DNA of 62,917 nt from Parafilimonas sp. (GTDB lineage Bacteria > Bacteroidota > Bacteroidia > Chitinophagales > Chitinophagaceae), in assembly GCA_017856455.1 (NCBI GenBank), contig JAFMEZ010000006.1:1-62917 (forward strand), read 5' to 3'. Below are positions 1 through 62,917 of this stretch, in pieces. The first letter of the stretch is position 1. Every line of letters begins with the position of its first letter. A program made the position numbers and the translations under genes. The notes under the pieces were generated by a model. The model did not search any database. It saw only the letters and a program-made list of their open reading frames with translations, and was not told where the DNA came from.

Positions 1-119
1 AAATGGGTGAAGAAATTTTGGAATACTGTATCAAAGCAGCCAGTGGTGAAGTGATTCCAAAATCAGTTCAACTGAATCAGGATGATTTCATTCCATGGAA
101 GAGGGGAGTGTCGTTGTGA
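1..119 (+). CDS. uxaA: Altronate dehydratase (UxaA family), C-terminal end only
   Basis: The frame is open from the left edge and stops at 117-119. The 38 visible residues include GEEILEYC, an ASGE segment and the terminal FIPWKRGVSL, which I recognise as the usual C-terminus of altronate/galactarate dehydratases. These enzymes remove water from D-altronate in hexuronate (galacturonate) breakdown, in the cytosol. Everything upstream, including the iron-binding part, lies outside the window. The last codons and the stop coincide with the first unit of a heptanucleotide repeat (GTTGTGA). The family call rests on this short tail only; a sister enzyme such as galactarate dehydratase is the main alternative. 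Confidence 0.72.
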   Translation, partial: MGEEILEYCIKAASGEVIPKSVQLNQDDFIPWKRGVSL

Positions 120-180
120 GTTGTAAGTTATAAGTTATAGGTTGATACAATTACAACTTATAACCTACAACTTAAAACTA
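113..180. repeat. Heptanucleotide repeats in inverted arrangement (probable bidirectional terminator)
   Basis: Left arm: consecutive 7-mers GTTGTGA, GTTGTAA, GTTATAA, GTTATAG at 113-140. Right arm (154-173) contains the same 7-mer family on the opposite strand (GTTGTAG, GTTATAA, GTTGTAA). The arms can fold into an imperfect hairpin of about 20 pairs around a loop near 145-153. It lies between two convergent genes, so it could end transcription from both sides. The repeat nature is seen directly; the terminator role is inferred. Confidence 0.65.
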
Positions 181-1245
181 TTAATTTCTGTTTATACAAT
201 TCAAATCCTCAAATGCTGTTTTGAGTCTTGCGATAAAAGTCTCCTGACCTTTTCTCAACCAAACTCTTGGATCATAATGTTTCTTATTGGGCTTGTCGGC
301 ACCTTCTGGATTACCAAGTTGCCCTTGTAAATAAGCTTCATTCTTTTGGTAATTCTTCAGAACGCCTTCCCAATAAGCCCATTGTAAATCTGTATCAATA
401 TTCATTTTGATGGCACCGTAACTGATCGCCTCTCTGATTTGATGCTGCGGAGATCCGCTACCACCGTGGAATACAAAGAAAACTGGCTTCTCTGCAGTTT
501 TGAATTCTTTTTGAATATAGTCCTGAGAATTTTTTAAGATTTCTGGACGAAGCTGAACATTTCCAGGGGAGTAAACACCATGCACGTTTCCGAATGCAGC
601 GGCAACAGTGAATAGTTCACCTATTTTACCAAGATGCTCGTATGCATATGCAACGTGTTGGGGTTGTGTATACAATTTATCATTTTCTACATCTGAATTA
701 TCTACTCCATCTTCTTCGCCACCAGTTACACCCAACTCGATTTCAATTCCCATACCCAATGGTGCAATTCTCTTGTAAAATTGAGCAGATGTTTCGATGT
801 TCTCTTCAATGGGTTCCTCACTTAAGTCCAACATGTGTGAACTGAAAAGAGGTTGACCTTTTTCTTTTTTGTATTGTTCGCCAGCATCTATCAATGCACT
901 GATCCATGGCAACCATTTTTTTGCAGCATGGTCGGTATGAAGCACAACAGGTACTCCATAATATTTCGCGACATTGTGAATATGTAATGCTCCAGAAATG
1001 GCTCCAGAGATATTTGCTTGTAATTGATCATTGGGCATTCCCTTTCCTGCAATGAATTGTGCTCCACCATTTGAGAATTGTACGATTACAGGGGAATTAA
1101 CAGCAGCAGCAGCTTCCAAAGTCGCGTTGATTGTGTCTGTTCCAGTCGTATTGACTGCAGGCATTGCAAATTGATTTTGTTTTGCGTCCTGGTATAGTGC
1201 CTTTAATTCTTCACCATAAAGTACACCTGCTCTGTATTTACCCAT
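181..1245 (-). CDS. fbaA: Class II fructose-bisphosphate aldolase
   Basis: Cleaves fructose 1,6-bisphosphate to glyceraldehyde 3-phosphate and dihydroxyacetone phosphate, and does the reverse in gluconeogenesis; cytosolic, zinc dependent. At 354 residues it has the normal length for the class IIA (E. coli FbaA-like) type. Visible signatures are the HTDHAAKK segment near residues 103-110 (catalytic Asp105, zinc ligand His106), the GNVHGVY zinc-ligand segment near 220, the FHGGSGS phosphate-binding loop near 260 and the NIDTDLQWA segment. ATG start; no clear Shine-Dalgarno sequence, as is usual in this phylum. It is convergent with the altronate dehydratase gene and appears to be transcribed alone. 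Confidence 0.97.
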   Translation of the reverse strand: MGKYRAGVLYGEELKALYQDAKQNQFAMPAVNTTGTDTINATLEAAAAVNSPVIVQFSNGGAQFIAGKGMPNDQLQANISGAISGALHIHNVAKYYGVPVVLHTDHAAKKWLPWISALIDAGEQYKKEKGQPLFSSHMLDLSEEPIEENIETSAQFYKRIAPLGMGIEIELGVTGGEEDGVDNSDVENDKLYTQPQHVAYAYEHLGKIGELFTVAAAFGNVHGVYSPGNVQLRPEILKNSQDYIQKEFKTAEKPVFFVFHGGSGSPQHQIREAISYGAIKMNIDTDLQWAYWEGVLKNYQKNEAYLQGQLGNPEGADKPNKKHYDPRVWLRKGQETFIARLKTAFEDLNCINRN

Positions 1246-1288
1246 AAATCAATGTTTTAGAGCAGCAAATATCGTACTTTTTAAGTAC

Positions 1289-1723
1289 TTATCCTTCTTG
1301 ATTCGGAACGACTCTTTCAAATGATTCAAGGGAGTGACTTTCCCAGTCTTTATCATATTTCACAAACCATGAAAGCCATATACTTCTGGATAATCGCATG
1401 AATAATGGCTGCAATACAATCATCAACACTGCATTGATTCCCATCCACCAAAAAAATCTTGTATCATCCAATGATAATCCAATCAAGACCCACCATGCGA
1501 TAAATGTGGCTACACTAAATGCAACTGAAAGGGCATAGCTAACATAGCCTGTTCCATAATAGAATCCTACTTCAATTTCTGTTGGTTGTCCGCATACTTC
1601 ACAACATTCTTTCATCTTAGTTGTCTCGCTTAGCTTGTAGGCATTGTCTGAAGCGAAGATGTTTCCTTTTCTGCAACGTGGACATTTATTGCTCAGTACA
1701 CTTATGAGGTATGAATTTTTCAT
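1289..1723 (-). CDS. DUF983 family membrane protein
   Basis: A 144-residue protein of the DUF983 type. It starts with a zinc-ribbon-like module (CPRCRKGNIF near residues 14-23, then CEVCGQP near 41-47) followed by two hydrophobic segments (about 58-85 and 90-110) that should span the inner membrane. The GFYYGTGYVSYALS segment joining ribbon to membrane part is typical of the family. Function is unknown. It stands between fbaA and murF on the same strand with gaps of about 45 and 65 bases; cotranscription with murF is possible but not shown. Confidence 0.88.
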   Translation of the reverse strand: MKNSYLISVLSNKCPRCRKGNIFASDNAYKLSETTKMKECCEVCGQPTEIEVGFYYGTGYVSYALSVAFSVATFIAWWVLIGLSLDDTRFFWWMGINAVLMIVLQPLFMRLSRSIWLSWFVKYDKDWESHSLESFERVVPNQEG

Positions 1724-1786
1724 TGTTTGTTCGAATGAATTGCAAGGTATGATTTCTTCAAACGAATTATTGTGATAAAAGTCGCA

Positions 1787-3067
1787 TTAAAGTATTTCTA
1801 CCAATTTTTCCATCTTCATACTTCTAGATCCTTTTACAAGGATTGTTGTATTTGATGGCAGATGTTCTTTAAGCCAATTGCTTGCTTCATCTGTATTTTT
1901 AAAATATATAAATGGATGAGTTATTTTTTCAAAATCACCTCCTACCAGCATTACATTTTCAATTTTTTTTGATTTGATCAGGTCGACAATCTGCTGATGT
2001 TCGTAAATCGAATCTTCACCGAGTTCCATCATTGCACCCAGCATCAACATTTTATTGAATGCAGCATTTTTTGAAAAATTTTCAATTGCAGCCTGCATAC
2101 TATTTGGATTGGCATTGTATGCATCAAGAATGACCGTATTGGATCCTTTTTTTAGCAGCTGAGATCGAGCGTTATTGGGCTCATATGCTTCAATCGCATC
2201 TCTTATGGTATCAAATGGAATCTTGAAATACTCTCCTATACAAATTGCTGCCTCCACATTTGGCTTGTTGTATTCGCCAACCAATCTTGTAAAGACTTTT
2301 TGTTGATTAACATGTGGATGTGAAACTTCCAATACCAGCAGTGGATCATTTTGTACGATACTCGTCTTGAAAGATCCAAGTTGATTTCCGTAATATATTT
2401 TATGCTTGATCTTTTGAGACATGTTCATCAAATAATCTAAATCGCCGTTCACAAAAGCAATTCCTCCATCGTCTGCAATAAAATCATACAACTCTCCTTT
2501 TCCTTTTCTTACACCTTCAACACCTCCAAATCCTTCAAGATGAGCTTTTCCACAGTTATTGATGAGTCCATGTGTTGGCAATACATACTTGCAATAGGCT
2601 TCAATTTCTTTTTGATGATTGGCTCCCATTTCTACAATTGCCATTTCAGCATCTTTTTTGATAGCAAGTAAAGTGAGCGGGATACCAATATGATTGTTTA
2701 AGTTTCCTTTTGTGGTGTATGTTTTGAAGGTGGATGATAAGACAGCATGGATAAGCTCTTTGGTAGTTGTCTTTCCATTGCTACCAGTAATTGCAATGAA
2801 GGGGATGTTGAACTGCTTTCTATGATGTAAAGCGAGTTGCTGCAAACAAGTCAGCACATCATCCACTAAAAAAATATTTTCAGCTTCTAATCCAATTGGT
2901 TCATCAACAACAACACCTGCTGCTCCATGCTCTAACGCTTGCAGTGCATAGCTGTTGCCGTTAAAATTTGGCCCCTTTAATGCAAAAAATATTTCCCCTT
3001 TTTTTAATGCACGTGTGTCTGTCTGAACTTGGGGATGTTCAAGAAAAAAAGCGTACAGTTTTTCCAT
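1787..3067 (-). CDS. murF: UDP-N-acetylmuramoyl-tripeptide--D-alanyl-D-alanine ligase
   Basis: Last cytoplasmic ligase in building the UDP-MurNAc pentapeptide of peptidoglycan: adds D-Ala-D-Ala using ATP. The 426-residue length fits the family. The nucleotide loop GSNGKTT is at residues 95-101, followed by the NLNNHIGIPLT segment and the EMGANHQKEI segment of the central Mur ligase domain; DAYNANPNSM and LGAMMELG lie in the C-terminal domain. A GGAGAG motif sits about 7 bases before the ATG, one of the few plausible ribosome binding sites here. It follows gldJ and its terminator, a neighbourship seen in other Bacteroidota. Confidence 0.96.
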   Translation of the reverse strand: MEKLYAFFLEHPQVQTDTRALKKGEIFFALKGPNFNGNSYALQALEHGAAGVVVDEPIGLEAENIFLVDDVLTCLQQLALHHRKQFNIPFIAITGSNGKTTTKELIHAVLSSTFKTYTTKGNLNNHIGIPLTLLAIKKDAEMAIVEMGANHQKEIEAYCKYVLPTHGLINNCGKAHLEGFGGVEGVRKGKGELYDFIADDGGIAFVNGDLDYLMNMSQKIKHKIYYGNQLGSFKTSIVQNDPLLVLEVSHPHVNQQKVFTRLVGEYNKPNVEAAICIGEYFKIPFDTIRDAIEAYEPNNARSQLLKKGSNTVILDAYNANPNSMQAAIENFSKNAAFNKMLMLGAMMELGEDSIYEHQQIVDLIKSKKIENVMLVGGDFEKITHPFIYFKNTDEASNWLKEHLPSNTTILVKGSRSMKMEKLVEIL

Positions 3068-3068
3068 C

Positions 3069-3158
3069 TTACTTCTCTCCGTTATTCCTTGCTCTGTAGT
3101 GTCTTCTTATGATAATTATAATTACGGCAAGGATTCCAAATATAATAGGAAATGTCAT
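3069..3158 (-). CDS. Possible 29-residue single-span membrane peptide
   Basis: Between the gldJ terminator and murF there is a short frame beginning MTFPIIFGILAV, continuing through an isoleucine-rich hydrophobic stretch to the basic tail RRHYRARNNGEK. It reads as a single transmembrane helix followed by a positively charged, presumably cytoplasmic tail. Its stop is one base upstream of the murF ATG, and the murF ribosome binding site overlaps its last codons, consistent with translational coupling. The same frame stays open upstream into the end of gldJ, so the start is uncertain. No family is recognised; it may be a chance reading frame. Confidence 0.35.
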   Translation of the reverse strand: MTFPIIFGILAVIIIIIRRHYRARNNGEK

Positions 3159-3185
3159 TCTATAGGGTTTATATGAAGGTAACAA

Positions 3186-3209
3186 AAAAGCCCCTTTGAA
3201 GGGGCTTTT
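3186..3209 (-). terminator. Rho-independent terminator of gldJ
   Basis: An 11-base perfect inverted repeat built on AAGCCCC/GGGGCTT lies 11 bases beyond the gldJ stop codon. On the minus strand the stem is followed by a run of six T (plus-strand A at 3184-3189), the canonical intrinsic terminator layout. It separates gldJ from the small frame and murF downstream. Confidence 0.85.
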
Positions 3210-3219
3210 GAAATTTGAA

Positions 3220-4767
3220 TTATCTTTTTCTTGAATTCTGTCTGGTATTACTGAAATGCATTCCGTTTTTAAATCCATTTCCTTCCTGGCTTCCAAATCG
3301 ATCCATTGCACATCTGAATCCGATTGTTGCACTAGAAAGATCCTCATCTAGGTATCTTCTTGTTCCAGGGCTCAACCAATATGCTCTGTCATCCCAGCTG
3401 CCACCTTTGTAAACACGTGATTTGTTACTGATTAAAGTATTGAGTCCGGTACTGTAACTTACCATAGATAGTGAATCTCCATCCATGTAGTTCAACAAAT
3501 TATTGCGCTGATAATTTCTTCTGTTCTTGGTTTCTTCATCCGAAACAACAACTTTTTTCATGTTGCCTAAACTGTCTCTCTGGTATTCACCATTTTCATC
3601 TTTCACCAACTTTGTGAAAACATTTCCTCTGTATGGATTGAAGTCTTCAAGGTCTTTGCTATTAAGTGGACGATAGATATCGGCAACCCACTCATTCACA
3701 TTGCCAGCCATATTATATAATCCAAACCCATTAGGGAAGAATGAGCTGATTGGTCCAGGTACAGATGCATTGTCATTCAATCCGCCTGCAACACCCATGT
3801 AGTCGCCAGTACCTCTTTTGAAGTTGGCCATGTATTTACCCTGCCAGCTTCCCAAACGGCTGTCGCGAAGTCCGTTTACATTGCGAGACCAGGTATACAC
3901 CTGTCTGTTCATGTACAACTCTTCCCCTCTTTTTCCTTCTCTAGTTTTAGCATTTGGGTTTTGATTGATATATCCAAGTGCCGCATATTCCCATTCAGCT
4001 TCTGTTGGAAGACGGTATTCCGGCATTAAGATGCCATCCTCCATTGTTGCATAATTTCTTGGTCTTCCGTTTTCATCAACCAGTACAGGTTTTTTCTGTG
4101 GCTTTGCTGGTTGAGGCGCATAGATACCCAGTAAATATGATTTGGTGGTGAAGTTTTCTTCAGCCTGCCCCTGAAATGTTTTAAGCTGGTTGGGATTGAT
4201 GAGTCCTTTTTGAACGAGTATCAATTCATTCACACGGTTGCTTCTCCAAATACAAAAGTCATTTGCCTGTCTCCAGCTTACACCTACAACTGGGTATTCA
4301 TTATAAGACGGATGTCTGAAATAGCTTTCTACCAGAGGCTCATTCGCTGAGAGCGCTTTTCTCCAAACCAGGGTATCTGGTTTAGCGGCATTGATAACAT
4401 TCTCATACATTGGATCATCAAAAGTTTTTTCAATCCAATGTAGGTATTCGCGGTAGTGAATATTTGCAACTTCAGTTTTATCAATGTAGAAGGAAGATAC
4501 AGTCACACGACGAGGAATGTTGTTCCAATCACCCATTACGTCTTCATCTGTTGCACCCATGGTAAACGTTCCACCCTGTACAAACTGGAGTCCAGGTCCT
4601 GTTTCCTGTTCAATGATTTTGGATTTTTGAAATCCACCCATTGATTTATCGTTATAATTCCAGCCAGTTACTGCTGATTGTTGAAATTTCTTTTTAGAAA
4701 AAAGACCTCCGCCTTTACAAGCTGTAAACAGAATTGCAATGGCTGACAGATACAAAAAATTCCTCAT
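3220..4767 (-). CDS. gldJ: Gliding motility / T9SS lipoprotein GldJ
   Basis: Outer-membrane-associated lipoprotein needed for gliding and for stability of the type IX secretion machine. The N-terminus is a lipoprotein signal with LFTAC placing the acylated Cys at residue 17. The rest is a formylglycine-generating-enzyme-like (FGE/SUMF) domain: QGGTFTMGATDED near 65, the YRLPTEAEWEYAA block near 250, GNVNEWVADIY near 355 and RVYKGGSWDDRAYWLSPGTR near 455, ending in IGFRCAMD. The family is thought to be catalytically inactive. GldK is the closest alternative, but the position beside porU/porV and murF supports GldJ. Length 515 residues. Divergent from porU across 134 bases. Confidence 0.9.
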   Translation of the reverse strand: MRNFLYLSAIAILFTACKGGGLFSKKKFQQSAVTGWNYNDKSMGGFQKSKIIEQETGPGLQFVQGGTFTMGATDEDVMGDWNNIPRRVTVSSFYIDKTEVANIHYREYLHWIEKTFDDPMYENVINAAKPDTLVWRKALSANEPLVESYFRHPSYNEYPVVGVSWRQANDFCIWRSNRVNELILVQKGLINPNQLKTFQGQAEENFTTKSYLLGIYAPQPAKPQKKPVLVDENGRPRNYATMEDGILMPEYRLPTEAEWEYAALGYINQNPNAKTREGKRGEELYMNRQVYTWSRNVNGLRDSRLGSWQGKYMANFKRGTGDYMGVAGGLNDNASVPGPISSFFPNGFGLYNMAGNVNEWVADIYRPLNSKDLEDFNPYRGNVFTKLVKDENGEYQRDSLGNMKKVVVSDEETKNRRNYQRNNLLNYMDGDSLSMVSYSTGLNTLISNKSRVYKGGSWDDRAYWLSPGTRRYLDEDLSSATIGFRCAMDRFGSQEGNGFKNGMHFSNTRQNSRKR

Positions 4768-4880
4768 ACATTTTTTTTATAGTAACCATTATCCCGTAGA
4801 GGGACTTGGTGGTGAACAAATTTAAGTGTTAAATAAAATCAAATCAATGAATTGTGAGAATTATTATGTTTAGTAAATGC

Positions 4881-4888
4881 TAAATTTG
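4881..4888 (+). promoter_or_regulatory. Predicted -7 promoter element of porU
   Basis: TAAATTTG matches the Bacteroidota primary-sigma -7 consensus TAnnTTTG exactly. It ends 13 bases before the porU ATG, so the transcript would have a leader of only about 7-8 bases. The nearest TTG upstream is 26 bases away, longer than the usual 17-23, so the -33 element is weak or different. Confidence 0.5.
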
Positions 4889-4901
4889 TTAACACCCCAT
4901 T

Positions 4902-7900
4902 ATGAAAAAATGCCTCATTTTTCTGGCCCTTACGGGGATATTCTTTGTTGCAAGAGGGCAGAGAAAATATGCCGAAAACTCTGTTTTGAGCACAGGGCAG
5001 TGGGTAAAGATAGCAGTCGATAGCCCCGGAATCTACAAAGTAACAGCCAGTGATATAAAATCTGCAGGTATTTCTGGAAGCATTTCATCAGCACAAATCC
5101 GATTATTTGGTAATGGAGGGATGGTATTGCCGGAGTCTAATGCTGTTGATGTGTTGGATGACTTAAAAGAAAATGCCATAGAAATGGTTGATGGGGGTGA
5201 TGGAGTTTTTGATGCGAATGATTATTTCATTTTTTATGCTCCAGGTCCTCATCATTGGTTGCGGGATACCTCAGCAGTAGGATTCAAATACCTCAAAAAT
5301 TTTTATACTGACAAGTCGTTTTATTTTATTCAAGTAGGAGTTTTAAATGGGAAGCGTATTGCTTCTAAAAATTCAAGCAATGTAAGTGGACAGCTGCTAA
5401 CCATTTATGATGAACATCTGCATCATGAGCTTGACAGTATTAATTTTTTGAAGAGTGGAAAAGAATGGTATGGAGAGCATTTCAGCAATCAGGCTGGAAG
5501 AATTGCGGTACGTGATTTTAATCTAGACATGCGGTCTGCAATGAGTGGAGAGGAATTCTACATTGTAAGTGATGTAATTGGTAGCAGTGTAAATCAACCT
5601 AATAAAATTGCGGTTGCAGTAAATGGTAAGAAAATTCTTGAACATGAAACCAGTCCTGTTTTTGGAAGTTTGATCTCTCCAGTGGCAAGTTCCAGTAGAT
5701 TAATCGGCAAGGGGGTACTTGAAGGAAGTGGATTGACCATCAATTATCAGCATACGGGCGGAAGTTTGAATGCTGCATCCTGGTTGAATTGGTTTGATGT
5801 TATTTTCAAGAGAAAACTAGACATGCAGGGCTTGTCACAACTTTCATTTAGGTCTAAATCCATTAAGCATAAAACTGCAATCAACTTTTCAATTTCTAAT
5901 GCAGTAAATAATGCAGAGGTATGGGATGTGGCTGATTTTTATTCTCCCCAAAAGTTAAAGGCATCATTGAGTGGCACATCTTTAAATGTGATCGACAGTG
6001 TAGGTTTTCAACACGAGTATATTGTGTTTGATCCTACTAAAGTAAAAACAGCATCAATTGTTGGCAAGCTCAGCAATCAGAATTTACATCAACTCAATGT
6101 TTCAGCGTTTGTCATCATCACTGATAAGTCAATTTTAGATCAGGCAAATCGTTTGAGAAATTTTCATCAACAACAAGACGGTATTTCCACTGTCGTGATT
6201 GATGTCGAACAGGTGTACAATGAATTTGCTTCTGGAAGTCCGGATCCCAGTGCTTTGAGAAATTTTTTGAAAATGTTTTATGATCGCTCTGAGGCAGGGG
6301 GACAAAAACTGAAGTATGCAATGTTAATTGGAAGTGCATCTTATCAATTAAAAGAGCAATCAATTAGCAAGCGAGGATTGGTTCCTTCATATCAGACTGA
6401 TGAATCCATCGATCCGCTATTAAGTTATGTTACAGATGATTATTTTGGATTTCTTGATGATAATGATGATATCAATAACACCAAAAACATAGCAAAATTA
6501 GATATTGGTATTGGCAGACTACCCGTTAGGAATCTAGATCATGCAAGAAGAATGACTGACAAGATCATTCGTTATAAAAGCAATCTCTCTTTGGGAGAAT
6601 GGCGAAACAATTTCACGTTTGTAGCTGATGATGAAGACTATAATTTGCATGTGGATGATGCAGAATTTCATGCATCATTGTTGCAGCGCTCTGCGCCTCA
6701 GCTAAAAACAAAAAAAATATACATTGATGCTTTTAAGCAGGAAAGCAACGCTGGCGGAAGTCGCTATCCAGAGGTAAATCAAGAAGTGCTGAAAGATATC
6801 AATAATGGAACATTGATCTGGAATTATAGCGGTCATGGTAATAACACTAGGCTTGCATATGAGGTAGTATTGGATAAAGATTTGCTTGCTCAATGGTCCA
6901 ATGAAAATAGACTTAGTTTCTTTATTACTGCAACATGTGATTTTGCCCCTTTTGATGATCAGTCTCAGTTTTCTTTGGGTGAAGATTTATTGGTCGGAAG
7001 AAATACTGGAGCAATCGGAATGGTTACAACTACAAGATTGGTATTTGCATCCAGCAATCGTGAGTTAAATAATAATTTTCTTACTTATTTGACTGCGCGA
7101 AATACTGACAATTATTATCCAACGCTTGGTGCCGCATTGCAAGAGGCTAAAAATTTCACTTATTCAACCAGTACTGATTTTATCAATGCAAGAAAATTCA
7201 CATTGCTTGGTGATCCAGCTATGAAACTTGCTATGCCAGATAACATCATTGTTACAACTTCTATTGTGCAAGAAGGGTCATCAACAAAAGTTGATACTTT
7301 GAAAGCATTGAATAAGTATGTGATTACAGGCGAAATTAAAAGTCCTAATGGATCAATATTGACAACTTTCAATGGAAATGTATTTCCAGTATTATTGGAT
7401 AAGGCAAATGAAATAAAAACACTTGCAAATGATGCAGAAAGTAGTGTGATAACTTTCAAGTCATTCAAAAATATTTTATACAAAGGCAAGGTCAAAGTCG
7501 AAAACGGTAAGTTCAGTTTCACTTTTACCATGCCTAGAGACATCGATTATGCCTATGGTACTGGTAAGTTGATTTATTATGCAGAAAATGGAACGATAGA
7601 TGCAAGCGGGGTGGATCAACAAATTATCATTGGAGGTTCCGGCTCTGCTAATATTAATGATATTGCTGGGCCTGTTATAAAAGCATACTTGGATACAAAT
7701 ACTTTCAAGAATGGAGATTTCGTTGGTTCTAGTCCAACTTTGAAAATGCAATTGTCGGATATATCTGGTATCAATTTATCATCAGCAAGCATTGGTCATC
7801 AAATCATCGCAGTTCTTGATAAAAATTACAAACAGCCAATGATATTGAATGAGTATTATACATCAACTGGAAGTGGAGAGGGTGCTATTCAATTTCAATT

Positions 7901-8312
7901 TTCGAATCTTGAAGCAGGACGACACCAGCTGGAAATAAAAGCATGGGATGTTTTAAATAATTCTACAACTATTATCATTGATTTTATTGTGGAGGCAAGT
8001 AAAATTGATCCTATAAAATCATTGATCGCTTATCCCAATCCATTTAATGATAGGGTAAAGATTTCGGCTCAATTGAATAATGAGTCTATTGGGAGTACGC
8101 TGCAAGTTGATATATACAGTATAGAGGGTAAGTGGCTGAAGCATTTTCAGGAAAACCTGAACCAAACTGGAGTTTTTACATTTAATCTCGAATGGGATGG
8201 GAAAAATATGCAAGGTGTTAATGTAAACAAAGGCTTATTTTTTATCAGGATGAAAGTGGCATCAAAAGAGGGAAAAAACTTTTCAAAAGTGCTAAAGATC
8301 ATAAAGCTTTAA
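4902..8312 (+). CDS. porU: Type IX secretion system C-terminal signal peptidase / sortase PorU
   Basis: Cell-surface gingipain-like (C25) cysteine protease that removes the C-terminal sorting domain of T9SS cargo and attaches the cargo to lipopolysaccharide. The 1136-residue protein has a signal peptide (about 1-19), a long N-terminal region, the C25 core around residues 400-770 with the catalytic pair His645 (in WNYSGHGN) and Cys679 (in TATCDFAPF), an Ig-like region, and a C-terminal domain that itself begins YPNPFNDRVKIS and ends FSKVLKIIKL, as in T9SS type A sorting domains. It is first in a rightward run with porV 88 bases downstream and is divergent from gldJ. Confidence 0.95.
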   Translation: MKKCLIFLALTGIFFVARGQRKYAENSVLSTGQWVKIAVDSPGIYKVTASDIKSAGISGSISSAQIRLFGNGGMVLPESNAVDVLDDLKENAIEMVDGGDGVFDANDYFIFYAPGPHHWLRDTSAVGFKYLKNFYTDKSFYFIQVGVLNGKRIASKNSSNVSGQLLTIYDEHLHHELDSINFLKSGKEWYGEHFSNQAGRIAVRDFNLDMRSAMSGEEFYIVSDVIGSSVNQPNKIAVAVNGKKILEHETSPVFGSLISPVASSSRLIGKGVLEGSGLTINYQHTGGSLNAASWLNWFDVIFKRKLDMQGLSQLSFRSKSIKHKTAINFSISNAVNNAEVWDVADFYSPQKLKASLSGTSLNVIDSVGFQHEYIVFDPTKVKTASIVGKLSNQNLHQLNVSAFVIITDKSILDQANRLRNFHQQQDGISTVVIDVEQVYNEFASGSPDPSALRNFLKMFYDRSEAGGQKLKYAMLIGSASYQLKEQSISKRGLVPSYQTDESIDPLLSYVTDDYFGFLDDNDDINNTKNIAKLDIGIGRLPVRNLDHARRMTDKIIRYKSNLSLGEWRNNFTFVADDEDYNLHVDDAEFHASLLQRSAPQLKTKKIYIDAFKQESNAGGSRYPEVNQEVLKDINNGTLIWNYSGHGNNTRLAYEVVLDKDLLAQWSNENRLSFFITATCDFAPFDDQSQFSLGEDLLVGRNTGAIGMVTTTRLVFASSNRELNNNFLTYLTARNTDNYYPTLGAALQEAKNFTYSTSTDFINARKFTLLGDPAMKLAMPDNIIVTTSIVQEGSSTKVDTLKALNKYVITGEIKSPNGSILTTFNGNVFPVLLDKANEIKTLANDAESSVITFKSFKNILYKGKVKVENGKFSFTFTMPRDIDYAYGTGKLIYYAENGTIDASGVDQQIIIGGSGSANINDIAGPVIKAYLDTNTFKNGDFVGSSPTLKMQLSDISGINLSSASIGHQIIAVLDKNYKQPMILNEYYTSTGSGEGAIQFQFSNLEAGRHQLEIKAWDVLNNSTTIIIDFIVEASKIDPIKSLIAYPNPFNDRVKISAQLNNESIGSTLQVDIYSIEGKWLKHFQENLNQTGVFTFNLEWDGKNMQGVNVNKGLFFIRMKVASKEGKNFSKVLKIIKL

Positions 8313-8400
8313 TCAGGAATGCTTACTTTTACGACCATAAACCACCGCGTATAGCAATAATTTTACCCAACGTTCTATTTTATCACTAATCATTGTAACC

Positions 8401-9540
8401 ATGAGAAAAACGCTCAAGGTAATTTCAGGCGGTTTATTACTTTTCTGTTTCAATACATTGTTTGCACAAAATTCCATCAATGTTGTTACCAGTGCAGTTC
8501 CTTTTTTGAGAATTTCACCTGATGCACGTGCCGGTGGGATGGGAGATTTAGGTGTTGCAACAATGCCGGATGCAAATGCGCAATTTTATAATCTTGCAAA
8601 GTATCCATTTGCAAAAAATAATGCTGGGATTGGATTGACCTATACTCCTTGGTTAAAGGATCTTGGATTGAATGATGTTTTTCTTGCTTCATTGGCAGGC
8701 TACAAAAAAATCGATGAAACTCAGGCTATTTCTGGCTCACTGCGTTATTTCAACTTAGGAAATATTGAATTTACTGATAACTATGGAAATTCATTAGGTA
8801 CTGGAAGGCCAAGAGAATTGGGATTGGATTTTGGCTATTCCAGAAAACTTTCAGATCAATTGAGTCTTGGTGTTGGATTGCGTTATATCAATTCTTCACT
8901 TGCGAATGCACAGATTGGAGGTGTCTCTTATAAACCAGGGAATGCTGTTGCAGGCGATTTGGGCATATACTACATTGCAAATCCTGAAGATGGCACAGGG
9001 TTATCAGCTGGACTCGCATTAACGAATTTGGGTTCCAAAATCAGCTATACTGGAGATGCTACCCAAAAAGATTTCATTCCTGCAAATCTTACATTGGGTG
9101 CCATGTATACCATACTGAGCAATGAGGTAAACCGTATTTCCTTGGGATTAGACATACATAAATTAATGGTGCCAACACCGCCACAATTGGGCGACAGTGC
9201 AGGAATGGTAAATTATCGCACGAAAGGAGTTGTGGGCAGTTGGTTTTCATCATTTGGTGATGCACCAGGTGGATTTTCTGAGGAATTCAAGGAGTATGCA
9301 TTTTCATTAGGCGGAGAATTTATCTATAACGAGCAATTTGCATTCAGGGCAGGATATTTTTATGAAAACAAGAACAAAGGAAATCGTCAGTATTTATCGA
9401 TGGGAGCTGGATTTAAATACAACAATCTCGATATCAATCTTTCATATTTGATTCCATCTGGTTCAGGTGTAAATCGAAATCCACTCTCAAATACCATCAG
9501 ATTCAGCTTACTGTTTAATCTTGGTCCACTTGAGGAGTAA
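8401..9540 (+). CDS. porV: Type IX secretion outer membrane shuttle protein PorV (LptO)
   Basis: Outer-membrane beta-barrel that carries T9SS substrates from the translocon to PorU on the surface. Signal peptide about residues 1-22 ending LFAQ. The mature start contains RISPDARAGGMGDLGVAT, the hallmark of the PorV/UPF0164 group, and the protein ends in alternating barrel strands with NTIRFSLLFNLG. At 379 residues it has the usual length. It follows porU on the same strand and the two work together, so the pair is very probably cotranscribed. Confidence 0.95.
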   Translation: MRKTLKVISGGLLLFCFNTLFAQNSINVVTSAVPFLRISPDARAGGMGDLGVATMPDANAQFYNLAKYPFAKNNAGIGLTYTPWLKDLGLNDVFLASLAGYKKIDETQAISGSLRYFNLGNIEFTDNYGNSLGTGRPRELGLDFGYSRKLSDQLSLGVGLRYINSSLANAQIGGVSYKPGNAVAGDLGIYYIANPEDGTGLSAGLALTNLGSKISYTGDATQKDFIPANLTLGAMYTILSNEVNRISLGLDIHKLMVPTPPQLGDSAGMVNYRTKGVVGSWFSSFGDAPGGFSEEFKEYAFSLGGEFIYNEQFAFRAGYFYENKNKGNRQYLSMGAGFKYNNLDINLSYLIPSGSGVNRNPLSNTIRFSLLFNLGPLEE

Positions 9541-9561
9541 GCCTCCCTCAAATTTGTTTTT

Positions 9562-9582
9562 ACTATTTTTATAAAAAATAGT
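9562..9582. repeat. Perfect AT-rich hairpin directly before the ispF start
   Basis: ACTATTTTT and AAAAATAGT form a perfect 9-base stem with the loop ATA. The stem ends two bases before the ispF ATG at 9585. In RNA it could hinder or position ribosomes at ispF, or act as a weak processing site in the porV-ispF transcript. The structure is visible; the role is inferred. Confidence 0.45.
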
Positions 9583-9584
9583 GC

Positions 9585-10064
9585 ATGTCATACAGAATTG
9601 GATTTGGCATAGATTTTCATCAATTGGTTGAAGAAAGAGATTTGTGGATTGGCGGAGTAAAAATTCCACATCATAAAGGTGCTAAGGGGCATAGTGATGC
9701 CGATGTCCTGTTACATGCCATTTGTGATGCTATGTTAGGCGCATTATCACTTGGAGATATTGGTGTACATTTTCCAGATACTGATGCTGCATATAAAAAC
9801 ATTGACAGTAAGATTTTACTTGCCAAAACATTTGAGTTGATTACTGCTAAAGGATACAAGGTTGTCAATGTTGATAGTTCTTTGTGCTTAGAGGCACCTA
9901 AAATCAAACCCTATGTTGCTGACATGCAAAAATGCATTGCAGAAATCTTGCAGGTATCTTCTGAAGATGTTTCAGTAAAAGCCACAACAACTGAAAAAAT
10001 GGGATTTGTGGGAAGAGAGGAAGGATTGGTTGCTTATGCTTCGGTTTTACTGATCAAAAATTAA
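9585..10064 (+). CDS. ispF: 2-C-methyl-D-erythritol 2,4-cyclodiphosphate synthase
   Basis: Fifth step of the non-mevalonate (MEP) isoprenoid pathway: converts CDP-methylerythritol 2-phosphate to the cyclodiphosphate with release of CMP. Standard length of 159 residues. Zinc ligands are visible in GIDFHQL (Asp9, His11) and the following HSDADVLLHAICDAMLGA block (residues near 37-54); GDIGVHFPDTD is the substrate loop and ATTTEKMGFVGREEG the C-terminal CDP-binding motif. Follows porV by 44 bases containing a hairpin, so coexpression with the T9SS genes is likely although the functions differ. Confidence 0.97.
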   Translation: MSYRIGFGIDFHQLVEERDLWIGGVKIPHHKGAKGHSDADVLLHAICDAMLGALSLGDIGVHFPDTDAAYKNIDSKILLAKTFELITAKGYKVVNVDSSLCLEAPKIKPYVADMQKCIAEILQVSSEDVSVKATTTEKMGFVGREEGLVAYASVLLIKN

Positions 10065-10118
10065 CCAAACAGGCATCTAAAATATCTTTGTTGAAAGCTA
10101 GCATCACTTGGATAGTTG

Positions 10119-10126
10119 TAAATTTG
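10119..10126 (+). promoter_or_regulatory. Predicted -7 promoter element of dut
   Basis: TAAATTTG, an exact match to TAnnTTTG, ends 13 bases before the TTG start codon of dut, the same distance as at porU. It suggests an internal promoter between ispF and dut, giving an mRNA with a leader of under ten bases. The closest upstream TTG triplets are 25 or more bases away. Confidence 0.45.
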
Positions 10127-10139
10127 CAAAAAAGTATTT

Positions 10140-10574
10140 TTGAAGGTTCGAATCATCAATAAATCGCATCATCCACTCCCTGCATACGCTACCCCTGGAG
10201 CATCAGGCATGGACATCAGGGCCTTCTTGACTGAAAAAATTTCATTTGCTCCTTCTGAAAGGATATTGGTGCCGACGGGTTTATTTCTTGCAATACCAGA
10301 AGGGTATGAAGCACAAATAAGACCAAGAAGTGGTTTGGCAATTAAACAAGGTATTACCTGTTTGAATACACCAGGAACCATTGATGCCGATTACCGCGGT
10401 GAAATCAAAGTAATTTTAATTAACCTCTCCAATGAAATACAATCTATAGAAGATGGTGATCGCATTGCGCAAATGGTATTTCAAAAAGTAGATCAAATTC
10501 AATGGGAAGAATCAGATCATTTAGATAGTACACAAAGAGACGCTGGTGGATTTGGGCATACTGGAAAAAATTAA
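10140..10574 (+). CDS. dut: Deoxyuridine 5'-triphosphate nucleotidohydrolase (dUTPase)
   Basis: Hydrolyses dUTP to dUMP and pyrophosphate, keeping uracil out of DNA and supplying dUMP for thymidylate synthesis; homotrimer, cytosolic. All five family motifs are present: GASGMDIRA (near 20-28), [11 protein letters not shown] (near 61-71), [14 protein letters not shown] (near 77-90), RIAQMVFQ and the C-terminal GGFGHTGKN. 144 residues, normal length. The frame begins with TTG; the first residues MKVRIINKS are the usual N-terminus, so the TTG start is believable. Five bases before the next gene. Confidence 0.96.
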
Positions 10575-10579
10575 AAAAC

Positions 10580-11389
10580 ATGAGATCAGTAATTATTATT
10601 ATTTGCAGTTTGGTTTTACTCGCTTCTTGCAGGTCAACCAGAAAATTGACAACTGTAATTTCTCCAAAAGACAGTGTTGTGACTGTAGTTAATCCCTATG
10701 ATTCTGATTCTGCAAAATTTGTCAGGGCAAGTATGCAAAAGATCAAAGACCGACAAATCCAATTCAAAACCTTTTCCTCTAAAATCAAAGTAGATTACAA
10801 CGACGATAAGAATAGAAAATTTGATTTCAATACATTTTTCAGGATGCAAAAAGACAGTGCCATGTGGATTTCCATTGTGGCTGCACTTAATATAGAAGCA
10901 TTCAGGGTGTTGATCAGACCCGACAGTATTATCATATTGGATAAACTCAACCGAACTGTTCAGCGTAAACCATTTTCATATTTACAGGTGATCACCAAAG
11001 TACCTTTTGATTATCAAACACTTGAAAATTTAATTTTGGGCAATCCTATTTATCTGGATAAAGAAGTAATGGCCTTTGCCGAAAAGGCTGAAACGCTCTC
11101 TTTTTCAACTGTTGGAGAAGCGTTTAAGCACTTTTTGACAGTGGGGAAGAATGATTTAAATGTTTTATTCAGTAAGCTTGATGATATAGATGTGACAAGA
11201 AGCAGAACGGCAAATCTTTCATATGCTGGATACATTAGCCTGGGAGATCGTGTTTTTGCAGAACAGCGTAAAATTGATTTGGCAGAAAAAACACAAATTC
11301 AAATTGCATTGGATTTTAAACAGGTTGAATTTGATAAACCTATCAGCTTCCCTTTTAGTATTCCCAAAAATTATAAAGTAATAAATTAA
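10580..11389 (+). CDS. DUF4292 family lipoprotein
   Basis: A 269-residue protein with a lipoprotein signal (LLASC, acylated Cys17) and a LolB/LolA-like body. FSSKIKVDY, FNTFFRMQKDSAMWISI and the IEAFRVLIRPDSIIILDKLNR segment are typical of DUF4292 proteins, conserved in Bacteroidota and usually placed between dut or TPR genes and an EnvC-like gene. A role in envelope or lipoprotein handling is a reasonable guess from the fold, not established. Cotranscribed with dut (5-base gap) and probably with the EnvC-like gene 46 bases on. Confidence 0.85.
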   Translation: MRSVIIIICSLVLLASCRSTRKLTTVISPKDSVVTVVNPYDSDSAKFVRASMQKIKDRQIQFKTFSSKIKVDYNDDKNRKFDFNTFFRMQKDSAMWISIVAALNIEAFRVLIRPDSIIILDKLNRTVQRKPFSYLQVITKVPFDYQTLENLILGNPIYLDKEVMAFAEKAETLSFSTVGEAFKHFLTVGKNDLNVLFSKLDDIDVTRSRTANLSYAGYISLGDRVFAEQRKIDLAEKTQIQIALDFKQVEFDKPISFPFSIPKNYKVIN

Positions 11390-11435
11390 CTTATTTTTTA
11401 ATTGCAAATCGGCAACTTCGGGTTGTCGTTTATTT

Positions 11436-12734
11436 ATGATGAAAACATTGAAATCCATCCTTTTCTTAGCCATATTCACTATTGCATCAGTTTCTTCATT
11501 TTCTCAGACCAGGGAAGAATTAGAAAAGCGCAGAAAAGAAATTCAACAAGAAATTCAGGAGCTCCAAAAAGCGCAGTCTGAAATTTCAAAAGATAAAAAA
11601 GCAGGATTATCACAGTTAAAGCTTATCGAAAGAAAACTAAAGAGTCGTTATGCGGTAATTGATAATTTGAATGATGAGATGAGGGTAATCGACAATACTA
11701 TTTTCAATGACAACAGGGAAATCTATCGACTGCAGCGTGAACTTGACACATTGAAGAAGCAATATGCAAGAACAATAGAATATGCATATAAAAACAGGAG
11801 CAGTTATGATATGATGAACTTTATTTTCTCTGCAACCAGTTTTAATGATGCAGTTAGAAGAGTAAGTTACTTGAAAACCTATCGTCAGTATCGTGATGAA
11901 CAAGTTGGAAACATCAATAGAACGCAAAAAGAGTTGTCTGTCAAGATCAATACATTAACTCAAGATAAAAAAGAGAAAGGAAAAGTATTGGTTGAGCAAA
12001 ATAAACAAAAGGAAATTCTTGAATCTGAAAAGAAAGAAAAAAATCAGTTTGTAGTTAAACTCAAGTCACGCGAAAAAGAAATTGAAAAAGAGATGGCCGC
12101 AAAGAGAAAAGTTGAGCGTGGGCTGCAAACTTCTATTGCTGCAATTGTAAGAAGAGAGATTGAGGCCGCTAGAAAAAAAGCTGAAGAAGATGCAAAAAAA
12201 GCTGCTGCTTCAGTTGCCACTTCCAAACCCGTTGAATCAAAGTCGGTTGTATCAACTTCAAGTACAACTCCTGCCGCTACAAGAAAAGTGAATGTGTTGG
12301 AAAATACACCAGAAGTAACGCGTGTCTCTGTTGGATTTGAAAACAACCGTGGCAATTTGCCTTGGCCAGTTGATAGGGCAACTGTTACTGCTGGATTTGG
12401 AAGACAAAAAATTGAGGGGACTTCTATCATTGAGGACAATATTGGATTGACGATTCAAACTGTTTCAGGTTCTAATGTGAAGGCTGTTTTTGATGGGACT
12501 GTTACTACAGTTTATGATGTTGCGGGTAGTCAGACAGTAACTATAAAGCATGGAAAATATTTTACCACATACTACAATTTATCCTCTGTTAATGTCTCAA
12601 AAGGAACAGCTGTAAAAATGGGACAAGCGATTGGTAAAGCAGCACAGAATGATGACGGTGATGGTGAAATTATATTTGTTGTGAATGTAGAATCTAAATT
12701 TGTGAATCCTGAGGACTGGTTGAAGAACCGATAA
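11436..12734 (+). CDS. EnvC-like murein hydrolase activator with degenerate M23 domain
   Basis: Signal peptide about 1-24 (ending SFSQ), a long coiled coil from about 25 to 245, an alanine/serine/threonine-rich linker to about 285, and a LytM/M23 domain from about 305 to 432. In active M23 peptidases zinc is held by HxxxD and HxH. Here the matching places read TSIIEDNIGL and EIIFVVNVE, so the ligands are missing and the domain is probably not a peptidase. EnvC in E. coli has the same property: it switches on amidases that split septal peptidoglycan. By analogy this protein should act in the periplasm in daughter-cell separation. Last gene of the porU run. Confidence 0.88.
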   Translation: MMKTLKSILFLAIFTIASVSSFSQTREELEKRRKEIQQEIQELQKAQSEISKDKKAGLSQLKLIERKLKSRYAVIDNLNDEMRVIDNTIFNDNREIYRLQRELDTLKKQYARTIEYAYKNRSSYDMMNFIFSATSFNDAVRRVSYLKTYRQYRDEQVGNINRTQKELSVKINTLTQDKKEKGKVLVEQNKQKEILESEKKEKNQFVVKLKSREKEIEKEMAAKRKVERGLQTSIAAIVRREIEAARKKAEEDAKKAAASVATSKPVESKSVVSTSSTTPAATRKVNVLENTPEVTRVSVGFENNRGNLPWPVDRATVTAGFGRQKIEGTSIIEDNIGLTIQTVSGSNVKAVFDGTVTTVYDVAGSQTVTIKHGKYFTTYYNLSSVNVSKGTAVKMGQAIGKAAQNDDGDGEIIFVVNVESKFVNPEDWLKNR

Positions 12735-12736
12735 GA

Positions 12737-13861
12737 TTATTTTTTCAATACCTGGTTGTAAAGTGCTTCATACTTAGGCACTATATTGTTGATGTCAAAT
12801 GTTTCTGCTTGATTTCTGGCAGCTTCACTGAATGATTTAAGTATTTTTTCATTTTCTAAGATTGTTATCGCCTGTTTGCTCATTTGTTCAACGTCCCCTA
12901 CGTCACTTAGAAATCCATTTTTACCATGTGTGATAATTTCAGGGATCCCTCCTGCATTGGTTGCCACTACGGGAGTGCCGGCTGCCATTGCTTCTAGAGC
13001 GGCTAGTCCAAAACTTTCATATTCAGAAGGCAATAGAAATAAATCTGCTATGGCGTAGATGTCTTCCATGTCTTGCTGCTTACCTACAAATCTTGTTTCT
13101 TCAAAAATTCCAAGCTCTCTGCACAACTCCTCTGCCATGTGGCGTTCGGGTCCATCGCCCACCAATAAGAGTTTTGATGGAATATTTTTTTTGATTTTGT
13201 TGAAGGTATAAATGACGTCTGCAATGCGTTTGACTTTTCTGAAGTTCGAGGCATGCAATATTACTTTTTCACCATTTGGCGCAATCGCTTTCTTGAAAGC
13301 ATCGATTGGTTGAACTGAAAATCTGGTGATGTCGACAAAATTATGAATGACTGAAATTTCTTTTTTGATGTCAAAGTTTTCTAATGTTTCATTTCTCAGG
13401 TTGTCTGACACAGCAGTGATTGCATCACTTTTATTGATCGAAAATGTAACAACTGGCGCATAGGTTTTATCTCTTCCTACAAGGGTTATGTCAGTACCAT
13501 GAAGGGTTGTGATAAATGGCACATGAATATTTTCTTCAGCAAGAATTTGTTTTGCCATGAATGCTGCAGAGGCATGAGGGATGGCATAGTGAACATGCAG
13601 CAAATCAACATTATTATTTTTTACTACATCCACCATCGTGCTGGCAAGAGCAGTCTCATATGGCGGAAAGTCGAACAAAGGGTAGGCGGGAACCCTTACT
13701 TCATGATAAAAAATATTGGCATTGAAACCTGTTAGCCTTACTGGCTGCTGATAGGTGATAAAGTGAATACCATAGCCCTTGTCTGCCAAAGCCTTACCAA
13801 GTTCTGTGGCCAACACACCGCTTCCGCCAAAAGTTGGATAACAAACAATTCCAATATTCAT
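12737..13861 (-). CDS. bshA: N-acetyl-alpha-D-glucosaminyl L-malate synthase (bacillithiol)
   Basis: GT4 glycosyltransferase for the first step of bacillithiol synthesis, joining GlcNAc from UDP-GlcNAc to L-malate. The N-terminus MNIGIVCYPTFGGSGVLATELG is characteristic, as are LLHVHYAIPHA and LHGTDITLVG. The C-terminal nucleotide-sugar site holds EYESFGLAALEAMAAGTPVVAT with both expected glutamates. I chose the second ATG (13861), which places the conserved MNIGIVCYP at the start; the frame can be extended by three codons to 13870. It is convergent with the EnvC-like gene, two bases apart, with no obvious terminator. Confidence 0.93.
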   Translation of the reverse strand: MNIGIVCYPTFGGSGVLATELGKALADKGYGIHFITYQQPVRLTGFNANIFYHEVRVPAYPLFDFPPYETALASTMVDVVKNNNVDLLHVHYAIPHASAAFMAKQILAEENIHVPFITTLHGTDITLVGRDKTYAPVVTFSINKSDAITAVSDNLRNETLENFDIKKEISVIHNFVDITRFSVQPIDAFKKAIAPNGEKVILHASNFRKVKRIADVIYTFNKIKKNIPSKLLLVGDGPERHMAEELCRELGIFEETRFVGKQQDMEDIYAIADLFLLPSEYESFGLAALEAMAAGTPVVATNAGGIPEIITHGKNGFLSDVGDVEQMSKQAITILENEKILKSFSEAARNQAETFDINNIVPKYEALYNQVLKK

Positions 13862-13964
13862 GAGATACAAATCTTTGGTGAAGGTACCATTAATAGATAA
13901 GATTCAAATAGCAGCTATTGAATAATGTCAAAATTGGTTAGCTTAGATTATTAAATCATATTAA

Positions 13965-15338
13965 ATGAAAAGGGTTTTTACATTTCTCGCTTTACTCATG
14001 TTGTTCATTTTCAATGGTAATGCACAATCGAATGATTCGTTGATGATTAAAAAGATTTCTGATGAAATCTTCATGAACGGAACCGCATATAGTAATCTTA
14101 AGTATTTGTGTAAGCGCGTTGGACCCAGATTGTCAGGATCAGCAGGTGCTGCTTTAGCAGTGGAGCAAACCGCGAGAATGTTAAGAGAGGCTGGTGCCGA
14201 TACTGTTTATCTTCAGTCTTGTATGGTCCCTCATTGGGTACGTGGCGATAAAGAAGTTGGAAACGCAACACTTACTGATGGTAAAAAAATCAATCTCAAC
14301 ATCGTTGCCTTGGGTAATGCGGTTGGTACACCTGCTAAAGGAATCACAGCAGAAGTGGTTGAAGTAAAAAATTTCAAGGAGCTAGAGGCATTAGGTGCAG
14401 ACAAGGTAAGAGGGAAGATAGTATTTTATAATTACCGCATGGATCCCAGATATATCAATACTTTCCAAGCATATGGAGATGCAGGAGTATATCGCGGTGC
14501 TGGTCCTAGTCGTGCTGCAGCTTTAGGCGCTATTGGCGTCATCGTTAGAACACTTTCGCCTGTGCTGGATGATAATCCTCATACAGGTGCTACGCGATAC
14601 GAAGAGGGCAAACCAAAAATTCCTGCCGTTGCCATCAGTACGAATGGAGCAGTTGAATTGAGTAATCTTATCGCTGCTCAAAAAGTAAAATCTATTTATT
14701 TCAAAACAAATTGCCAGATGTTGGAGGATGTTGAATCTTTCAATGTGATTGGAGAATTAAGAGGAGCTGAACTTCCAGATGAAATTATCACTGTAGGTGG
14801 ACATTTGGATAGTTGGGATTTAGCAGAAGGTGCACACGATGATGGCACAGGCTGTGTTCAAAGTATAGAGGTAATCAGATCACTAAAGTCATTGGGTATT
14901 CGTCCGAAGCGTACCATTCGTGCAGTAATGTTCATGAATGAGGAGAATGGTTTGCGTGGCGGAACGCAATATGCTGAAGTTGCCAAAAAAGAGAACAAGA
15001 AATTTATCATGGGCTTAGAGAGCGATGCAGGAGGGTTTACTCCAAGAGGATTTGGTTATACTGCAAGTTTATCTCAGTCTGCTATTATAGAAAAATGGCA
15101 ACCTTTATTTGTTCCTTACGGTGCATTGGAATTCAAAAGAGGTGGAGGTGGTGCCGATATTGGTCCATTGCGCAGTTTGGGAACAGCATTGATTGGACTC
15201 AATCCAGATTCTCAACGATATATGGATTTGCATCATGCAAAAACAGATGTGTTTGAAGCTGTTAGTGAGAGAGAATTAAACCTTGGAGCTGTTGTAATGA
15301 CTGCAATGGTTTATTTGGTAGCACAATACGGGTTATAA
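13965..15338 (+). CDS. Secreted M28 family zinc peptidase (carboxypeptidase Q-like)
   Basis: Periplasmic or secreted exopeptidase. Signal peptide about 1-20 (ending NGNAQ). A protease-associated insert (about 120-225, with KVRGKIVFYN) precedes the M28 core. The two-zinc site appears complete: GGHLDSWD (His near 279), EGAHDDGTGC, FMNEENGLRGG with the catalytic glutamate pair, LESDAGG, and a late LHHAKTDVF histidine. 457 residues. Sequence shape resembles plasma glutamate carboxypeptidase relatives; substrate cannot be read from sequence. No T9SS C-terminal domain is seen. Its last 6 bases overlap the convergent methylase gene. Confidence 0.9.
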   Translation: MKRVFTFLALLMLFIFNGNAQSNDSLMIKKISDEIFMNGTAYSNLKYLCKRVGPRLSGSAGAALAVEQTARMLREAGADTVYLQSCMVPHWVRGDKEVGNATLTDGKKINLNIVALGNAVGTPAKGITAEVVEVKNFKELEALGADKVRGKIVFYNYRMDPRYINTFQAYGDAGVYRGAGPSRAAALGAIGVIVRTLSPVLDDNPHTGATRYEEGKPKIPAVAISTNGAVELSNLIAAQKVKSIYFKTNCQMLEDVESFNVIGELRGAELPDEIITVGGHLDSWDLAEGAHDDGTGCVQSIEVIRSLKSLGIRPKRTIRAVMFMNEENGLRGGTQYAEVAKKENKKFIMGLESDAGGFTPRGFGYTASLSQSAIIEKWQPLFVPYGALEFKRGGGGADIGPLRSLGTALIGLNPDSQRYMDLHHAKTDVFEAVSERELNLGAVVMTAMVYLVAQYGL

Positions 15339-16037
15339 TTTCCCAATGGCAAAGAGGGTTGGTTGTTTGGGAATTTCCTGATTAATTTTTTTCCAATCTC
15401 CAACAGTTTTTGTTTTGATCCATTCTTCTTTAGAACTGACATGGTATCCAATACATATCGATGTGTCGTTCTGTAAGTTTTTTAGAAGAGATTGAAAGAC
15501 TTGATTGTTTCTATATGGTGTTTCAATGAACAGTTGTGTTGCGTTCTCTTTAAGCACCTTTGATTCAAGCGCTTTGATTTGTTTTGCTCTTTCTGTTTCG
15601 TTCACGGGTAAATAGCCATTGAATGCGAATGCCTGTCCGTTCATACCACTGGCCATTAAGGTGAGTAAGATACTGCTTGGTCCTACGAGTGGTTTTACCA
15701 AGATATTATTTTTTTGAGCAATGGATACAAGGATATGTCCAGGGTCCGCTACACCCGGACACCCAGATTCACTGGCAATGCCAATGATTTTGCCTGCTTT
15801 GATATTTTTGGAAAAAATACTGATCAAATCATCTTCTTTCTTTCCAATTTCATGCCATTCTTTGCTATCGATATTAAATTTTGGATCGATTTTTCTGAAT
15901 GCTCTTCTTGCTGTTCTAAGATTTTCTACAAAAAATACCTCACATTGATTGATGTGTTCAATGATATAATTCGGAAGCGTTTCAGTTGCTTCTTCAGCAA
16001 TAGGGATAGGTATGAGAATGATTTTTGAACTGCTCAT
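15333..16037 (-). CDS. RsmI-like SAM-dependent methylase (tetrapyrrole methylase fold)
   Basis: 234 residues of the uroporphyrin/RsmI methylase fold. Visible pieces are the LIPIPIAEEATETLP start, EVFFVENLRTARRAFR, GIASESGCPGVADPGHILVS (the SAM-site loop matching the RsmI DAGTP.ISDPG region), LVGPSSILLTLMASGMNGQAFAFNGYLP and LFIETPYRNNQVF. True RsmI, which 2'-O-methylates C1402 of 16S rRNA, is about 280 residues and starts with a LYVVATPIGNL motif; this shorter variant is a known Bacteroidota side group of uncertain substrate. Its start overlaps the stop of the EI24 gene by 4 bases (ATGA), implying coupled translation. Confidence 0.85.
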   Translation of the reverse strand: MSSSKIILIPIPIAEEATETLPNYIIEHINQCEVFFVENLRTARRAFRKIDPKFNIDSKEWHEIGKKEDDLISIFSKNIKAGKIIGIASESGCPGVADPGHILVSIAQKNNILVKPLVGPSSILLTLMASGMNGQAFAFNGYLPVNETERAKQIKALESKVLKENATQLFIETPYRNNQVFQSLLKNLQNDTSICIGYHVSSKEEWIKTKTVGDWKKINQEIPKQPTLFAIGKL

Positions 16038-16798
16038 TTACTTCTTTTTTTCATATCATGCATGGTAATCGTTGCAGCAATAACTGCATAGGTTGGAGCA
16101 AATACCCATCCAATCAGAATGAAACTATGCATCAAATAGAAAACTATCCCATTCCCAATCGCAAGTCCCCTATGCTGATTGATATACGTTGAGCTGTTAA
16201 AACTGCTTGTATTGAATTTATCAAAGGAGTAATTCAGCATTGAAAATCCATAGAAATAACATTCCACAAGTCCTGATAATAAAGGAGTAACCCAGCCAAA
16301 TAAGGGGAGTAGTGAAATGAAAATAATAGCAATAATGTATATCGTTTGCCACAAAGTATTTCTGATCGCCATTTTAATTCCATCCATCATTAATTCGAAA
16401 TAATGTTGAGGAGTGTTGGGCATTGGTGAATGCTCAAGAATTGAAATAGTTCTTTGTGTAAGGTAGGTAAGTATAGGTGCACCAAGAATCAGCCAGATAT
16501 ATTTGAACAATGAAAAATAAAGCAGCATTAAAAGAATCCAAATAATAATTCCACCAACTGTGAATAGAAAACCAATCCAGCTTTGGTCTAATGTATCTAG
16601 CCATTTTTGGAGTCCCGTTTCGACATTCAGCCAGTTGATCACTTCATTAACAGATTTTGAGAAGAAATACATACTGAAGGCAAAAAGTATAGCATATATG
16701 ATTCCGGGCACAATAATCCATTTCCAAAGTTTATGTGCCTTTATCAGCTCATGTGCTTTAAAGTATGCTTGAATAGCTATGATGAAGTCTTTCAGCAT
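16034..16798 (-). CDS. EI24 domain (CysZ-like) membrane protein
   Basis: 254 residues with about four to six hydrophobic spans (near 30-50, 75-110, 140-170, 205-235). The region IQAYFKAHELIKAHKLWKWIIVPG at the N-terminus and the GLVECYFYGFSMLNYSFDK segment are typical of EI24/CysZ family members in this phylum. CysZ of Proteobacteria takes up sulfate; whether this protein does is unknown, though a DASS anion transporter gene lies next door on the other strand. Overlaps the methylase gene by 4 bases, so the two form an operon. Confidence 0.82.
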   Translation of the reverse strand: MLKDFIIAIQAYFKAHELIKAHKLWKWIIVPGIIYAILFAFSMYFFSKSVNEVINWLNVETGLQKWLDTLDQSWIGFLFTVGGIIIWILLMLLYFSLFKYIWLILGAPILTYLTQRTISILEHSPMPNTPQHYFELMMDGIKMAIRNTLWQTIYIIAIIFISLLPLFGWVTPLLSGLVECYFYGFSMLNYSFDKFNTSSFNSSTYINQHRGLAIGNGIVFYLMHSFILIGWVFAPTYAVIAATITMHDMKKRSK

Positions 16799-16887
16799 AA
16801 ATGACGAAGGGCAAAATACTGATTAATGTCGAATCTGCCTTTTCAAACTGAGATTCTAAAGCGTTAACTTTAATCAAATGCTAAGCA

Positions 16888-18357
16888 ATGGAAGAGGTTC
16901 AAACGCTGAAAACGAAATTTAGAAGTCGTATTGAATTGTTCAAAATGGCTCTAGGACTGATAATGTTTTCAATGGTGTTGATTGTGAATCCATTTGGTAT
17001 GGCGCCAATGGCAAATAAAGTTTTGGCTGTTGCAGCTTTGATGATATGCTGGTGGATAACTGAAGCGTTACCTATGCCAGTAGTGGCATTGCTTCCATTG
17101 TTATTTTTTCCATTAATGGGAATTTCAAGTTTTTCAGAGACAGCAGCACCATACGCCAACGAGGTGATTTATCTTTTTATGGGAGGATTTATAATTGGTA
17201 TGGGTATTGAAAAATGGGGATTGCATAAAAGAATTGCTTTGAAAATCGTTTCATTGACAGGAACAAGCGGGAATAAAATATTATTAGGTTTTATTATCTC
17301 GACCGGATTTATCAGTATGTGGTTGAGCAACACAGCCACTACCATGATGATGTATCCAATTGCAATTTCAGTAATTGCCGTAGTCATCGATATGAATGAA
17401 CAACAGCAATCAAAAAAGAACTTTGCCTTAACCATGATGATTGCCATTGCTTATGCATCCAATTTTGGTGGCATTGCAACCATTATTGGTACTCCCCCTA
17501 ATGTTGCATATGCATCCTATATCAGTAAAAAATACTTGGTTGATATTTCATTTTTTGATTGGATGGTAGTTGCAATGCCTGTTTCAATCATTTTGCTTTT
17601 ATTGTTATATGTGGTATTGATTTTTGTTTTTCCAAATCGCATAAAAAAAAATCATGCTTTTGAAGAAATGATTCAAAGGGACTTGAGGGATCTCGGACCC
17701 ATGTCAAAGCCAGAAAAAAGAGTCATGGTTGTATTCTTACTGACTGCCTTTCTATGGATAACCAGGAGTCTAATCAATCAACTTAACATTGTTAAATTGG
17801 ATGATAGTATGATTGCAATTTTTGGGGCATTGATGATGTTTATTGTGCCATCAGGAACTGCGGAGGCACGAAATGAAAAGTTATTGGTTTGGAATGATAC
17901 ACAAAAAATGGCTTGGGGTATTTTATTGCTCTTTGGTGGAGGCATAACTTTGGCAGGAGCATTAGAAAAGTCGGGTATCATTCAAATGATTGGAAATGGA
18001 ATGTCACAGAGTGCAACTTCGTCTATATTATGGATGATCATTTTGGTAACAGTGATTTCCATTTTTCTAAGTGAAGTGATGAGTAATGTTGCACAAGTAA
18101 TCGTATTTGCTCCAGTTGTAACAGTGCTTGCTGAGATCATGCATGTTAATCCATTTTTATTTGGTATGCCTATGGCTTTAGCTGCAAGTTGTGCATCAAT
18201 GTTGCCGATGGGAACTCCACCTAATGCCATTGTCTTTTCCAGTGGTCACATAAAGATTTCAGAAATGGTAAAAGCAGGGTTTGTGATGAACCTGATATCC
18301 ATTATTCTGATCGTGTTGGCAATCTATTACCTAGTGCCATTTGCGATACATTTATAG
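16888..18357 (+). CDS. DASS (SLC13) family sodium-coupled anion symporter
   Basis: 489-residue inner-membrane carrier with about 11 hydrophobic spans. The two inverted repeats of the family are visible: SMWLSNTATTMMMYP (near residues 143-157, SNT motif) with IGTPPNVAYASY (near 203), and EVMSNVAQVIVFAP (near 398) with MGTPPNAIVFSSG (near 442). The middle MAWGILLLFGGGITLAGAL segment is also typical. Such carriers bring in di- or tricarboxylates or sulfate with sodium; which one cannot be told here. The second repeat reads SNV rather than SNT, which could affect the second sodium site. Single gene between divergent and convergent neighbours. Confidence 0.9.
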   Translation: MEEVQTLKTKFRSRIELFKMALGLIMFSMVLIVNPFGMAPMANKVLAVAALMICWWITEALPMPVVALLPLLFFPLMGISSFSETAAPYANEVIYLFMGGFIIGMGIEKWGLHKRIALKIVSLTGTSGNKILLGFIISTGFISMWLSNTATTMMMYPIAISVIAVVIDMNEQQQSKKNFALTMMIAIAYASNFGGIATIIGTPPNVAYASYISKKYLVDISFFDWMVVAMPVSIILLLLLYVVLIFVFPNRIKKNHAFEEMIQRDLRDLGPMSKPEKRVMVVFLLTAFLWITRSLINQLNIVKLDDSMIAIFGALMMFIVPSGTAEARNEKLLVWNDTQKMAWGILLLFGGGITLAGALEKSGIIQMIGNGMSQSATSSILWMIILVTVISIFLSEVMSNVAQVIVFAPVVTVLAEIMHVNPFLFGMPMALAASCASMLPMGTPPNAIVFSSGHIKISEMVKAGFVMNLISIILIVLAIYYLVPFAIHL

Positions 18358-18363
18358 AATCAT

Positions 18364-19014
18364 TTAGGATTGAGTTTTTTCTCCAAATGCAAGATCACCT
18401 GCATCACCTAATCCGGGTACGATATAACCTTTGGCAGTAAGTTCATCATCAATGTCACCGCACCAAATGGTAATATTAGGTTCATGACGTCTTAAAAAAT
18501 CAATGCCCTCAGTGCATGCAATAACAGACGCAACATGGATAGCTGCGATATTTCCTTGTTGTTTTAAAAATTGAATCGTTTTTACCAATGATGCTCCAGT
18601 TGCAAGCATTGGGTCGCATAATATCAATGTTCTTCCATCCAGTGATGGGGACGATAAATATTCCAGACTGATTTCAAAGCTTCCATCACGATGGTGTTTT
18701 CTATACGCTGCAATAAAAGCATTATCAGCTTTATCAAAATAATTCAACATACCCTGATGCAACGGGAGTCCCGCTCTTAATATGGTTGCTAATACGGGTT
18801 GTGTAGCTAATGATTTGGATTTGGCAATTCCCAGAGGGGTAGTGATATCTATCTCAATCCAAGGGAGTTTTTTACTGATTTCATATGCGATTACTTCACC
18901 AATTCTTTCTATATTTCTTCTAAATCTCATTCTATCACCCTGCACATTGATATCCCTCATTTCATTGATCCAATTATTCACAAGTGAGTGCTGTTCGCTG
19001 ATATTAATTACCAT
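18364..19014 (-). CDS. upp: Uracil phosphoribosyltransferase
   Basis: Salvages uracil with PRPP to give UMP. 216 residues, normal length. The PRPP loop LILCDPMLATGASL (near 130-143) is intact, as are TILRAGLPLHQGML (near 77-90) and the uracil-binding GYIVPGLGDAGDLAFGE near the C-terminus. Convergent with the DASS gene, 6 bases apart. A good promoter lies 24 bases upstream within the start of the divergent anmK gene. Confidence 0.95.
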   Translation of the reverse strand: MVINISEQHSLVNNWINEMRDINVQGDRMRFRRNIERIGEVIAYEISKKLPWIEIDITTPLGIAKSKSLATQPVLATILRAGLPLHQGMLNYFDKADNAFIAAYRKHHRDGSFEISLEYLSSPSLDGRTLILCDPMLATGASLVKTIQFLKQQGNIAAIHVASVIACTEGIDFLRRHEPNITIWCGDIDDELTAKGYIVPGLGDAGDLAFGEKTQS

Positions 19015-19038
19015 AAATGTTTAATTTCGGAGATACCA

Positions 19039-19067
19039 CAAATGTAGAAAAATAACATGGTTTACAA
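19039..19067 (-). promoter_or_regulatory. Predicted promoter of upp
   Basis: On the minus strand TTG (19067-19065), an 18-base spacer and TACATTTG (19046-19039) match the Bacteroidota consensus TTG-N17-23-TAnnTTTG in both elements and spacing. The -33 part lies inside the first codons of anmK, so the two divergent promoters must overlap. This is the best complete promoter match I found in the window. Confidence 0.65.
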
Positions 19068-20154
19068 GGTAATCGGATTAATGAGTGGAAGTTCATTAGA
19101 CGGACTAGATATTGTATTTGTTGAAATTGAGGAAAAAGGGGGTAAATGGAATTATCAAGTATTGAATACTTCTTGCGTCCCCTATGATACCGATTTGTAT
19201 GAAAAGCTACAAAAAGCACCTGAACTTAGTGCAAGAGAGCTTGCATCGCTTGATGCATTTTATGGGAAGTACATAGGAAAGCAGGTGAATGCATTTATAG
19301 CAAATCACCAGCTTGATTATAAAGTTGGATTGGTTGTCTCACATGGCCATACAGTGTTTCATCACCCTCCTTATTATACAACTCAAATTGGGAATGGGGC
19401 ATTCATTGCAGCAGAAACGATGCTACCTGTTGTGAGTGATCTGCGAACAATGGATGTGGCGATGGGTGGACAAGGCGCACCCATTGTTCCAATGGGCGAA
19501 AATTTATTGTATCCTGATTTTAAGTATTTTTTGAATATTGGAGGTATTGCAAATATTTCATTTAAAAGTGAGCATGCTTACGATGCATTTGATGTATGTC
19601 CTGCTAATCGCGTAATGAATATTTTGTCTCAGGATCTTGGTAAAGCATATGATGAATTTGGTGAAAATGCTCGAAAGGGAAATATTATGGAAAGCTTGCT
19701 TGATCAACTCAATGCACAAGAATATTATTGGCAAACTTTTCCAAAGTCTTTGGCCAATGAGTTTGGTACTGATGTTATTGTGCCACTCATAAAAACATTT
19801 CAATTGAAACCCCAAGACGCACTTTGTACATATGTTGAACACATTGCAATGCAGGTTTGTGAAGCAGTACAGCAGATCAACCGGAAAAGAGGTTTTTCCC
19901 CAGTAAGCGAAAAAATAATGGTTACAGGAGGGGGAGCATTAAATGCTTTTTTAGTAGAGCGGTTGAATGTACACTTGAATCCACTGAATATTTATGTTGA
20001 AGTGCCTGATCGCCAAATGGTTGAATTCAAAGAAGCGATAATTATGGCATTGCTGGGTATTTTACGGTGGCGAGAGGAGTTCAATGTGTTGAGCAGTGTA
20101 ACCGGTTCTTCTGCCAATAGTATAGGAGGGGCATTGTGGATGGGGAAATCATAA
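19057..20154 (+). CDS. anmK: Anhydro-N-acetylmuramic acid kinase
   Basis: Phosphorylates and opens 1,6-anhydroMurNAc released from the cell wall, feeding it to MurNAc-6-phosphate; part of peptidoglycan recycling. 365 residues. The ATP-site start GLMSGSSLDGLDIVF (near 7-21; most family members have GTS here), VSHGHTVFHHP, VVSDLRTMDVAMGGQGAPIVP, and the later VTGGGALNAFL are all present. Ends with a strong bidirectional terminator. The window also encodes a lytic transglycosylase, which makes the anhydro sugar this kinase uses. Confidence 0.95.
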   Translation: MVYKVIGLMSGSSLDGLDIVFVEIEEKGGKWNYQVLNTSCVPYDTDLYEKLQKAPELSARELASLDAFYGKYIGKQVNAFIANHQLDYKVGLVVSHGHTVFHHPPYYTTQIGNGAFIAAETMLPVVSDLRTMDVAMGGQGAPIVPMGENLLYPDFKYFLNIGGIANISFKSEHAYDAFDVCPANRVMNILSQDLGKAYDEFGENARKGNIMESLLDQLNAQEYYWQTFPKSLANEFGTDVIVPLIKTFQLKPQDALCTYVEHIAMQVCEAVQQINRKRGFSPVSEKIMVTGGGALNAFLVERLNVHLNPLNIYVEVPDRQMVEFKEAIIMALLGILRWREEFNVLSSVTGSSANSIGGALWMGKS

Positions 20155-20160
20155 CACATA

Positions 20161-20192
20161 AAAAAACCGGATGATCATCATCCGGTTTTTTT
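20161..20192. terminator. Bidirectional intrinsic terminator between anmK and the sugar isomerase gene
   Basis: An 11-base perfect stem, ACCGGATGAT and its complement around a single central C (probably opening to a 3-5 base loop), is flanked by A6 on the left and T7 on the right. Each strand therefore ends in a T run, and both convergent genes (stops at 20154 and 20199) would be terminated. Confidence 0.9.
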
Positions 20193-20198
20193 ATTTTT

Positions 20199-21107
20199 TT
20201 AGTAGCCCCATTTTTTCATGATGGCCAGATCTTCTTTCATACAATCAAGCGGTTGTTTACCCTGATATGATTCTTGTTCAATGATAAAATGTTTGGTTCC
20301 CCATTTTTTACCAAGATCGATGATTTCTTTCACGGGAACGATACCAACACCTAAAATGGTTGATTCGTATTTTTCATGACCACTATTTGAAAGGACTTCA
20401 TCTTTCACATGCATAGATTCAAACCTACCTGGGTACTTCTGCATAATATCAAGCGCTTTTGCTCCACCATTGATCATGTTTCCAATATCCAATTGTTGCA
20501 TAACCAATTTTGGATCAGTTTCACCCAAGATAATATCATAAAGTGTCTTGCCCTCGAGCTTTTCGCTGAATTCAAAATCGTGGTTATGATATCCAAATTT
20601 CATTCCATATTTATTGCAAAGTTCACCAGACTTGTTGAAAACATTCATGAATGCTCTCAATGCATTTGCATCCCTTCTGGTTGTAGTTTCCATAGAAGGA
20701 CTGATAACAAACATTTGTCCAACTGTCGCAGCATCTTCAACGGTATATTTCCAAGCATCGGTGAAATCTTTTTTAGAATCATCCCAATGTTTTGAGCTTA
20801 AAACAGTGTGTCCGCTTGGCATTTTCATGCCCAAGTCATCTAATACTTTTTTAAACTCAGCGGCAGTCCAACCATAAAATTTTCTATTAACATAGTTGGC
20901 ATGTTCGACATGTTTGTAACCCATTCCAGCAAGCGCCTTCAATGTGTTCAAAGGATCTTTGCTCATTTCAGCTCTGATGGAATAAAGTTGAATACCTGTC
21001 AATTGACCTTTCTTTGCATTTTCTGCAAATAATGTGTTTGAAAACAATGTAGATCCCGCAGCAGCCAGTGCGGCATTGCGGATAAAAATTCTTCTTGATT
21101 GATTCAT
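20199..21107 (-). CDS. Tat-exported sugar phosphate isomerase/epimerase-like TIM barrel protein
   Basis: 302 residues. The N-terminus carries a twin-arginine type signal (SRRIFIRNAALAAAGSTLF, cleavage after about residue 28). The body is an AP endonuclease 2 / xylose isomerase-like TIM barrel: GIQLYSIRAEM near 38, GYKHVEHANY near 65, the FGYHNHDFEF metal-site strand near 172, MQQLDIGNMINGG near 205, SMHVKDE near 235 and IIEQESYQG near 280. The residues suggest divalent-metal binding. Substrate unknown; periplasmic sugar or inositol-type compounds are possible. A TatA gene is present in this window at 54045-54260. Confidence 0.87.
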   Translation of the reverse strand: MNQSRRIFIRNAALAAAGSTLFSNTLFAENAKKGQLTGIQLYSIRAEMSKDPLNTLKALAGMGYKHVEHANYVNRKFYGWTAAEFKKVLDDLGMKMPSGHTVLSSKHWDDSKKDFTDAWKYTVEDAATVGQMFVISPSMETTTRRDANALRAFMNVFNKSGELCNKYGMKFGYHNHDFEFSEKLEGKTLYDIILGETDPKLVMQQLDIGNMINGGAKALDIMQKYPGRFESMHVKDEVLSNSGHEKYESTILGVGIVPVKEIIDLGKKWGTKHFIIEQESYQGKQPLDCMKEDLAIMKKWGY

Positions 21108-21167
21108 ATGGTGGGTTTTAATCGGATAAGTAATTTACGAAAAAAAGCCAATTGGCGATCCGAATAT

Positions 21168-23984
21168 TCAAAGAAATGGTGCCGTTCTGCTTGCTTTTAC
21201 TTTTTTGATACCGTTAGGAACACCTTCATATACAATATCACCTCCTTCGTCACCCGCTTCTGGTCCCAATTCTATCAACCAATCAGCTGACTTAATTACA
21301 TCAGTATTATGTTCAATGACAATAATGGTATGCCCTTGTTCGATCAGTGCGTTGAAAGACATCAGTAATTTATTGATATCATGGAAATGTAACCCAGTAG
21401 TTGGTTCATCAAATATGAATAATATTTTTTCCTGGTGTCCCTTTCCTTTTCCGAGGAAGCTGGCTAGTTTTACACGTTGTGCTTCTCCTCCAGAAAGCGT
21501 ATTGCTGGATTGTCCGAGTTTAACATATCCCAATCCAACTTCACTCAATGGCTTTAACTTAAGTACTGTCTCTTTATGGTCTGAGAAAAACTCAATTGCC
21601 TCATCCACACTCAATTCCAATACCTCATGGATGTTTTTGTTTTTATAAATTACCTCCAATACATCTTCCTTGAAACGTTTACCGTTACAACTCTCACAAG
21701 TTAAATGCACATCGGCCAGAAACTGCATTTCAACTAGTTGTTCTCCTTCTCCTTTGCAACTATCACATCTTCCTCCATCCACATTAAAAGAAAAATGTTT
21801 GGGTTGATATCCTCTTATTTTACTTAAGGGTTGTGATGAGTAAAGATCCCTGACGCTGTCCCATGCTTTTATATAAGTGACCGGATTGCTGCGGGAAGAT
21901 TTTCCAATTGGATTTTGATCAACCATTTCAACATGCTGAATCATATCCAAATCACCTGAAAGCTTTTGATGAGCACCAACTTTTTCAGAAGATGTACCCG
22001 TCAGGTGTTTTTCCATTGCTGGGAATAAAATCTTTTTAATCAGAGTAGTTTTTCCACTTCCACTTACACCACTTATCACGGTAAAGACTTCAAGTGGAAA
22101 TTGCACATTGATATTTTTCAGGTTGTTTTCTTGTGCACCTTCCATACGGATAAAATTTTTTGGTTTTCTTGTAGTTGTTGGCACAAGTATTTTTAATGTT
22201 CCGTGAAGGTATTTTGCAGTGAGGCTTTTATTTGATTTAAGAATTTGATTGATATTGCCAGATGCAACTACTTCGCCACCAAGGTGACTTGCAAGTGGAC
22301 CCATATCAATGATATGATCTGCTGATCGCATCATACCCTCATCATGTTCAACAACCACAACAGTATTTCCAAGATCGCGTAGTTTTTTTAAAACTTTAAT
22401 TAATCTTTCTGTATCTCTACTGTGTAAACCAATGGATGGTTCATCCAATATGTATAATGAATTGGTTAAGTTACTGCCTAAGCATCTTGTCAATTGAATA
22501 CGCTGACTTTCTCCACCACTCAAGCTATTGGCCAGGCGATCAAGTGTAAGGTATCCCAATCCCACATCCAACATTGTTTCAAGGCGCTGATTGATTTCAA
22601 TTAAAATTCTTTTTGCAATAATTGCCTCATGAGCAGTCAATTCTATTTGTTGAAACCAAACTGCTACATCTCTGATAGGCATTTTACAGAGTTCGCCAAT
22701 ATGTAACCCATTGACTTTTACATATAGGGCTTCTTTTCTTAACCTGTACCCATTACAGCTGTTGCATGTAGTTCTACCTCTATATCTGGATAGCAGTACC
22801 CTGAATTGTACTTTATATAAATTCTGCTCAACATCTTTAAAGAAATCATGAATACCATAAGCTTGTTCATGCCCATTCCATAATGTTTCTTTTTGTTGAT
22901 TTGTTAATTCAGCATAAGGTTTATGAACAGGGAAGGAAATTGATTTTGCACCTTTGATAAATTGTTCTCTCCACCAATTCAGTTTATCTCCCTTCCATGG
23001 AGCAACTACCCCATCAAAAACGCTAAGTCTATGATTTGGAATGACTAGGTCTTTATCAATTCCTAATATTTGGGAGTATCCCTCGCAAACCGGACAAGCA
23101 CCAAATGGGTTGTTGAATGAAAATAAATTTGGGACGGGTTCTTCAAAAAGTATACCGTCGAGTTCAAATTTATTGGAGAATGAAATTTTTGTCTCCTCAT
23201 TTTTGATAATGCTTAAAAATCCCTCTCCTTCATAAAAAGCCAATGAGATTGAATCTGCCAATCTGTTTTCTTCGTCCTCGTCAAATTTTTTGGCAACCAA
23301 TCGATCGATCAATAGATATACATCTGGATGATTTACCCATTTTTTATCTTCAATCAATTCATCAATTGAAAGTATTTTTTTGTTTGAGTGATCATAGAGC
23401 CGTGAAAATCCTTTTTGAATAAGAATATTTAATTCCTCATTGATTTTTCGGTGTTTGGAAAAATGTAGCGGTGAGAGAATATAAAACTTGTCGCCAGTTT
23501 TGAATGATCTGATTTTATTTAGTACATCACTTACATCATCCTTCCTAACTTCTTTGCCAGATACTGGTGAAATAGTTTTACCAATTCTAGCAAATAGTAG
23601 CCTAAGGAATTCATAGATTTCTGTCATGCTTCCAACAGTAGATCTAGGTGTTCTCGTTACTACTTTTTGCTCTATTGCAACAGCCGGGCATAGTCCACTG
23701 ATCTGATCAACATCTGGCTTGTCCATTCTCATGAGAAACTGTCTGGCATATGCACTTAAACTTTCCGCATATCTGCGTTGACCCTCTGCAAAAAGAGTAT
23801 CAATGGTCAAAGAGGACTTTCCAGACCCTGAAACTCCCGTAACAACAGTGAGTTTATTTCTAGGTATTTCTACGTACACGTTCCGTAGATTGTGCATACG
23901 TGCTCCCTGAATATAGATTGCATCTTTCGATGAAAGATTTCTTTGATTTGCTTTTTTTTCCTTTGCTGGAGCGGGTTTGGTCAT
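21168..23984 (-). CDS. uvrA: Excinuclease ABC subunit A
   Basis: DNA damage sensor of nucleotide excision repair; dimer that loads UvrB. About 938 residues. Two ABC ATPase halves: Walker [11 protein letters not shown] near 50 and [10 protein letters not shown] near 640, signature motifs [11 protein letters not shown] near 485 and [11 protein letters not shown] near 825, and Walker B segments [10 protein letters not shown] and [10 protein letters not shown]. Zinc modules are [15 protein letters not shown] and [17 protein letters not shown] take the ATG at 23984 ([10 protein letters not shown]) as the start; the frame extends four codons to a TTG at 23996 inside the probable promoter. No SOS box could be identified. 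Confidence 0.96.
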
Positions 23985-23993
23985 ATTGAATTG

Positions 23994-24001
23994 CAAATAT
24001 A
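23994..24001 (-). promoter_or_regulatory. Predicted -7 promoter element of uvrA
   Basis: On the minus strand TATATTTG fits TAnnTTTG and ends 9 bases before the proposed uvrA ATG (23984), so transcription would begin about 3-4 bases before the start codon. No TTG at -33 is seen at normal spacing. The element overlaps the alternative upstream TTG codon and argues against that start. Confidence 0.4.
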
Positions 24002-24193
24002 TTACGAAAGCGGCAGGAATGGACTGCGTATTTTCACGTAGGCATTAACACTACATTGACAATTTAATGCTTAAAGCACGTACATCTATTTACGTAATTC
24101 AAAAAATAAGACCCTTTATAATTTCTTATGGCAGGATGTTGAATATAGTTTTGGGTTGTCAATGCAATCATTTCACTGTTTTAAAAGCATTTT

Positions 24194-24778
24194 ATGATAA
24201 CAGCAACAACTCAAAACGACCAGCAATTGATCAACGAATTCCAGGGTGGAAATACAAGATCATTTGAAATGCTGTTAAACAGGCATAAGGATAAGATCTT
24301 TACTTCTATTGTAATGATGGTTAGGGATAGAAGTCTTGCTGATGATATTTTTCAAGATGTTTTTATTAAGGTTATTGATACTATAAAGGCAGGCCAATAC
24401 AATGAGGAGGGAAAGTTTCTTCCTTGGGTACTTAGGATTGCACATAATCAATGCATTGACCATTTTAGAAAGGTCAAAAAGAATCCATCATTAAGTGTTG
24501 GTGATCATGGTGAGATGTTTGAATCTTCATTGTTTACCAATGACAATGCAGAAACAAGCATCATCAAGTTACAACGTGCCTCAGATATTCAAGGTTTGTT
24601 GAATAAATTGCCTGAAGATCAACGCGAAGTGATTGTTATGAGACATTTTGCAAACCTTAGCTTCAAGGAAATTGCTGAGAAGACAGATTGTAGCATCAAT
24701 ACTGCATTGGGAAGAATGAGATATGCTTTGATTAATCTACGTCGACTTATTGCTGAGGTACCTGCTGCGGTTGCTTAA
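24194..24778 (+). CDS. ECF-type RNA polymerase sigma factor
   Basis: 194 residues with sigma region 2 (FEMLLNRHKDKIFTSIVMMV near 26-45; DDIFQDVFIKVIDTI near 54-68; FLPWVLRIAHNQCIDHFRK near 76-94) and region 4 (LPEDQREVIVMRHFANLSFKEIAEKTDCSINTALGRMRYAL near 138-178). It belongs to the RpoE-like extracytoplasmic group. No anti-sigma factor gene is adjacent. The last 32 bases overlap the end of dsbD on the other strand. A possible -7 element (TAGTTTTG) lies at 24146-24153. Target genes are unknown. Confidence 0.92.
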   Translation: MITATTQNDQQLINEFQGGNTRSFEMLLNRHKDKIFTSIVMMVRDRSLADDIFQDVFIKVIDTIKAGQYNEEGKFLPWVLRIAHNQCIDHFRKVKKNPSLSVGDHGEMFESSLFTNDNAETSIIKLQRASDIQGLLNKLPEDQREVIVMRHFANLSFKEIAEKTDCSINTALGRMRYALINLRRLIAEVPAAVA

Positions 24779-26705
24779 TTTGTTTCATTCCATTCAGCCC
24801 GCAGGACAGCCAATTTGCAAATTCAGTTGGATTTGGAGTATATCCAATTGGTTTAGTCAGTAGTTTTTCATCTGGAGAAATGGCAACATACCAGGGTTGA
24901 GAAGTTGCATTGAAATTTTCGGTTTGAAACAGGCTCCACTTATTACCAACTGTTTTGATATTTACTACAGTTCCATTTGAAGTTTTATAAGCTTGTTGCT
25001 GATCAATTGGAAGTGTTTCTTTGTCGTCTACATACAATGACACCAATATATATTGTTCCATCAATGCTTTGACTTCTTGTTGGGTCCAAACGTTTTCCTC
25101 CATTTTTCTGCAGTTTACGCAAGCCCAACCGGTAAAATCAATTAAAATGGGTTTGTTCTTTTCTTTTGCCAATTGTAGTGCCTCGTTATAGTCTTTTAAT
25201 GGTTCGTCACAATTGACAGGTTCATTGTATATGCTATAGCATACAGGAGGGGGGAAGCCGCTGATCAATGATATGTTTGCATATTTTGTATTGGTAATTC
25301 CCGGTACAAGGTAAAGCGTAAATAGAAGTACAGCTATGGCAAGTATCTTACGCAATGGGGCAACTTTTTCATCTTTACTGTCATGTGGAAATTTGATCCA
25401 CCCCATCAAGTAAAGGAATAGTCCAAAGAAAATAATGATCCAAATTCCAAAAAATATTTCTCTTTTGATGATTGACCAGTGTGCGACCAGATCAGCATTT
25501 GAAATGAATTTTAATGCCAGTGCCAATTCAATAAAACCCAGCACTACTTTTACGGTATTCAACCATCCACCACTTTTCGGCAGAGAATTTAGCCATTGAG
25601 GGAATAGTGCAAACAATGCAAAAGGCAGTCCTAGTGCTGCCCCAAATCCTGCCAGGCCTGCTGTTAATGGCCATGCACCTGCTGTAGCTGTACCAACCAG
25701 TAATGTGCCTAAAATTGGACCTGTGCAAGAGAATGATACAATAGTGAGGGTGAGTGCCATGAAGAATACACCCAATGCATCTGATCCTTGTTTTGCATTT
25801 GCAGAATTGGCTAGTCCACCTGGAAGTGTGATTTCATAATATCCAAAAAATGAAAAGGCGAAAAAGATGAATATGAAAAAGAATGCTGTATTCAAGTATA
25901 CATTGGTAGAAATATCATTATAGACTGAGGGATTGATATTTCCTGCCAGATGGAAAGGCAATGAAAATGATATATAGATCAGGAAAATAAAAAAGCCATA
26001 CATGATGGCAAGTCTTTTGCCTTTCTTTTTATTGTTACCATGTTTTGTAAAAAAAGATACTGTAAGGGGTACCATTGGGAATACACATGGGGTTAACAAC
26101 GCAAACAATCCACCTAAGAATCCCAATAGAAAAATTTTCATCAATCCAGATTCCTCTTCTTTGGCTTCAGTTGTTGAACCGCAATTAGAGATTGGGTTTT
26201 CAATATCAAGTTGTTCAATTTTAAGGGTTTGTTTACTAGATATGCCACCTTCAAATGTTATATCTAGGGTTGCTGTTTCTCCTGGAAAAAATTCTTCATT
26301 TTTTCCGTAGGTGTATTGAAGCTGTAATTGCAGGCTGGCTGGAATATTTCCAGGAAATTCAATACTGGTGGTCCATTCAGCATCATCATTGGTTACTTCA
26401 AATACTGAACCAACAAATACTTTGCTTTTAATTTTATTTCCTTTTGAAATGGATTTTAGTGGAGATATGACCTTGATTGTGGAGTCGGGCAGAATAATTT
26501 GTGCAGCAAGAATACCTTCAAAATTGATATCGGGAGCGTATAGGTCCCAAGCATCGGGATTGCTAGCTTTCAGGAGAATGGAATATTGGTTTTTTTCAAT
26601 TCGTTTTGTACTTCCTTTCCATTGAATGGGTGAGAGATTTTCTTGTCCATTCGTAAGCAGAAAAAAAATCGACAAGAAAGCAAACAGCAATGCTTTTATT
26701 TTCAT
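24747..26705 (-). CDS. dsbD: Thiol:disulfide interchange protein DsbD (membrane core plus thioredoxin domain)
   Basis: Moves electrons from cytosolic thioredoxin across the inner membrane to periplasmic partners. 652 residues: signal peptide (about 1-20), an N-terminal immunoglobulin-like domain to about 185, the eight-span core with its two redox cysteines (LLTPCVFPMVPLT near 205 and FSCTGPILG near 328), and a C-terminal thioredoxin-like domain with the CVNC active site at residues 529-532. The N-terminal domain lacks the usual close cysteine pair; only one Cys (NPISNCGS) is seen before the membrane part. The upstream gene carries such a pair. Its 3' end overlaps the sigma factor gene by 32 bases. 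Confidence 0.93.
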   Translation of the reverse strand: MKIKALLFAFLSIFFLLTNGQENLSPIQWKGSTKRIEKNQYSILLKASNPDAWDLYAPDINFEGILAAQIILPDSTIKVISPLKSISKGNKIKSKVFVGSVFEVTNDDAEWTTSIEFPGNIPASLQLQLQYTYGKNEEFFPGETATLDITFEGGISSKQTLKIEQLDIENPISNCGSTTEAKEEESGLMKIFLLGFLGGLFALLTPCVFPMVPLTVSFFTKHGNNKKKGKRLAIMYGFFIFLIYISFSLPFHLAGNINPSVYNDISTNVYLNTAFFFIFIFFAFSFFGYYEITLPGGLANSANAKQGSDALGVFFMALTLTIVSFSCTGPILGTLLVGTATAGAWPLTAGLAGFGAALGLPFALFALFPQWLNSLPKSGGWLNTVKVVLGFIELALALKFISNADLVAHWSIIKREIFFGIWIIIFFGLFLYLMGWIKFPHDSKDEKVAPLRKILAIAVLLFTLYLVPGITNTKYANISLISGFPPPVCYSIYNEPVNCDEPLKDYNEALQLAKEKNKPILIDFTGWACVNCRKMEENVWTQQEVKALMEQYILVSLYVDDKETLPIDQQQAYKTSNGTVVNIKTVGNKWSLFQTENFNATSQPWYVAISPDEKLLTKPIGYTPNPTEFANWLSCGLNGMKQIKQPQQVPQQ

Positions 26706-26715
26706 AGCGAGAAAT

Positions 26716-27174
26716 TTATCCGCCTACTGGAATTTTAAAAGTGATTTCAGATGGTGGGAGGCACATGTCGTCATTGCATACCATGAATTCAACTTTGCCA
26801 TTTACGTTGGTTTTGGCATTTGTTTTTGCCTTTACTTTTTGAACAAAGGTTACAGTCTTTTCATAGAAGTTAACATTTCCATCCCATGCTTCTTCGCGTT
26901 TTGTTATTCTCTTTCCTTTTTCAAGCATTGCGCCTTCGTAAGTCAACAGTGGATTTGGTGTTAGAGTAAATGTTGTTGGAACGGGTCCGTCAACACCAGC
27001 TTTCATGGCATATAAATGGTAGTTGCCTGAAATAGAGGCAGTGATTTGCAGTTCATATGTTTTATCAGCAATTTTTTTCGATGTGTATGTCCAACTCACT
27101 TGTTTGGCAGAACCCATTTGTGCAGATGCTGAAAATGTGAGCAATACTAGAAATGATACTATAGTTGAACGCAT
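26716..27174 (-). CDS. Periplasmic DsbD N-terminal-domain-like protein
   Basis: 152 residues with a signal peptide (about 1-18, ending SASA) and one domain resembling the N-terminal domain of DsbD: VSWTYTSKKIADKTYELQITASISGNYHLYA, then TFTLTPNPLLTYEG, and near the end CNDDMCLPPSEITFKI, matching the CADAGFCYPP-type redox motif of DsbD-alpha (here C-x4-C). It stands 10 bases before dsbD on the same strand. It is therefore probably the reductant-delivering domain supplied as a separate protein. Its partners are unknown; a redundant role beside the N-domain of DsbD itself is possible. Confidence 0.85.
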   Translation of the reverse strand: MRSTIVSFLVLLTFSASAQMGSAKQVSWTYTSKKIADKTYELQITASISGNYHLYAMKAGVDGPVPTTFTLTPNPLLTYEGAMLEKGKRITKREEAWDGNVNFYEKTVTFVQKVKAKTNAKTNVNGKVEFMVCNDDMCLPPSEITFKIPVGG

Positions 27175-27179
27175 AGGTG

Positions 27180-27863
27180 TTAAGCTAAAAGGTTTGATGA
27201 AACGGTTTGCAGGAATAAACTGTTGAATACAGTTTTACCGTCCTGGTTGCTGAGTTTACTTGAGCATGCCCTTTCTGGATGGGGCATCATACCAAAAACG
27301 GTTCTATCTTGATTGCAGATGCCAGCAATATTTAGAAGCGTACCATTTGGATTGCTTTCTTCATTGATCACACCATTTTCATCGCAATATTGATAAATGA
27401 TTTGATTATTTTGTTGAATTTGCTCCAATGTTTTTTTGTCGGCTTGAAATCTGCCTTCACCATGTGCAATTGGAATTTTCAATGCTTTCTTCTCGTCGCC
27501 GATAATGTAAACGTTCTTACAAATGAATTGCTGGTTTGCATTTTTTAAAAGTACACCTGGTAAAAGGCCTGCTTCACAAAGAATTTGAAAGCCATTGCAT
27601 ACCCCAAAAACCTTTCCGCCTTTTTCTGCAAATTTGATGGTTTCTTGCATCATTGGACTGAATCTGGCGATGGCACCGCAGCGGAGGTAATCCCCGTAGG
27701 AGAACCCACCTGGCAAGACAATACAATCTTCCTCTGTGAACATGCTTAGGTCATTGTCCTTATGCCATAATTCAACTACTTCTTGTCCCAGGTCATTTCT
27801 CAGGGCATTGATCATGTCTTGGTCGCAATTTGACCCTGGAAATACAATTACACCGAATTTCAT
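27180..27863 (-). CDS. purQ: Phosphoribosylformylglycinamidine synthase subunit PurQ
   Basis: Glutaminase subunit for step four of purine synthesis, passing ammonia to PurL. 227 residues. Class I amidotransferase features: VFPGSNCDQDM at the N-terminus, LPGGFSYGDYLRCGAIA near 50-66, the nucleophile in FGVCNGFQILCEAG (Cys near 88), IAHGEGRF and the catalytic His in GMMPHPERA near 200. The Chitinophagaceae-type separate PurQ rather than a fused PurL is implied; purL is not in the window. Five bases before the DsbD-like gene, so likely in one transcript with it although functions differ. Confidence 0.95.
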   Translation of the reverse strand: MKFGVIVFPGSNCDQDMINALRNDLGQEVVELWHKDNDLSMFTEEDCIVLPGGFSYGDYLRCGAIARFSPMMQETIKFAEKGGKVFGVCNGFQILCEAGLLPGVLLKNANQQFICKNVYIIGDEKKALKIPIAHGEGRFQADKKTLEQIQQNNQIIYQYCDENGVINEESNPNGTLLNIAGICNQDRTVFGMMPHPERACSSKLSNQDGKTVFNSLFLQTVSSNLLA

Positions 27864-27923
27864 GAAAAGCTATTTTCACAAAATTAACGTCTTTATCTGT
27901 ATCCCTTTTTTGTATTTGTTGAT

Positions 27924-28886
27924 TTAACGTATGTATGACAAAACAATGAGCACAATTAGCACCAAATTGGGGATAAAATCCTTCTTGAATGACTGAAAAA
28001 ATGGTGAGAGGAGGATGGTTGAAGGCAGTAACAGCAGATATGCGTATTCTCCAATGTTGTTTATGTTAAGGAGATTAATAATGACTGCACCCAAAAAGAG
28101 TGCAAACATGATGATGTAAGCTTTTCGATTTTGAAGAACCATTTTATTGATTTGACCAGCGCCTGCTGAGAGTCCGATCAATGGGAGAATAATCAAAATG
28201 ATCAATTTGATTGACTGAATGGTTGCAAATTTTGGGATTGCAAATTCAGGCTTATTAAAATGAAGTATAGCATCAAAGGATAGTTTGTCTGTCAGGTACA
28301 GCACACTGATTAAAAAATAGAAGGGGAGTATAAATCCGATGTTTAGCACACTCCATTCACGTAAAGAAGTAGGTCTCATAATGAGTAATGCAACAGTTAG
28401 CCATAAATACAGAATAAAATAATTATTGATCACAGCGGATATTGATGCAGTAATAAATCCAGCAATCAAAAGATCATTTAATGGGTTGGATTTTTTATAC
28501 ATCGCGATAAATGCACTGAAAACCAACAGAAGTAATCCGTTGATGAGTAACATGAACAGGCTAATCTTTGTTGGGATTAAAAAATTCATTAGCAAAAAGG
28601 CCATTGCTACGATAAATGTTCCTTTTTCAAGAAGTTTATAATCACGTGATATTTTATTGAGATAGAACGCCTCTGCCATCAATAATGTGTATGAAATTAT
28701 TTTTATGGAAGTTGATGGATTTTTTTCGAGCGGTCTCAATATATTCATCAGAACATCCGCTAAAATGCCATTTTCAATTATTGTGTTTTGGAATAAAGGA
28801 TCGGGTTTCAAAAAAATCGATGCATAACCCAAAATAAATAAGAGTATAATGGCCAGGGGGTTATTATTCCTAAAAATGCCTAACAC
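27924..28886 (-). CDS. Multi-span membrane protein, possibly DUF6427 family
   Basis: 320 residues with about nine to ten hydrophobic segments and very few charged residues between them. The start MLGIFRNNNPLAIILLFILGY and the loop LRPLEKNPS resemble the DUF6427 proteins found beside nucleotide salvage or synthesis genes in Bacteroidota. No catalytic motif is recognised and the function is unknown. It lies 60 bases upstream of purQ and six bases downstream of the secreted unknown gene on the same strand. The name is tentative; the membrane nature is clear. Confidence 0.75.
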   Translation of the reverse strand: MLGIFRNNNPLAIILLFILGYASIFLKPDPLFQNTIIENGILADVLMNILRPLEKNPSTSIKIISYTLLMAEAFYLNKISRDYKLLEKGTFIVAMAFLLMNFLIPTKISLFMLLINGLLLLVFSAFIAMYKKSNPLNDLLIAGFITASISAVINNYFILYLWLTVALLIMRPTSLREWSVLNIGFILPFYFLISVLYLTDKLSFDAILHFNKPEFAIPKFATIQSIKLIILIILPLIGLSAGAGQINKMVLQNRKAYIIMFALFLGAVIINLLNINNIGEYAYLLLLPSTILLSPFFQSFKKDFIPNLVLIVLIVLSYIR

Positions 28887-28891
28887 GTTGT

Positions 28892-30442
28892 TTAATATTC
28901 AATTTTTGCGAAGCAAATATAGTTCTTGTACATGCAAGGCATTATGATTTGTCTTAAACTTATTTGTTTGCCATATTTGGGCATAAAATCATAATCTCTA
29001 TTAAGATTTTTGAGCGTTGGTTGTCGTTTTACTTTCCCCTCGGCATCTACAGAAGCACTGTTCAGCAGTTGCTCTCTTTTTTCTTTTTGGTTGAATAAAA
29101 ATCTGATTTCACTACCTGTATTGAAAAGTTGGTATCCCAAATATGAATCGGTATTATCGTCAAACTGACTTTTTCTGATGGCATTGCTCCACTTCAGGTT
29201 GCCGTTTTCATCAAAGAAAAAAGTCACAATATTTTCAGAAACATACCTCGTTTGATTGTTTTGCATACCAAATCTATTGAATGGGTCGTACCATCCATAG
29301 GGGGAGAATCTGTTCATTGGAGTAAAATAGAAAGGATTATAGAAAGGCGACATGAATAAACCGGGTCCGTATAAATAATCGAATCTATTCCAGGGATTAT
29401 TTCTGGAACTTGAATAGAAGGATTCAGTGAATACAGCGAATCCTCCGTTTTGAGTAGGTACAACCTGTCGAATAAATTGGTCATTGAAGGCTGTTTTGAC
29501 AGAACTGTTTTCTGATTTTGCTTCTAGCCTAAGGCTGTCGTTGAAGAAATATTGCTTTGGTTTTATTGTTTCATTTTTGTTTTTATCCATCACCAAAGAA
29601 TATATTCCCTCAATGTTTCCTCTTCTTTGTTTATAAAAGAAGGAGGCCAACAGCAGCCTTTTATTGCTGTTGTCAAATTTTATTTTCAATTCATCAAGGG
29701 TAAGATCATTAAGTGGAATCCTTTGAACAAGAACTTCATCTGAAAGGGAATTTTTTAAAACAACTTCTACTTTGTTGATATAGTCTCTGCTTCCTATTCT
29801 TGTACATTTTCCAAATGCAAAATCTCCCTCATTATCTAAAACAAAATCTGTGAATACAACATCGCGGTCAGGCGATAAAATTTCAAATTTGCTTTTTTTC
29901 AGTAGGGTCAATTGCTGGTCATATAGCATTGTTGTGAAGAAGTAATCTCGTTCACTGTCTCTTTTAATTTTAAAAAGCATGATCTTTTTCTTGTCATCGC
30001 TGTTGACAAGTGAATAAACTTTGTTTTCATTATTGCCAGTGATTTGTGTTGTATCAAGATCAATCGGATCTGTCATGATTTTCCCATCCCCATTTATCTT
30101 CACCATGCTACAGAAAATGGAATTTCTTTTTTGGTGTTGGTAGATCATGTATGCGAAATCGTTGTAGGTTATAAAGTCGACGTTGATGATTTTTTCTGGA
30201 AGAAAGCTCAGGTCCACCCTGCTTTTTTGTTGCATGTCATTATCATACAGGGAAATGGCATGTCGGTTTCTGTAATTCTTATATATTATGATGTTGTTAT
30301 TGAGTTTCCCAAGAATTTCAAAGCTCATATCTCTGACATCTTCTCTGTCTACCAGGGAGTAGTCAATTTTCTGTGCTTGGGCCAAATGGCTGAAGGCGAT
30401 TATTACCAGTAGTATACCTCCGATGTATTTAATATTTTTCAT
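28892..30442 (-). CDS. Secreted protein of unknown function with an aromatic-rich segment
   Basis: 516 residues with a signal peptide (about 1-23, ending LAQAQ). The body is rich in alternating hydrophobic and polar residues with repeated ISLYDN, ILLFKIKRD- and FTDFVLDNEGDF-like strands, suggesting a beta-propeller-like fold, but no family is recognised. At about 350-405 a segment crowded with Phe, Tyr, Trp, Pro, Asn and Met (for example NRFDYLYGPGLF and YNPFYFTPMNRF) stands out from the rest. No T9SS C-terminal sorting domain is visible, so it is probably periplasmic or outer-membrane associated. First gene of a leftward group ending with dsbD. Confidence 0.8.
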   Translation of the reverse strand: MKNIKYIGGILLVIIAFSHLAQAQKIDYSLVDREDVRDMSFEILGKLNNNIIIYKNYRNRHAISLYDNDMQQKSRVDLSFLPEKIINVDFITYNDFAYMIYQHQKRNSIFCSMVKINGDGKIMTDPIDLDTTQITGNNENKVYSLVNSDDKKKIMLFKIKRDSERDYFFTTMLYDQQLTLLKKSKFEILSPDRDVVFTDFVLDNEGDFAFGKCTRIGSRDYINKVEVVLKNSLSDEVLVQRIPLNDLTLDELKIKFDNSNKRLLLASFFYKQRRGNIEGIYSLVMDKNKNETIKPKQYFFNDSLRLEAKSENSSVKTAFNDQFIRQVVPTQNGGFAVFTESFYSSSRNNPWNRFDYLYGPGLFMSPFYNPFYFTPMNRFSPYGWYDPFNRFGMQNNQTRYVSENIVTFFFDENGNLKWSNAIRKSQFDDNTDSYLGYQLFNTGSEIRFLFNQKEKREQLLNSASVDAEGKVKRQPTLKNLNRDYDFMPKYGKQISLRQIIMPCMYKNYICFAKIEY

Positions 30443-30490
30443 ACGTCATAAAATTAGGTGATGCAATGCAAACAGATTCATAAGACTTGG

Positions 30491-30525
30491 AAAAATCATG
30501 CGGGTAAGCCTGACAGATGATTTTT
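30491..30525 (+). other. Terminator-like hairpin in the region upstream of kup
   Basis: AAAAATCAT and ATGATTTTT form a perfect 9-base stem enclosing 17 bases (with a possible inner GGG/CCT pairing), followed on the plus strand by TTATTATTTTTTT. It looks like an intrinsic terminator or attenuator, yet lies between two divergent genes where no terminator is expected. It is about 45 bases upstream of the likely kup promoter, so it would end either a small RNA or an upstream-started kup leader. Confidence 0.45.
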
Positions 30526-30567
30526 ATTATTTTTTTAACCATTTTTAAATTCAATACAGAATACATA

Positions 30568-30575
30568 TAACTTTG
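30568..30575 (+). promoter_or_regulatory. Predicted -7 promoter element of kup
   Basis: TAACTTTG matches TAnnTTTG and is 31 bases before the GTG start of kup. A TTG at normal -33 spacing is not seen. Confidence 0.42.
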
Positions 30576-30606
30576 TTCGGCCATTGGCATTTAACCCAAC
30601 TTCATT

Positions 30607-32622
30607 GTGAGTAAACAATTAAACAAAGTAACCGCAGCTGGATTACTTATTGCGCTTGGAATCATTTACGGCGACATTGGAACTTCTCCTCTCTACGTAT
30701 TTAGTGCTATTATCAATGGAAGAGTCATCAGTGATGAGCTGATTTTAGGAGGAATATCCTGTATCATATGGACGTTAACATTACAAACCACTGTGAAATA
30801 TGTCATCTTAACCCTTCGTGCTGATAACAGGGGGGAAGGTGGGATCTTTTCTCTTTATACATTGGTAAGGAGGAGGAAAAAGTGGCTCATTGTACCTGCA
30901 ATGATCGGTGGAGCTGCACTGCTCTCAGAGGGCATCATAACTCCCCCGATTTCTGTAACATCTGCAATAGAAGGACTTACCCAGTTGCCAAAATTTTCAG
31001 GTATAACTGAAATGCAAATAGTTTTTATCGTTTTGGGTATATTAACTGCTCTTTTCTTTTTGCAGCAATTTGGAACTGCGTCAATAGGTAAATTATTTGG
31101 ACCTGTCATGTTCATATGGTTTGCGATGTTAGCTGTCATTGGTATCTATAACATGTTTGGCAACTGGCATGTTTTGAGTGCTTTTAATCCAGCTTTTGCC
31201 ATAAAACTTTTAATAAATTATCCTGGCGGTTTTTGGCTCTTAGGAGCAGTATTCTTGTGCACAACAGGTGCTGAGGCTTTGTATTCAGATTTAGGGCATT
31301 GCGGGAAACGAAATATTAGAATTACTTGGATATGGGTAAAAACTGCTCTGATTCTCAATTACCTTGGTCAAGGTGCATATTTGCTGAGTGAAAAAGGTAA
31401 ATTATTTGCAAATGCAGGATTACTGAAAAACGCTGCGTTTGCCGCAGCCCATCCAGAAGCACAACTTTTAAGGAATCCTTTTTATGCAATGATGCCTGAT
31501 GCGTTTTTGCTCATTGGTATTATCATTGCGACCATGGCAGCAGTTGTTGCCAGTCAGGCTATGATAAGCGGATCATTCACACTTGTGAGTGTAGCAATGC
31601 GACTCAATCTGTGGCCAAAATTTAGGATCAATTATCCAACAGAAGAAAGAGGGCAACTCTTCATCCCTGCAATCAATACTTTATTATACTTAGGATGTTG
31701 CTTTATTGTTTTTTATTTTAAAAGCTCAAGCAACATGGAAGCCGCATATGGATTGGCAATTACTTTATGCATGTTTGCGACTTCAATACTTTTTGCAAAT
31801 TATCTCGTTTTACATAGAGTAAATGCATGGTGGATTTATTTGTATTTAGTAGTTTATTTAACGATAGAATTTAGTTTTTTGATTGCAAATCTTGAAAAGT
31901 TCCCACATGGAGGTTTTGCGACTTTTGTACTTGGAGGTTTGTTTGTTATCATCATGTATATATGGTACAAGGCAAGAAAAATCAAAAATAGGTATGTTGA
32001 ATTTGCGCGACTGGATAACTATCTTCCTGTTCTTCAGGAACTTAGCAATGATCATTCCATCAATAAATATGCAACTCACCTAGTATACTTGAGTAGTGCG
32101 AATAATCCTAAAGAGATTGAATATAAAATCATCCATTCTATATTAAACAAAAAGCCAAAACGAGCCGACATTTATTGGTTTGTTCATGTAGATACACTTG
32201 ATGATCCTTATACCTGTAAGTATGAAGTGCAAACTATTATACCGAATGAAGTGATTCGTGTAGAGTTTAGTTTAGGATTTAGAGTACAGCCAAAGATCAA
32301 TCTGATGTTTAGGAAAGTTGTTGAAGACATGGTTGCCAACAAGGAAGTAAATATTACATCACGGTATGAAAGCTTAGCTAGAAATAATATTGCTGGTGAC
32401 TTTGAATTTGTTGTAATGGAAAAATTCTTGAGTCAGGATAATGAACTACCATTCTGGGAGAGGGTAGTGATGAAATTATATTTCATATTAAAAGAGGTAT
32501 CTCTCTCTGAAGAAAGAGGATTTGGCTTGGATGCCAGCAATGTTACAGTTGAGAAATTTCCATTGGTGGTTGCTCCTGTTAAATCGCTTAATTTAAAGAG
32601 GGTATACTCTGAGGAATATTAA
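30607..32622 (+). CDS. kup: Low-affinity potassium transporter Kup
   Basis: Proton-coupled potassium uptake carrier of the KUP/HAK/KT family, inner membrane. 671 residues with about 12 spans in the first 450 residues and a hydrophilic C-terminal domain after that. Recognisable segments are GIIYGDIGTSPLYVFSAI (near 18-35), LRADNRGEGGIFSLYTL (near 70-86), SEGIITPPISVTSAIEGL (near 107-124), TTGAEALYSDLGHCGK and ATMAAVVASQAMISGSF. The start codon is GTG; the following SKQLNKVTAAGLL fits the family. A terminator-like hairpin upstream hints at regulation in the leader region. Convergent with the DUF4293 gene, 4 bases apart. Confidence 0.95.
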   Translation: MSKQLNKVTAAGLLIALGIIYGDIGTSPLYVFSAIINGRVISDELILGGISCIIWTLTLQTTVKYVILTLRADNRGEGGIFSLYTLVRRRKKWLIVPAMIGGAALLSEGIITPPISVTSAIEGLTQLPKFSGITEMQIVFIVLGILTALFFLQQFGTASIGKLFGPVMFIWFAMLAVIGIYNMFGNWHVLSAFNPAFAIKLLINYPGGFWLLGAVFLCTTGAEALYSDLGHCGKRNIRITWIWVKTALILNYLGQGAYLLSEKGKLFANAGLLKNAAFAAAHPEAQLLRNPFYAMMPDAFLLIGIIIATMAAVVASQAMISGSFTLVSVAMRLNLWPKFRINYPTEERGQLFIPAINTLLYLGCCFIVFYFKSSSNMEAAYGLAITLCMFATSILFANYLVLHRVNAWWIYLYLVVYLTIEFSFLIANLEKFPHGGFATFVLGGLFVIIMYIWYKARKIKNRYVEFARLDNYLPVLQELSNDHSINKYATHLVYLSSANNPKEIEYKIIHSILNKKPKRADIYWFVHVDTLDDPYTCKYEVQTIIPNEVIRVEFSLGFRVQPKINLMFRKVVEDMVANKEVNITSRYESLARNNIAGDFEFVVMEKFLSQDNELPFWERVVMKLYFILKEVSLSEERGFGLDASNVTVEKFPLVVAPVKSLNLKRVYSEEY

Positions 32623-32626
32623 TCAT

Positions 32627-33052
32627 TTATCTTAATCGGTCTGCACTGCTAAGTAGCTTTTCATCTTTTCTGATGCCTACAAAAGCAAATACTTGAAAAA
32701 GTATAATAAAAATGGGAAGTATTGCACTGATTTCCCAGTTGCCTTGTGATATTTGAAAATTTGTTTTAAAGCCTTTTACAATTAAAAATTGTGCAATAAT
32801 AAATCCAATCGTAGCAAGTATAGTTGCACCAATCACCATCTTTTGTCTTTTTCTGTTTTGAAAAAAGAAAATGTTCACAAAGCTGCTGGCTGCAATAAAT
32901 GCAATTAAAAAAAGCAATACTATGCTTTCACGAACAGAGAAAATTTTCATGTTCCCATCAGATGCTGCTCCAGCAAAAGTTGGAACAATCCATGTGATGG
33001 CAGCACAAGTTGTACTTAACAATAGCCAAAGAGATTGAATACGTTGAATCAT
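32627..33052 (-). CDS. DUF4293 family membrane protein
   Basis: About 141 residues with four hydrophobic spans (near 5-25, 45-65, 75-98, 110-132). The start MIQRIQSLWLLLS is the family hallmark; I place the start at this second ATG (33052), although MITMIQ from 33061 is possible. Function unknown; the family is restricted to Bacteroidota. It follows glyA directly (the longer form would abut the glyA stop), so it is the last gene of the lipid A group transcript. Confidence 0.87.
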   Translation of the reverse strand: MIQRIQSLWLLLSTTCAAITWIVPTFAGAASDGNMKIFSVRESIVLLFLIAFIAASSFVNIFFFQNRKRQKMVIGATILATIGFIIAQFLIVKGFKTNFQISQGNWEISAILPIFIILFQVFAFVGIRKDEKLLSSADRLR

Positions 33053-33061
33053 GGTTATCAA

Positions 33062-34339
33062 TTATCCAAGTTCAGGATAAAGTGGGAATTGCAGCATAAA
33101 TGATTTCACATCTTCTTTTACGGCAGCAATAATTTGTTCATCATCAGCATTCATCAACACTTTGTCTATCATGTCTACTACAGTTTGCATGTTTTCTGAT
33201 TTCATTCCGCGTGTAGTAATTGCGGGAACGCCTATTCGGATTCCAGAAGTAACAAATGGACTCTTATCGTCAAATGGAACAGAGTTCTTGTTGAGCGTGA
33301 TATGAGCCCTGTCTAAGGTTTCCTGTGCTTTTTTACCAGTGATATTTTTATTCCTAAGATCAATCAACATCAAATGATTTTCAGTTCCGCCACTGATCAA
33401 GTGGTATCCCTTTGCTACAAAACTTGCAGCCATTTTTTGTGCATTGTCTTTTACGTGTTGTTGGTAAGCTTTGAATGATGGATCCAAAATTTCACCAAAG
33501 GCAACTGCTTTTGCAGCAATTACATGTTCAAGTGGCCCACCTTGCATTCCAGGAAATACAGCAAGGTCCAATAAAGAACTCATAGGTCTTATGTTTCCTT
33601 TTGGATCTTTTATGCCAAATGGATTATCAAAATCATTGCGCATCATGATAACGCCGCCTCTTGGTCCTCTTAATGTTTTATGTGTTGTAGAAGTAATAAT
33701 ATGACAATGATCAAAAGGATCATTCAATAATCCAGCTGCTACAAGTCCTGCTGGATGCGCAATATCAGCCAATACCAGTGCTCCAATTTCATCAGCAACC
33801 GCTCTTATACGCGTGTAATCCCAATCTCTGCTATATGCTGATGCTCCACATATGATCATTTTGGGCTTTTCTTTTCTTGCAATCTCTTCTAGTTGAGTAT
33901 AGTTGACCAATCCAGTTTCTTTGTCAACGCCATAGAAAAAGGCCTGATATGTTTTTCCGCTAAAGTTAGCAGGACTCCCATGTGTGAGGTGTCCGCCCAT
34001 GCTCAGATCTAATCCCAATATTTTATCACCTGGTTTTAAGCAAGCAAGGAAAACTGCTGTATTTGCCTGTGCACCACTATGCGGTTGAACGTTTGCCCAA
34101 GCGGCGTTGAAAACTTTTTTCAATCTATCAATAGCCAATTGTTCAATTTCATCAACTACTTCGCATCCTCCATAATATCTTTTGCCTGGGTATCCCTCAG
34201 CATATTTATTGGTTGCAACAGATCCCATTGCCTGCATTACTTGTAGGGAAGTGAAATTTTCTGATGCAATAAGCTCAATACCTTCTCTTTGTCTTTTCAA
34301 TTCTTTGGAAAGCAGGTCAAATACCAATTGGTCGCGCAT
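33062..34339 (-). CDS. glyA: Serine hydroxymethyltransferase
   Basis: PLP enzyme that interconverts serine and glycine and charges tetrahydrofolate with one-carbon units. 425 residues. The PLP lysine is Lys221 in [14 protein letters not shown]; Asp191 and His194 in ADIAHPAGL hold the cofactor. LIASENFTS near 23-31, [15 protein letters not shown] near 46-60 and QPHSGAQAN near 85-93 are the substrate and folate sites. Thirty-two bases downstream of the ABC ATPase gene, on the same strand. Confidence 0.97.
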
Positions 34340-34371
34340 TATGAGTGATTTTGCGCAAAATTAGTCCTTTT

Positions 34372-34983
34372 TTAGACACCCAATTGGATCACTTGTGAGC
34401 AAGTTTCAAATTCTGTTTTGTCATTGCTGCTGATGATCACTAAGCGGTCTTTCGTTTCATTCGAAAGCAATGTATTATAGAGCGCAATACCCTGTTCATC
34501 GAGATTGGTACAAGGTTCGTCCAATAAAAGGATTGAGGACTCACTGTAAAAGGCCTGTGCCAATTTGATTCTTTGCTTCATGCCACTGCTGAAATACCTA
34601 ATTTGTTTGTTGGCATGATTTGTTAGTCCAATTTTATCTAAAACATCTTCTACAGAAACTCCTGGTTTGAATTTTTTGAATGCTTCATGATATAGAAGAA
34701 ATTCTCGTGCTGTCATTTCCTCTATGACCTCAAGGTATGGTGCACAAATTGAAACATAGGAAAAATGATCATCTGCAGACACTTTAATTTCATTCTGGTA
34801 AAATGAAACTTCGCCCTCTGAAAGCATGGTTGATCCTGCGATACATTGCAAAAGGGTTGATTTGCCTGAGCCATTGTGACCTGTGATGGCATAACGCTCA
34901 AGATTAGAAAAGCTCAAATCAAGGTTTCTAAAAATCCAATCACGATTGAAACGCTTACCAGCCTTAGTCACCTGTATCTTCAT
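34372..34983 (-). CDS. ABC transporter ATP-binding protein
   Basis: 203 residues, a single short ATPase domain. Walker A GHNGSGKST at 35-43, signature YFSSGMKQRIKLAQA near 130-144 (SSGMK in place of LSGGQ), Walker B ILLLDEPCTNLDEQG near 152-166, and no clear switch histidine at the usual place (IISSNDKTEF instead). No permease gene is adjacent. Its start overlaps the end of lpxA by 20 bases, indicating tight coupling and a possible envelope or lipid export role, though heme- or ABC-2-type exporters have similar ATPases. The missing H-loop may mean slow ATP turnover. Confidence 0.87.
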   Translation of the reverse strand: MKIQVTKAGKRFNRDWIFRNLDLSFSNLERYAITGHNGSGKSTLLQCIAGSTMLSEGEVSFYQNEIKVSADDHFSYVSICAPYLEVIEEMTAREFLLYHEAFKKFKPGVSVEDVLDKIGLTNHANKQIRYFSSGMKQRIKLAQAFYSESSILLLDEPCTNLDEQGIALYNTLLSNETKDRLVIISSNDKTEFETCSQVIQLGV

Positions 34984-35767
34984 CAGATTTTATTTTAGAA
35001 GCTGCTCTTATGATACCTCTTTTACTTTCCTTGATAAAATCAACAATCTGAGCTTTGATATCAGATGCGGGTAATTCTTCCAGTTTCTTGAGGGCCTGGG
35101 TAACATTTAAGTTACTATTATATACAACACGGTAGATATCCATGATTTGATTGATCTCTTCAGAAGAATACCCTCTTCTTCTTAAGCCAACTGAGTTTAT
35201 CCCTGAAAAATTGGTGGGAATATTACCTGCTCTTACAAATGGAGGAACGTCTTTTCTTACAGTTGTGAATCCTCCTATGTAAGCATGATCACCAATGCTT
35301 ACAAACTGATTTACACCACACATTCCTGATACAATTACATAGTTGCCTAAAGTGACATGTCCGGCCAATTGAGTACTGTTGCTCATGATGCAATGATCTC
35401 CGAGTTTACAATCATGTGCAACATGACAGTACGCCATAATTAAGCAATTACTGCCTATCATGGTTTTCATTTTATCTTTTGTACCCCTGTGAATTGAAAC
35501 GAATTCTCTGATAATGGTATGATCGCCAATTTCTGCAGTTGTATGTTCTCCATTGAATTTTAAATCAGCAGGAGGAGCTGAGATGATTGCTCCATGAAAG
35601 ATTTGGCAATGATTTCCGATTCTTGCACCATTCATGATGCGTACATTACTGCTGATCCATGTGTTGTCTCCAATGACAACATCTTCCTCAATGGTTGTGA
35701 AAGCGTCAATTCTAACGTTCTTGCCTATTTTAGCATTGGGGTGAATTACAGTATGTTGGTGAATCAT
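34964..35767 (-). CDS. lpxA: UDP-N-acetylglucosamine acyltransferase
   Basis: First step of lipid A synthesis: transfers a hydroxyacyl chain from ACP to UDP-GlcNAc. 267 residues. The left-handed beta-helix hexapeptides fill about residues 8-185 (HPNAKIGKNVRIDAF, VVIGDNTWISSNVRI, and so on); the catalytic histidine is in MAYCHVAHDCKLGD (His118, matching His125 of E. coli). The helical C-terminus includes GLRRRGYS and the IYRVVYNSNLNVTQAL segment. Eight bases after lpxC/fabZ and overlapping the ABC gene by 20 bases. Confidence 0.96.
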   Translation of the reverse strand: MIHQHTVIHPNAKIGKNVRIDAFTTIEEDVVIGDNTWISSNVRIMNGARIGNHCQIFHGAIISAPPADLKFNGEHTTAEIGDHTIIREFVSIHRGTKDKMKTMIGSNCLIMAYCHVAHDCKLGDHCIMSNSTQLAGHVTLGNYVIVSGMCGVNQFVSIGDHAYIGGFTTVRKDVPPFVRAGNIPTNFSGINSVGLRRRGYSSEEINQIMDIYRVVYNSNLNVTQALKKLEELPASDIKAQIVDFIKESKRGIIRAASKIKSDEDTGD

Positions 35768-35775
35768 TAGGCAGG

Positions 35776-37185
35776 TTAATTATTCTCTCTTTTTACCAGC
35801 TGCGCCATCAGTGTTGCTTCTGCGGCAATTTTATTTCCAACGAAAACAGTACCTATCATTTCACAAATGCCCCTTCGAATTGGTCCTAGTAATTCTAGTT
35901 TCAATAACAAGGTATCTCCAGGTACAACTTTCATTTTGAATTTGCAGTTATCTATTTTCAGGAAATAGGTATCATAATCACCTGGCGGGAGACAATGGAT
36001 GGCTAAAATACCACCAGCCTGAGCGAGGGCTTCAATTTGTAACACTCCAGGCATGATCGGGTTGCCTGGAAAATGACCTTGGAAAAATTGTTCATTGGCT
36101 GTAACATTCTTAACGCCCACGATATGATTATCAGACAACTCAATGATTTTATCCACTAATAAAAAGGGATATCTATGCGGTAATTTTTTTTCAATATCCT
36201 GTGAATTGTAAAGAGGAGGGATTGTCGGATCATAATTGGGTATGTTCTTGAGCGCCTTATTTTTCTTAATATGTTGCTTGATTTTTTTTGCTAGCTCAAC
36301 ATTTGAAAAATGACCTGGACGATTTGCGATGATATGCGCTTTGAAAGGGAATCCAACCAGTGCAAGGTCTCCCACAATATCCAAGAGCTTATGTCTTGCT
36401 GGCTCATTGGTATACCTGAGCTCAAGATTGTTTAAAAATCCTTGGCTATTTACATCAAAATCGGAGTTTTTGAAAGCAGTGCCTAATTTTTTCTTCACTT
36501 CATCAGTCAGAGGTTTTTCCACAACAACAATAGCATTGTTGATGTCACCTCCTTTGATGAGGTTATTGGCAAGTAAGGCCTCTAGCTCATGTAGGAAACA
36601 GAATGTTCTACTGGCTGCAATCTGTTCTTTGAAATCGCTTATTTTTTTCAAAGAAGCATGTTGTGTTCCAAGTACGTCACTATTGAAATCGATCAGCGTG
36701 GTGATATGGTAATCAACCGCAGGAGTTGCTTTTAGTTCAACACCTCTTTCCTCATCATAGTGTATAATATTTGTATCGATGATGTACCAATCTTTAGGTG
36801 CATCCTGTTCCAACACACCAACTTTTTCAATTTCTTCAACAAAAAATTTGGAACTGCCATCTATGATGGGGATCTCTGGTCCATCAACTTCAATCAGGCA
36901 ATTGTCAACTCCCATTCCAACAAGGGCTGCGAGGATATGCTCTACAGTGCTTATTCTTGCTCCATTCGATTCAAGTGTGGTTCCTCTGGTTGTTTCAACG
37001 ACCAAATCACAATCCGCCTTAATGGTTGGCTGGCCCTCTAGATCTATTCTTTTGAATTGATAACCGAATCCAGGTTCTGCTGGCTTGAGAGACATATTGA
37101 CCAAGGCGCCTGTATGTAAACCAGTGCCTGAAATTGACGCAGTTTGTTGAAGTGTATGCTGCTGGTTAGGATTGAAATCTTTCAC
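35776..37185 (-). CDS. lpxC/fabZ: Bifunctional UDP-3-O-acyl-N-acetylglucosamine deacetylase / 3-hydroxyacyl-ACP dehydratase
   Basis: A natural fusion typical of Bacteroidota, 469 residues. The first 310 residues are LpxC, the zinc amidase that commits sugars to lipid A: GLHTGALVNMSLKPA near 22, zinc ligands His83 (TVEHILAAL) and the HKLLDIVGDLALVG segment near 265. The rest is FabZ, which dehydrates 3-hydroxyacyl-ACP in fatty acid synthesis: LPHRYPFLLVDKI, and GHFPGNPIMPGVLQIEALAQ with the active His and Glu. Linking the two lets the cell balance lipid A and phospholipid from their shared hydroxyacyl-ACP pool. Between lpxD and lpxA. Confidence 0.97.
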   Translation of the reverse strand: MKDFNPNQQHTLQQTASISGTGLHTGALVNMSLKPAEPGFGYQFKRIDLEGQPTIKADCDLVVETTRGTTLESNGARISTVEHILAALVGMGVDNCLIEVDGPEIPIIDGSSKFFVEEIEKVGVLEQDAPKDWYIIDTNIIHYDEERGVELKATPAVDYHITTLIDFNSDVLGTQHASLKKISDFKEQIAASRTFCFLHELEALLANNLIKGGDINNAIVVVEKPLTDEVKKKLGTAFKNSDFDVNSQGFLNNLELRYTNEPARHKLLDIVGDLALVGFPFKAHIIANRPGHFSNVELAKKIKQHIKKNKALKNIPNYDPTIPPLYNSQDIEKKLPHRYPFLLVDKIIELSDNHIVGVKNVTANEQFFQGHFPGNPIMPGVLQIEALAQAGGILAIHCLPPGDYDTYFLKIDNCKFKMKVVPGDTLLLKLELLGPIRRGICEMIGTVFVGNKIAAEATLMAQLVKRENN

Positions 37186-37266
37186 GTTTGCAGGTTTTTT
37201 TGGTACTGCAAAGATAGTCCATTTTCTTAAGGAGTACTTTAGCTATAATTTATTGAATATCAATAT

Positions 37267-38325
37267 TTACGAAGAAAGTTCTTCTTTCTCTTTGATCAGT
37301 ATTTCAATGAGATTTTCTAACTCCTTGATTTTTTTCTCCAAATCTGGGAGTTTTCTGAAAATCGCTTGAGCACGCATGGCTGAGCTGAAATCAAAAGCCG
37401 GACTCCCTGTTACGATGGTGTTCTTATCACGGATACTTTTGGAAACTCCACTTTGTCCGTTGATTTTTGCACCTTCTGCAATTAGAATATGTCCAACAAT
37501 TCCAGCCTGTCCACCTATTGTAACATGATTGCCAATCTTCGTGCTACCACTAATACCTGCCTGTGCTGCCACAACTGTATTCTCGCCAACCTCTACATTA
37601 TGGGCAATTTGAACGAGGTTATCCAGTTTGGTGCCTTTTTTTATGATCGTTGAACCCATTGTAGCTCTGTCTACACATACATTAGCGCCAATTTCAACGA
37701 AATCTTCAACTATAACATTACCCAATTGAGGGATTTTTTTATACCTGCCGTCTGATTGAGGAGCAAACCCAAATCCATCACCTCCTATAACTGTGCCTGC
37801 ATGAATAAGTACATCATTGCCAATCACACAATTATGGTAAATCTTTACTCCAGCAAAAATGGTTGTATTGCTGCCAACTTTTACGTTTGATCCTAAATAT
37901 GAATGAGGATATATTTTTGAGTCATCACCAACTACTGCATTTTCACCAATATAACTGAAGGCAGCTACATATACATTTTTTCCAATTGTTGCAGTGGGAT
38001 GAATAAACGAGGGTTCTTCAATACCAACCAAATTGGTTGAAAGTAAATTTTGGTAGTATCTCATGAGCTTTGCAAAGCTCGCATATGGTTCACTCACTCT
38101 TATTAGTGTAGGAGCCACTGGTTCTTTAAGTTCCAGCACATTTGATACAACAATGATTGAAGCCTTGGTTGTATATAAATGGTCTTCATATTTTGGATTG
38201 GCAAGAAAACTGATATCTCCTTCTTTACCATCCTCAATCTTGGAAAAGCCATTTACGGATGTATTTTCATTTCCTTCAATTATTCCATTGATATGGGTCG
38301 CAATCTGGAGTGCTGTAAATTTCAT
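37267..38325 (-). CDS. lpxD: UDP-3-O-(3-hydroxyacyl)glucosamine N-acyltransferase
   Basis: Third lipid A step, adding the N-linked hydroxyacyl chain. About 352 residues counted from the ATG of [12 protein letters not shown] at 38325, which matches the family start; the frame reaches back 16 codons to 38373 but those residues look non-family. An N-terminal uridine-binding domain ([18 protein letters not shown]) leads into a long hexapeptide beta-helix ([20 protein letters not shown] to [12 protein letters not shown]); the catalytic histidine is probably in [13 protein letters not shown]. The C-terminus ends in a charged helix. Start of the lpx block, 81 bases before lpxC/fabZ. Confidence 0.95.
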
Positions 38326-38375
38326 ACTAGTTTTCTTTAAGTAAAACGGAGGTGTAATTCGGAAGGTATGCAAAC

Positions 38376-39611
38376 CTATGACGGTTTTTTTTGCGTTTTG
38401 TAAAAAGAAATGTAAAATTTTTTTACAGGTTGCGATAGATTTTGATGAATAAGCGGTGCGTCAACTTTTGAAATATCTCTTACCGCCCCATCTTTATAGA
38501 GGATGTTTATCTTTTCGTCATTCAAATTGTACAGACTGTTTTCTGCGATGCCAGTGAATACAAGAAAGTTTGCATCTTCAGGCTTCAAATCCAATGCTAG
38601 AGCGAGTTCTGTCTTTTTATAATTTATTTCCTCAGCTGATATAGGCTCATTTTGCATCCTTAGTTTCAGCAAATTTCTATTCAAAATAGCATCAGAAAGC
38701 AAAGCAATTACGGAATCCTTATGTGATTTCCATCGCTTGATTTCGCTCATTACATCACTGTCATCCAGACCGCAAAACATTTCAAGAAAATGGTTGTCAA
38801 ATTGACTTTTTCTATTAAAAAGCAAATTCCCAAGTCCGTTTGATGCAGAGATTTCTCTATCACCATTGTTGAACAACCAAATCGCGCGCTCTAAAATTTT
38901 AACCAATGTCATCTCAGCACTGAGTACTGTTTTGTGTTGGTAAACTTGCCAATACATCAATCGTCTTGCCACTAAAAAATTCTCAATGGAGTAAATACCT
39001 TTTTCCTCTACCATTAATGAACCTTCGTGAACAGTTAACATTTTAAGAATTCGGTCACAACCTATGCTTCCTTCAATGACTCCTGAGAAAAAACTGTCTC
39101 TTGTGAGATAATCCATTCTGTCAACATCCAGTTGTCCGCTGATCAATTGATGTAAGAATTTTTTTGAATAGCTTCCTTTGAAAATTTCAATGGCCATCGT
39201 CAGTTTTCCATTGAATTGTTCATTCAGCGCATGCATGATCATCAAAGAGATGGCTTCATGTTCTAAATCTTTAACCAAAATAGATTCCAATGCATGGGAA
39301 AACGGTCCGTGTCCCACATCATGTAACAATATGGCAATTTTTGCAGCTTGTTCTTCTTCTTCTGATATTGAAATTCCCTTTTGCTTTAGCTCATGCAATG
39401 CATTTCCCATCAAATGATAAGCTCCTAGGGCATGATGGAATCTTGAGTGAACGGCACCTGGGTATACCAAGTACGACATTGCCATTTGATTGATTCTTCT
39501 TAGTCGCTGTACCCATGGGTGTGAAATGATTTCAAAAATAAGTGGATCATTGATGGTAATGAATCCGTGAACAGGGTCATTGATAAATTTTCTAAAGCCC
39601 ATTTTGGTCAA
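38376..39611 (-). CDS. HD domain phosphohydrolase (SAMHD1/dGTPase-like)
   Basis: 411 residues. The N-terminus [33 protein letters not shown] and the metal-binding [14 protein letters not shown] and [15 protein letters not shown] (HD at 97-98) identify the deoxynucleotide/HD hydrolase group that includes YwfO and SAMHD1-like proteins. Further segments [21 protein letters not shown] and the [14 protein letters not shown] region fit. Substrate is unknown, a (deoxy)nucleoside triphosphate being usual. The start may be the second Met (MGFRKF). In other Bacteroidota this gene is also found before lpxD. Upstream, a gap of 99 bases divides it from porX. Confidence 0.9.
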
Positions 39612-39677
39612 TTGTTATTTTTTGATATCTGTGCGCAAAGGTACTTAGCTGACATGCTATTCACTAACTTTATTCTA

Positions 39678-39685
39678 TAAGTTTG
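39678..39685 (+). promoter_or_regulatory. Predicted -7 promoter element of porX
   Basis: TAAGTTTG fits TAnnTTTG and ends 25 bases before the porX ATG. No TTG at normal -33 spacing. Confidence 0.4.
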
Positions 39686-39710
39686 ATGTTTTTTTCACAA
39701 AATCTATTGC

Positions 39711-41270
39711 ATGGCATTGGCAACTGTTTTATGGGTGGATGATGAAGTTGAGATTCTTGAAGCGCACAAGCTATTTCTGGAAATGAAGGGTTACCAGCTC
39801 ATTACCAAGACCAATGGATTTGATGCACTTGAATTTTTACAAAAACAAAAGGTTGATTTTATTCTGCTGGATGAGTCTATGCCGGGCATGAGTGGACTCG
39901 AGACACTTCAAAGGATCAAGAGATTGTATCCTCATTTGCCTGTAGTATTGGTTACAAAAAATGAAACTGAAAGTTTGATGGAAGAGGCTATAGGGGCACA
40001 GATAACTGATTACTTGATTAAACCGGTCAATCCAAATCAAGTACTGCTGACCTTAAAAAAGAATCTTGAAAATAAACGATTGATCACTGAAACCATCACC
40101 ACAAACTATCAGCAACAATTCCAATCAATGTTTGATGCACTGGGTGAAGATCCGACTTATAAGAATTGGATTGAAGTATATCAGCAACTGGTTTACTGGG
40201 AACTCGAAATGGAAAAGAGTGATTCACCTGAAATGACTGAAATCCTGCTAGAACAAAAAAAAGAAGCCAATGCTGCTTTTTTCAAATTCATTTCAAGGAA
40301 TTATACTTCTTGGATCAATCATCCAGATACAAATACTCCAATATTGAGTCATCAATTTTTCCAACAAAAAATTCTTCCACATATTTCACCTGAAATACCA
40401 TTGGTTTGGATATTGATCGACAATTTTAGGCTGGATCAATGGAAAGCAATTGAACCAGCATTATCTGAATTATTCAGCATTCAAGAGGAAGATTGTTATT
40501 TCTCTATTTTACCCACCACTACACATTACTGTCGTAATGCCTTGTTTGCGGGGATGCTTCCAAAAGATATTGAGAAAAAATTTCCTTCACTTTGGAAAAA
40601 GGATGATGACGAAGATGGTAAAAACAATAGTGAGCCTGATTATTTCCAAACTCAACTTCAATCGCTCAAAAGAGATGACATCAAATATTCTTATCATAAG
40701 GTTTTGTCAAATTCCGATGCAATAAAACTATCTGACAATCCTGGTGTATTGTTGTCAAATGATTTATCCATCGTAGTATACAACTTTGTAGACATGTTAA
40801 GTCATGCTAGAACAGGAATGGAAATGATCAAGGAGCTGGCTGCTGATGAAAAGGCATACAGGAGTTTAACCAAAACCTGGTTTACTCACTCACCTCTTTT
40901 TCAAATGCTGAAGAAATTATCCCAAAAAAAATGTACTGTTTTGATTTCAACCGATCATGGAAGTTTGCAGGTAAAATCACCACTGAAAGTGGTTGCTGAT
41001 AAACAGACCACTAACAATCTTCGATATAAAAACGGCAAAAATCTGGATGTAGATTTAAGGGAAGTTATTTCTTTTAAGGATCCTGAACTTGGAGGTTTAC
41101 CAAAGTCAAATATCAGTTCCTCCTTCATTTTTGCAGGCAAGCAGGATTATCTATGTTATCCAAATCATTTCAATCAGTTTGCAAACTTGTATAAAAATAG
41201 TTTTCAACACGGTGGCGTCTCAATGGAAGAAATGATTGTTCCAGTAATAAGAATGACCAATAAAGAGTGA
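39711..41270 (+). CDS. porX: T9SS response regulator PorX (receiver domain plus PglZ/alkaline phosphatase-like effector)
   Basis: 519 residues. The receiver domain (1-125) has the acid pair Asp10/Asp11, the phospho-acceptor Asp54 in FILLDESMPG and Lys near 104 (LIKPVNPNQ). The effector from about 200 is an alkaline-phosphatase superfamily PglZ domain: LIDNFRLDQW near 240, STDHGSLQVKS near 415, and FQHGGVSMEEMIVPV at the end. PorX pairs with sensor PorY in regulating T9SS genes, and studied members dimerise on phosphorylation and hydrolyse phosphodiester bonds of nucleotides. No DNA-binding domain is present. It lies 27 kb from the porU/porV/gldJ block in this window. Confidence 0.95.
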   Translation: MALATVLWVDDEVEILEAHKLFLEMKGYQLITKTNGFDALEFLQKQKVDFILLDESMPGMSGLETLQRIKRLYPHLPVVLVTKNETESLMEEAIGAQITDYLIKPVNPNQVLLTLKKNLENKRLITETITTNYQQQFQSMFDALGEDPTYKNWIEVYQQLVYWELEMEKSDSPEMTEILLEQKKEANAAFFKFISRNYTSWINHPDTNTPILSHQFFQQKILPHISPEIPLVWILIDNFRLDQWKAIEPALSELFSIQEEDCYFSILPTTTHYCRNALFAGMLPKDIEKKFPSLWKKDDDEDGKNNSEPDYFQTQLQSLKRDDIKYSYHKVLSNSDAIKLSDNPGVLLSNDLSIVVYNFVDMLSHARTGMEMIKELAADEKAYRSLTKTWFTHSPLFQMLKKLSQKKCTVLISTDHGSLQVKSPLKVVADKQTTNNLRYKNGKNLDVDLREVISFKDPELGGLPKSNISSSFIFAGKQDYLCYPNHFNQFANLYKNSFQHGGVSMEEMIVPVIRMTNKE

Positions 41271-41346
41271 TTTTATTATTCACATTTACATACTAAAATG
41301 TTTACAATTAGTGTGTTTTGGCAAGGTAAAAGCCTATCTCATTTTG

Positions 41347-41354
41347 TAAATTTG
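41347..41354 (+). promoter_or_regulatory. Predicted -7 promoter element before the small unknown gene
   Basis: TAAATTTG ends 14 bases before the ATG at 41369, again implying a leader of about 8 bases. The nearest TTG is 26 bases upstream of it. Confidence 0.45.
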
Positions 41355-41368
41355 TTCAAACGAGGATT

Positions 41369-41656
41369 ATGAAATTGAAATTCACTCCATCCACGCTTGA
41401 GAAGTTGGAAAAAATAGTAGATGAGGCTGGCTATATTCTCAGATATGAGCGGGGTACTTTTCAAAGTGGATATTGTATTTTGGAATCAAAGAAAGTAGTT
41501 GTTCTCAATAAATTTTTACAAACGGAGGGAAGAATAAATACCCTCATTGATCTGATTCCGACGCTAAACATTACAGCGGATCATCTTACGGAAGAAAGCA
41601 GAAAAATTTATGAGGAAGTGACTGCAAAAAATGAATTTGATTCACACGCTGCATAA
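41369..41656 (+). CDS. Small conserved unknown protein downstream of porX
   Basis: 95 residues, no signal peptide or membrane span, so cytoplasmic. The first half reads LEKLEKIVDEAGYILRYERGTFQSGYCILESKKVVVLNKFLQTEGRINTLIDLIP; it appears to form a helix, a beta hairpin and a second helix. I know similar short proteins from other Bacteroidota but no function. It has its own likely promoter 98 bases after porX, and the MBL-fold gene follows 27 bases later. Composition and codon use resemble the neighbours. Confident as a gene, uncertain as to role. Confidence 0.8.
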   Translation: MKLKFTPSTLEKLEKIVDEAGYILRYERGTFQSGYCILESKKVVVLNKFLQTEGRINTLIDLIPTLNITADHLTEESRKIYEEVTAKNEFDSHAA

Positions 41657-41683
41657 TTATTTTACAGTTCAACAGGTTTTAAT

Positions 41684-42451
41684 TTGTCAATCAAGATTGA
41701 GTTTTTAGGAACCGGTACCAGTGGTGGAGTACCCATGATTGCCTGCAAATGCCATGTTTGCAAATCTGAAAACAATAAAGATAAACGGCTTAGGAGCAGT
41801 ATATTGATAAGTTCTTCAACAACAACTGTTGTCATAGATACTACTCCTGATTTTCGAACACAAATGTTAAGATCAGGCATCGAACATATCGATGCGGTAC
41901 TCTTCACACATTCTCATAAAGATCATATTGCGGGATTGGATGATATCCGGGCATTTAATTTTTTTTCTAAAAAATCGATACCTATTTATGCGAATGAGGA
42001 AACATCTGAAGCGCTAAAAAGAGATTTTTATTATGCCTTTTCAGAATTGAAATATCCTGGTATCCCTGAAATCAATTTGCATACCATAAACGAAGAACCC
42101 TTCCACGTTGGTGATCTAACATTTCATCCATTCAATGTGCGACATATGAACATGAATGTGACTGCATACAGGATTGAAAACTTTACCTATATCACTGATG
42201 CAAATGCAATTGGTGAGCAGGCGAAGAGGGTTGTCAATGGAACCGATGTATTGGTATTGAATGCATTAAGAAAAGAGAAGCATCTGTCTCACTTTAATTT
42301 AGATGAAGCAATTGAAATGGCAACAATGCTCAATGCTCGACAGACTTATTTCACACATGTTAGTCATCAAATGGGACTTCATGATGAGGTTTCAGAAGAG
42401 TTGCCTAAAGGAATGTTTTTTGCTTACGATGGACTACAATTGCAGCTGTGA
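41684..42451 (+). CDS. MBL-fold metal-dependent hydrolase (PhnP / cyclic phosphodiesterase-like)
   Basis: 255 residues of the metallo-beta-lactamase fold. LGTGTSGGVPMIACKCHVCKS at the N-terminus is the PhnP/RNase Z-like group signature. The HSHKDH metal motif is at 76-81 with DTTPDFRTQ before it, FNVRHMNMNVTAYRI holding a further His, YITDAN the bridging Asp, and THVSHQMG near the end a last His. Such proteins hydrolyse phosphodiesters; the exact substrate is unknown. Translation seems to start at TTG (41684), which gives the correct family N-terminus. Follows the small unknown gene by 27 bases. Confidence 0.9.
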   Translation: MSIKIEFLGTGTSGGVPMIACKCHVCKSENNKDKRLRSSILISSSTTTVVIDTTPDFRTQMLRSGIEHIDAVLFTHSHKDHIAGLDDIRAFNFFSKKSIPIYANEETSEALKRDFYYAFSELKYPGIPEINLHTINEEPFHVGDLTFHPFNVRHMNMNVTAYRIENFTYITDANAIGEQAKRVVNGTDVLVLNALRKEKHLSHFNLDEAIEMATMLNARQTYFTHVSHQMGLHDEVSEELPKGMFFAYDGLQLQL

Positions 42452-42515
42452 ATTATCACTTTAAAATCTGTTGATTTTATCTTTTTTGGTACAGTCTATT
42501 CATGATTTTCGCATC

Positions 42516-43211
42516 ATGGAATGGAAGAAGATTTTGAGAGAATGGTTTCATTTTAGTAAAAAAGAGCGACTGGGAATTTATATTATGGGAATTCTCATTA
42601 CATTGATTATCATTTTGCCATCATTTTTTTCCAGAGATGCAGATCCAATTGAACCATTGAATATCACGCTGGTTCAATTGGATAGTATGGACAAGCTGCT
42701 TGTGCATCGCAAGAATAACTATTATAATAATTCCAACAGCAGCTATTCAAGAGCTAATAAAATTGAAACAGGCATTGTTTCAAAACCTTACAGAAATAAA
42801 GAGCTTTTGGTGATTGATTTGAATACTGCAGATAGTATTGCACTAGAAAAATTACCGGGTATAGGAGAAAAGTTATCGGCAAGAATGATCAAATACAGAG
42901 AGCGACTAGGCGGATTTATACACATTAACCAATTGAAAGAAGTATATGGGATGTCTGATAGTAATTTCATGCGATTCAGCAGTTTGGTATCCATTGAAAC
43001 TGATTTTATACCGATAAAAATCAAGCTCAATAGCGCAACGTATAAAGAGATGCGTCGGCACCCCTATATCGATCATTTGTTTGCAAAGTCAATACTTGCA
43101 TATATTAAGTCGCATCAAAAAATCAGCAACCTAGATGAGTTGCTTTCGATAGGAAGTTTAGAGCAGGAGAGGGTAATCAAGGTTTCACCATACCTTGATT
43201 TTGAGAACTAG
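42516..43211 (+). CDS. ComEA-like helix-hairpin-helix protein with a membrane anchor
   Basis: 231 residues from the ATG at 42516 (MEWKKILREW); a TTG-started longer form from 42471 is possible but its extra residues look unlike protein. A positively charged N-terminus is followed by one hydrophobic span (near 20-38), a polar linker rich in Asn/Ser/Tyr, then two helix-hairpin-helix units: DLNTADSIALEKLPGIGEKLSARMIKYRERLGGF near 105-138, and a second weaker one (LNSATYKEMRRHPYIDHLFAKSI). ComEA proteins bind DNA in natural uptake; many Bacteroidota homologues carry this layout and are called helix-hairpin-helix proteins. Competence is an inference only. Confidence 0.85.
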   Translation: MEWKKILREWFHFSKKERLGIYIMGILITLIIILPSFFSRDADPIEPLNITLVQLDSMDKLLVHRKNNYYNNSNSSYSRANKIETGIVSKPYRNKELLVIDLNTADSIALEKLPGIGEKLSARMIKYRERLGGFIHINQLKEVYGMSDSNFMRFSSLVSIETDFIPIKIKLNSATYKEMRRHPYIDHLFAKSILAYIKSHQKISNLDELLSIGSLEQERVIKVSPYLDFEN

Positions 43212-43234
43212 ATTTTGGCGTATTGCTGATTTGC

Positions 43235-44497
43235 TTAGGCAACTTTGAGAACACTCAATTTTGCATGTTCAAATTTCTGTGCAGCGTATTCAAGTGACAA
43301 CATGAATTCTTTTTTATCGGAAGAGGGCAATTCAAACATGGCGTCAGTCAGCATACTTTCACAAATGGATCTTAATCCTCTTGCACCCAATTTAAATTCC
43401 ATTGCTTTGTCTACCATAAATTCAAGTACGTCCTCATCAATTTTTAACTCAATCTCTTCAAGGGCAAACAATTTTTTATATTGTTTGATTAATGCGTTTT
43501 TAGGTTCAGTTAAAATTAATTTTAGCGTTGCTTTGTCCAATGGATCAAGATAGGTAACTACCGGAAGTCGTCCAAGTAGTTCTGGTATTAAACCAAATGA
43601 TTTTAAATCTTGTGCATTGACAAATTTCAGCAGGTTATTTTTCATTTCATCCTGCACATTCTTATTTACATTAAAGCCAATCGCATTTGTGTTCACCCTT
43701 CTTGCAATTACTTTATCAATGCCATCAAATGCTCCACCGCAAATGAAAAGAATGTTTTGCGTATTGATTTTGATCAGTTTTTGATCGGGGTGTTTTCTTC
43801 CTCCTTGAGGTGGAACCAACACGTCTGTTCCCTCTAATAATTTTAAGAGTCCTTGTTGAACTCCTTCGCCGCTTACATCTCTTGTAATGGAAGGGTTATC
43901 AGATTTTCTTGCTATTTTATCAATTTCGTCGATATATACAATTCCACTTTCTGCAGCAGTTACATCATAATTACAGACCTGGAGTAATCTTGTTAAAATA
44001 CTTTCTACATCCTCTCCAACGTACCCGGCTTCAGTAAAAACAGTAGCATCTACTATTGCAAAAGGAACATTTAATAGTTTGGCAATGGTTTTAGCAAGTA
44101 ATGTTTTTCCCGTACCTGTTTCACCAACCATGATCACATTACTCTTTTCAATTTCTACTTCATCAACCGCTTCAGATTTTTTATTTGCTTTCCCAGTTTT
44201 TATTGTGGGCTGATTGAGTCTTTTGTAATGATTGTAAACAGCAACAGAGAGAATTTTTTTTGCTTCATCCTGACCAATTACGTATTCGTCGAGGTGTTTT
44301 TTTAATTCAATTGGCTTCCTAACTGATAATTTAAAATCAGATTTACCTTCTTTTTTAGATTCAACTTCTTGAAAGACGATCTCTTTGGCATGTTCAACGC
44401 ATGATTCACAGATATGACCTTCTTGTCCTGCGATAAGAATTTTTACCTCATCACGATTCTTTCCGCAGAATGAACAATGTAAATTATTCTTTGCCAT
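43235..44497 (-). CDS. clpX: ATP-dependent Clp protease ATP-binding subunit ClpX
   Basis: AAA+ unfoldase that feeds proteins to ClpP. 420 residues. Zinc-binding domain Cys8, Cys11, Cys30 and Cys33; Walker A GETGTGKT at 125-132; Walker [13 protein letters not shown] near 196; pore loop and the [17 protein letters not shown] segment; sensor [14 protein letters not shown]-type ClpP-docking loop replaced by the AIGFNV region near 270. Last gene of the tig-clpP-clpP-clpX group, 15 bases after the second clpP. Confidence 0.97.
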
Positions 44498-44512
44498 AAG
44501 TTGAATTAAAAA

Positions 44513-45127
44513 TTAAATTGACTTTACGAGTCCGTCTACAATGCCATATTTCACTGATTCATCAGCATTCATCCAATAGTCGCGGTCAAAGTCTTTCATC
44601 ACTTTTTCGAATGTTTGTCCGCAGTTCTCTGCAAGTATCTTTGCACCTAATTCTTTTATTTTTCTAATTTGCTCAGCCATGATTTCAAGATCTGCTGATG
44701 TTCCTTGTCCGCCTCCTGAAGGTTGATGGATCATTACTTCTCCATGAGGATAGATATATCGTTTTCCTTTTTTCCCACCACTTAATAAGATGGATCCCAT
44801 CGAAGCGGCCATGCCCATACAAATGGTTGATACAGGTGATTTGATCATTTGCATGGTATCATAAATGACCATACCGCTGGTTACAACACCACCAGGTGAG
44901 TTGATATAAAATTTAATTTCTTTGCCCGGATCAACTGCATCAAGGTACATGAGTCGTGCTGTGATATCTTTGGCTGACTTGTCATCCACTACACCCCAAA
45001 GAAAAACCTTTCTTTGTTCAATAAACTTCTTGTCAAATTTTGCAACAGATAACATGTTTTCCATCATGTTGCCATTTTCTGCTGGCTCATGTTCTTCGTC
45101 GAGTCTAATTTTATTGTACATGTTCAT
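44513..45127 (-). CDS. clpP: ATP-dependent Clp protease proteolytic subunit (second paralog)
   Basis: 204 residues. Serine protease with a complete triad: Ser109 in MGMAASMGS, His134 in VMIHQPSGGG, and Asp183 in DFDRDYW. The leader before the mature enzyme is short (start MNMYNKIRLDEEH). It is about 40-45% like its neighbour at 45140-45829 by eye, so the two arose by duplication and may form mixed rings. It lies 12 bases after the first clpP and 15 before clpX. Confidence 0.95.
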   Translation of the reverse strand: MNMYNKIRLDEEHEPAENGNMMENMLSVAKFDKKFIEQRKVFLWGVVDDKSAKDITARLMYLDAVDPGKEIKFYINSPGGVVTSGMVIYDTMQMIKSPVSTICMGMAASMGSILLSGGKKGKRYIYPHGEVMIHQPSGGGQGTSADLEIMAEQIRKIKELGAKILAENCGQTFEKVMKDFDRDYWMNADESVKYGIVDGLVKSI

Positions 45128-45139
45128 TTTTCTTTGCTT

Positions 45140-45829
45140 TTATGCTTTCTTCTTTTTGGGGTTGAGTAATAGTACTTCATCAACCAATCCATATTCTTTT
45201 GCTTCTAGTGCAGTCATCCAGAAGTCTCTATCGAAGTCCTTCGCAATTCTATCAACTGGTTGTCCGCTGTGTTGAGCAACAACCTCGTATAGTTCATGCT
45301 TGAGTTTTCTGACTTGAGAAACGGTAATTTCAATATCACTTGCTTGTCCACCTGCACCCGCACTTGGCTGGTGCATCATGATTCTGGAGTGTTTAAGGGC
45401 AGTGCGTTTGCCTGCTGTGCCGGCGCACATCAGTACAGCAGCCATGCTGGCAGCAACCCCTATGCATATGGTAGAAACATCTGGAGTAACATATTGCATA
45501 GTGTCATAAACGCCGAGTCCGGAGTATACAGAACCACCAGGACTATTAATATACATTTGGATATCTCTGGTTCTGTCTGTGCTGTCGAGGAAAAGTAATT
45601 GTGCGGTGATGATATTGGCCACTTCATCAGTGATAGGATATCCTAAAAAGATGATGCGGTCCATCATCAATCTGCTGTAAACATCCATTACGGCAATATT
45701 CATTGGACGTTCCTCAATAATATTAGGCGTGAGGTTGGTAACCATATGATTGGTATAGCCATGCAGGGTATTACTTGAAATTCCTCTTTCCTTTATTGCG
45801 AACTTTTCAAATTCCTTTCCAAGGTTCAT
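45140..45829 (-). CDS. clpP: ATP-dependent Clp protease proteolytic subunit (first paralog)
   Basis: 229 residues, with a longer N-terminal pre-sequence (about 45 residues) than its partner. The catalytic triad is intact: Ser128 in VAASMAAVL, His153 in IMMHQPSAG, Asp202 in DFDRDFW. QMYINSPGGSVYSG and the handle region QASDIEITVSQVRKLK are also present. The C-terminus is lysine rich (NPKKKKA). It is in the gene order tig-clpP-clpP-clpX, 135 bases after tig. Whether it makes a homomeric or mixed ring cannot be seen. Confidence 0.95.
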   Translation of the reverse strand: MNLGKEFEKFAIKERGISSNTLHGYTNHMVTNLTPNIIEERPMNIAVMDVYSRLMMDRIIFLGYPITDEVANIITAQLLFLDSTDRTRDIQMYINSPGGSVYSGLGVYDTMQYVTPDVSTICIGVAASMAAVLMCAGTAGKRTALKHSRIMMHQPSAGAGGQASDIEITVSQVRKLKHELYEVVAQHSGQPVDRIAKDFDRDFWMTALEAKEYGLVDEVLLLNPKKKKA

Positions 45830-45964
45830 GATTTTCAGGCTTTTAATTAAGCAAATTAATACAAATACCGTCCAAATAGTATGCCTGATCAGAAAGCAGA
45901 CATTTTGTCCAGCTATTTACTATTTTTTAATAAACCCCTAACAGATTGCACGAAGTTGTACAAA

Positions 45965-47335
45965 TCAATGCTGGTGCTTCTCTTGAAGTTTTTGGAACTC
46001 TTCTACGGTTACTTTTTTCTCTGAAGGTTTTGCCTGTGATGCAGCCCATGCAAGTACTTTAGAGCTGAATACACGCTGATATGCACTTTCTACTTGTTGT
46101 TTATCACCCATCATGCGCTCAACATAGCTGTCTAACCAGTCGAGATTGCCGCCCATGCTCATAGAGCCAAAATAACCCATCAATTGCTGACGGAGATTAT
46201 CCATTATTTCTTCACGACCAACTTGCAGTGACTGTTGAGTGCCAATTTCATTGCTTACCAGTGTCCAACGCAACTGATTGAGGAAGTTTGGAAAATCTTT
46301 TTCAATGGCTTCAGGCGTTTGTTCTTTTTCACCACTTGCCAGCAACCACTTCTTCAAGAATGTTTCTGGGAAGTCCATCTTGGTTTCTTCAGAGAGAATA
46401 TGAAAAATTTCATGTTCAAGCATATGTTGTGCCTGGTGTTTCCAATATCCCTCTATTTGTGATTTTATCTCTGCTTTGAAGGCTTCCTCTGTTTTTACTT
46501 CTTTTGCAGGTATTGCTTCTTTAAAGAAAGATTCATCCAACGCTCTTTTCTCAACGAAACCAATTTTTGTTATTTGCATAACAAAGTATTGATTCAAATC
46601 TTCTTTATTGTCTTTGTCTAGTCCCAAATCTTTTGCAAGCCAATCTCTTTCTTTGTCTTCAAAAGCTTTACCCACCTGCAATACAATTTGCTCATCTTTT
46701 TTCTTGCCCATCAATTCTTTTTGTGTCTTTGATGAGAAGTATTTGAGTAATAATGAATTTTCTTTTATCTCAGCACCTTCTTCTACAACTCCAGCCTTGT
46801 CTGACTTTTGGAAGGTTACATTTAAAATATCTTCTTCGTTGGTGATGGTTTCAGGTTCTGTGAGTTTTCCAAGACGCTGACGAAGTCTGTCAATTTCTTC
46901 GGTAATCATTTCATCTGTTGCATCAACAACATTTAAAGTTGTTTTAGATTTTACAAGGTCAGGGATACTGAATTCAGGTTTGAGTCCAATTTCAAAAGAG
47001 AATGTATAATCCTTTGGCTCAGTGTAATTGATTTGTGCAGCATCGTTGCTGTCTTCTGGAAGCGGCTGGCCCAAGTAAGAAATGTTCTCCTGCTGTAAAT
47101 ATTGCATCAATTCATTTTCGATTTTGCGCAATACTTCTTCAGTAAATACAGCAGCTCCATACATTTTTTTGATTACACCAGCAGGAACCATGCCTTTTCT
47201 GAATCCAGGAATATTTGCATTCTTTGCATATTTCTTTAATGCCGATTCATAAGTAGGATTGTAATCTGATGGAGATACAGTAACCTTGATTCTTTCGTGG
47301 AGTGGAGCGATAGGCTCCCTGCTGATTGTTGCCAT
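45965..47335 (-). CDS. tig: Trigger factor chaperone
   Basis: Ribosome-bound folding helper that meets nascent chains at the exit tunnel. 456 residues. The ribosome-docking signature is IPGFRKGMVPAGVIKKMYG near 43-61. The peptidyl-prolyl isomerase domain usual in the middle (about 150-245) is reduced: the segment DILNVTFQKSDKAGVVEEGAEIKENSL looks much changed from the FKBP type, as in many Bacteroidota. The C-terminal chaperone arms (about 250-430) contain SQIEGYWKHQAQHMLEHEIFHILSE. Placed 24 bases downstream of tRNA-Leu and before the clp genes. Confidence 0.93.
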   Translation of the reverse strand: MATISREPIAPLHERIKVTVSPSDYNPTYESALKKYAKNANIPGFRKGMVPAGVIKKMYGAAVFTEEVLRKIENELMQYLQQENISYLGQPLPEDSNDAAQINYTEPKDYTFSFEIGLKPEFSIPDLVKSKTTLNVVDATDEMITEEIDRLRQRLGKLTEPETITNEEDILNVTFQKSDKAGVVEEGAEIKENSLLLKYFSSKTQKELMGKKKDEQIVLQVGKAFEDKERDWLAKDLGLDKDNKEDLNQYFVMQITKIGFVEKRALDESFFKEAIPAKEVKTEEAFKAEIKSQIEGYWKHQAQHMLEHEIFHILSEETKMDFPETFLKKWLLASGEKEQTPEAIEKDFPNFLNQLRWTLVSNEIGTQQSLQVGREEIMDNLRQQLMGYFGSMSMGGNLDWLDSYVERMMGDKQQVESAYQRVFSSKVLAWAASQAKPSEKKVTVEEFQKLQEKHQH

Positions 47336-47359
47336 GTTCTAAATGATTTGGGAAAAGAG

Positions 47360-47441
47360 TGCGGGTGGAGGGACTCGAACCCCCATGCCTCACGGCACCA
47401 GATCCTAAGTCTGGCGTGTCTACCAATTTCACCACACCCGC
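47360..47441 (-). tRNA. tRNA-Leu (anticodon UAG)
   Basis: Cloverleaf on the minus strand: acceptor GCGGGTG pairs with CACCCGC, discriminator A; D-arm GGTAGACACGCC region; anticodon arm CCAGA-CTTAGGA-TCTGG with anticodon TAG; long variable arm (TGCCGTGAGGCAT) as in class II tRNAs; T-arm GGGGGTTCGAGTCCC. The CCA tail is not encoded. It reads leucine codon CUA (and by wobble others). It directly precedes tig and may share its transcript. Confidence 0.97.
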
Positions 47442-47481
47442 AAATTTATTAAGCTTGCAGCTGCTCTTTTCAACTGGGCTG

Positions 47482-47489
47482 CAAAGGTA
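47482..47489 (-). promoter_or_regulatory. Predicted -7 promoter element of tRNA-Leu / tig
   Basis: On the minus strand TACCTTTG fits TAnnTTTG, 40 bases upstream of the tRNA 5' end. A second match, TAAATTTG, overlaps the 5' end of the tRNA itself and is probably coincidental. No clear TTG at -33. Confidence 0.35.
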
Positions 47490-47530
47490 AACCTTTTGAT
47501 GGAAATAAAGGCATTAACACCCTTTTTCAG

Positions 47531-47538
47531 TAAATTTG
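47531..47538 (+). promoter_or_regulatory. Predicted -7 promoter element of relA/spoT
   Basis: TAAATTTG ends six bases before the ATG at 47545. Transcription would start at or next to the start codon, giving an essentially leaderless mRNA. The T-T-G inside the element is also the upstream alternative start of the frame (47536), which this reading would exclude. Confidence 0.42.
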
Positions 47539-47544
47539 AGATGC

Positions 47545-49782
47545 ATGAATTTTGTTGACAACGATATGGTATCTGCCCCTTATGCCCTTTCTGAACAGGA
47601 TGAGAACAAGGAGATTGTAAGACGTTACCGAGCCCTTTTAAGGGCCCTTAAGCCAAAATTGAAGACTGGCGATAAGCAACTCGTTCGTAATGCATTTGAA
47701 ATGGCTGTTGAAGCCCATAAAACCACACGCAGAAAAAGCGGGGAGCCCTATATTTTTCACCCTTTGGCAGTTGCTATGATATGTGTGGATGAAATCGGAC
47801 TGGGTGTGCGTTCAACAATCTGTGCACTTTTACACGATACCGTAGAAGATACCGATGTTATATTAGAGGATATTCAAAGGGAGTTTGGAAATGAGATGGC
47901 CAAGATTATTGACGGACTCACCAAAATTGCTACGGTAGTTGATAATAATACCACTCAACAGGCGGAGAATTTTAAAAAAATATTGCTAACACTTACTGAT
48001 GATCCTCGTGTAATATTGATCAAATTGGCTGATCGATTGCACAATATGAGAACATTAGATAGTATGAAGCGGGAGAAACAATTAAAAGTTTCTTCTGAAA
48101 CGGTATACGTTTACGCCCCACTTGCTCATCGCATGGGTTTGTACAATATCAAGACCGAGATGGAAGATCTGGCAATGAAATACATGGAACCAGATCATTA
48201 CAGAGATGTTGCACAAAAATTGGCGGAAACAAAACGTGAGCGCTCCAGATATATCAATGAATTCATCAAGCCTGTAAAAGAAAAGCTCGACGGAATTGGT
48301 TTGGTTTATGAGATCTATGGCCGACCAAAATCTATCCATTCCATCTGGAATAAGATGAAGAAAAAAAATGTTGCTTTTGAGGAGGTATATGACTTGTTTG
48401 CCATCAGGGTGATCATTGACTCTCCCCAAGAGCGTGAGAAGGAGAGTTGTTGGAAGGTATATTCAATTATCACCGATATGTACAATCCTTCACCAGAAAG
48501 ATTGCGCGATTGGCTGAGCAATCCCAAATCAAATGGATATGAGGCCTTGCACACCACAGTAATGGGTCCGCAAGGAAAATGGGTTGAAGTGCAAATCCGT
48601 TCCAAGCGCATGAATGAAATTGCCGAAAAAGGATTGGCCGCACATTGGAAGTACAAAGAAGGTGGAACTGAAGAGGATCGTTTCGATAAATGGTTTACAC
48701 AAATCAGAGAAGCACTTGGTGGAGATGATATCAGCTCAATAGATTTTTTGCAGGATTTCAAAACATCTTTTCTCGCCGAAGAAATTTATGTGTATACCCC
48801 CAAAGGTGATGTTAAAATGCTTCCTGTAAATTCTACAGCATTGGATTTTGCATTTACCATTCATAGTGCAATTGGATCTAAATGTATTGGTGCTAAAGTC
48901 AATCATAAGCTTGTTCCACTCAGTCAAAAACTTCGTAGTGGTGATCAAATTGAAATCATCACATCCAATAAGCAAAAGCCTCATGAAGATTGGCTGGGAT
49001 TTGTTGTGACGGCAAAAGCAAGAAATGCCATTAAGGATGTGTTGAAAGATGAAAAAAGAAAGGTTGCCGAAGATGGAAAATACTTTGCAGAAAAGAAGCT
49101 TCATGCAATGGGTGCGATCCTGTCGCCATACAATATTGACCTGCTGGTTGATTACTATAAAGTACAATCATCGCTTGATCTTTTTTATCGAATTGCCATC
49201 AAACAAATCGACTTAAAGGAGTTGAGTGAATTTGATGTAAAAGGGGATAAGCTGGAGTCAAGGAAAATTAAAAAAGAGGAGCTGCCTGCTGATGTTGTTT
49301 CAAAACAGGATCTGAAAAAAGATACAGAACTTATCATTTTTGGAGAAAGCAGCGATCGAATTGTTTATACCCTAGCCAATTGCTGCAAGCCAATTCCGGG
49401 GGATGATGTATTTGGATTTGTATCAAGTGGAAAGGGATTGATCATTCACAGAACCAATTGTCCAAATGCAACGCAATTGCTTTCCAGTTACGGACATCGT
49501 GTGGTCAAAACCAAATGGGCAAAAAACAAGGAGATTTCTTTCTTAACCGGACTTAAAATTATTGGATTGGATGATGTAGGGGTAATTCATAAAATTACCA
49601 ACCTCATTTCAGGTGAACTCAAGATCAATATCAATGCCATTACTGTGGAAGCTAAAGAAGGAATTTTTGAGGGGAATATCAAGCTTTACGTGCACGATAA
49701 GGAAGAACTGGATGAATTGATAGCAGAACTAAAGGTTCTGCCTGGAATTCAAAATGTTCAGCGGTATGATCTTGAATCTTAA
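47545..49782 (+). CDS. Bifunctional (p)ppGpp synthetase/hydrolase, RelA/SpoT family
   Basis: About 745 residues. HD hydrolase domain: YIFHPLAVAMICVDEIGL and LLHDTVEDTDV (near 90-100), with all metal ligands apparent. Synthetase: GRPKSIHSIWNKMKKKN and EVYDLFAIRVIID (near 255-290) then the YEALHTTVMGPQGKWVEVQIR block near 330-350. TGS domain (VYTPKGDVKMLPVNSTALDFAFTIHS), zinc-finger-like helix with LANCCKPIPGDDVFGF and C-terminal ACT domain (GVIHKITNLISGELKININAI). Both catalytic halves seem intact, so it should make and degrade (p)ppGpp. Start taken at ATG 47545 rather than TTG 47536. Seventy bases before purA, whose product is itself inhibited by ppGpp in other bacteria. Confidence 0.95.
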   Translation: MNFVDNDMVSAPYALSEQDENKEIVRRYRALLRALKPKLKTGDKQLVRNAFEMAVEAHKTTRRKSGEPYIFHPLAVAMICVDEIGLGVRSTICALLHDTVEDTDVILEDIQREFGNEMAKIIDGLTKIATVVDNNTTQQAENFKKILLTLTDDPRVILIKLADRLHNMRTLDSMKREKQLKVSSETVYVYAPLAHRMGLYNIKTEMEDLAMKYMEPDHYRDVAQKLAETKRERSRYINEFIKPVKEKLDGIGLVYEIYGRPKSIHSIWNKMKKKNVAFEEVYDLFAIRVIIDSPQEREKESCWKVYSIITDMYNPSPERLRDWLSNPKSNGYEALHTTVMGPQGKWVEVQIRSKRMNEIAEKGLAAHWKYKEGGTEEDRFDKWFTQIREALGGDDISSIDFLQDFKTSFLAEEIYVYTPKGDVKMLPVNSTALDFAFTIHSAIGSKCIGAKVNHKLVPLSQKLRSGDQIEIITSNKQKPHEDWLGFVVTAKARNAIKDVLKDEKRKVAEDGKYFAEKKLHAMGAILSPYNIDLLVDYYKVQSSLDLFYRIAIKQIDLKELSEFDVKGDKLESRKIKKEELPADVVSKQDLKKDTELIIFGESSDRIVYTLANCCKPIPGDDVFGFVSSGKGLIIHRTNCPNATQLLSSYGHRVVKTKWAKNKEISFLTGLKIIGLDDVGVIHKITNLISGELKININAITVEAKEGIFEGNIKLYVHDKEELDELIAELKVLPGIQNVQRYDLES

Positions 49783-49852
49783 TGAGGATATTTATATTTC
49801 TGCCTTACAATGCATTGGCATAAATTCGCGACTTAAACATTTCTGATTTATT

Positions 49853-51115
49853 ATGGTTGATGTTTTATTAGGACTTCAATGGGGCGATGAAGGCAAAGGA
49901 AAAATTGTTGATTTTTTTGCGCCACAATATGATATTATCGCAAGGTTTCAGGGTGGTCCAAATGCTGGACATACTTTATATGTTGGTGGACAAAAAATTG
50001 TACTTCATCAGATTCCATCCGGAATTTTTCATGAGAACACTACTAACCTTATTGGAAATGGTGTAGTATTAGATGCTGTCACTTTGAAAAAAGAATATGA
50101 AAAAGTTGCTGCCTTTGGTGTGGATGGAAAGAAAAACTTATTCATATCTGAACGTACCCATCTGATCTTGCCAACCCACAGAGCACTCGACAAGGCCTCA
50201 GAGATGTCTAAAGGAAATGAAAAAATTGGCTCAACCCTGAAAGGTATTGGTCCCGCGTACATGGACAAAACTGGTAGAAATGGATTACGGGTTGGTGACT
50301 TATTGGATAAAAATTTTACAACACAATACATTAAACTTCGTTTGAAGCATCAACGATTGTTGGATTCATTTGGATTTAATGAAGATATCAGTGAATGGGA
50401 AGAAGAATTTTTCGAAGCCATTGAGTTCATGCGCACACTTAAGATTGTCAATGGAGAATATTTTATCAACGAAAAAATATCTTCTGGTAAGAAAGTACTT
50501 GCTGAAGGTGCTCAGGGTAGTATGTTGGATGTTGATTTTGGAACATTCCCATTTGTGACATCATCAAATACAATTTCTGCAGGTGTTTGCACAGGATTAG
50601 GTGTTGCACCTCAGAAAATAAAAGATGTAATTGGTGTTTCTAAGGCATATTGCACAAGAGTAGGAAGCGGACCTTTCCCAACTGAATTACATGACGATAC
50701 AGGTGAGCGTTTGAGAAAAATTGGTAATGAATTTGGGGCAACTACAGGTAGACCCCGTCGTTGTGGATGGATTGATTTAGTAGCGTTACATTTCGCGTGT
50801 ATGGTTAATGGCGTTACAAAAATTGTAATGACCAAGTCGGACGTTTTGGATGCTTTTGAGGAATTGTCAGTTTGTACAAGCTACGGCATTGATGGCAAGG
50901 AAGAAAAAGCTGTTCCATATCAATTGAATAAAGTGAATATCCAGCCTACGTATAAGAATTTTAAAGGTTGGATTACGGATATCTCTAAACTTAAAAATCA
51001 TGCAGATTTACCTGCTGAAATGAAGGGTTATATAGAATTTATCAATCAATATTTAGGTGTTCCAATCACACATATATCAAACGGACCGGAAAGAGATCAA
51101 TTGATCACTGTTTAA
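49853..51115 (+). CDS. purA: Adenylosuccinate synthetase
   Basis: Makes adenylosuccinate from IMP, aspartate and GTP, the first committed step to AMP. 420 residues. GTP loop LQWGDEGKGKIVD (near 8-20), NAGHTLYVGG (near 38-47), the IMP site QGSMLDVDFGTFPFVTSSNT (near 223), the STTGRPRRCGW-like GATTGRPRRCGWID (near 298) and the guanine-specific VMTKSDVLD near 326 are all present. It follows relA/spoT on the same strand, with a possible AT-rich terminator 6 bases after the stop. Confidence 0.97.
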   Translation: MVDVLLGLQWGDEGKGKIVDFFAPQYDIIARFQGGPNAGHTLYVGGQKIVLHQIPSGIFHENTTNLIGNGVVLDAVTLKKEYEKVAAFGVDGKKNLFISERTHLILPTHRALDKASEMSKGNEKIGSTLKGIGPAYMDKTGRNGLRVGDLLDKNFTTQYIKLRLKHQRLLDSFGFNEDISEWEEEFFEAIEFMRTLKIVNGEYFINEKISSGKKVLAEGAQGSMLDVDFGTFPFVTSSNTISAGVCTGLGVAPQKIKDVIGVSKAYCTRVGSGPFPTELHDDTGERLRKIGNEFGATTGRPRRCGWIDLVALHFACMVNGVTKIVMTKSDVLDAFEELSVCTSYGIDGKEEKAVPYQLNKVNIQPTYKNFKGWITDISKLKNHADLPAEMKGYIEFINQYLGVPITHISNGPERDQLITV

Positions 51116-51121
51116 TCATTG

Positions 51122-51141
51122 ATATTTTTCCAGAAAAATAT
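51122..51141 (+). terminator. Possible AT-rich terminator of purA
   Basis: ATATTTTT and AAAAATAT form a perfect 8-base stem around the loop CCAG, followed by TTTT. The stem has no GC pair, so its strength is doubtful; the position just after the purA stop supports it. Confidence 0.4.
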
Positions 51142-51204
51142 TTTTAAAATATTTGGTGAAATAAAAAAGTCTCAGAAATTTTACATTGAAATTTCTTGTT
51201 GATT

Positions 51205-51591
51205 ATGGCAAAGTCAGAAAACGAAAAAAAGGTAGCTAAAAAAATTACTGGTGAATCTTCTTCCAAAACCAGTAAACCTGCTTCCAAATCGAAGAAGCGT
51301 GATGAGGATGATGATTTTGATGAAGAGGATGATAAGCCTCTGAAAAAATCAGCAAGTCGCGATGAAGATGATGACATTGAAGATGTTGATGATGATTGGG
51401 AAAAAGTTGAGGATGATGAAAATTGGGATCCAGACTTTGACGAGTTCGATATTCCAAAATCCAAGACTAAAAAATCTGGTGGCAAGAAGGCATCTGATGA
51501 TGACGATTTAGGCATCGATGATGAATTCAAAGATTTGGGCTTTGATGATTATGGAAGTGGCGGTGGATTTGACGAAGAAGACGACTTCTAA
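51205..51591 (+). CDS. Highly acidic low-complexity protein of unknown function
   Basis: 128 residues from the ATG at 51205 (frame extends to 51196). The first 35 residues are rich in Lys and Ser; the rest is dominated by Asp and Glu (for example DEDDDFDEEDD), with aromatic residues at intervals (DDWEKVED, DENWDPDFDEFDI) and a Gly-rich end GSGGGFDEEDDF. It is likely disordered and cytoplasmic. The regular coding pattern, AAA/GAT codon use and its own spacing from purA suggest a real gene; similar acidic proteins occur in related genomes without function. It may bind basic partners or metal ions, which is a guess only. Confidence 0.7.
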   Translation: MAKSENEKKVAKKITGESSSKTSKPASKSKKRDEDDDFDEEDDKPLKKSASRDEDDDIEDVDDDWEKVEDDENWDPDFDEFDIPKSKTKKSGGKKASDDDDLGIDDEFKDLGFDDYGSGGGFDEEDDF

Positions 51592-52596
51592 TTATTTTTT
51601 CACTGTTTTTTTCTTTTCCACTTTTTTGTTCTCAATCTGCTTCTTGTCTATTGATGGTGACGGAAACCCTTCTGGCAGATTTTTTCCTTCTTCCATGAAA
51701 TGAAGTACTGAACGTTTTAGCATCAATTCTTGCTGAGCATGAAACAGTGGTATCTTTTCTTTTGGAATTCTGAGTTGAAAAAATTCAGCTGATACCTTTT
51801 CATTAAAGTTTGGGTTCCATTTGTTGAAATCAGTAATTTTTATTTCGAGCACCTCTGCAATTGTGCTTGCGTCATATCTTCCTGATATGTTAATGCTATC
51901 TAGTTTGCTGATCTCCGCTGAACTTAAAACAGGTTTATCTGTCGTTGATGTTTTTCCAGTTGTTTCACTGCCTTGACCCTCGAAGATATAATGTGTGGCA
52001 ATAAATTTCTTAACGTGATTCCTTGATTCAGCCGGCAAATCTTGTTGAATATCCCAGAAATTTTTTTTGTCATTTCTCTTGATGATATTATCAAGACGGG
52101 CTGGCCCACCATTGTATGCAGCAACAACCAATAGCCAGTCGCCCAACTGTTCATATAAAATTGAAAGAAATCTTGCAGCGGCATGGGTGCTTTTGGTCAG
52201 ATCGGTTCTATCATCTCTTGTTTTGGTTACTGTCAATCCCAAATCTCTCGCAGTACCAGGCATCAATTGCCATGGGCCAACTGCTCCAGCAGATGACAAT
52301 GCAGTTGTCTTTAAATCTGATTCGATTACTGCCAGGTATTTCAAGGACGTGGGCAGATGATATCTTTTCAGAATATTTTCAATGGCGATAAAATAGGGGG
52401 TACCCCAAGATTTCATTTTGGTTAAACGTTCCTGATGAATAGCCAAATAATCCTTTACAAATCCAACTGCTCTGGGATTGAGCTCGTCCCATGCAATATT
52501 TTGTTTAATCAACGTGTCAGCTGGAGAAAATGTTTCCCCATTGCTTTGAAAATGGATTTGGGTTAGCAATAGCAGAATTGAAATAAACTTGTGCAT
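51592..52596 (-). CDS. Lytic murein transglycosylase (SLT domain)
   Basis: 334 residues with a signal peptide (about 1-19). The SLT core (about 70-215) has the catalytic glutamate in AVIESDLKTTALSSAGAVGPWQLMPGTARDLGL and the AAYNGGPARLDNII motif. The family cleaves glycan strands to 1,6-anhydroMurNAc ends, the sugar recycled by AnmK elsewhere in this window. The C-terminal part (ISGRYDASTIAEVLEIKITDFNKWNPNF) resembles a LysM-like binding module. The C-terminus is very lysine rich. Convergent with the acidic protein gene with no gap, and 2 bases after gatA. Confidence 0.91.
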   Translation of the reverse strand: MHKFISILLLLTQIHFQSNGETFSPADTLIKQNIAWDELNPRAVGFVKDYLAIHQERLTKMKSWGTPYFIAIENILKRYHLPTSLKYLAVIESDLKTTALSSAGAVGPWQLMPGTARDLGLTVTKTRDDRTDLTKSTHAAARFLSILYEQLGDWLLVVAAYNGGPARLDNIIKRNDKKNFWDIQQDLPAESRNHVKKFIATHYIFEGQGSETTGKTSTTDKPVLSSAEISKLDSINISGRYDASTIAEVLEIKITDFNKWNPNFNEKVSAEFFQLRIPKEKIPLFHAQQELMLKRSVLHFMEEGKNLPEGFPSPSIDKKQIENKKVEKKKTVKK

Positions 52597-52597
52597 A

Positions 52598-54028
52598 TCA
52601 ATGTTTATTCATCATCAAGTTCGAGAATTGGAGCAATTTACCTTCTTCCATTTTATTGCCAAGGACTTGTAAGCCAAATGGCATACCATTGGAATGCTTG
52701 AAAAGTGGAAGACTGATGCCAGCTATGCCAGCGAGATTTGCATAGACAGTATACAAATCCCCTAAAAACATTTCTACAGCGTCATTACTCTTTTCTCCAA
52801 ATTTAAAAGCGGTACTAGGCGTTGTTGGCATGATGATGAGATCGTATTCTTTGAATATTTCCTTTGTTTTGTCAGCTATTAGTCCTCTTACTTGTTGTGC
52901 TTTAGCATAATATGCCTCGTAATAACCTGTACTCAATACGAATGTGCCAAGCATAATCCTTCTTTTCACCTCTTTGCCAAAACCTTGTGACCTTGATTTT
53001 TTATAAAGTGCATTTAAATCATCCAAAGGTTCAGCTGATCTGTATCCAAATTTAACTCCATCATACCTTGATAAATTCGATGAAGCTTCCGCAGTGGTAA
53101 GAATGTAATAAGCAGGAACAATATAATCTAGGTATTCAAAATTCACTGGTTCAACGCTATGACCATTTGATTGAAGCTCTTGAATTTTTTTTTCAATATT
53201 TTCTCTGATCTCTTTATCCAATGAAGGATGTTGAAGACACTCTGGAAAGTATGCTATTTTAAATGTTGACTGTTGATGAATGATATTACTATAATCTGGA
53301 ACTGGCGCTTCACTGCATGTACTGTCAAATTCATCCTCACCAGCGATTACATTCAGAACAGTTGCAGCATCTTCGATGTTTTGGGAGAAGATACCAATTT
53401 GATCAAATGAAGATGCATATGCTAATAATCCATATCTTGAAACCCTTCCATACCCTGGTTTCAGTCCAACGATACCACAAAAATCAGCAGGTTGCCTAAC
53501 AGAACCTCCTGTATCTGATCCCAAACTAACCATACACATTCCTGCTTGAACTGCAACAGCGGAGCCACCGGAAGAACCCCCAGGAACTCGACTTTCATCA
53601 AGTGCGTTCAATACTTTGCCATGTGCAGAATGTTCATTGGATGACCCCATTGCAAATTCATCACAGTTTAAATTTCCTATGATAATTGCATCCTGGTCCA
53701 GTAATTTTTGGATTGCAGTTGCATTGTAAATGGCAGTATAATTTTCTAAGATTTTAGATGCCGCACCTACATGGTGGTCTTTGTAGCAAAGCACGTCTTT
53801 GACTCCGATTACTACACCATAGAGCTTACCCCAAGTGTCGGGGTTATTTATTTTTTTGTCGAGCGAACTTGCTTTTTCCAATGCTTCAGCAGCAAAAACT
53901 TCAATGAATGCATTGAGGTGTTTTTTCTCTTCAATTTTTTTTAGGTATGCCGTTACGACGTCAGTACAGGTAAGTTCACCGCACGACAATTTGTTTCGGA
54001 GCTCCGATATTGAAGTATGAGTATACAA
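52598..54028 (-). CDS. gatA: Glutamyl-tRNA(Gln) amidotransferase subunit A
   Basis: Amidase subunit of GatCAB, releasing ammonia from glutamine to convert Glu-tRNA(Gln) or Asp-tRNA(Asn). 476 residues. Catalytic Lys in VIGVKDVLCY (near 73), the amidase signature with cis-Ser and nucleophile Ser in GGSSGGSAVAVQAGMCMVSLGSDTGGSVRQPADFCG (near 150-185), and GLKPGYGRVSRYGLLAYASSFDQIG. gatB and gatC are not in this window. Two bases before the transglycosylase gene and 16 after tatA. Confidence 0.95.
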   Translation of the reverse strand: MYTHTSISELRNKLSCGELTCTDVVTAYLKKIEEKKHLNAFIEVFAAEALEKASSLDKKINNPDTWGKLYGVVIGVKDVLCYKDHHVGAASKILENYTAIYNATAIQKLLDQDAIIIGNLNCDEFAMGSSNEHSAHGKVLNALDESRVPGGSSGGSAVAVQAGMCMVSLGSDTGGSVRQPADFCGIVGLKPGYGRVSRYGLLAYASSFDQIGIFSQNIEDAATVLNVIAGEDEFDSTCSEAPVPDYSNIIHQQSTFKIAYFPECLQHPSLDKEIRENIEKKIQELQSNGHSVEPVNFEYLDYIVPAYYILTTAEASSNLSRYDGVKFGYRSAEPLDDLNALYKKSRSQGFGKEVKRRIMLGTFVLSTGYYEAYYAKAQQVRGLIADKTKEIFKEYDLIIMPTTPSTAFKFGEKSNDAVEMFLGDLYTVYANLAGIAGISLPLFKHSNGMPFGLQVLGNKMEEGKLLQFSNLMMNKH

Positions 54029-54044
54029 ACTTGTTGGAGGAAAA

Positions 54045-54260
54045 TTAATTCGATTGCTGAGAGTCTTTCTCTTTCATGCCGTCTTCAATTTCCTTCTTCA
54101 CATTAGACTTTGCATCATTAAATTCTCTGATACCTTTTCCAAGTCCGCGCATGAATTCAGGTATTTTACGGCCACCGAAAAGTATCAGTACAGCCAGAAT
54201 AATAAAAATCCACTCAGAACCTCCAGGCATTGCGAGCAAAAAATCGCTATGGAACATCAT
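54045..54260 (-). CDS. tatA: Sec-independent (Tat) translocase subunit TatA/TatE
   Basis: 71 residues: a short N-terminus, one hydrophobic span (SEWIFIILAVLILFGG, near 15-30), then the amphipathic helix RKIPEFMRGLGKGIREFNDAKSNVKKEI and a charged end. PGG/GGRK junction and length match TatA. It multimerises to move folded proteins across the inner membrane. TatC is not in this window. The start could be the third or first Met; MPGGSEW at residue 11 is the usual family start. At least one likely Tat cargo, the TIM barrel protein at 20199-21107, is present. Confidence 0.92.
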   Translation of the reverse strand: MMFHSDFLLAMPGGSEWIFIILAVLILFGGRKIPEFMRGLGKGIREFNDAKSNVKKEIEDGMKEKDSQQSN

Positions 54261-54325
54261 AATCTTTTGTTTTTGATCAATAACAAATGTAATGTTTTTT
54301 TATGCTATTATTTTGGGCAAACAGC

Positions 54326-54353
54326 ATAAAAAATCCCGCCGGTGGGCGGGATT
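54326..54353 (-). terminator. Intrinsic terminator of rplS
   Basis: AATCCCGCC and GGCGGGATT form a 9-base GC-rich stem around GGT-like loop bases; on the minus strand it is followed by a T6 run. It lies 22 bases after the rplS stop and before tatA, so tatA probably has its own promoter or is reached by readthrough. Confidence 0.88.
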
Positions 54354-54374
54354 AACAGAATATTGTAAATGAGT

Positions 54375-54734
54375 TTATTTGACTCTTTTTTCCTTGATCC
54401 TTGCGCTCTTACCGCTTCTTGTTCTCAAGAAGTACAGTTTAGCCCTGCGAACCTTACCTGTTTTATTCAAGACAATAGATTCGATATTTGGGGAAGAAAC
54501 TGGGAAAGTTCTTTCTACACCCACACCATCAGAAATTTTTCTTACAGTGAAAGTGGCTGTGCTTCCTTGTCCCTGGCGCTTGATTACATCACCTTTGAAA
54601 CTCTGGATTCTTTCTTTGTTTCCCTCGATAATTTTATAATTAACAGTGATATTGTCACCTGCTTTGAAAGAAGGATGATTTGCTTTTGGAGTCAACTGCT
54701 CATGTACAAACGCGATAGCTTGATTCATAACCAA
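54375..54734 (-). CDS. rplS: 50S ribosomal protein L19
   Basis: Small basic protein at the subunit interface of the ribosome. 119 residues. [65 protein letters not shown] is the standard core, and [26 protein letters not shown] the basic C-terminus. It has its own terminator. Confidence 0.97.
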
Positions 54735-54785
54735 AAATTTTGGACGGCAAAGTTAAGGAAATAGGGGTTCATGGCAAAATCATGT

Positions 54786-56351
54786 TTATCTGGCCACATT
54801 TACTGCTCTTTTTTCACGAATAACGGTGACCCTGATCTGCCCTGGATAGGTCATTTCAGTCTGGATTTTCTGGGCCATTTCAAAGCTCAGTTTTTCGCTG
54901 TCTCCATCCGTTACCTTGTCGGCCTCCACAATCACGCGCAATTCTCTACCAGCCTGAATGGCATATGCTTTTTCCACTCCATTGTAGGTCATGGCAAGGT
55001 TTTCCAAATCTTTGATGCGCTGGATGTATTGCTGCATGATTTCACGGCGGGCACCCGGACGCGCTCCGCTGATGGCGTCGCATGCCTGAATAATGGGTGA
55101 AATAACATATTGCATTTCTGTCTCATCATGGTGAGCTGCAATGGCATTGACAACAGCAGGATTCTCTCCGTATTTTTCAGCCAACTTACCCCCAAGAAGA
55201 GCATGGCTCAATTCGGTTTCCTCATCAGGCACCTTTCCAATGTCATGTAAAAGTCCTGCGCGTTTGGCCAGCTTTGGATTGAGACCCAATTCCGATGCCA
55301 TGATGCCACATAGATTTGCAACCTCTCTGCTGTGCATGAGAAGGTTTTGACCATAAGATGATCTAAACCTCATCTTACCAACAATACGAACAAGCTCTTT
55401 GTGCAATCCGTGTATGCCAAGTTCGATAATGGTTCTTTCTCCAATTTCAATTACTTGCTCTTCTAATTGCTTACGTGTCTTTTCAACCACTTCTTCAATG
55501 CGGGCTGGATGGATCCTGCCATCGCTCACAAGACGCTGTAGCGATAAACGCGCAATTTCCCTTCTCAATGGGTCGAATGAGGAGAGAATGATTGCTTCGG
55601 GAGTATCATCCACTACCAAGTCAACACCAGTTGCTGCTTCAATGGCACGGATATTTCTTCCTTCTCTACCAATGATCTGCCCCTTGATTTCATCACTTTC
55701 CAGTTGAAACACTGTGACAGTGTTTTCAATGGTTTGCTCTGCAGCAGTTCTTTGGATGCTTTGGATGACGATTTTCCTTGCCTCTTTATTTGCTTTCTGG
55801 CGGGCTTCTTCAATGATTTCCTGTTGCAGAGAAAGTGCCCTGGTTTGCGCTTCTTGCTTAAGGCTTTCTATCAATTGTGCTTTTGCATCTTCTGCACTTA
55901 ATCCAGCAATTTTTTCCAGTTTACGGATATGCTCTTCCTGATGTTTTTCAAGTTCAGTCCGTTTTTGATTGACCACTTCGATCTGTCTGTTCAAATGGTC
56001 TTTAATAGAGTCATTTTCTTTGATTTGCTTATCGAGCTGTTCAGTTTTTTGGTTAATCGTTTGTTCCTTTTGCTTGATTCTGTTCTCTGCATCATTGACT
56101 TTGCGGTTTTTTTCCAAAACCTCTTTGTCATGCTCAGCCTTGAGTTGAACAAACTTTTCTTTAGCCTCCAGTAACCTTTCTTTTTTGAGATTTTCCGACT
56201 TTACATTGGCGTCTGCTAGTATTTGCTCTGCCTTTCTCTCTGCTTCCTCGATTTTTGCTTTTGAATTTTTACCGAAAATTTTACCCAAAAGGAGTCCTAA
56301 TACAATGGACACGATCCCTGTTATAATGGGTATGATGAGTTGCGATTCCAT
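54786..56351 (-). CDS. rny: Ribonuclease Y
   Basis: Membrane-anchored endoribonuclease that starts mRNA decay. 521 residues: N-terminal span ([19 protein letters not shown], near 4-22), a coiled coil from about 30 to 195 ([29 protein letters not shown] and on), a KH domain with [24 protein letters not shown] (near 230), and the HD domain with LLHDIGKV (near 363) and [11 protein letters not shown] (near 405). It sits between zapA and rplS on the same strand. Confidence 0.96.
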
Positions 56352-56429
56352 GAATAATTGTTTTTAGCTGTTTCATAATCAATCCCTTCGTATATTTTTC
56401 ATAAGGGGGCAATAGTTGACGAAGTTAAC

Positions 56430-56463
56430 AAAAAAAGCCCTAAAGCCCTCGTTAAAATTAGGG
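56430..56463 (-). terminator. Likely terminator of zapA
   Basis: On the minus strand CCCTAA directly at the zapA stop pairs with TTAGGG, closing a 14-base loop, and is followed by C and a T7 run (plus-strand A at 56430-56436). The stem is only 6 pairs, so this is less certain than the gldJ and rplS terminators. Confidence 0.55.
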
Positions 56464-56754
56464 TTACTTGCCTTGCAAGACCTTGTCAATAATTGACTCA
56501 ATCGATTGAAAATCAATGTTTGATGCATCTGATTGGGAGGAGCTATGCTGGGATGACTGTTCAGCTACAAAGGATAAGAGTACCATCGCAAGATAATCCT
56601 GCATGTCTTTTCCAGCATATTGCGATTTGTATGTGGTCAATTGGTCGTTGAGCTTTTTTGCCATTTTTCTGACGGATTCTTCTTCTGAAGCCTCAATTTT
56701 TATCCTATAGGTTCTGTCGCCAATCACAATATTTATTGGTATCAAATTTTGCAT
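56464..56754 (-). CDS. zapA: Cell division protein ZapA
   Basis: Cross-links FtsZ filaments at the division ring. 96 residues. The N-terminal beta part IPINIVIGDRTYRIKIEASEEESVRKMAKKLNDQLTTYKSQYAGKDMQDYLAMVLLSFVAE fits ZapA, the last segment being the conserved helix; the C-terminus is a serine-rich tail and a short helix. It is separated from the coiled-coil gene by 340 bases that carry a small gene on the opposite strand. Confidence 0.92.
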   Translation of the reverse strand: MQNLIPINIVIGDRTYRIKIEASEEESVRKMAKKLNDQLTTYKSQYAGKDMQDYLAMVLLSFVAEQSSQHSSSQSDASNIDFQSIESIIDKVLQGK

Positions 56755-56843
56755 TTTGTTAATTTATTTATATGTTTATACACATTTTATTCACTATCCT
56801 TCGAAGAGCCAGGTTTAATAAATCAAAAAACATTGTTTGCCAC

Positions 56844-57098
56844 ATGTTTGCCAAAACCAAAACTCCAACTTTCATCGACAACTTAACGGTTGAAATAGAT
56901 GATGTCATCTCTTCGCCATTGCATGTTGTCTTGCTTAGTGAAGATGGCAAAATATGCTGTAAAACGCAAAAGTTAATTTCCACAGCGAGTACTTCATTTT
57001 GTATAGAAGGACTCAGCGAACTGCCTTACGGTGTGTATACCTTACAATGTATTCAGGGTGATGAAATGGTGGAATGTAAAGCTGTAAAAAGAATCTAA
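56844..57098 (+). CDS. Free-standing T9SS C-terminal-domain-like small protein
   Basis: 84 residues from the ATG at 56844 (frame reaches 56772). From residue 24 on it reads like the C-terminal sorting domain of T9SS cargo: PLHVVLLSEDGKICCKTQK, then FCIEGLSELPYGVYTLQCI, then ECKAVKRI at the end, matching the usual pattern in which a strand ending in GK or GQ is followed by L-P-x-G-x-Y and a lysine-rich final strand. There is no signal peptide and no cargo before it; four cysteines are unusual for this domain. Antisense between zapA and the coiled-coil gene, overlapping the latter's end by 4 bases. It could be a cytoplasmic domain mimic or merely the same fold. Confidence 0.65.
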   Translation: MFAKTKTPTFIDNLTVEIDDVISSPLHVVLLSEDGKICCKTQKLISTASTSFCIEGLSELPYGVYTLQCIQGDEMVECKAVKRI

Positions 57099-57388
57099 TT
57101 CTGGTCGCCCAGTTGTGCAATGCACTTGTCAATTTCTTTAATGTATTCGTTGATCTTTTTTTCAAGAGCTGCCTTTGCCTCTTTGGATTCATCTGTCTCT
57201 GCCACTTTCAACATATTGAGTTGAAGTGTAAGCTGATCATTTTTTTCTTTTAGCAAACCAGCCTCATTGGCAGTTTCCTGCAATGATTTTTTTAGACGAT
57301 CGTTTTCTTTCATCAAAGCGTTATGCTTTTCTACAAGCAAAGTCAGTTTATCTTGTATTCTTTTAATATGTTCTTGAGTTGTTGACAT
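57095..57388 (-). CDS. Small coiled-coil protein (ZapB-like)
   Basis: 97 residues, almost wholly heptad-patterned coiled coil (RIQDKLTLLVEKHNALMKENDRLKKSL, then LLKEKNDQLTLQLNMLKVA and EAKAALEKKINEYIKEIDKCI). Sequence is too simple for a firm family. Position next to pheT and near zapA, common in Bacteroidota, suggests a division-ring partner of ZapA, like ZapB of E. coli. It directly follows pheT (stop/start at 57388) and shares 4 bases with the opposite-strand small gene. Confidence 0.75.
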   Translation of the reverse strand: MSTTQEHIKRIQDKLTLLVEKHNALMKENDRLKKSLQETANEAGLLKEKNDQLTLQLNMLKVAETDESKEAKAALEKKINEYIKEIDKCIAQLGDQN

Positions 57389-59814
57389 TATTTTCTGATC
57401 TCTGCCTGGAATTGTTTTTCTAATTGTAAGATAATCTTTTGCATCATTTTCTCAATCTCCTCATCTTTCATGGTTTTGGATTCATCCATAAATGTAAAAT
57501 TCATGGCAAGTGATTGTTTGTTGTTTCCAAGTTTTTCACTCTTGAATACATCAAATAGCCTGAATCCTTTAAGTTGAGGAATGGATAATGAAGATAATGT
57601 TTTTTCAATTTCTCCATAAGTCAGCTGATTGCTGGCAACGAATGATAAATCACGCTGTACTGCAGGAAATTTTGAAATCTCTTTATAGCGCAACACATGT
57701 TTTTTGGAATTTTCCACCCAGTTTTTCCAATGGATATCAGCAAACCAAACGGTAACTTTAATATCAAAGTTTTTCAATACTTGATCAGTTGGTTTTGCAA
57801 TACGAACCAGCAATTGATTATTTACTTTTCCCTCAAGCAAAACATCATATTTTTCATCACTTGCAATGGTATATACAAGTCCTGATATACCTGATTGTTG
57901 TTCCAGTGATTTGAGCACGCCTTTCAAAAAATACAGATCAGCATCTACTTCTTTGTTGTTCCAAGATGCAGATTGGATAACCCCTGTTGTGAATAAAGCA
58001 AGATGATCTTCCTCTGTATAATTGTTGTTTGAAAGCTGGTAAGTCTTTCCAAATTCAAACAACTTAAGATGTTCGTTTTTATGATTGATGTTTCTGGCAA
58101 TCGTTTCGAGTCCGGTTTCCATCATTGTTAAACGCAACATATCAAGTTCGGAGCTCAGGTTGTTCAGCATTTTTACTGCACCATTGAGTTCTGTAGCTGA
58201 ATAATGTTTGCTGTTGGTGATTGAATTGTTCAGCATTTCATCAAAGCCCATGCCGTTCAGCAGAGCAGATGTTTTTTCACGCAATGAAAAATCACTCATG
58301 CTATTTGATGCAGCAGGTGTGATGGTGATACTTGATGGGATTTCTATATTGTCAAATCCATCTATTCTCATGATTTCCTCCACCAGATCAGCTTGAATAT
58401 GTACATCTGTTTTATGGGTTGGAACTTTTAGTGTTATGCTTTCTGGGGTTTCATCCATTTTCTCAAATCCCATATCCAGCAAAATGCTTTTGATGATAGA
58501 TGACTCATATGATTTACCTGAGAGCTTTTGAACATATTTGTATTCAAGCTTTATGGTTGGTTGTACAACAGGTAATGGATATTCATCTATGATGGAAGAT
58601 TCCAGTTTCCCTCCAGCTATTTCTATGATCAGTTGTGTGGCTTTCTTTAGTACTTCTAAAGTTTCTCCGATGTCAACACTTTTTTCAAAATGCATTGCTG
58701 CATCCGTTCTGAGTTGATGACCGAATGAAGACTTTCGGATACTCACTGGATGAAACCAAGCACTTTCAAGAAATATATTCTTTGTATTTGATGAAACTCC
58801 TGAATTGAATCCACCAAATACACCGCCTATACACATCGGATTATGCTCGCCATCACAAATCATTAAATCTGAATCAAATAGTTTTCTTTCTTTTTCATCT
58901 AAGCTTTTGAAAATTGTTCCTTTAGGTAGATTTTTAACACGAATGGTTGAGCCATTTATTTTATCAGCATCAAAGGCATGCAATGGCTGTCCTGTATCAT
59001 GCAAAATATAGTTGGTAATATCTACTATTGAATTGATAGGTCTTTGTCCAATTGCTTTCAAACGCTGCTGCATCCATATTGGCGAGGATGTTATGGTAAC
59101 ATCAGCAATATAAGCACCGGCATATCTTCTACAGTCGTGTTGATTTTCAATAATTACCTTAATTGGACATGGATGATTTGCATTTGAAGAAGCAGTCTTT
59201 AATTTAATGATAGGTTTCAACGCACTTCCTTCATGGTGATTCAACCATGTACAAATATCACGGGCAACACCATAATGACTCATGGCATCACTTCTGTTTG
59301 GAGTTAATCCAACAGAGATGATATGATCTTCATAGGTATTGAAAAGCGAAGAGACTTTTATACCAACTGGTGTTTCACCAGGAAGAATTTTTATTCCGTT
59401 GTGATCAGTGCCTAATCCAATTTCATCTTCAGCACAAATCATTCCCATGCTTTCTACTCCTCTGATTTTAGCAGCCTTCATGGTAATTGGTTCGCCTGCA
59501 GTTGGATAAATGGTTGTGCCAACTGTTGCAACAATCACTTTTTGACCAACTGCTACATTGGGTGCACCACAGACAATTTGTAACGCATCACCAGATCCTG
59601 TATTCACTGTTGTAACGGAAAGTCTGTCGGCATTGGGATGTTTTTCCACTGTCAAAACTTCTCCGGTTATTAATCCTTCAAGGTTGCCCTTGATTTCCTG
59701 GTATGCTTCATATCCCTCCACTTCCAATCCAATGGAATTAAGGATCAAATTCAATTTTTCATGTGGAATAGGTTGCTGAAAATAATCCATCAACCATTTG
59801 TAAGAAATTGTCAT
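57388..59814 (-). CDS. pheT: Phenylalanyl-tRNA synthetase beta chain
   Basis: Charges tRNA-Phe with PheS. 808 residues with the normal domain order: N-terminal segments, EMAP/tRNA-binding OB fold (about 40-150; GLITGEVLTVEKHPNADRLSVTTV, IVCGAPNVAVGQKVIVATVG), B3/B4 editing domain (near 210-390), B5 (near 400-475), core (near 500-690) and the C-terminal FDX-ACB domain (SKFPAVQRDLSFVASNQLTYGEI near 720). pheS is not in this window. Upstream lies a structured-looking 191-base gap shared with dnaB. Confidence 0.96.
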   Translation of the reverse strand: MTISYKWLMDYFQQPIPHEKLNLILNSIGLEVEGYEAYQEIKGNLEGLITGEVLTVEKHPNADRLSVTTVNTGSGDALQIVCGAPNVAVGQKVIVATVGTTIYPTAGEPITMKAAKIRGVESMGMICAEDEIGLGTDHNGIKILPGETPVGIKVSSLFNTYEDHIISVGLTPNRSDAMSHYGVARDICTWLNHHEGSALKPIIKLKTASSNANHPCPIKVIIENQHDCRRYAGAYIADVTITSSPIWMQQRLKAIGQRPINSIVDITNYILHDTGQPLHAFDADKINGSTIRVKNLPKGTIFKSLDEKERKLFDSDLMICDGEHNPMCIGGVFGGFNSGVSSNTKNIFLESAWFHPVSIRKSSFGHQLRTDAAMHFEKSVDIGETLEVLKKATQLIIEIAGGKLESSIIDEYPLPVVQPTIKLEYKYVQKLSGKSYESSIIKSILLDMGFEKMDETPESITLKVPTHKTDVHIQADLVEEIMRIDGFDNIEIPSSITITPAASNSMSDFSLREKTSALLNGMGFDEMLNNSITNSKHYSATELNGAVKMLNNLSSELDMLRLTMMETGLETIARNINHKNEHLKLFEFGKTYQLSNNNYTEEDHLALFTTGVIQSASWNNKEVDADLYFLKGVLKSLEQQSGISGLVYTIASDEKYDVLLEGKVNNQLLVRIAKPTDQVLKNFDIKVTVWFADIHWKNWVENSKKHVLRYKEISKFPAVQRDLSFVASNQLTYGEIEKTLSSLSIPQLKGFRLFDVFKSEKLGNNKQSLAMNFTFMDESKTMKDEEIEKMMQKIILQLEKQFQAEIRK

Positions 59815-60005
59815 GCCGCAAAGATAAGGTAAGGCCCCAATTGTTAATAGTTGAGCATATCATGTCAATAACCATGAATTTTATGTGAACACCATTGTGA
59901 ATACCCTGTTACCAACAATTGTTTTTTTAAAATGGGGTCCCTTTAGGCCGCTCGTCTTATATTCGCTCTCTGGTCATATTTTTTATAACTGAGAAGTAGT
60001 GTTAC

Positions 60006-61565
60006 ATGGATTCAACAAATTTGAATAGAGACAGAAGGAACAGGAGGAAAACAACAGGTGATTTTAATGCGTTGGCATATGGGAAAGTGCCTCCTCAATC
60101 CAGGGAATTGGAAGAGGCAGTTTTGGGCGCCATCATGTTGGAAAGAGCGGCTTTTGATATTGTAATCAACATCTTAAAGCCTGAATGCTTTTATGTAGAG
60201 TCTCACCAAACCATTTTTCGTGCTATTGTAAGATTGAATGCTGAAAGCAAGCCGATTGATTTGCTGACTGTAGTGGAAGAGCTAAAGGCAATGGAAGCAT
60301 TGGAGCAGGTGGGCGGGCCATACTATATTTCTAAGCTTACCAATGCAGTTGTTTCTGCTGCGAATATTGAAGCACATGCAAGAATTGTTCAGGAGAAATT
60401 TATTCAGCGTGAATTGATCAGGATCAGCAGCGAGATCATCACAGATGCATACGATGATTCAACAGATGTATTTGATCTATTGGATAGTGCAGAACAAAAG
60501 TTGTTTGAAATAGCAAACGATCAATTAAAGAAAGAATTTGATACGCTTGGCAAAAGTGTAATGGATACTTTGAACCGCATTGATGAAATGCGTGCAAAAA
60601 ATGAGGACATCACTGGTGTTCCTTCTGGGTTTCCAACATTAGATCGCACTACATATGGTTGGCAAAAATCCGATCTGATTATTCTTGCGGCTCGTCCATC
60701 TGTGGGTAAAACTGCATTTGCTTTGAACCTGGCACGCAATGCTGCAATGCATTCAACAAAACCTACATCTGTTGCAGTGTTCAGCTTGGAGATGAGTACC
60801 AGTCAGTTGGTACAAAGAATTCTGTCTGCAGAAAGTGAAATTTGGTTGGAGAAAATTTCACGTGGACGAATGGAAGATCATGAGATGCAGCAACTTTACA
60901 AGAAAGGAATTGAACCACTTACAAATGCAAAGATATTTATCGATGATTCTGCTGCACTCAACATTTTCGAACTGCGTGCAAAATGCAGAAGATTAAAAAG
61001 TTTACATGATGTAGGTCTTATCATCATTGACTATTTGCAGTTGATGAGCGGCTCAAGTGAAAACAGAAATTCAAACAGAGAACAGGAGATCAGCACCATT
61101 TCAAGAAACTTGAAGCAATTGGCAAAAGAATTGCAAGTTCCAATTATTGCACTAAGTCAATTGAGCAGGGAAGTAGAAAAAAGAAAAGAAAGTAACAAGA
61201 TTCCTCAACTGTCAGATCTTAGAGAATCTGGTGCAATTGAACAAGATGCCGATATGGTAATGTTCCTTTATCGTCCAGATTATTACGATATCACCACAAA
61301 TGATATGGGAGAGGATACCAAGGGTGATGTTTATGTAAAAATTGCAAAGCATCGTAACGGCTCATTAGAAACCATCAAGCTTAAAGCAAAGCTTTACATA
61401 CAAAAATTCGAAGAACAGGAAAGCATCGAACCTTTTGGTAAAGGATTTCCTCAGGGCGGAAGCTGGAGGCCAGTTGCTGATGATGAAGGGGCAAAACTAT
61501 TTATCCAAAAAGGCAGTCGAATGAATGACGAGTCTGATGCAGATCCTATGGATACCCCATTCTAA
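60006..61565 (+). CDS. dnaB: Replicative DNA helicase DnaB
   Basis: Ring helicase at the replication fork. 519 residues. N-terminal DnaB domain (SRELEEAVLGAIMLERAAFDIVINIL near 32-57; FYVESHQTIFRAI), then the RecA-like domain: GVPSGFPTLDRTTYGWQKSDLIILAARPSVGKTAFALNLA (Walker A near 233-240), FSLEMSTSQLVQRIL, IIIDYLQLMSG, ALSQLSREVEKRKESN and SDLRESGAIEQDADMVMFLYR. No intein is seen. The tail (after about 465) is a Bacteroidota-type extension. rsmE follows 17 bases on. Confidence 0.96.
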   Translation: MDSTNLNRDRRNRRKTTGDFNALAYGKVPPQSRELEEAVLGAIMLERAAFDIVINILKPECFYVESHQTIFRAIVRLNAESKPIDLLTVVEELKAMEALEQVGGPYYISKLTNAVVSAANIEAHARIVQEKFIQRELIRISSEIITDAYDDSTDVFDLLDSAEQKLFEIANDQLKKEFDTLGKSVMDTLNRIDEMRAKNEDITGVPSGFPTLDRTTYGWQKSDLIILAARPSVGKTAFALNLARNAAMHSTKPTSVAVFSLEMSTSQLVQRILSAESEIWLEKISRGRMEDHEMQQLYKKGIEPLTNAKIFIDDSAALNIFELRAKCRRLKSLHDVGLIIIDYLQLMSGSSENRNSNREQEISTISRNLKQLAKELQVPIIALSQLSREVEKRKESNKIPQLSDLRESGAIEQDADMVMFLYRPDYYDITTNDMGEDTKGDVYVKIAKHRNGSLETIKLKAKLYIQKFEEQESIEPFGKGFPQGGSWRPVADDEGAKLFIQKGSRMNDESDADPMDTPF

Positions 61566-61582
61566 CGATTCTGAATATTCTC

Positions 61583-62284
61583 ATGAACAGCGATAAACCA
61601 CTGTTTTATCAGTCAAATCTCTCTATTGATCAGCAAAACCAATTGCTGGATGAGGAGACGAGAAAGCATGTTGTTACAGTTTTGAGAATGAAAGAGGGTG
61701 ATGCATTCACTGTTACAAACGGAGCTGGTCTGTCTGCAAATGCGGTACTTCAAAAAATTGATAAGAAACAAGCAGTTGTAATGCTTGATGAGTTTCAGCA
61801 ACATGAAAGAAAGGGTAATCGGATTACGCTGGGTATTTCACTCTTGAAAAACAATACAAGATTTGAATGGATGTTGGAGAAAGTTACTGAGTTGGGTGTA
61901 TTTGAAATTTTTCCTCTTTTGTTGGATAGAACAGAGCGACAGCATTTTCGTAAAGAAAGATTTGAGCAAATTATACGAAGTGCATCATTACAATCAGAGC
62001 AATATTTTTTCCCATTCCTTCATGAGCCTATCAATTTGAGTCAACTTTTGCAAAAAGGTGAATTGCCAATAACTCGAATGATTGCGCATTGTTATTCAAC
62101 TGAAAAGAAATCCATTAAAAAAAATTCTGCTGATACAATTTTACTCATTGGACCAGAAGGTGATTTTACTGAAGATGAAATACAACTGGCAATGGAAAAT
62201 CAATTTATACCTGTTGAAATGGGGGCAACAAGACTTCGTACGGAAACTGCAGGGATAGTGGGTGTTGCGTTGCTAAGAGGATAA
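61583..62284 (+). CDS. rsmE: 16S rRNA (uracil(1498)-N(3))-methyltransferase
   Basis: Methylates U1498 of 16S rRNA in the assembled 30S subunit. 233 residues. The N-terminal PUA-like domain has LDEETRKHVVTVLRMKEGDAFTVTNGAG near 22-50. The SPOUT (trefoil knot) methylase follows: LGISLLKNNTRFEWMLEKVTELGVFEIFPLLLDRTE, ILLIGPEGDFTEDEIQLA near 190-207 and GATRLRTETAGIVGVALL at the end, which forms the SAM-binding knot. Probably cotranscribed with dnaB. Its last 12 bases overlap the convergent pyrD end. Confidence 0.95.
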   Translation: MNSDKPLFYQSNLSIDQQNQLLDEETRKHVVTVLRMKEGDAFTVTNGAGLSANAVLQKIDKKQAVVMLDEFQQHERKGNRITLGISLLKNNTRFEWMLEKVTELGVFEIFPLLLDRTERQHFRKERFEQIIRSASLQSEQYFFPFLHEPINLSQLLQKGELPITRMIAHCYSTEKKSIKKNSADTILLIGPEGDFTEDEIQLAMENQFIPVEMGATRLRTETAGIVGVALLRG

Positions 62285-62917
62285 TATTTTTTTGACAATA
62301 CCCGGACCAACATAAATGAATCCTGTCCACACTTGCACCAAAGAAGCTCCTAAGTTTATTTTTTCTTGATAATCTTCTTTTGTAAAAACTCCACCGCTTG
62401 CAATGACGGGGATCTTATGTTCTGTAAGTGTTACTAGTTCTTTCAAAACCTCATTTGATTTTTCTTTTAAAGGTTTTCCACTCAGCCCACCTGCACCAAT
62501 TTGATCAGCTTGAACTTGTCCGGATGAACCAAGTGGACTTCTGTCGATTGTTGTATTGCTGGAAACCAATCCGTCTAATTTTACTTCTTTGCAAATTGAT
62601 GCAATGTCTTGCAATTGTTCTTTGGTAAGATCAGGAGCAATTTTTAATAGGAGGGGTTTTGGGTTTGGCTTTAATTGATTTTCATGTTGAAGCTTTTGCA
62701 GAATATTAAGCAAAGCATCTTTTTCTTGAAGCGCTCTTAATCCGGGTGTATTTGGTGAGCTTACATTCACAACAAAATAGTCGACTACGTCAAAAAGCTT
62801 GTTGAAGCAAATCACATAATCTCTCCAGGCCTCTTCATTTGGAGTGATTTTGTTTTTTCCAATATTTCCTCCTATGATCATTCTCCCTTCTCCCTTTTCC
62901 CTTCTCCCTTCTCCCTT
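62273..62917 (-). CDS. pyrD: Dihydroorotate dehydrogenase (quinone, class 2), C-terminal part
   Basis: Oxidises dihydroorotate to orotate in pyrimidine synthesis, using FMN and membrane quinone. Only the last two thirds are in the window. IIGGNIGKNKITPNEEA, VVDYFVVNVSSPNTPGLRALQ (with the class 2 catalytic Ser), LLLKIAPDLTKEQ, GLVSSNTTIDR, GAGGLSGKPLKEKS and PVIASGGVF are all as expected. The ATG at 62881 is not a likely start, since the FMN-binding front half would be missing. The frame stays open to the window edge through a heptanucleotide repeat coding basic and glycine residues. Confidence 0.93.
   Translation of the reverse strand, partial: KGEGRREKGEGRMIIGGNIGKNKITPNEEAWRDYVICFNKLFDVVDYFVVNVSSPNTPGLRALQEKDALLNILQKLQHENQLKPNPKPLLLKIAPDLTKEQLQDIASICKEVKLDGLVSSNTTIDRSPLGSSGQVQADQIGAGGLSGKPLKEKSNEVLKELVTLTEHKIPVIASGGVFTKEDYQEKINLGASLVQVWTGFIYVGPGIVKKILSS
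62882..62917. repeat. Heptanucleotide tandem repeat inside pyrD
   Basis: Five units of TCTCCCT on the plus strand (third unit TTTCCCT) run from 62882 to 62916 and the next base continues the pattern off the window. On the coding strand this is AGGGAGA repeated, read in frame as a Gly/Glu/Arg/Lys stretch just before the conserved IIGGNIGKNK. Because the unit is 7 bases, gain or loss of one unit shifts the frame. Confidence 0.85.

Follow-up and report, generated by a model that had tools for sequence, protein, structure and literature searches.

The 84-residue product of gene X, which lies within a 62,917-nucleotide stretch of Parafilimonas sp. DNA (the window), is homologous to the type A sorting domains of the T9SS. 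X is a real gene that is clearly maintained by selection. On balance we think it probable that such a sorting domain was captured once and is now a cytoplasmic binding module, which would contact a single partner through its LPYG loop and C-terminal end. The features of the locus are collected in Table 1.

Table 1 Features of the X locus in window coordinates.
Feature	Position	Strand	Remarks
rny, ribonuclease Y-like	54786..56351	-	Named from sequence; usual next gene after zapA
zapA, cell division protein ZapA	56464..56754	-	Pfam ZapA, E 9.4e-15
Divergent control region, 89 bp	56755..56843	.	Common to zapA (left) and X (right)
TTATACACA TT TTATTCACT, two DnaA-box-like 9-mers	56776..56795	+	Direct repeat, 11-bp period, upstream of zapA
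X	56844..57098	+	84 aa; free-standing homologue of T9SS type A sorting domains, lacking signal peptide and cargo
97-aa coiled-coil ORF	57095..57388	-	Convergent with X, 4-bp overlap
pheT, phenylalanyl-tRNA synthetase beta chain	57388..59814	-	Named from sequence; conserved neighbour

The preliminary description of this DNA had credited the 84-residue product with the sequence LPYGVYTLQCI, a GK turn and a lysine-containing end strand. All are present in the translation of the window open reading frame, where the turn reads EDGK and the last strand ends in KAVKRI. The start Met and the stop position of X are common to all 71 distinct relatives, which share the core LPYGxY...VKR[V/I]-stop. As every relative begins at this Met, an in-frame upstream ATG at 56772, which is not conserved, was rejected as the start. 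Identity is 49-94% with the nearer relatives and 33-42% with more distant ones, far beyond chance. Two sets of relatives gave median dN/dS values of 0.045 and 0.071, much as for zapA and the coiled-coil gene (0.055-0.113). Conservation of the frame as protein, on which the earlier reading had been made to depend, is thereby established. The low dN/dS, together with an overlap of only the 4 bp shared with the coiled-coil gene, led us to reject X as the shadow of another gene. A phage or plasmid origin was also set aside, there being no match in PHROGs or in phage or plasmid records, and a weak PADLOC match to PtuB (E 0.023) was put down to chance. Rfam gave no structured RNA match over 56300-57500.

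Searched alone against Pfam and NCBIfam, the window protein matched no family, PF18962 and TIGR04183 included. Among 31 relatives, 11 reached E<1 with PF18962 (best E 0.0067) and 15 with TIGR04183 (best E 0.00063). Such weak matches to the two sorting-domain families occurred in relatives of X and not in the window protein itself, and X misses the curated cut-offs. The empty single-sequence searches would suit the alternative of a small sandwich protein that is similar to sorting domains without being related to them, which we consider very improbable on the evidence of profiles. When a profile of X was run against 298 genomes of the order, a second tier of matches, mostly to large open frames, appeared below X itself. 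All 29 second-tier matches inspected (9/9 and 20/20) were C-terminal T9SS type A sorting domains that ended no more than 12 residues from the stop codon and mostly carried the PNP start motif. The profile thus matches such domains specifically, and it does so over its full length and in register. A first profile-profile comparison (E 1.9e-19) was partly circular, because 9 of its 14 rows had been found with X, and it was set aside for an hhalign comparison with a set assembled independently of X, composed of sorting domains from the TIGR04183 matches of the same genome and from the PDB. This gave a probability of 94.9 and an E of 4.4e-8, which also argues against an unrelated sandwich. The X profile found nothing convincing among PDB sequences (best E 0.23).

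The predicted structure of X (pLDDT 84, pTM 0.72) has seven strands. Its best PDB match is the C-terminal domain of mirolase (8qb1, Z 11.5, 1.6 A over 77 residues), followed by that of NucA bound in the translocon (8glk, Z 11.0, 1.9 A over 75 residues), so that both leading matches of the model are T9SS sorting domains. Other sandwiches follow from Z 9.9 down, and many of these are fibronectin III-like domains at Z 9-10, a point in favor of the unrelated-sandwich alternative. As the X sandwich is close to these common domains, the margin in Z is small and by itself weak. Combined with the sequence evidence, it makes common descent of X and the sorting domains likely. The relation to the sorting-domain fold proposed in the preliminary description is thus supported by profile search, hhalign and predicted structure.

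The location of X is also conserved. All 51 genomes compared by tblastn have X in antisense orientation, with the coiled-coil gene on one side and zapA on the other, and its interruption of the pheT-coiled coil-zapA row from the opposite strand, first noted in the window, thus recurs in each of them. In 22 of 28 loci that lack X, zapA still has pheT and/or the coiled-coil gene as a neighbour, and at the empty site the coiled-coil gene often touches or overlaps zapA. The small coiled-coil ORF between pheT and zapA is conserved with or without X. It reached no curated family above its cut-off in Pfam or NCBIfam, and its score against Pfam ZapB was 15.9 bits, below the cut-off of 31.5.

X was detected in 32 of 60 relatives searched, and a scan of named records returned 18 X loci, largely from the same genomes, with titles of uncultured Chitinophagaceae, Chitinophagales or Bacteroidota. 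At E 1e-8 the profile matched 68 of 244 sampled Chitinophagaceae genomes (one per species, many of them incomplete bins). As the match in G415, one of the 68, comes from a large open frame alone, X is present in about 67 genomes, which belong to 30 of 101 genera, and most sampled genomes of the family are without it. At a threshold of E 1e-10, the 395 genomes searched from the class yielded no X outside Chitinophagaceae, and the search of the 298 genomes of the order gave only second-tier matches outside the family (lowest E 9.8e-8). When the presence of X is mapped onto an 87-row pheT tree, 9 changes are required versus 19 in shuffles, a count that does not distinguish gain from loss; at least 7 of the 9 are forced by well-supported branches. 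Distances for X follow those for pheT (r 0.82). One genome, G007, has a decayed X in the usual place (L118 1883-2190) with an ATA start, an early stop and LPYG changed to LLYG. The identical place, the agreement of X and pheT distances and this decayed copy favor one gain and several losses, and X was probably gained once in an ancestor of part of Chitinophagaceae. Its loss or decay in several lineages means that X is dispensable in those lineages.

Sorting domains are described as tags that end Sec-exported cargo (PMC10202324). X consists of its 84 residues alone and begins at the same Met in all 71 relatives with a hydrophilic, basic N-terminus in which inspection revealed no hydrophobic stretch; its earlier characterization as a stand-alone protein lacking signal peptide and cargo therefore holds. 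Having no signal peptide, X would stay in the cytoplasm. The PNP start motif is also missing, and the invariant positions have shifted. Tyr62 of LPYG, a variable position in sorting domains, is invariant in 71 of 71 X proteins, as is the C-terminal KR[V/I]-stop with its invariant Lys82. The near-C-terminal Lys of type A sorting domains is reported to be almost invariant and functionally important (PMC10994853). By our own alignment it would correspond to residue 79 of X, which is Arg in 49, Lys in 16 (the window protein among them) and Gln in 4 of the 71. This altered pattern of constraint suggests that a new contact, and not export, is what selection now maintains.

A T9SS connection could nevertheless persist if X were a regulator or decoy that mimics the cargo tag and occupies a cytoplasm-facing part of the T9SS or its signalling, or a factor that handles cargo before export. 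We consider this quite unlikely. X does retain the fold as well as the stretches corresponding to motifs D and E (LPxGxY and the basic last strand), and the last 22 residues of HBP35, which contain these motifs, suffice for secretion of a GFP fusion (PMC10202324), which we count in favor of a decoy. However, sorting domains are known to contact SprA and PorV in the pore of the outer membrane (PMC10994853), a site closed to X for want of a signal peptide, and replacement of the key Lys, mostly by Arg, also argues against mimicry. The translocon gene sprA scored above its cut-off in 101 of 102 genomes searched, nearly all of which have X, as a decoy would demand, but it is equally present in genomes of the same genera that have lost X. 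The presence of a T9SS hence does not explain that of X, and with sprA nearly universal, co-occurrence was discarded as an uninformative guide to T9SS dependence.

The explanation we prefer, a captured sorting domain turned cytoplasmic module, would run as follows. A T9SS type A sorting domain would have become an independent gene, probably once, which now lies on the opposite strand within an older pheT-coiled coil-zapA-rny row and separates the coiled-coil gene from zapA. Its product is predicted to fold as the same seven-stranded sandwich and most likely serves as a small, soluble module for binding. The divergent region shared with zapA would give rise to X and ZapA together. The invariant LPYG loop and the C-terminal Lys-Arg-[Val/Ile] end may dock onto one cytoplasmic partner, for which ZapA and the coiled-coil neighbour are purely positional candidates. 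In a search of mostly openly accessible papers we came across neither a sorting-domain protein of the cytoplasm nor a study of the zapA locus of X.

A sharper form of this explanation, alike in fold and location, names the partner: X would be an accessory of division or the cell cycle that is made with ZapA and adjusts the Z-ring by binding either ZapA or the coiled-coil neighbour, perhaps with DnaA in control. We regard this as possible, though short of probable. It draws on the fixed place of X beside zapA and on the divergence of both genes from one region of 75-172 bp across loci. That place may persist through descent alone, however, and an accessory of this kind fits poorly with its repeated loss, with its absence from most genomes of the family and with the retention of pheT and/or the coiled-coil gene beside zapA in most loci that lack it. 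Additional copies of X are found in two genomes. In G407 (L135 2342-3360) zapA is flanked by one X on each side, as would suit a division partner, whereas G277 (L086 3276-3530) carries a second X away from zapA, adjoining an amidohydrolase-like gene and a putative lipoprotein gene. With pheT distances taken into account, the partial correlation of X and zapA distances was 0.25, and none of 500 permutations was as high. This value is small and close to that for zapA and the coiled-coil gene (0.28), and therefore says little.

The two 9-mers of the divergent region bear on the same proposal. They fit the DnaA box as known from E. coli, and DnaA binding here is putative. A search near the zapA start for TTWTNCACA-NN-TTWTNCACW with up to three mismatches found the pair in 45 of 70 loci with X, from several genera, and in 0 of 22 without X, a comparison confounded by the fact that many X-less loci have hardly any intergenic space. 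Several genera with X also lack the pair, which weakens its link to a division role. The strict pair is unique in the 1.94-Mb genome. In G025 (L107 1786-1859), which lacks X, unlike the rest of its clade, the repeat element is present with four mismatches. The window has no more single DnaA boxes than chance predicts (8 observed versus 13.7 expected), and a replication origin at the repeats was dismissed as unsupported, single boxes not being enriched and no clear skew switch being seen there. The fullest version of the division proposal, that a secretion tag became a cytoplasmic cell-cycle protein made with ZapA from a DnaA-box region, its LPYG loop and KR[V/I] end binding the division machinery, we consider unlikely. 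If true, a domain derived from the T9SS would now serve division.

Whatever its partner, a conserved cargo-free sorting domain without signal peptide and with invariant motifs of its own, present in about 30 genera, suggests that the domain can be reused as an independent protein. Being small and open to experiment, X offers a way into a family of proteins without a name in Pfam or NCBIfam, and it warns that a sorting-domain-like sequence need not be secreted cargo.

The closest known system is the T9SS type A sorting domain itself (PF18962, TIGR04183; solved structures 8qb1, 8glk and 8glj), with which X shares profile homology, a seven-stranded sandwich (predicted in X), the GK turn, the LPxGxY motif and a basic last strand. 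Unlike these domains, X makes up an entire protein and has neither cargo nor a signal peptide nor the PNP start motif. It has a fixed KR[V/I] end with the key Lys mostly Arg, and resides at a housekeeping locus. The same genome encodes, on contig C26 (L002 1501-1701), a product of about 110 residues that, like X, comprises little beyond a sorting domain, but has a signal-peptide-like start and scores above the TIGR04183 cut-off. The DUF3244 proteins of Bacteroides (4g5a, 3d33 and 3sd2) are also small single-domain proteins with a similar sandwich (Z 9.4-9.7). Their likeness to X is one of fold only, and neither X nor any of 31 relatives matched Pfam DUF3244 at E<1. FlgD is a flagellar protein, and its Ig-like domain (PF13860) showed a weak profile likeness to 3 of 31 X relatives; these matches were fewer and weaker than those to the sorting domains.
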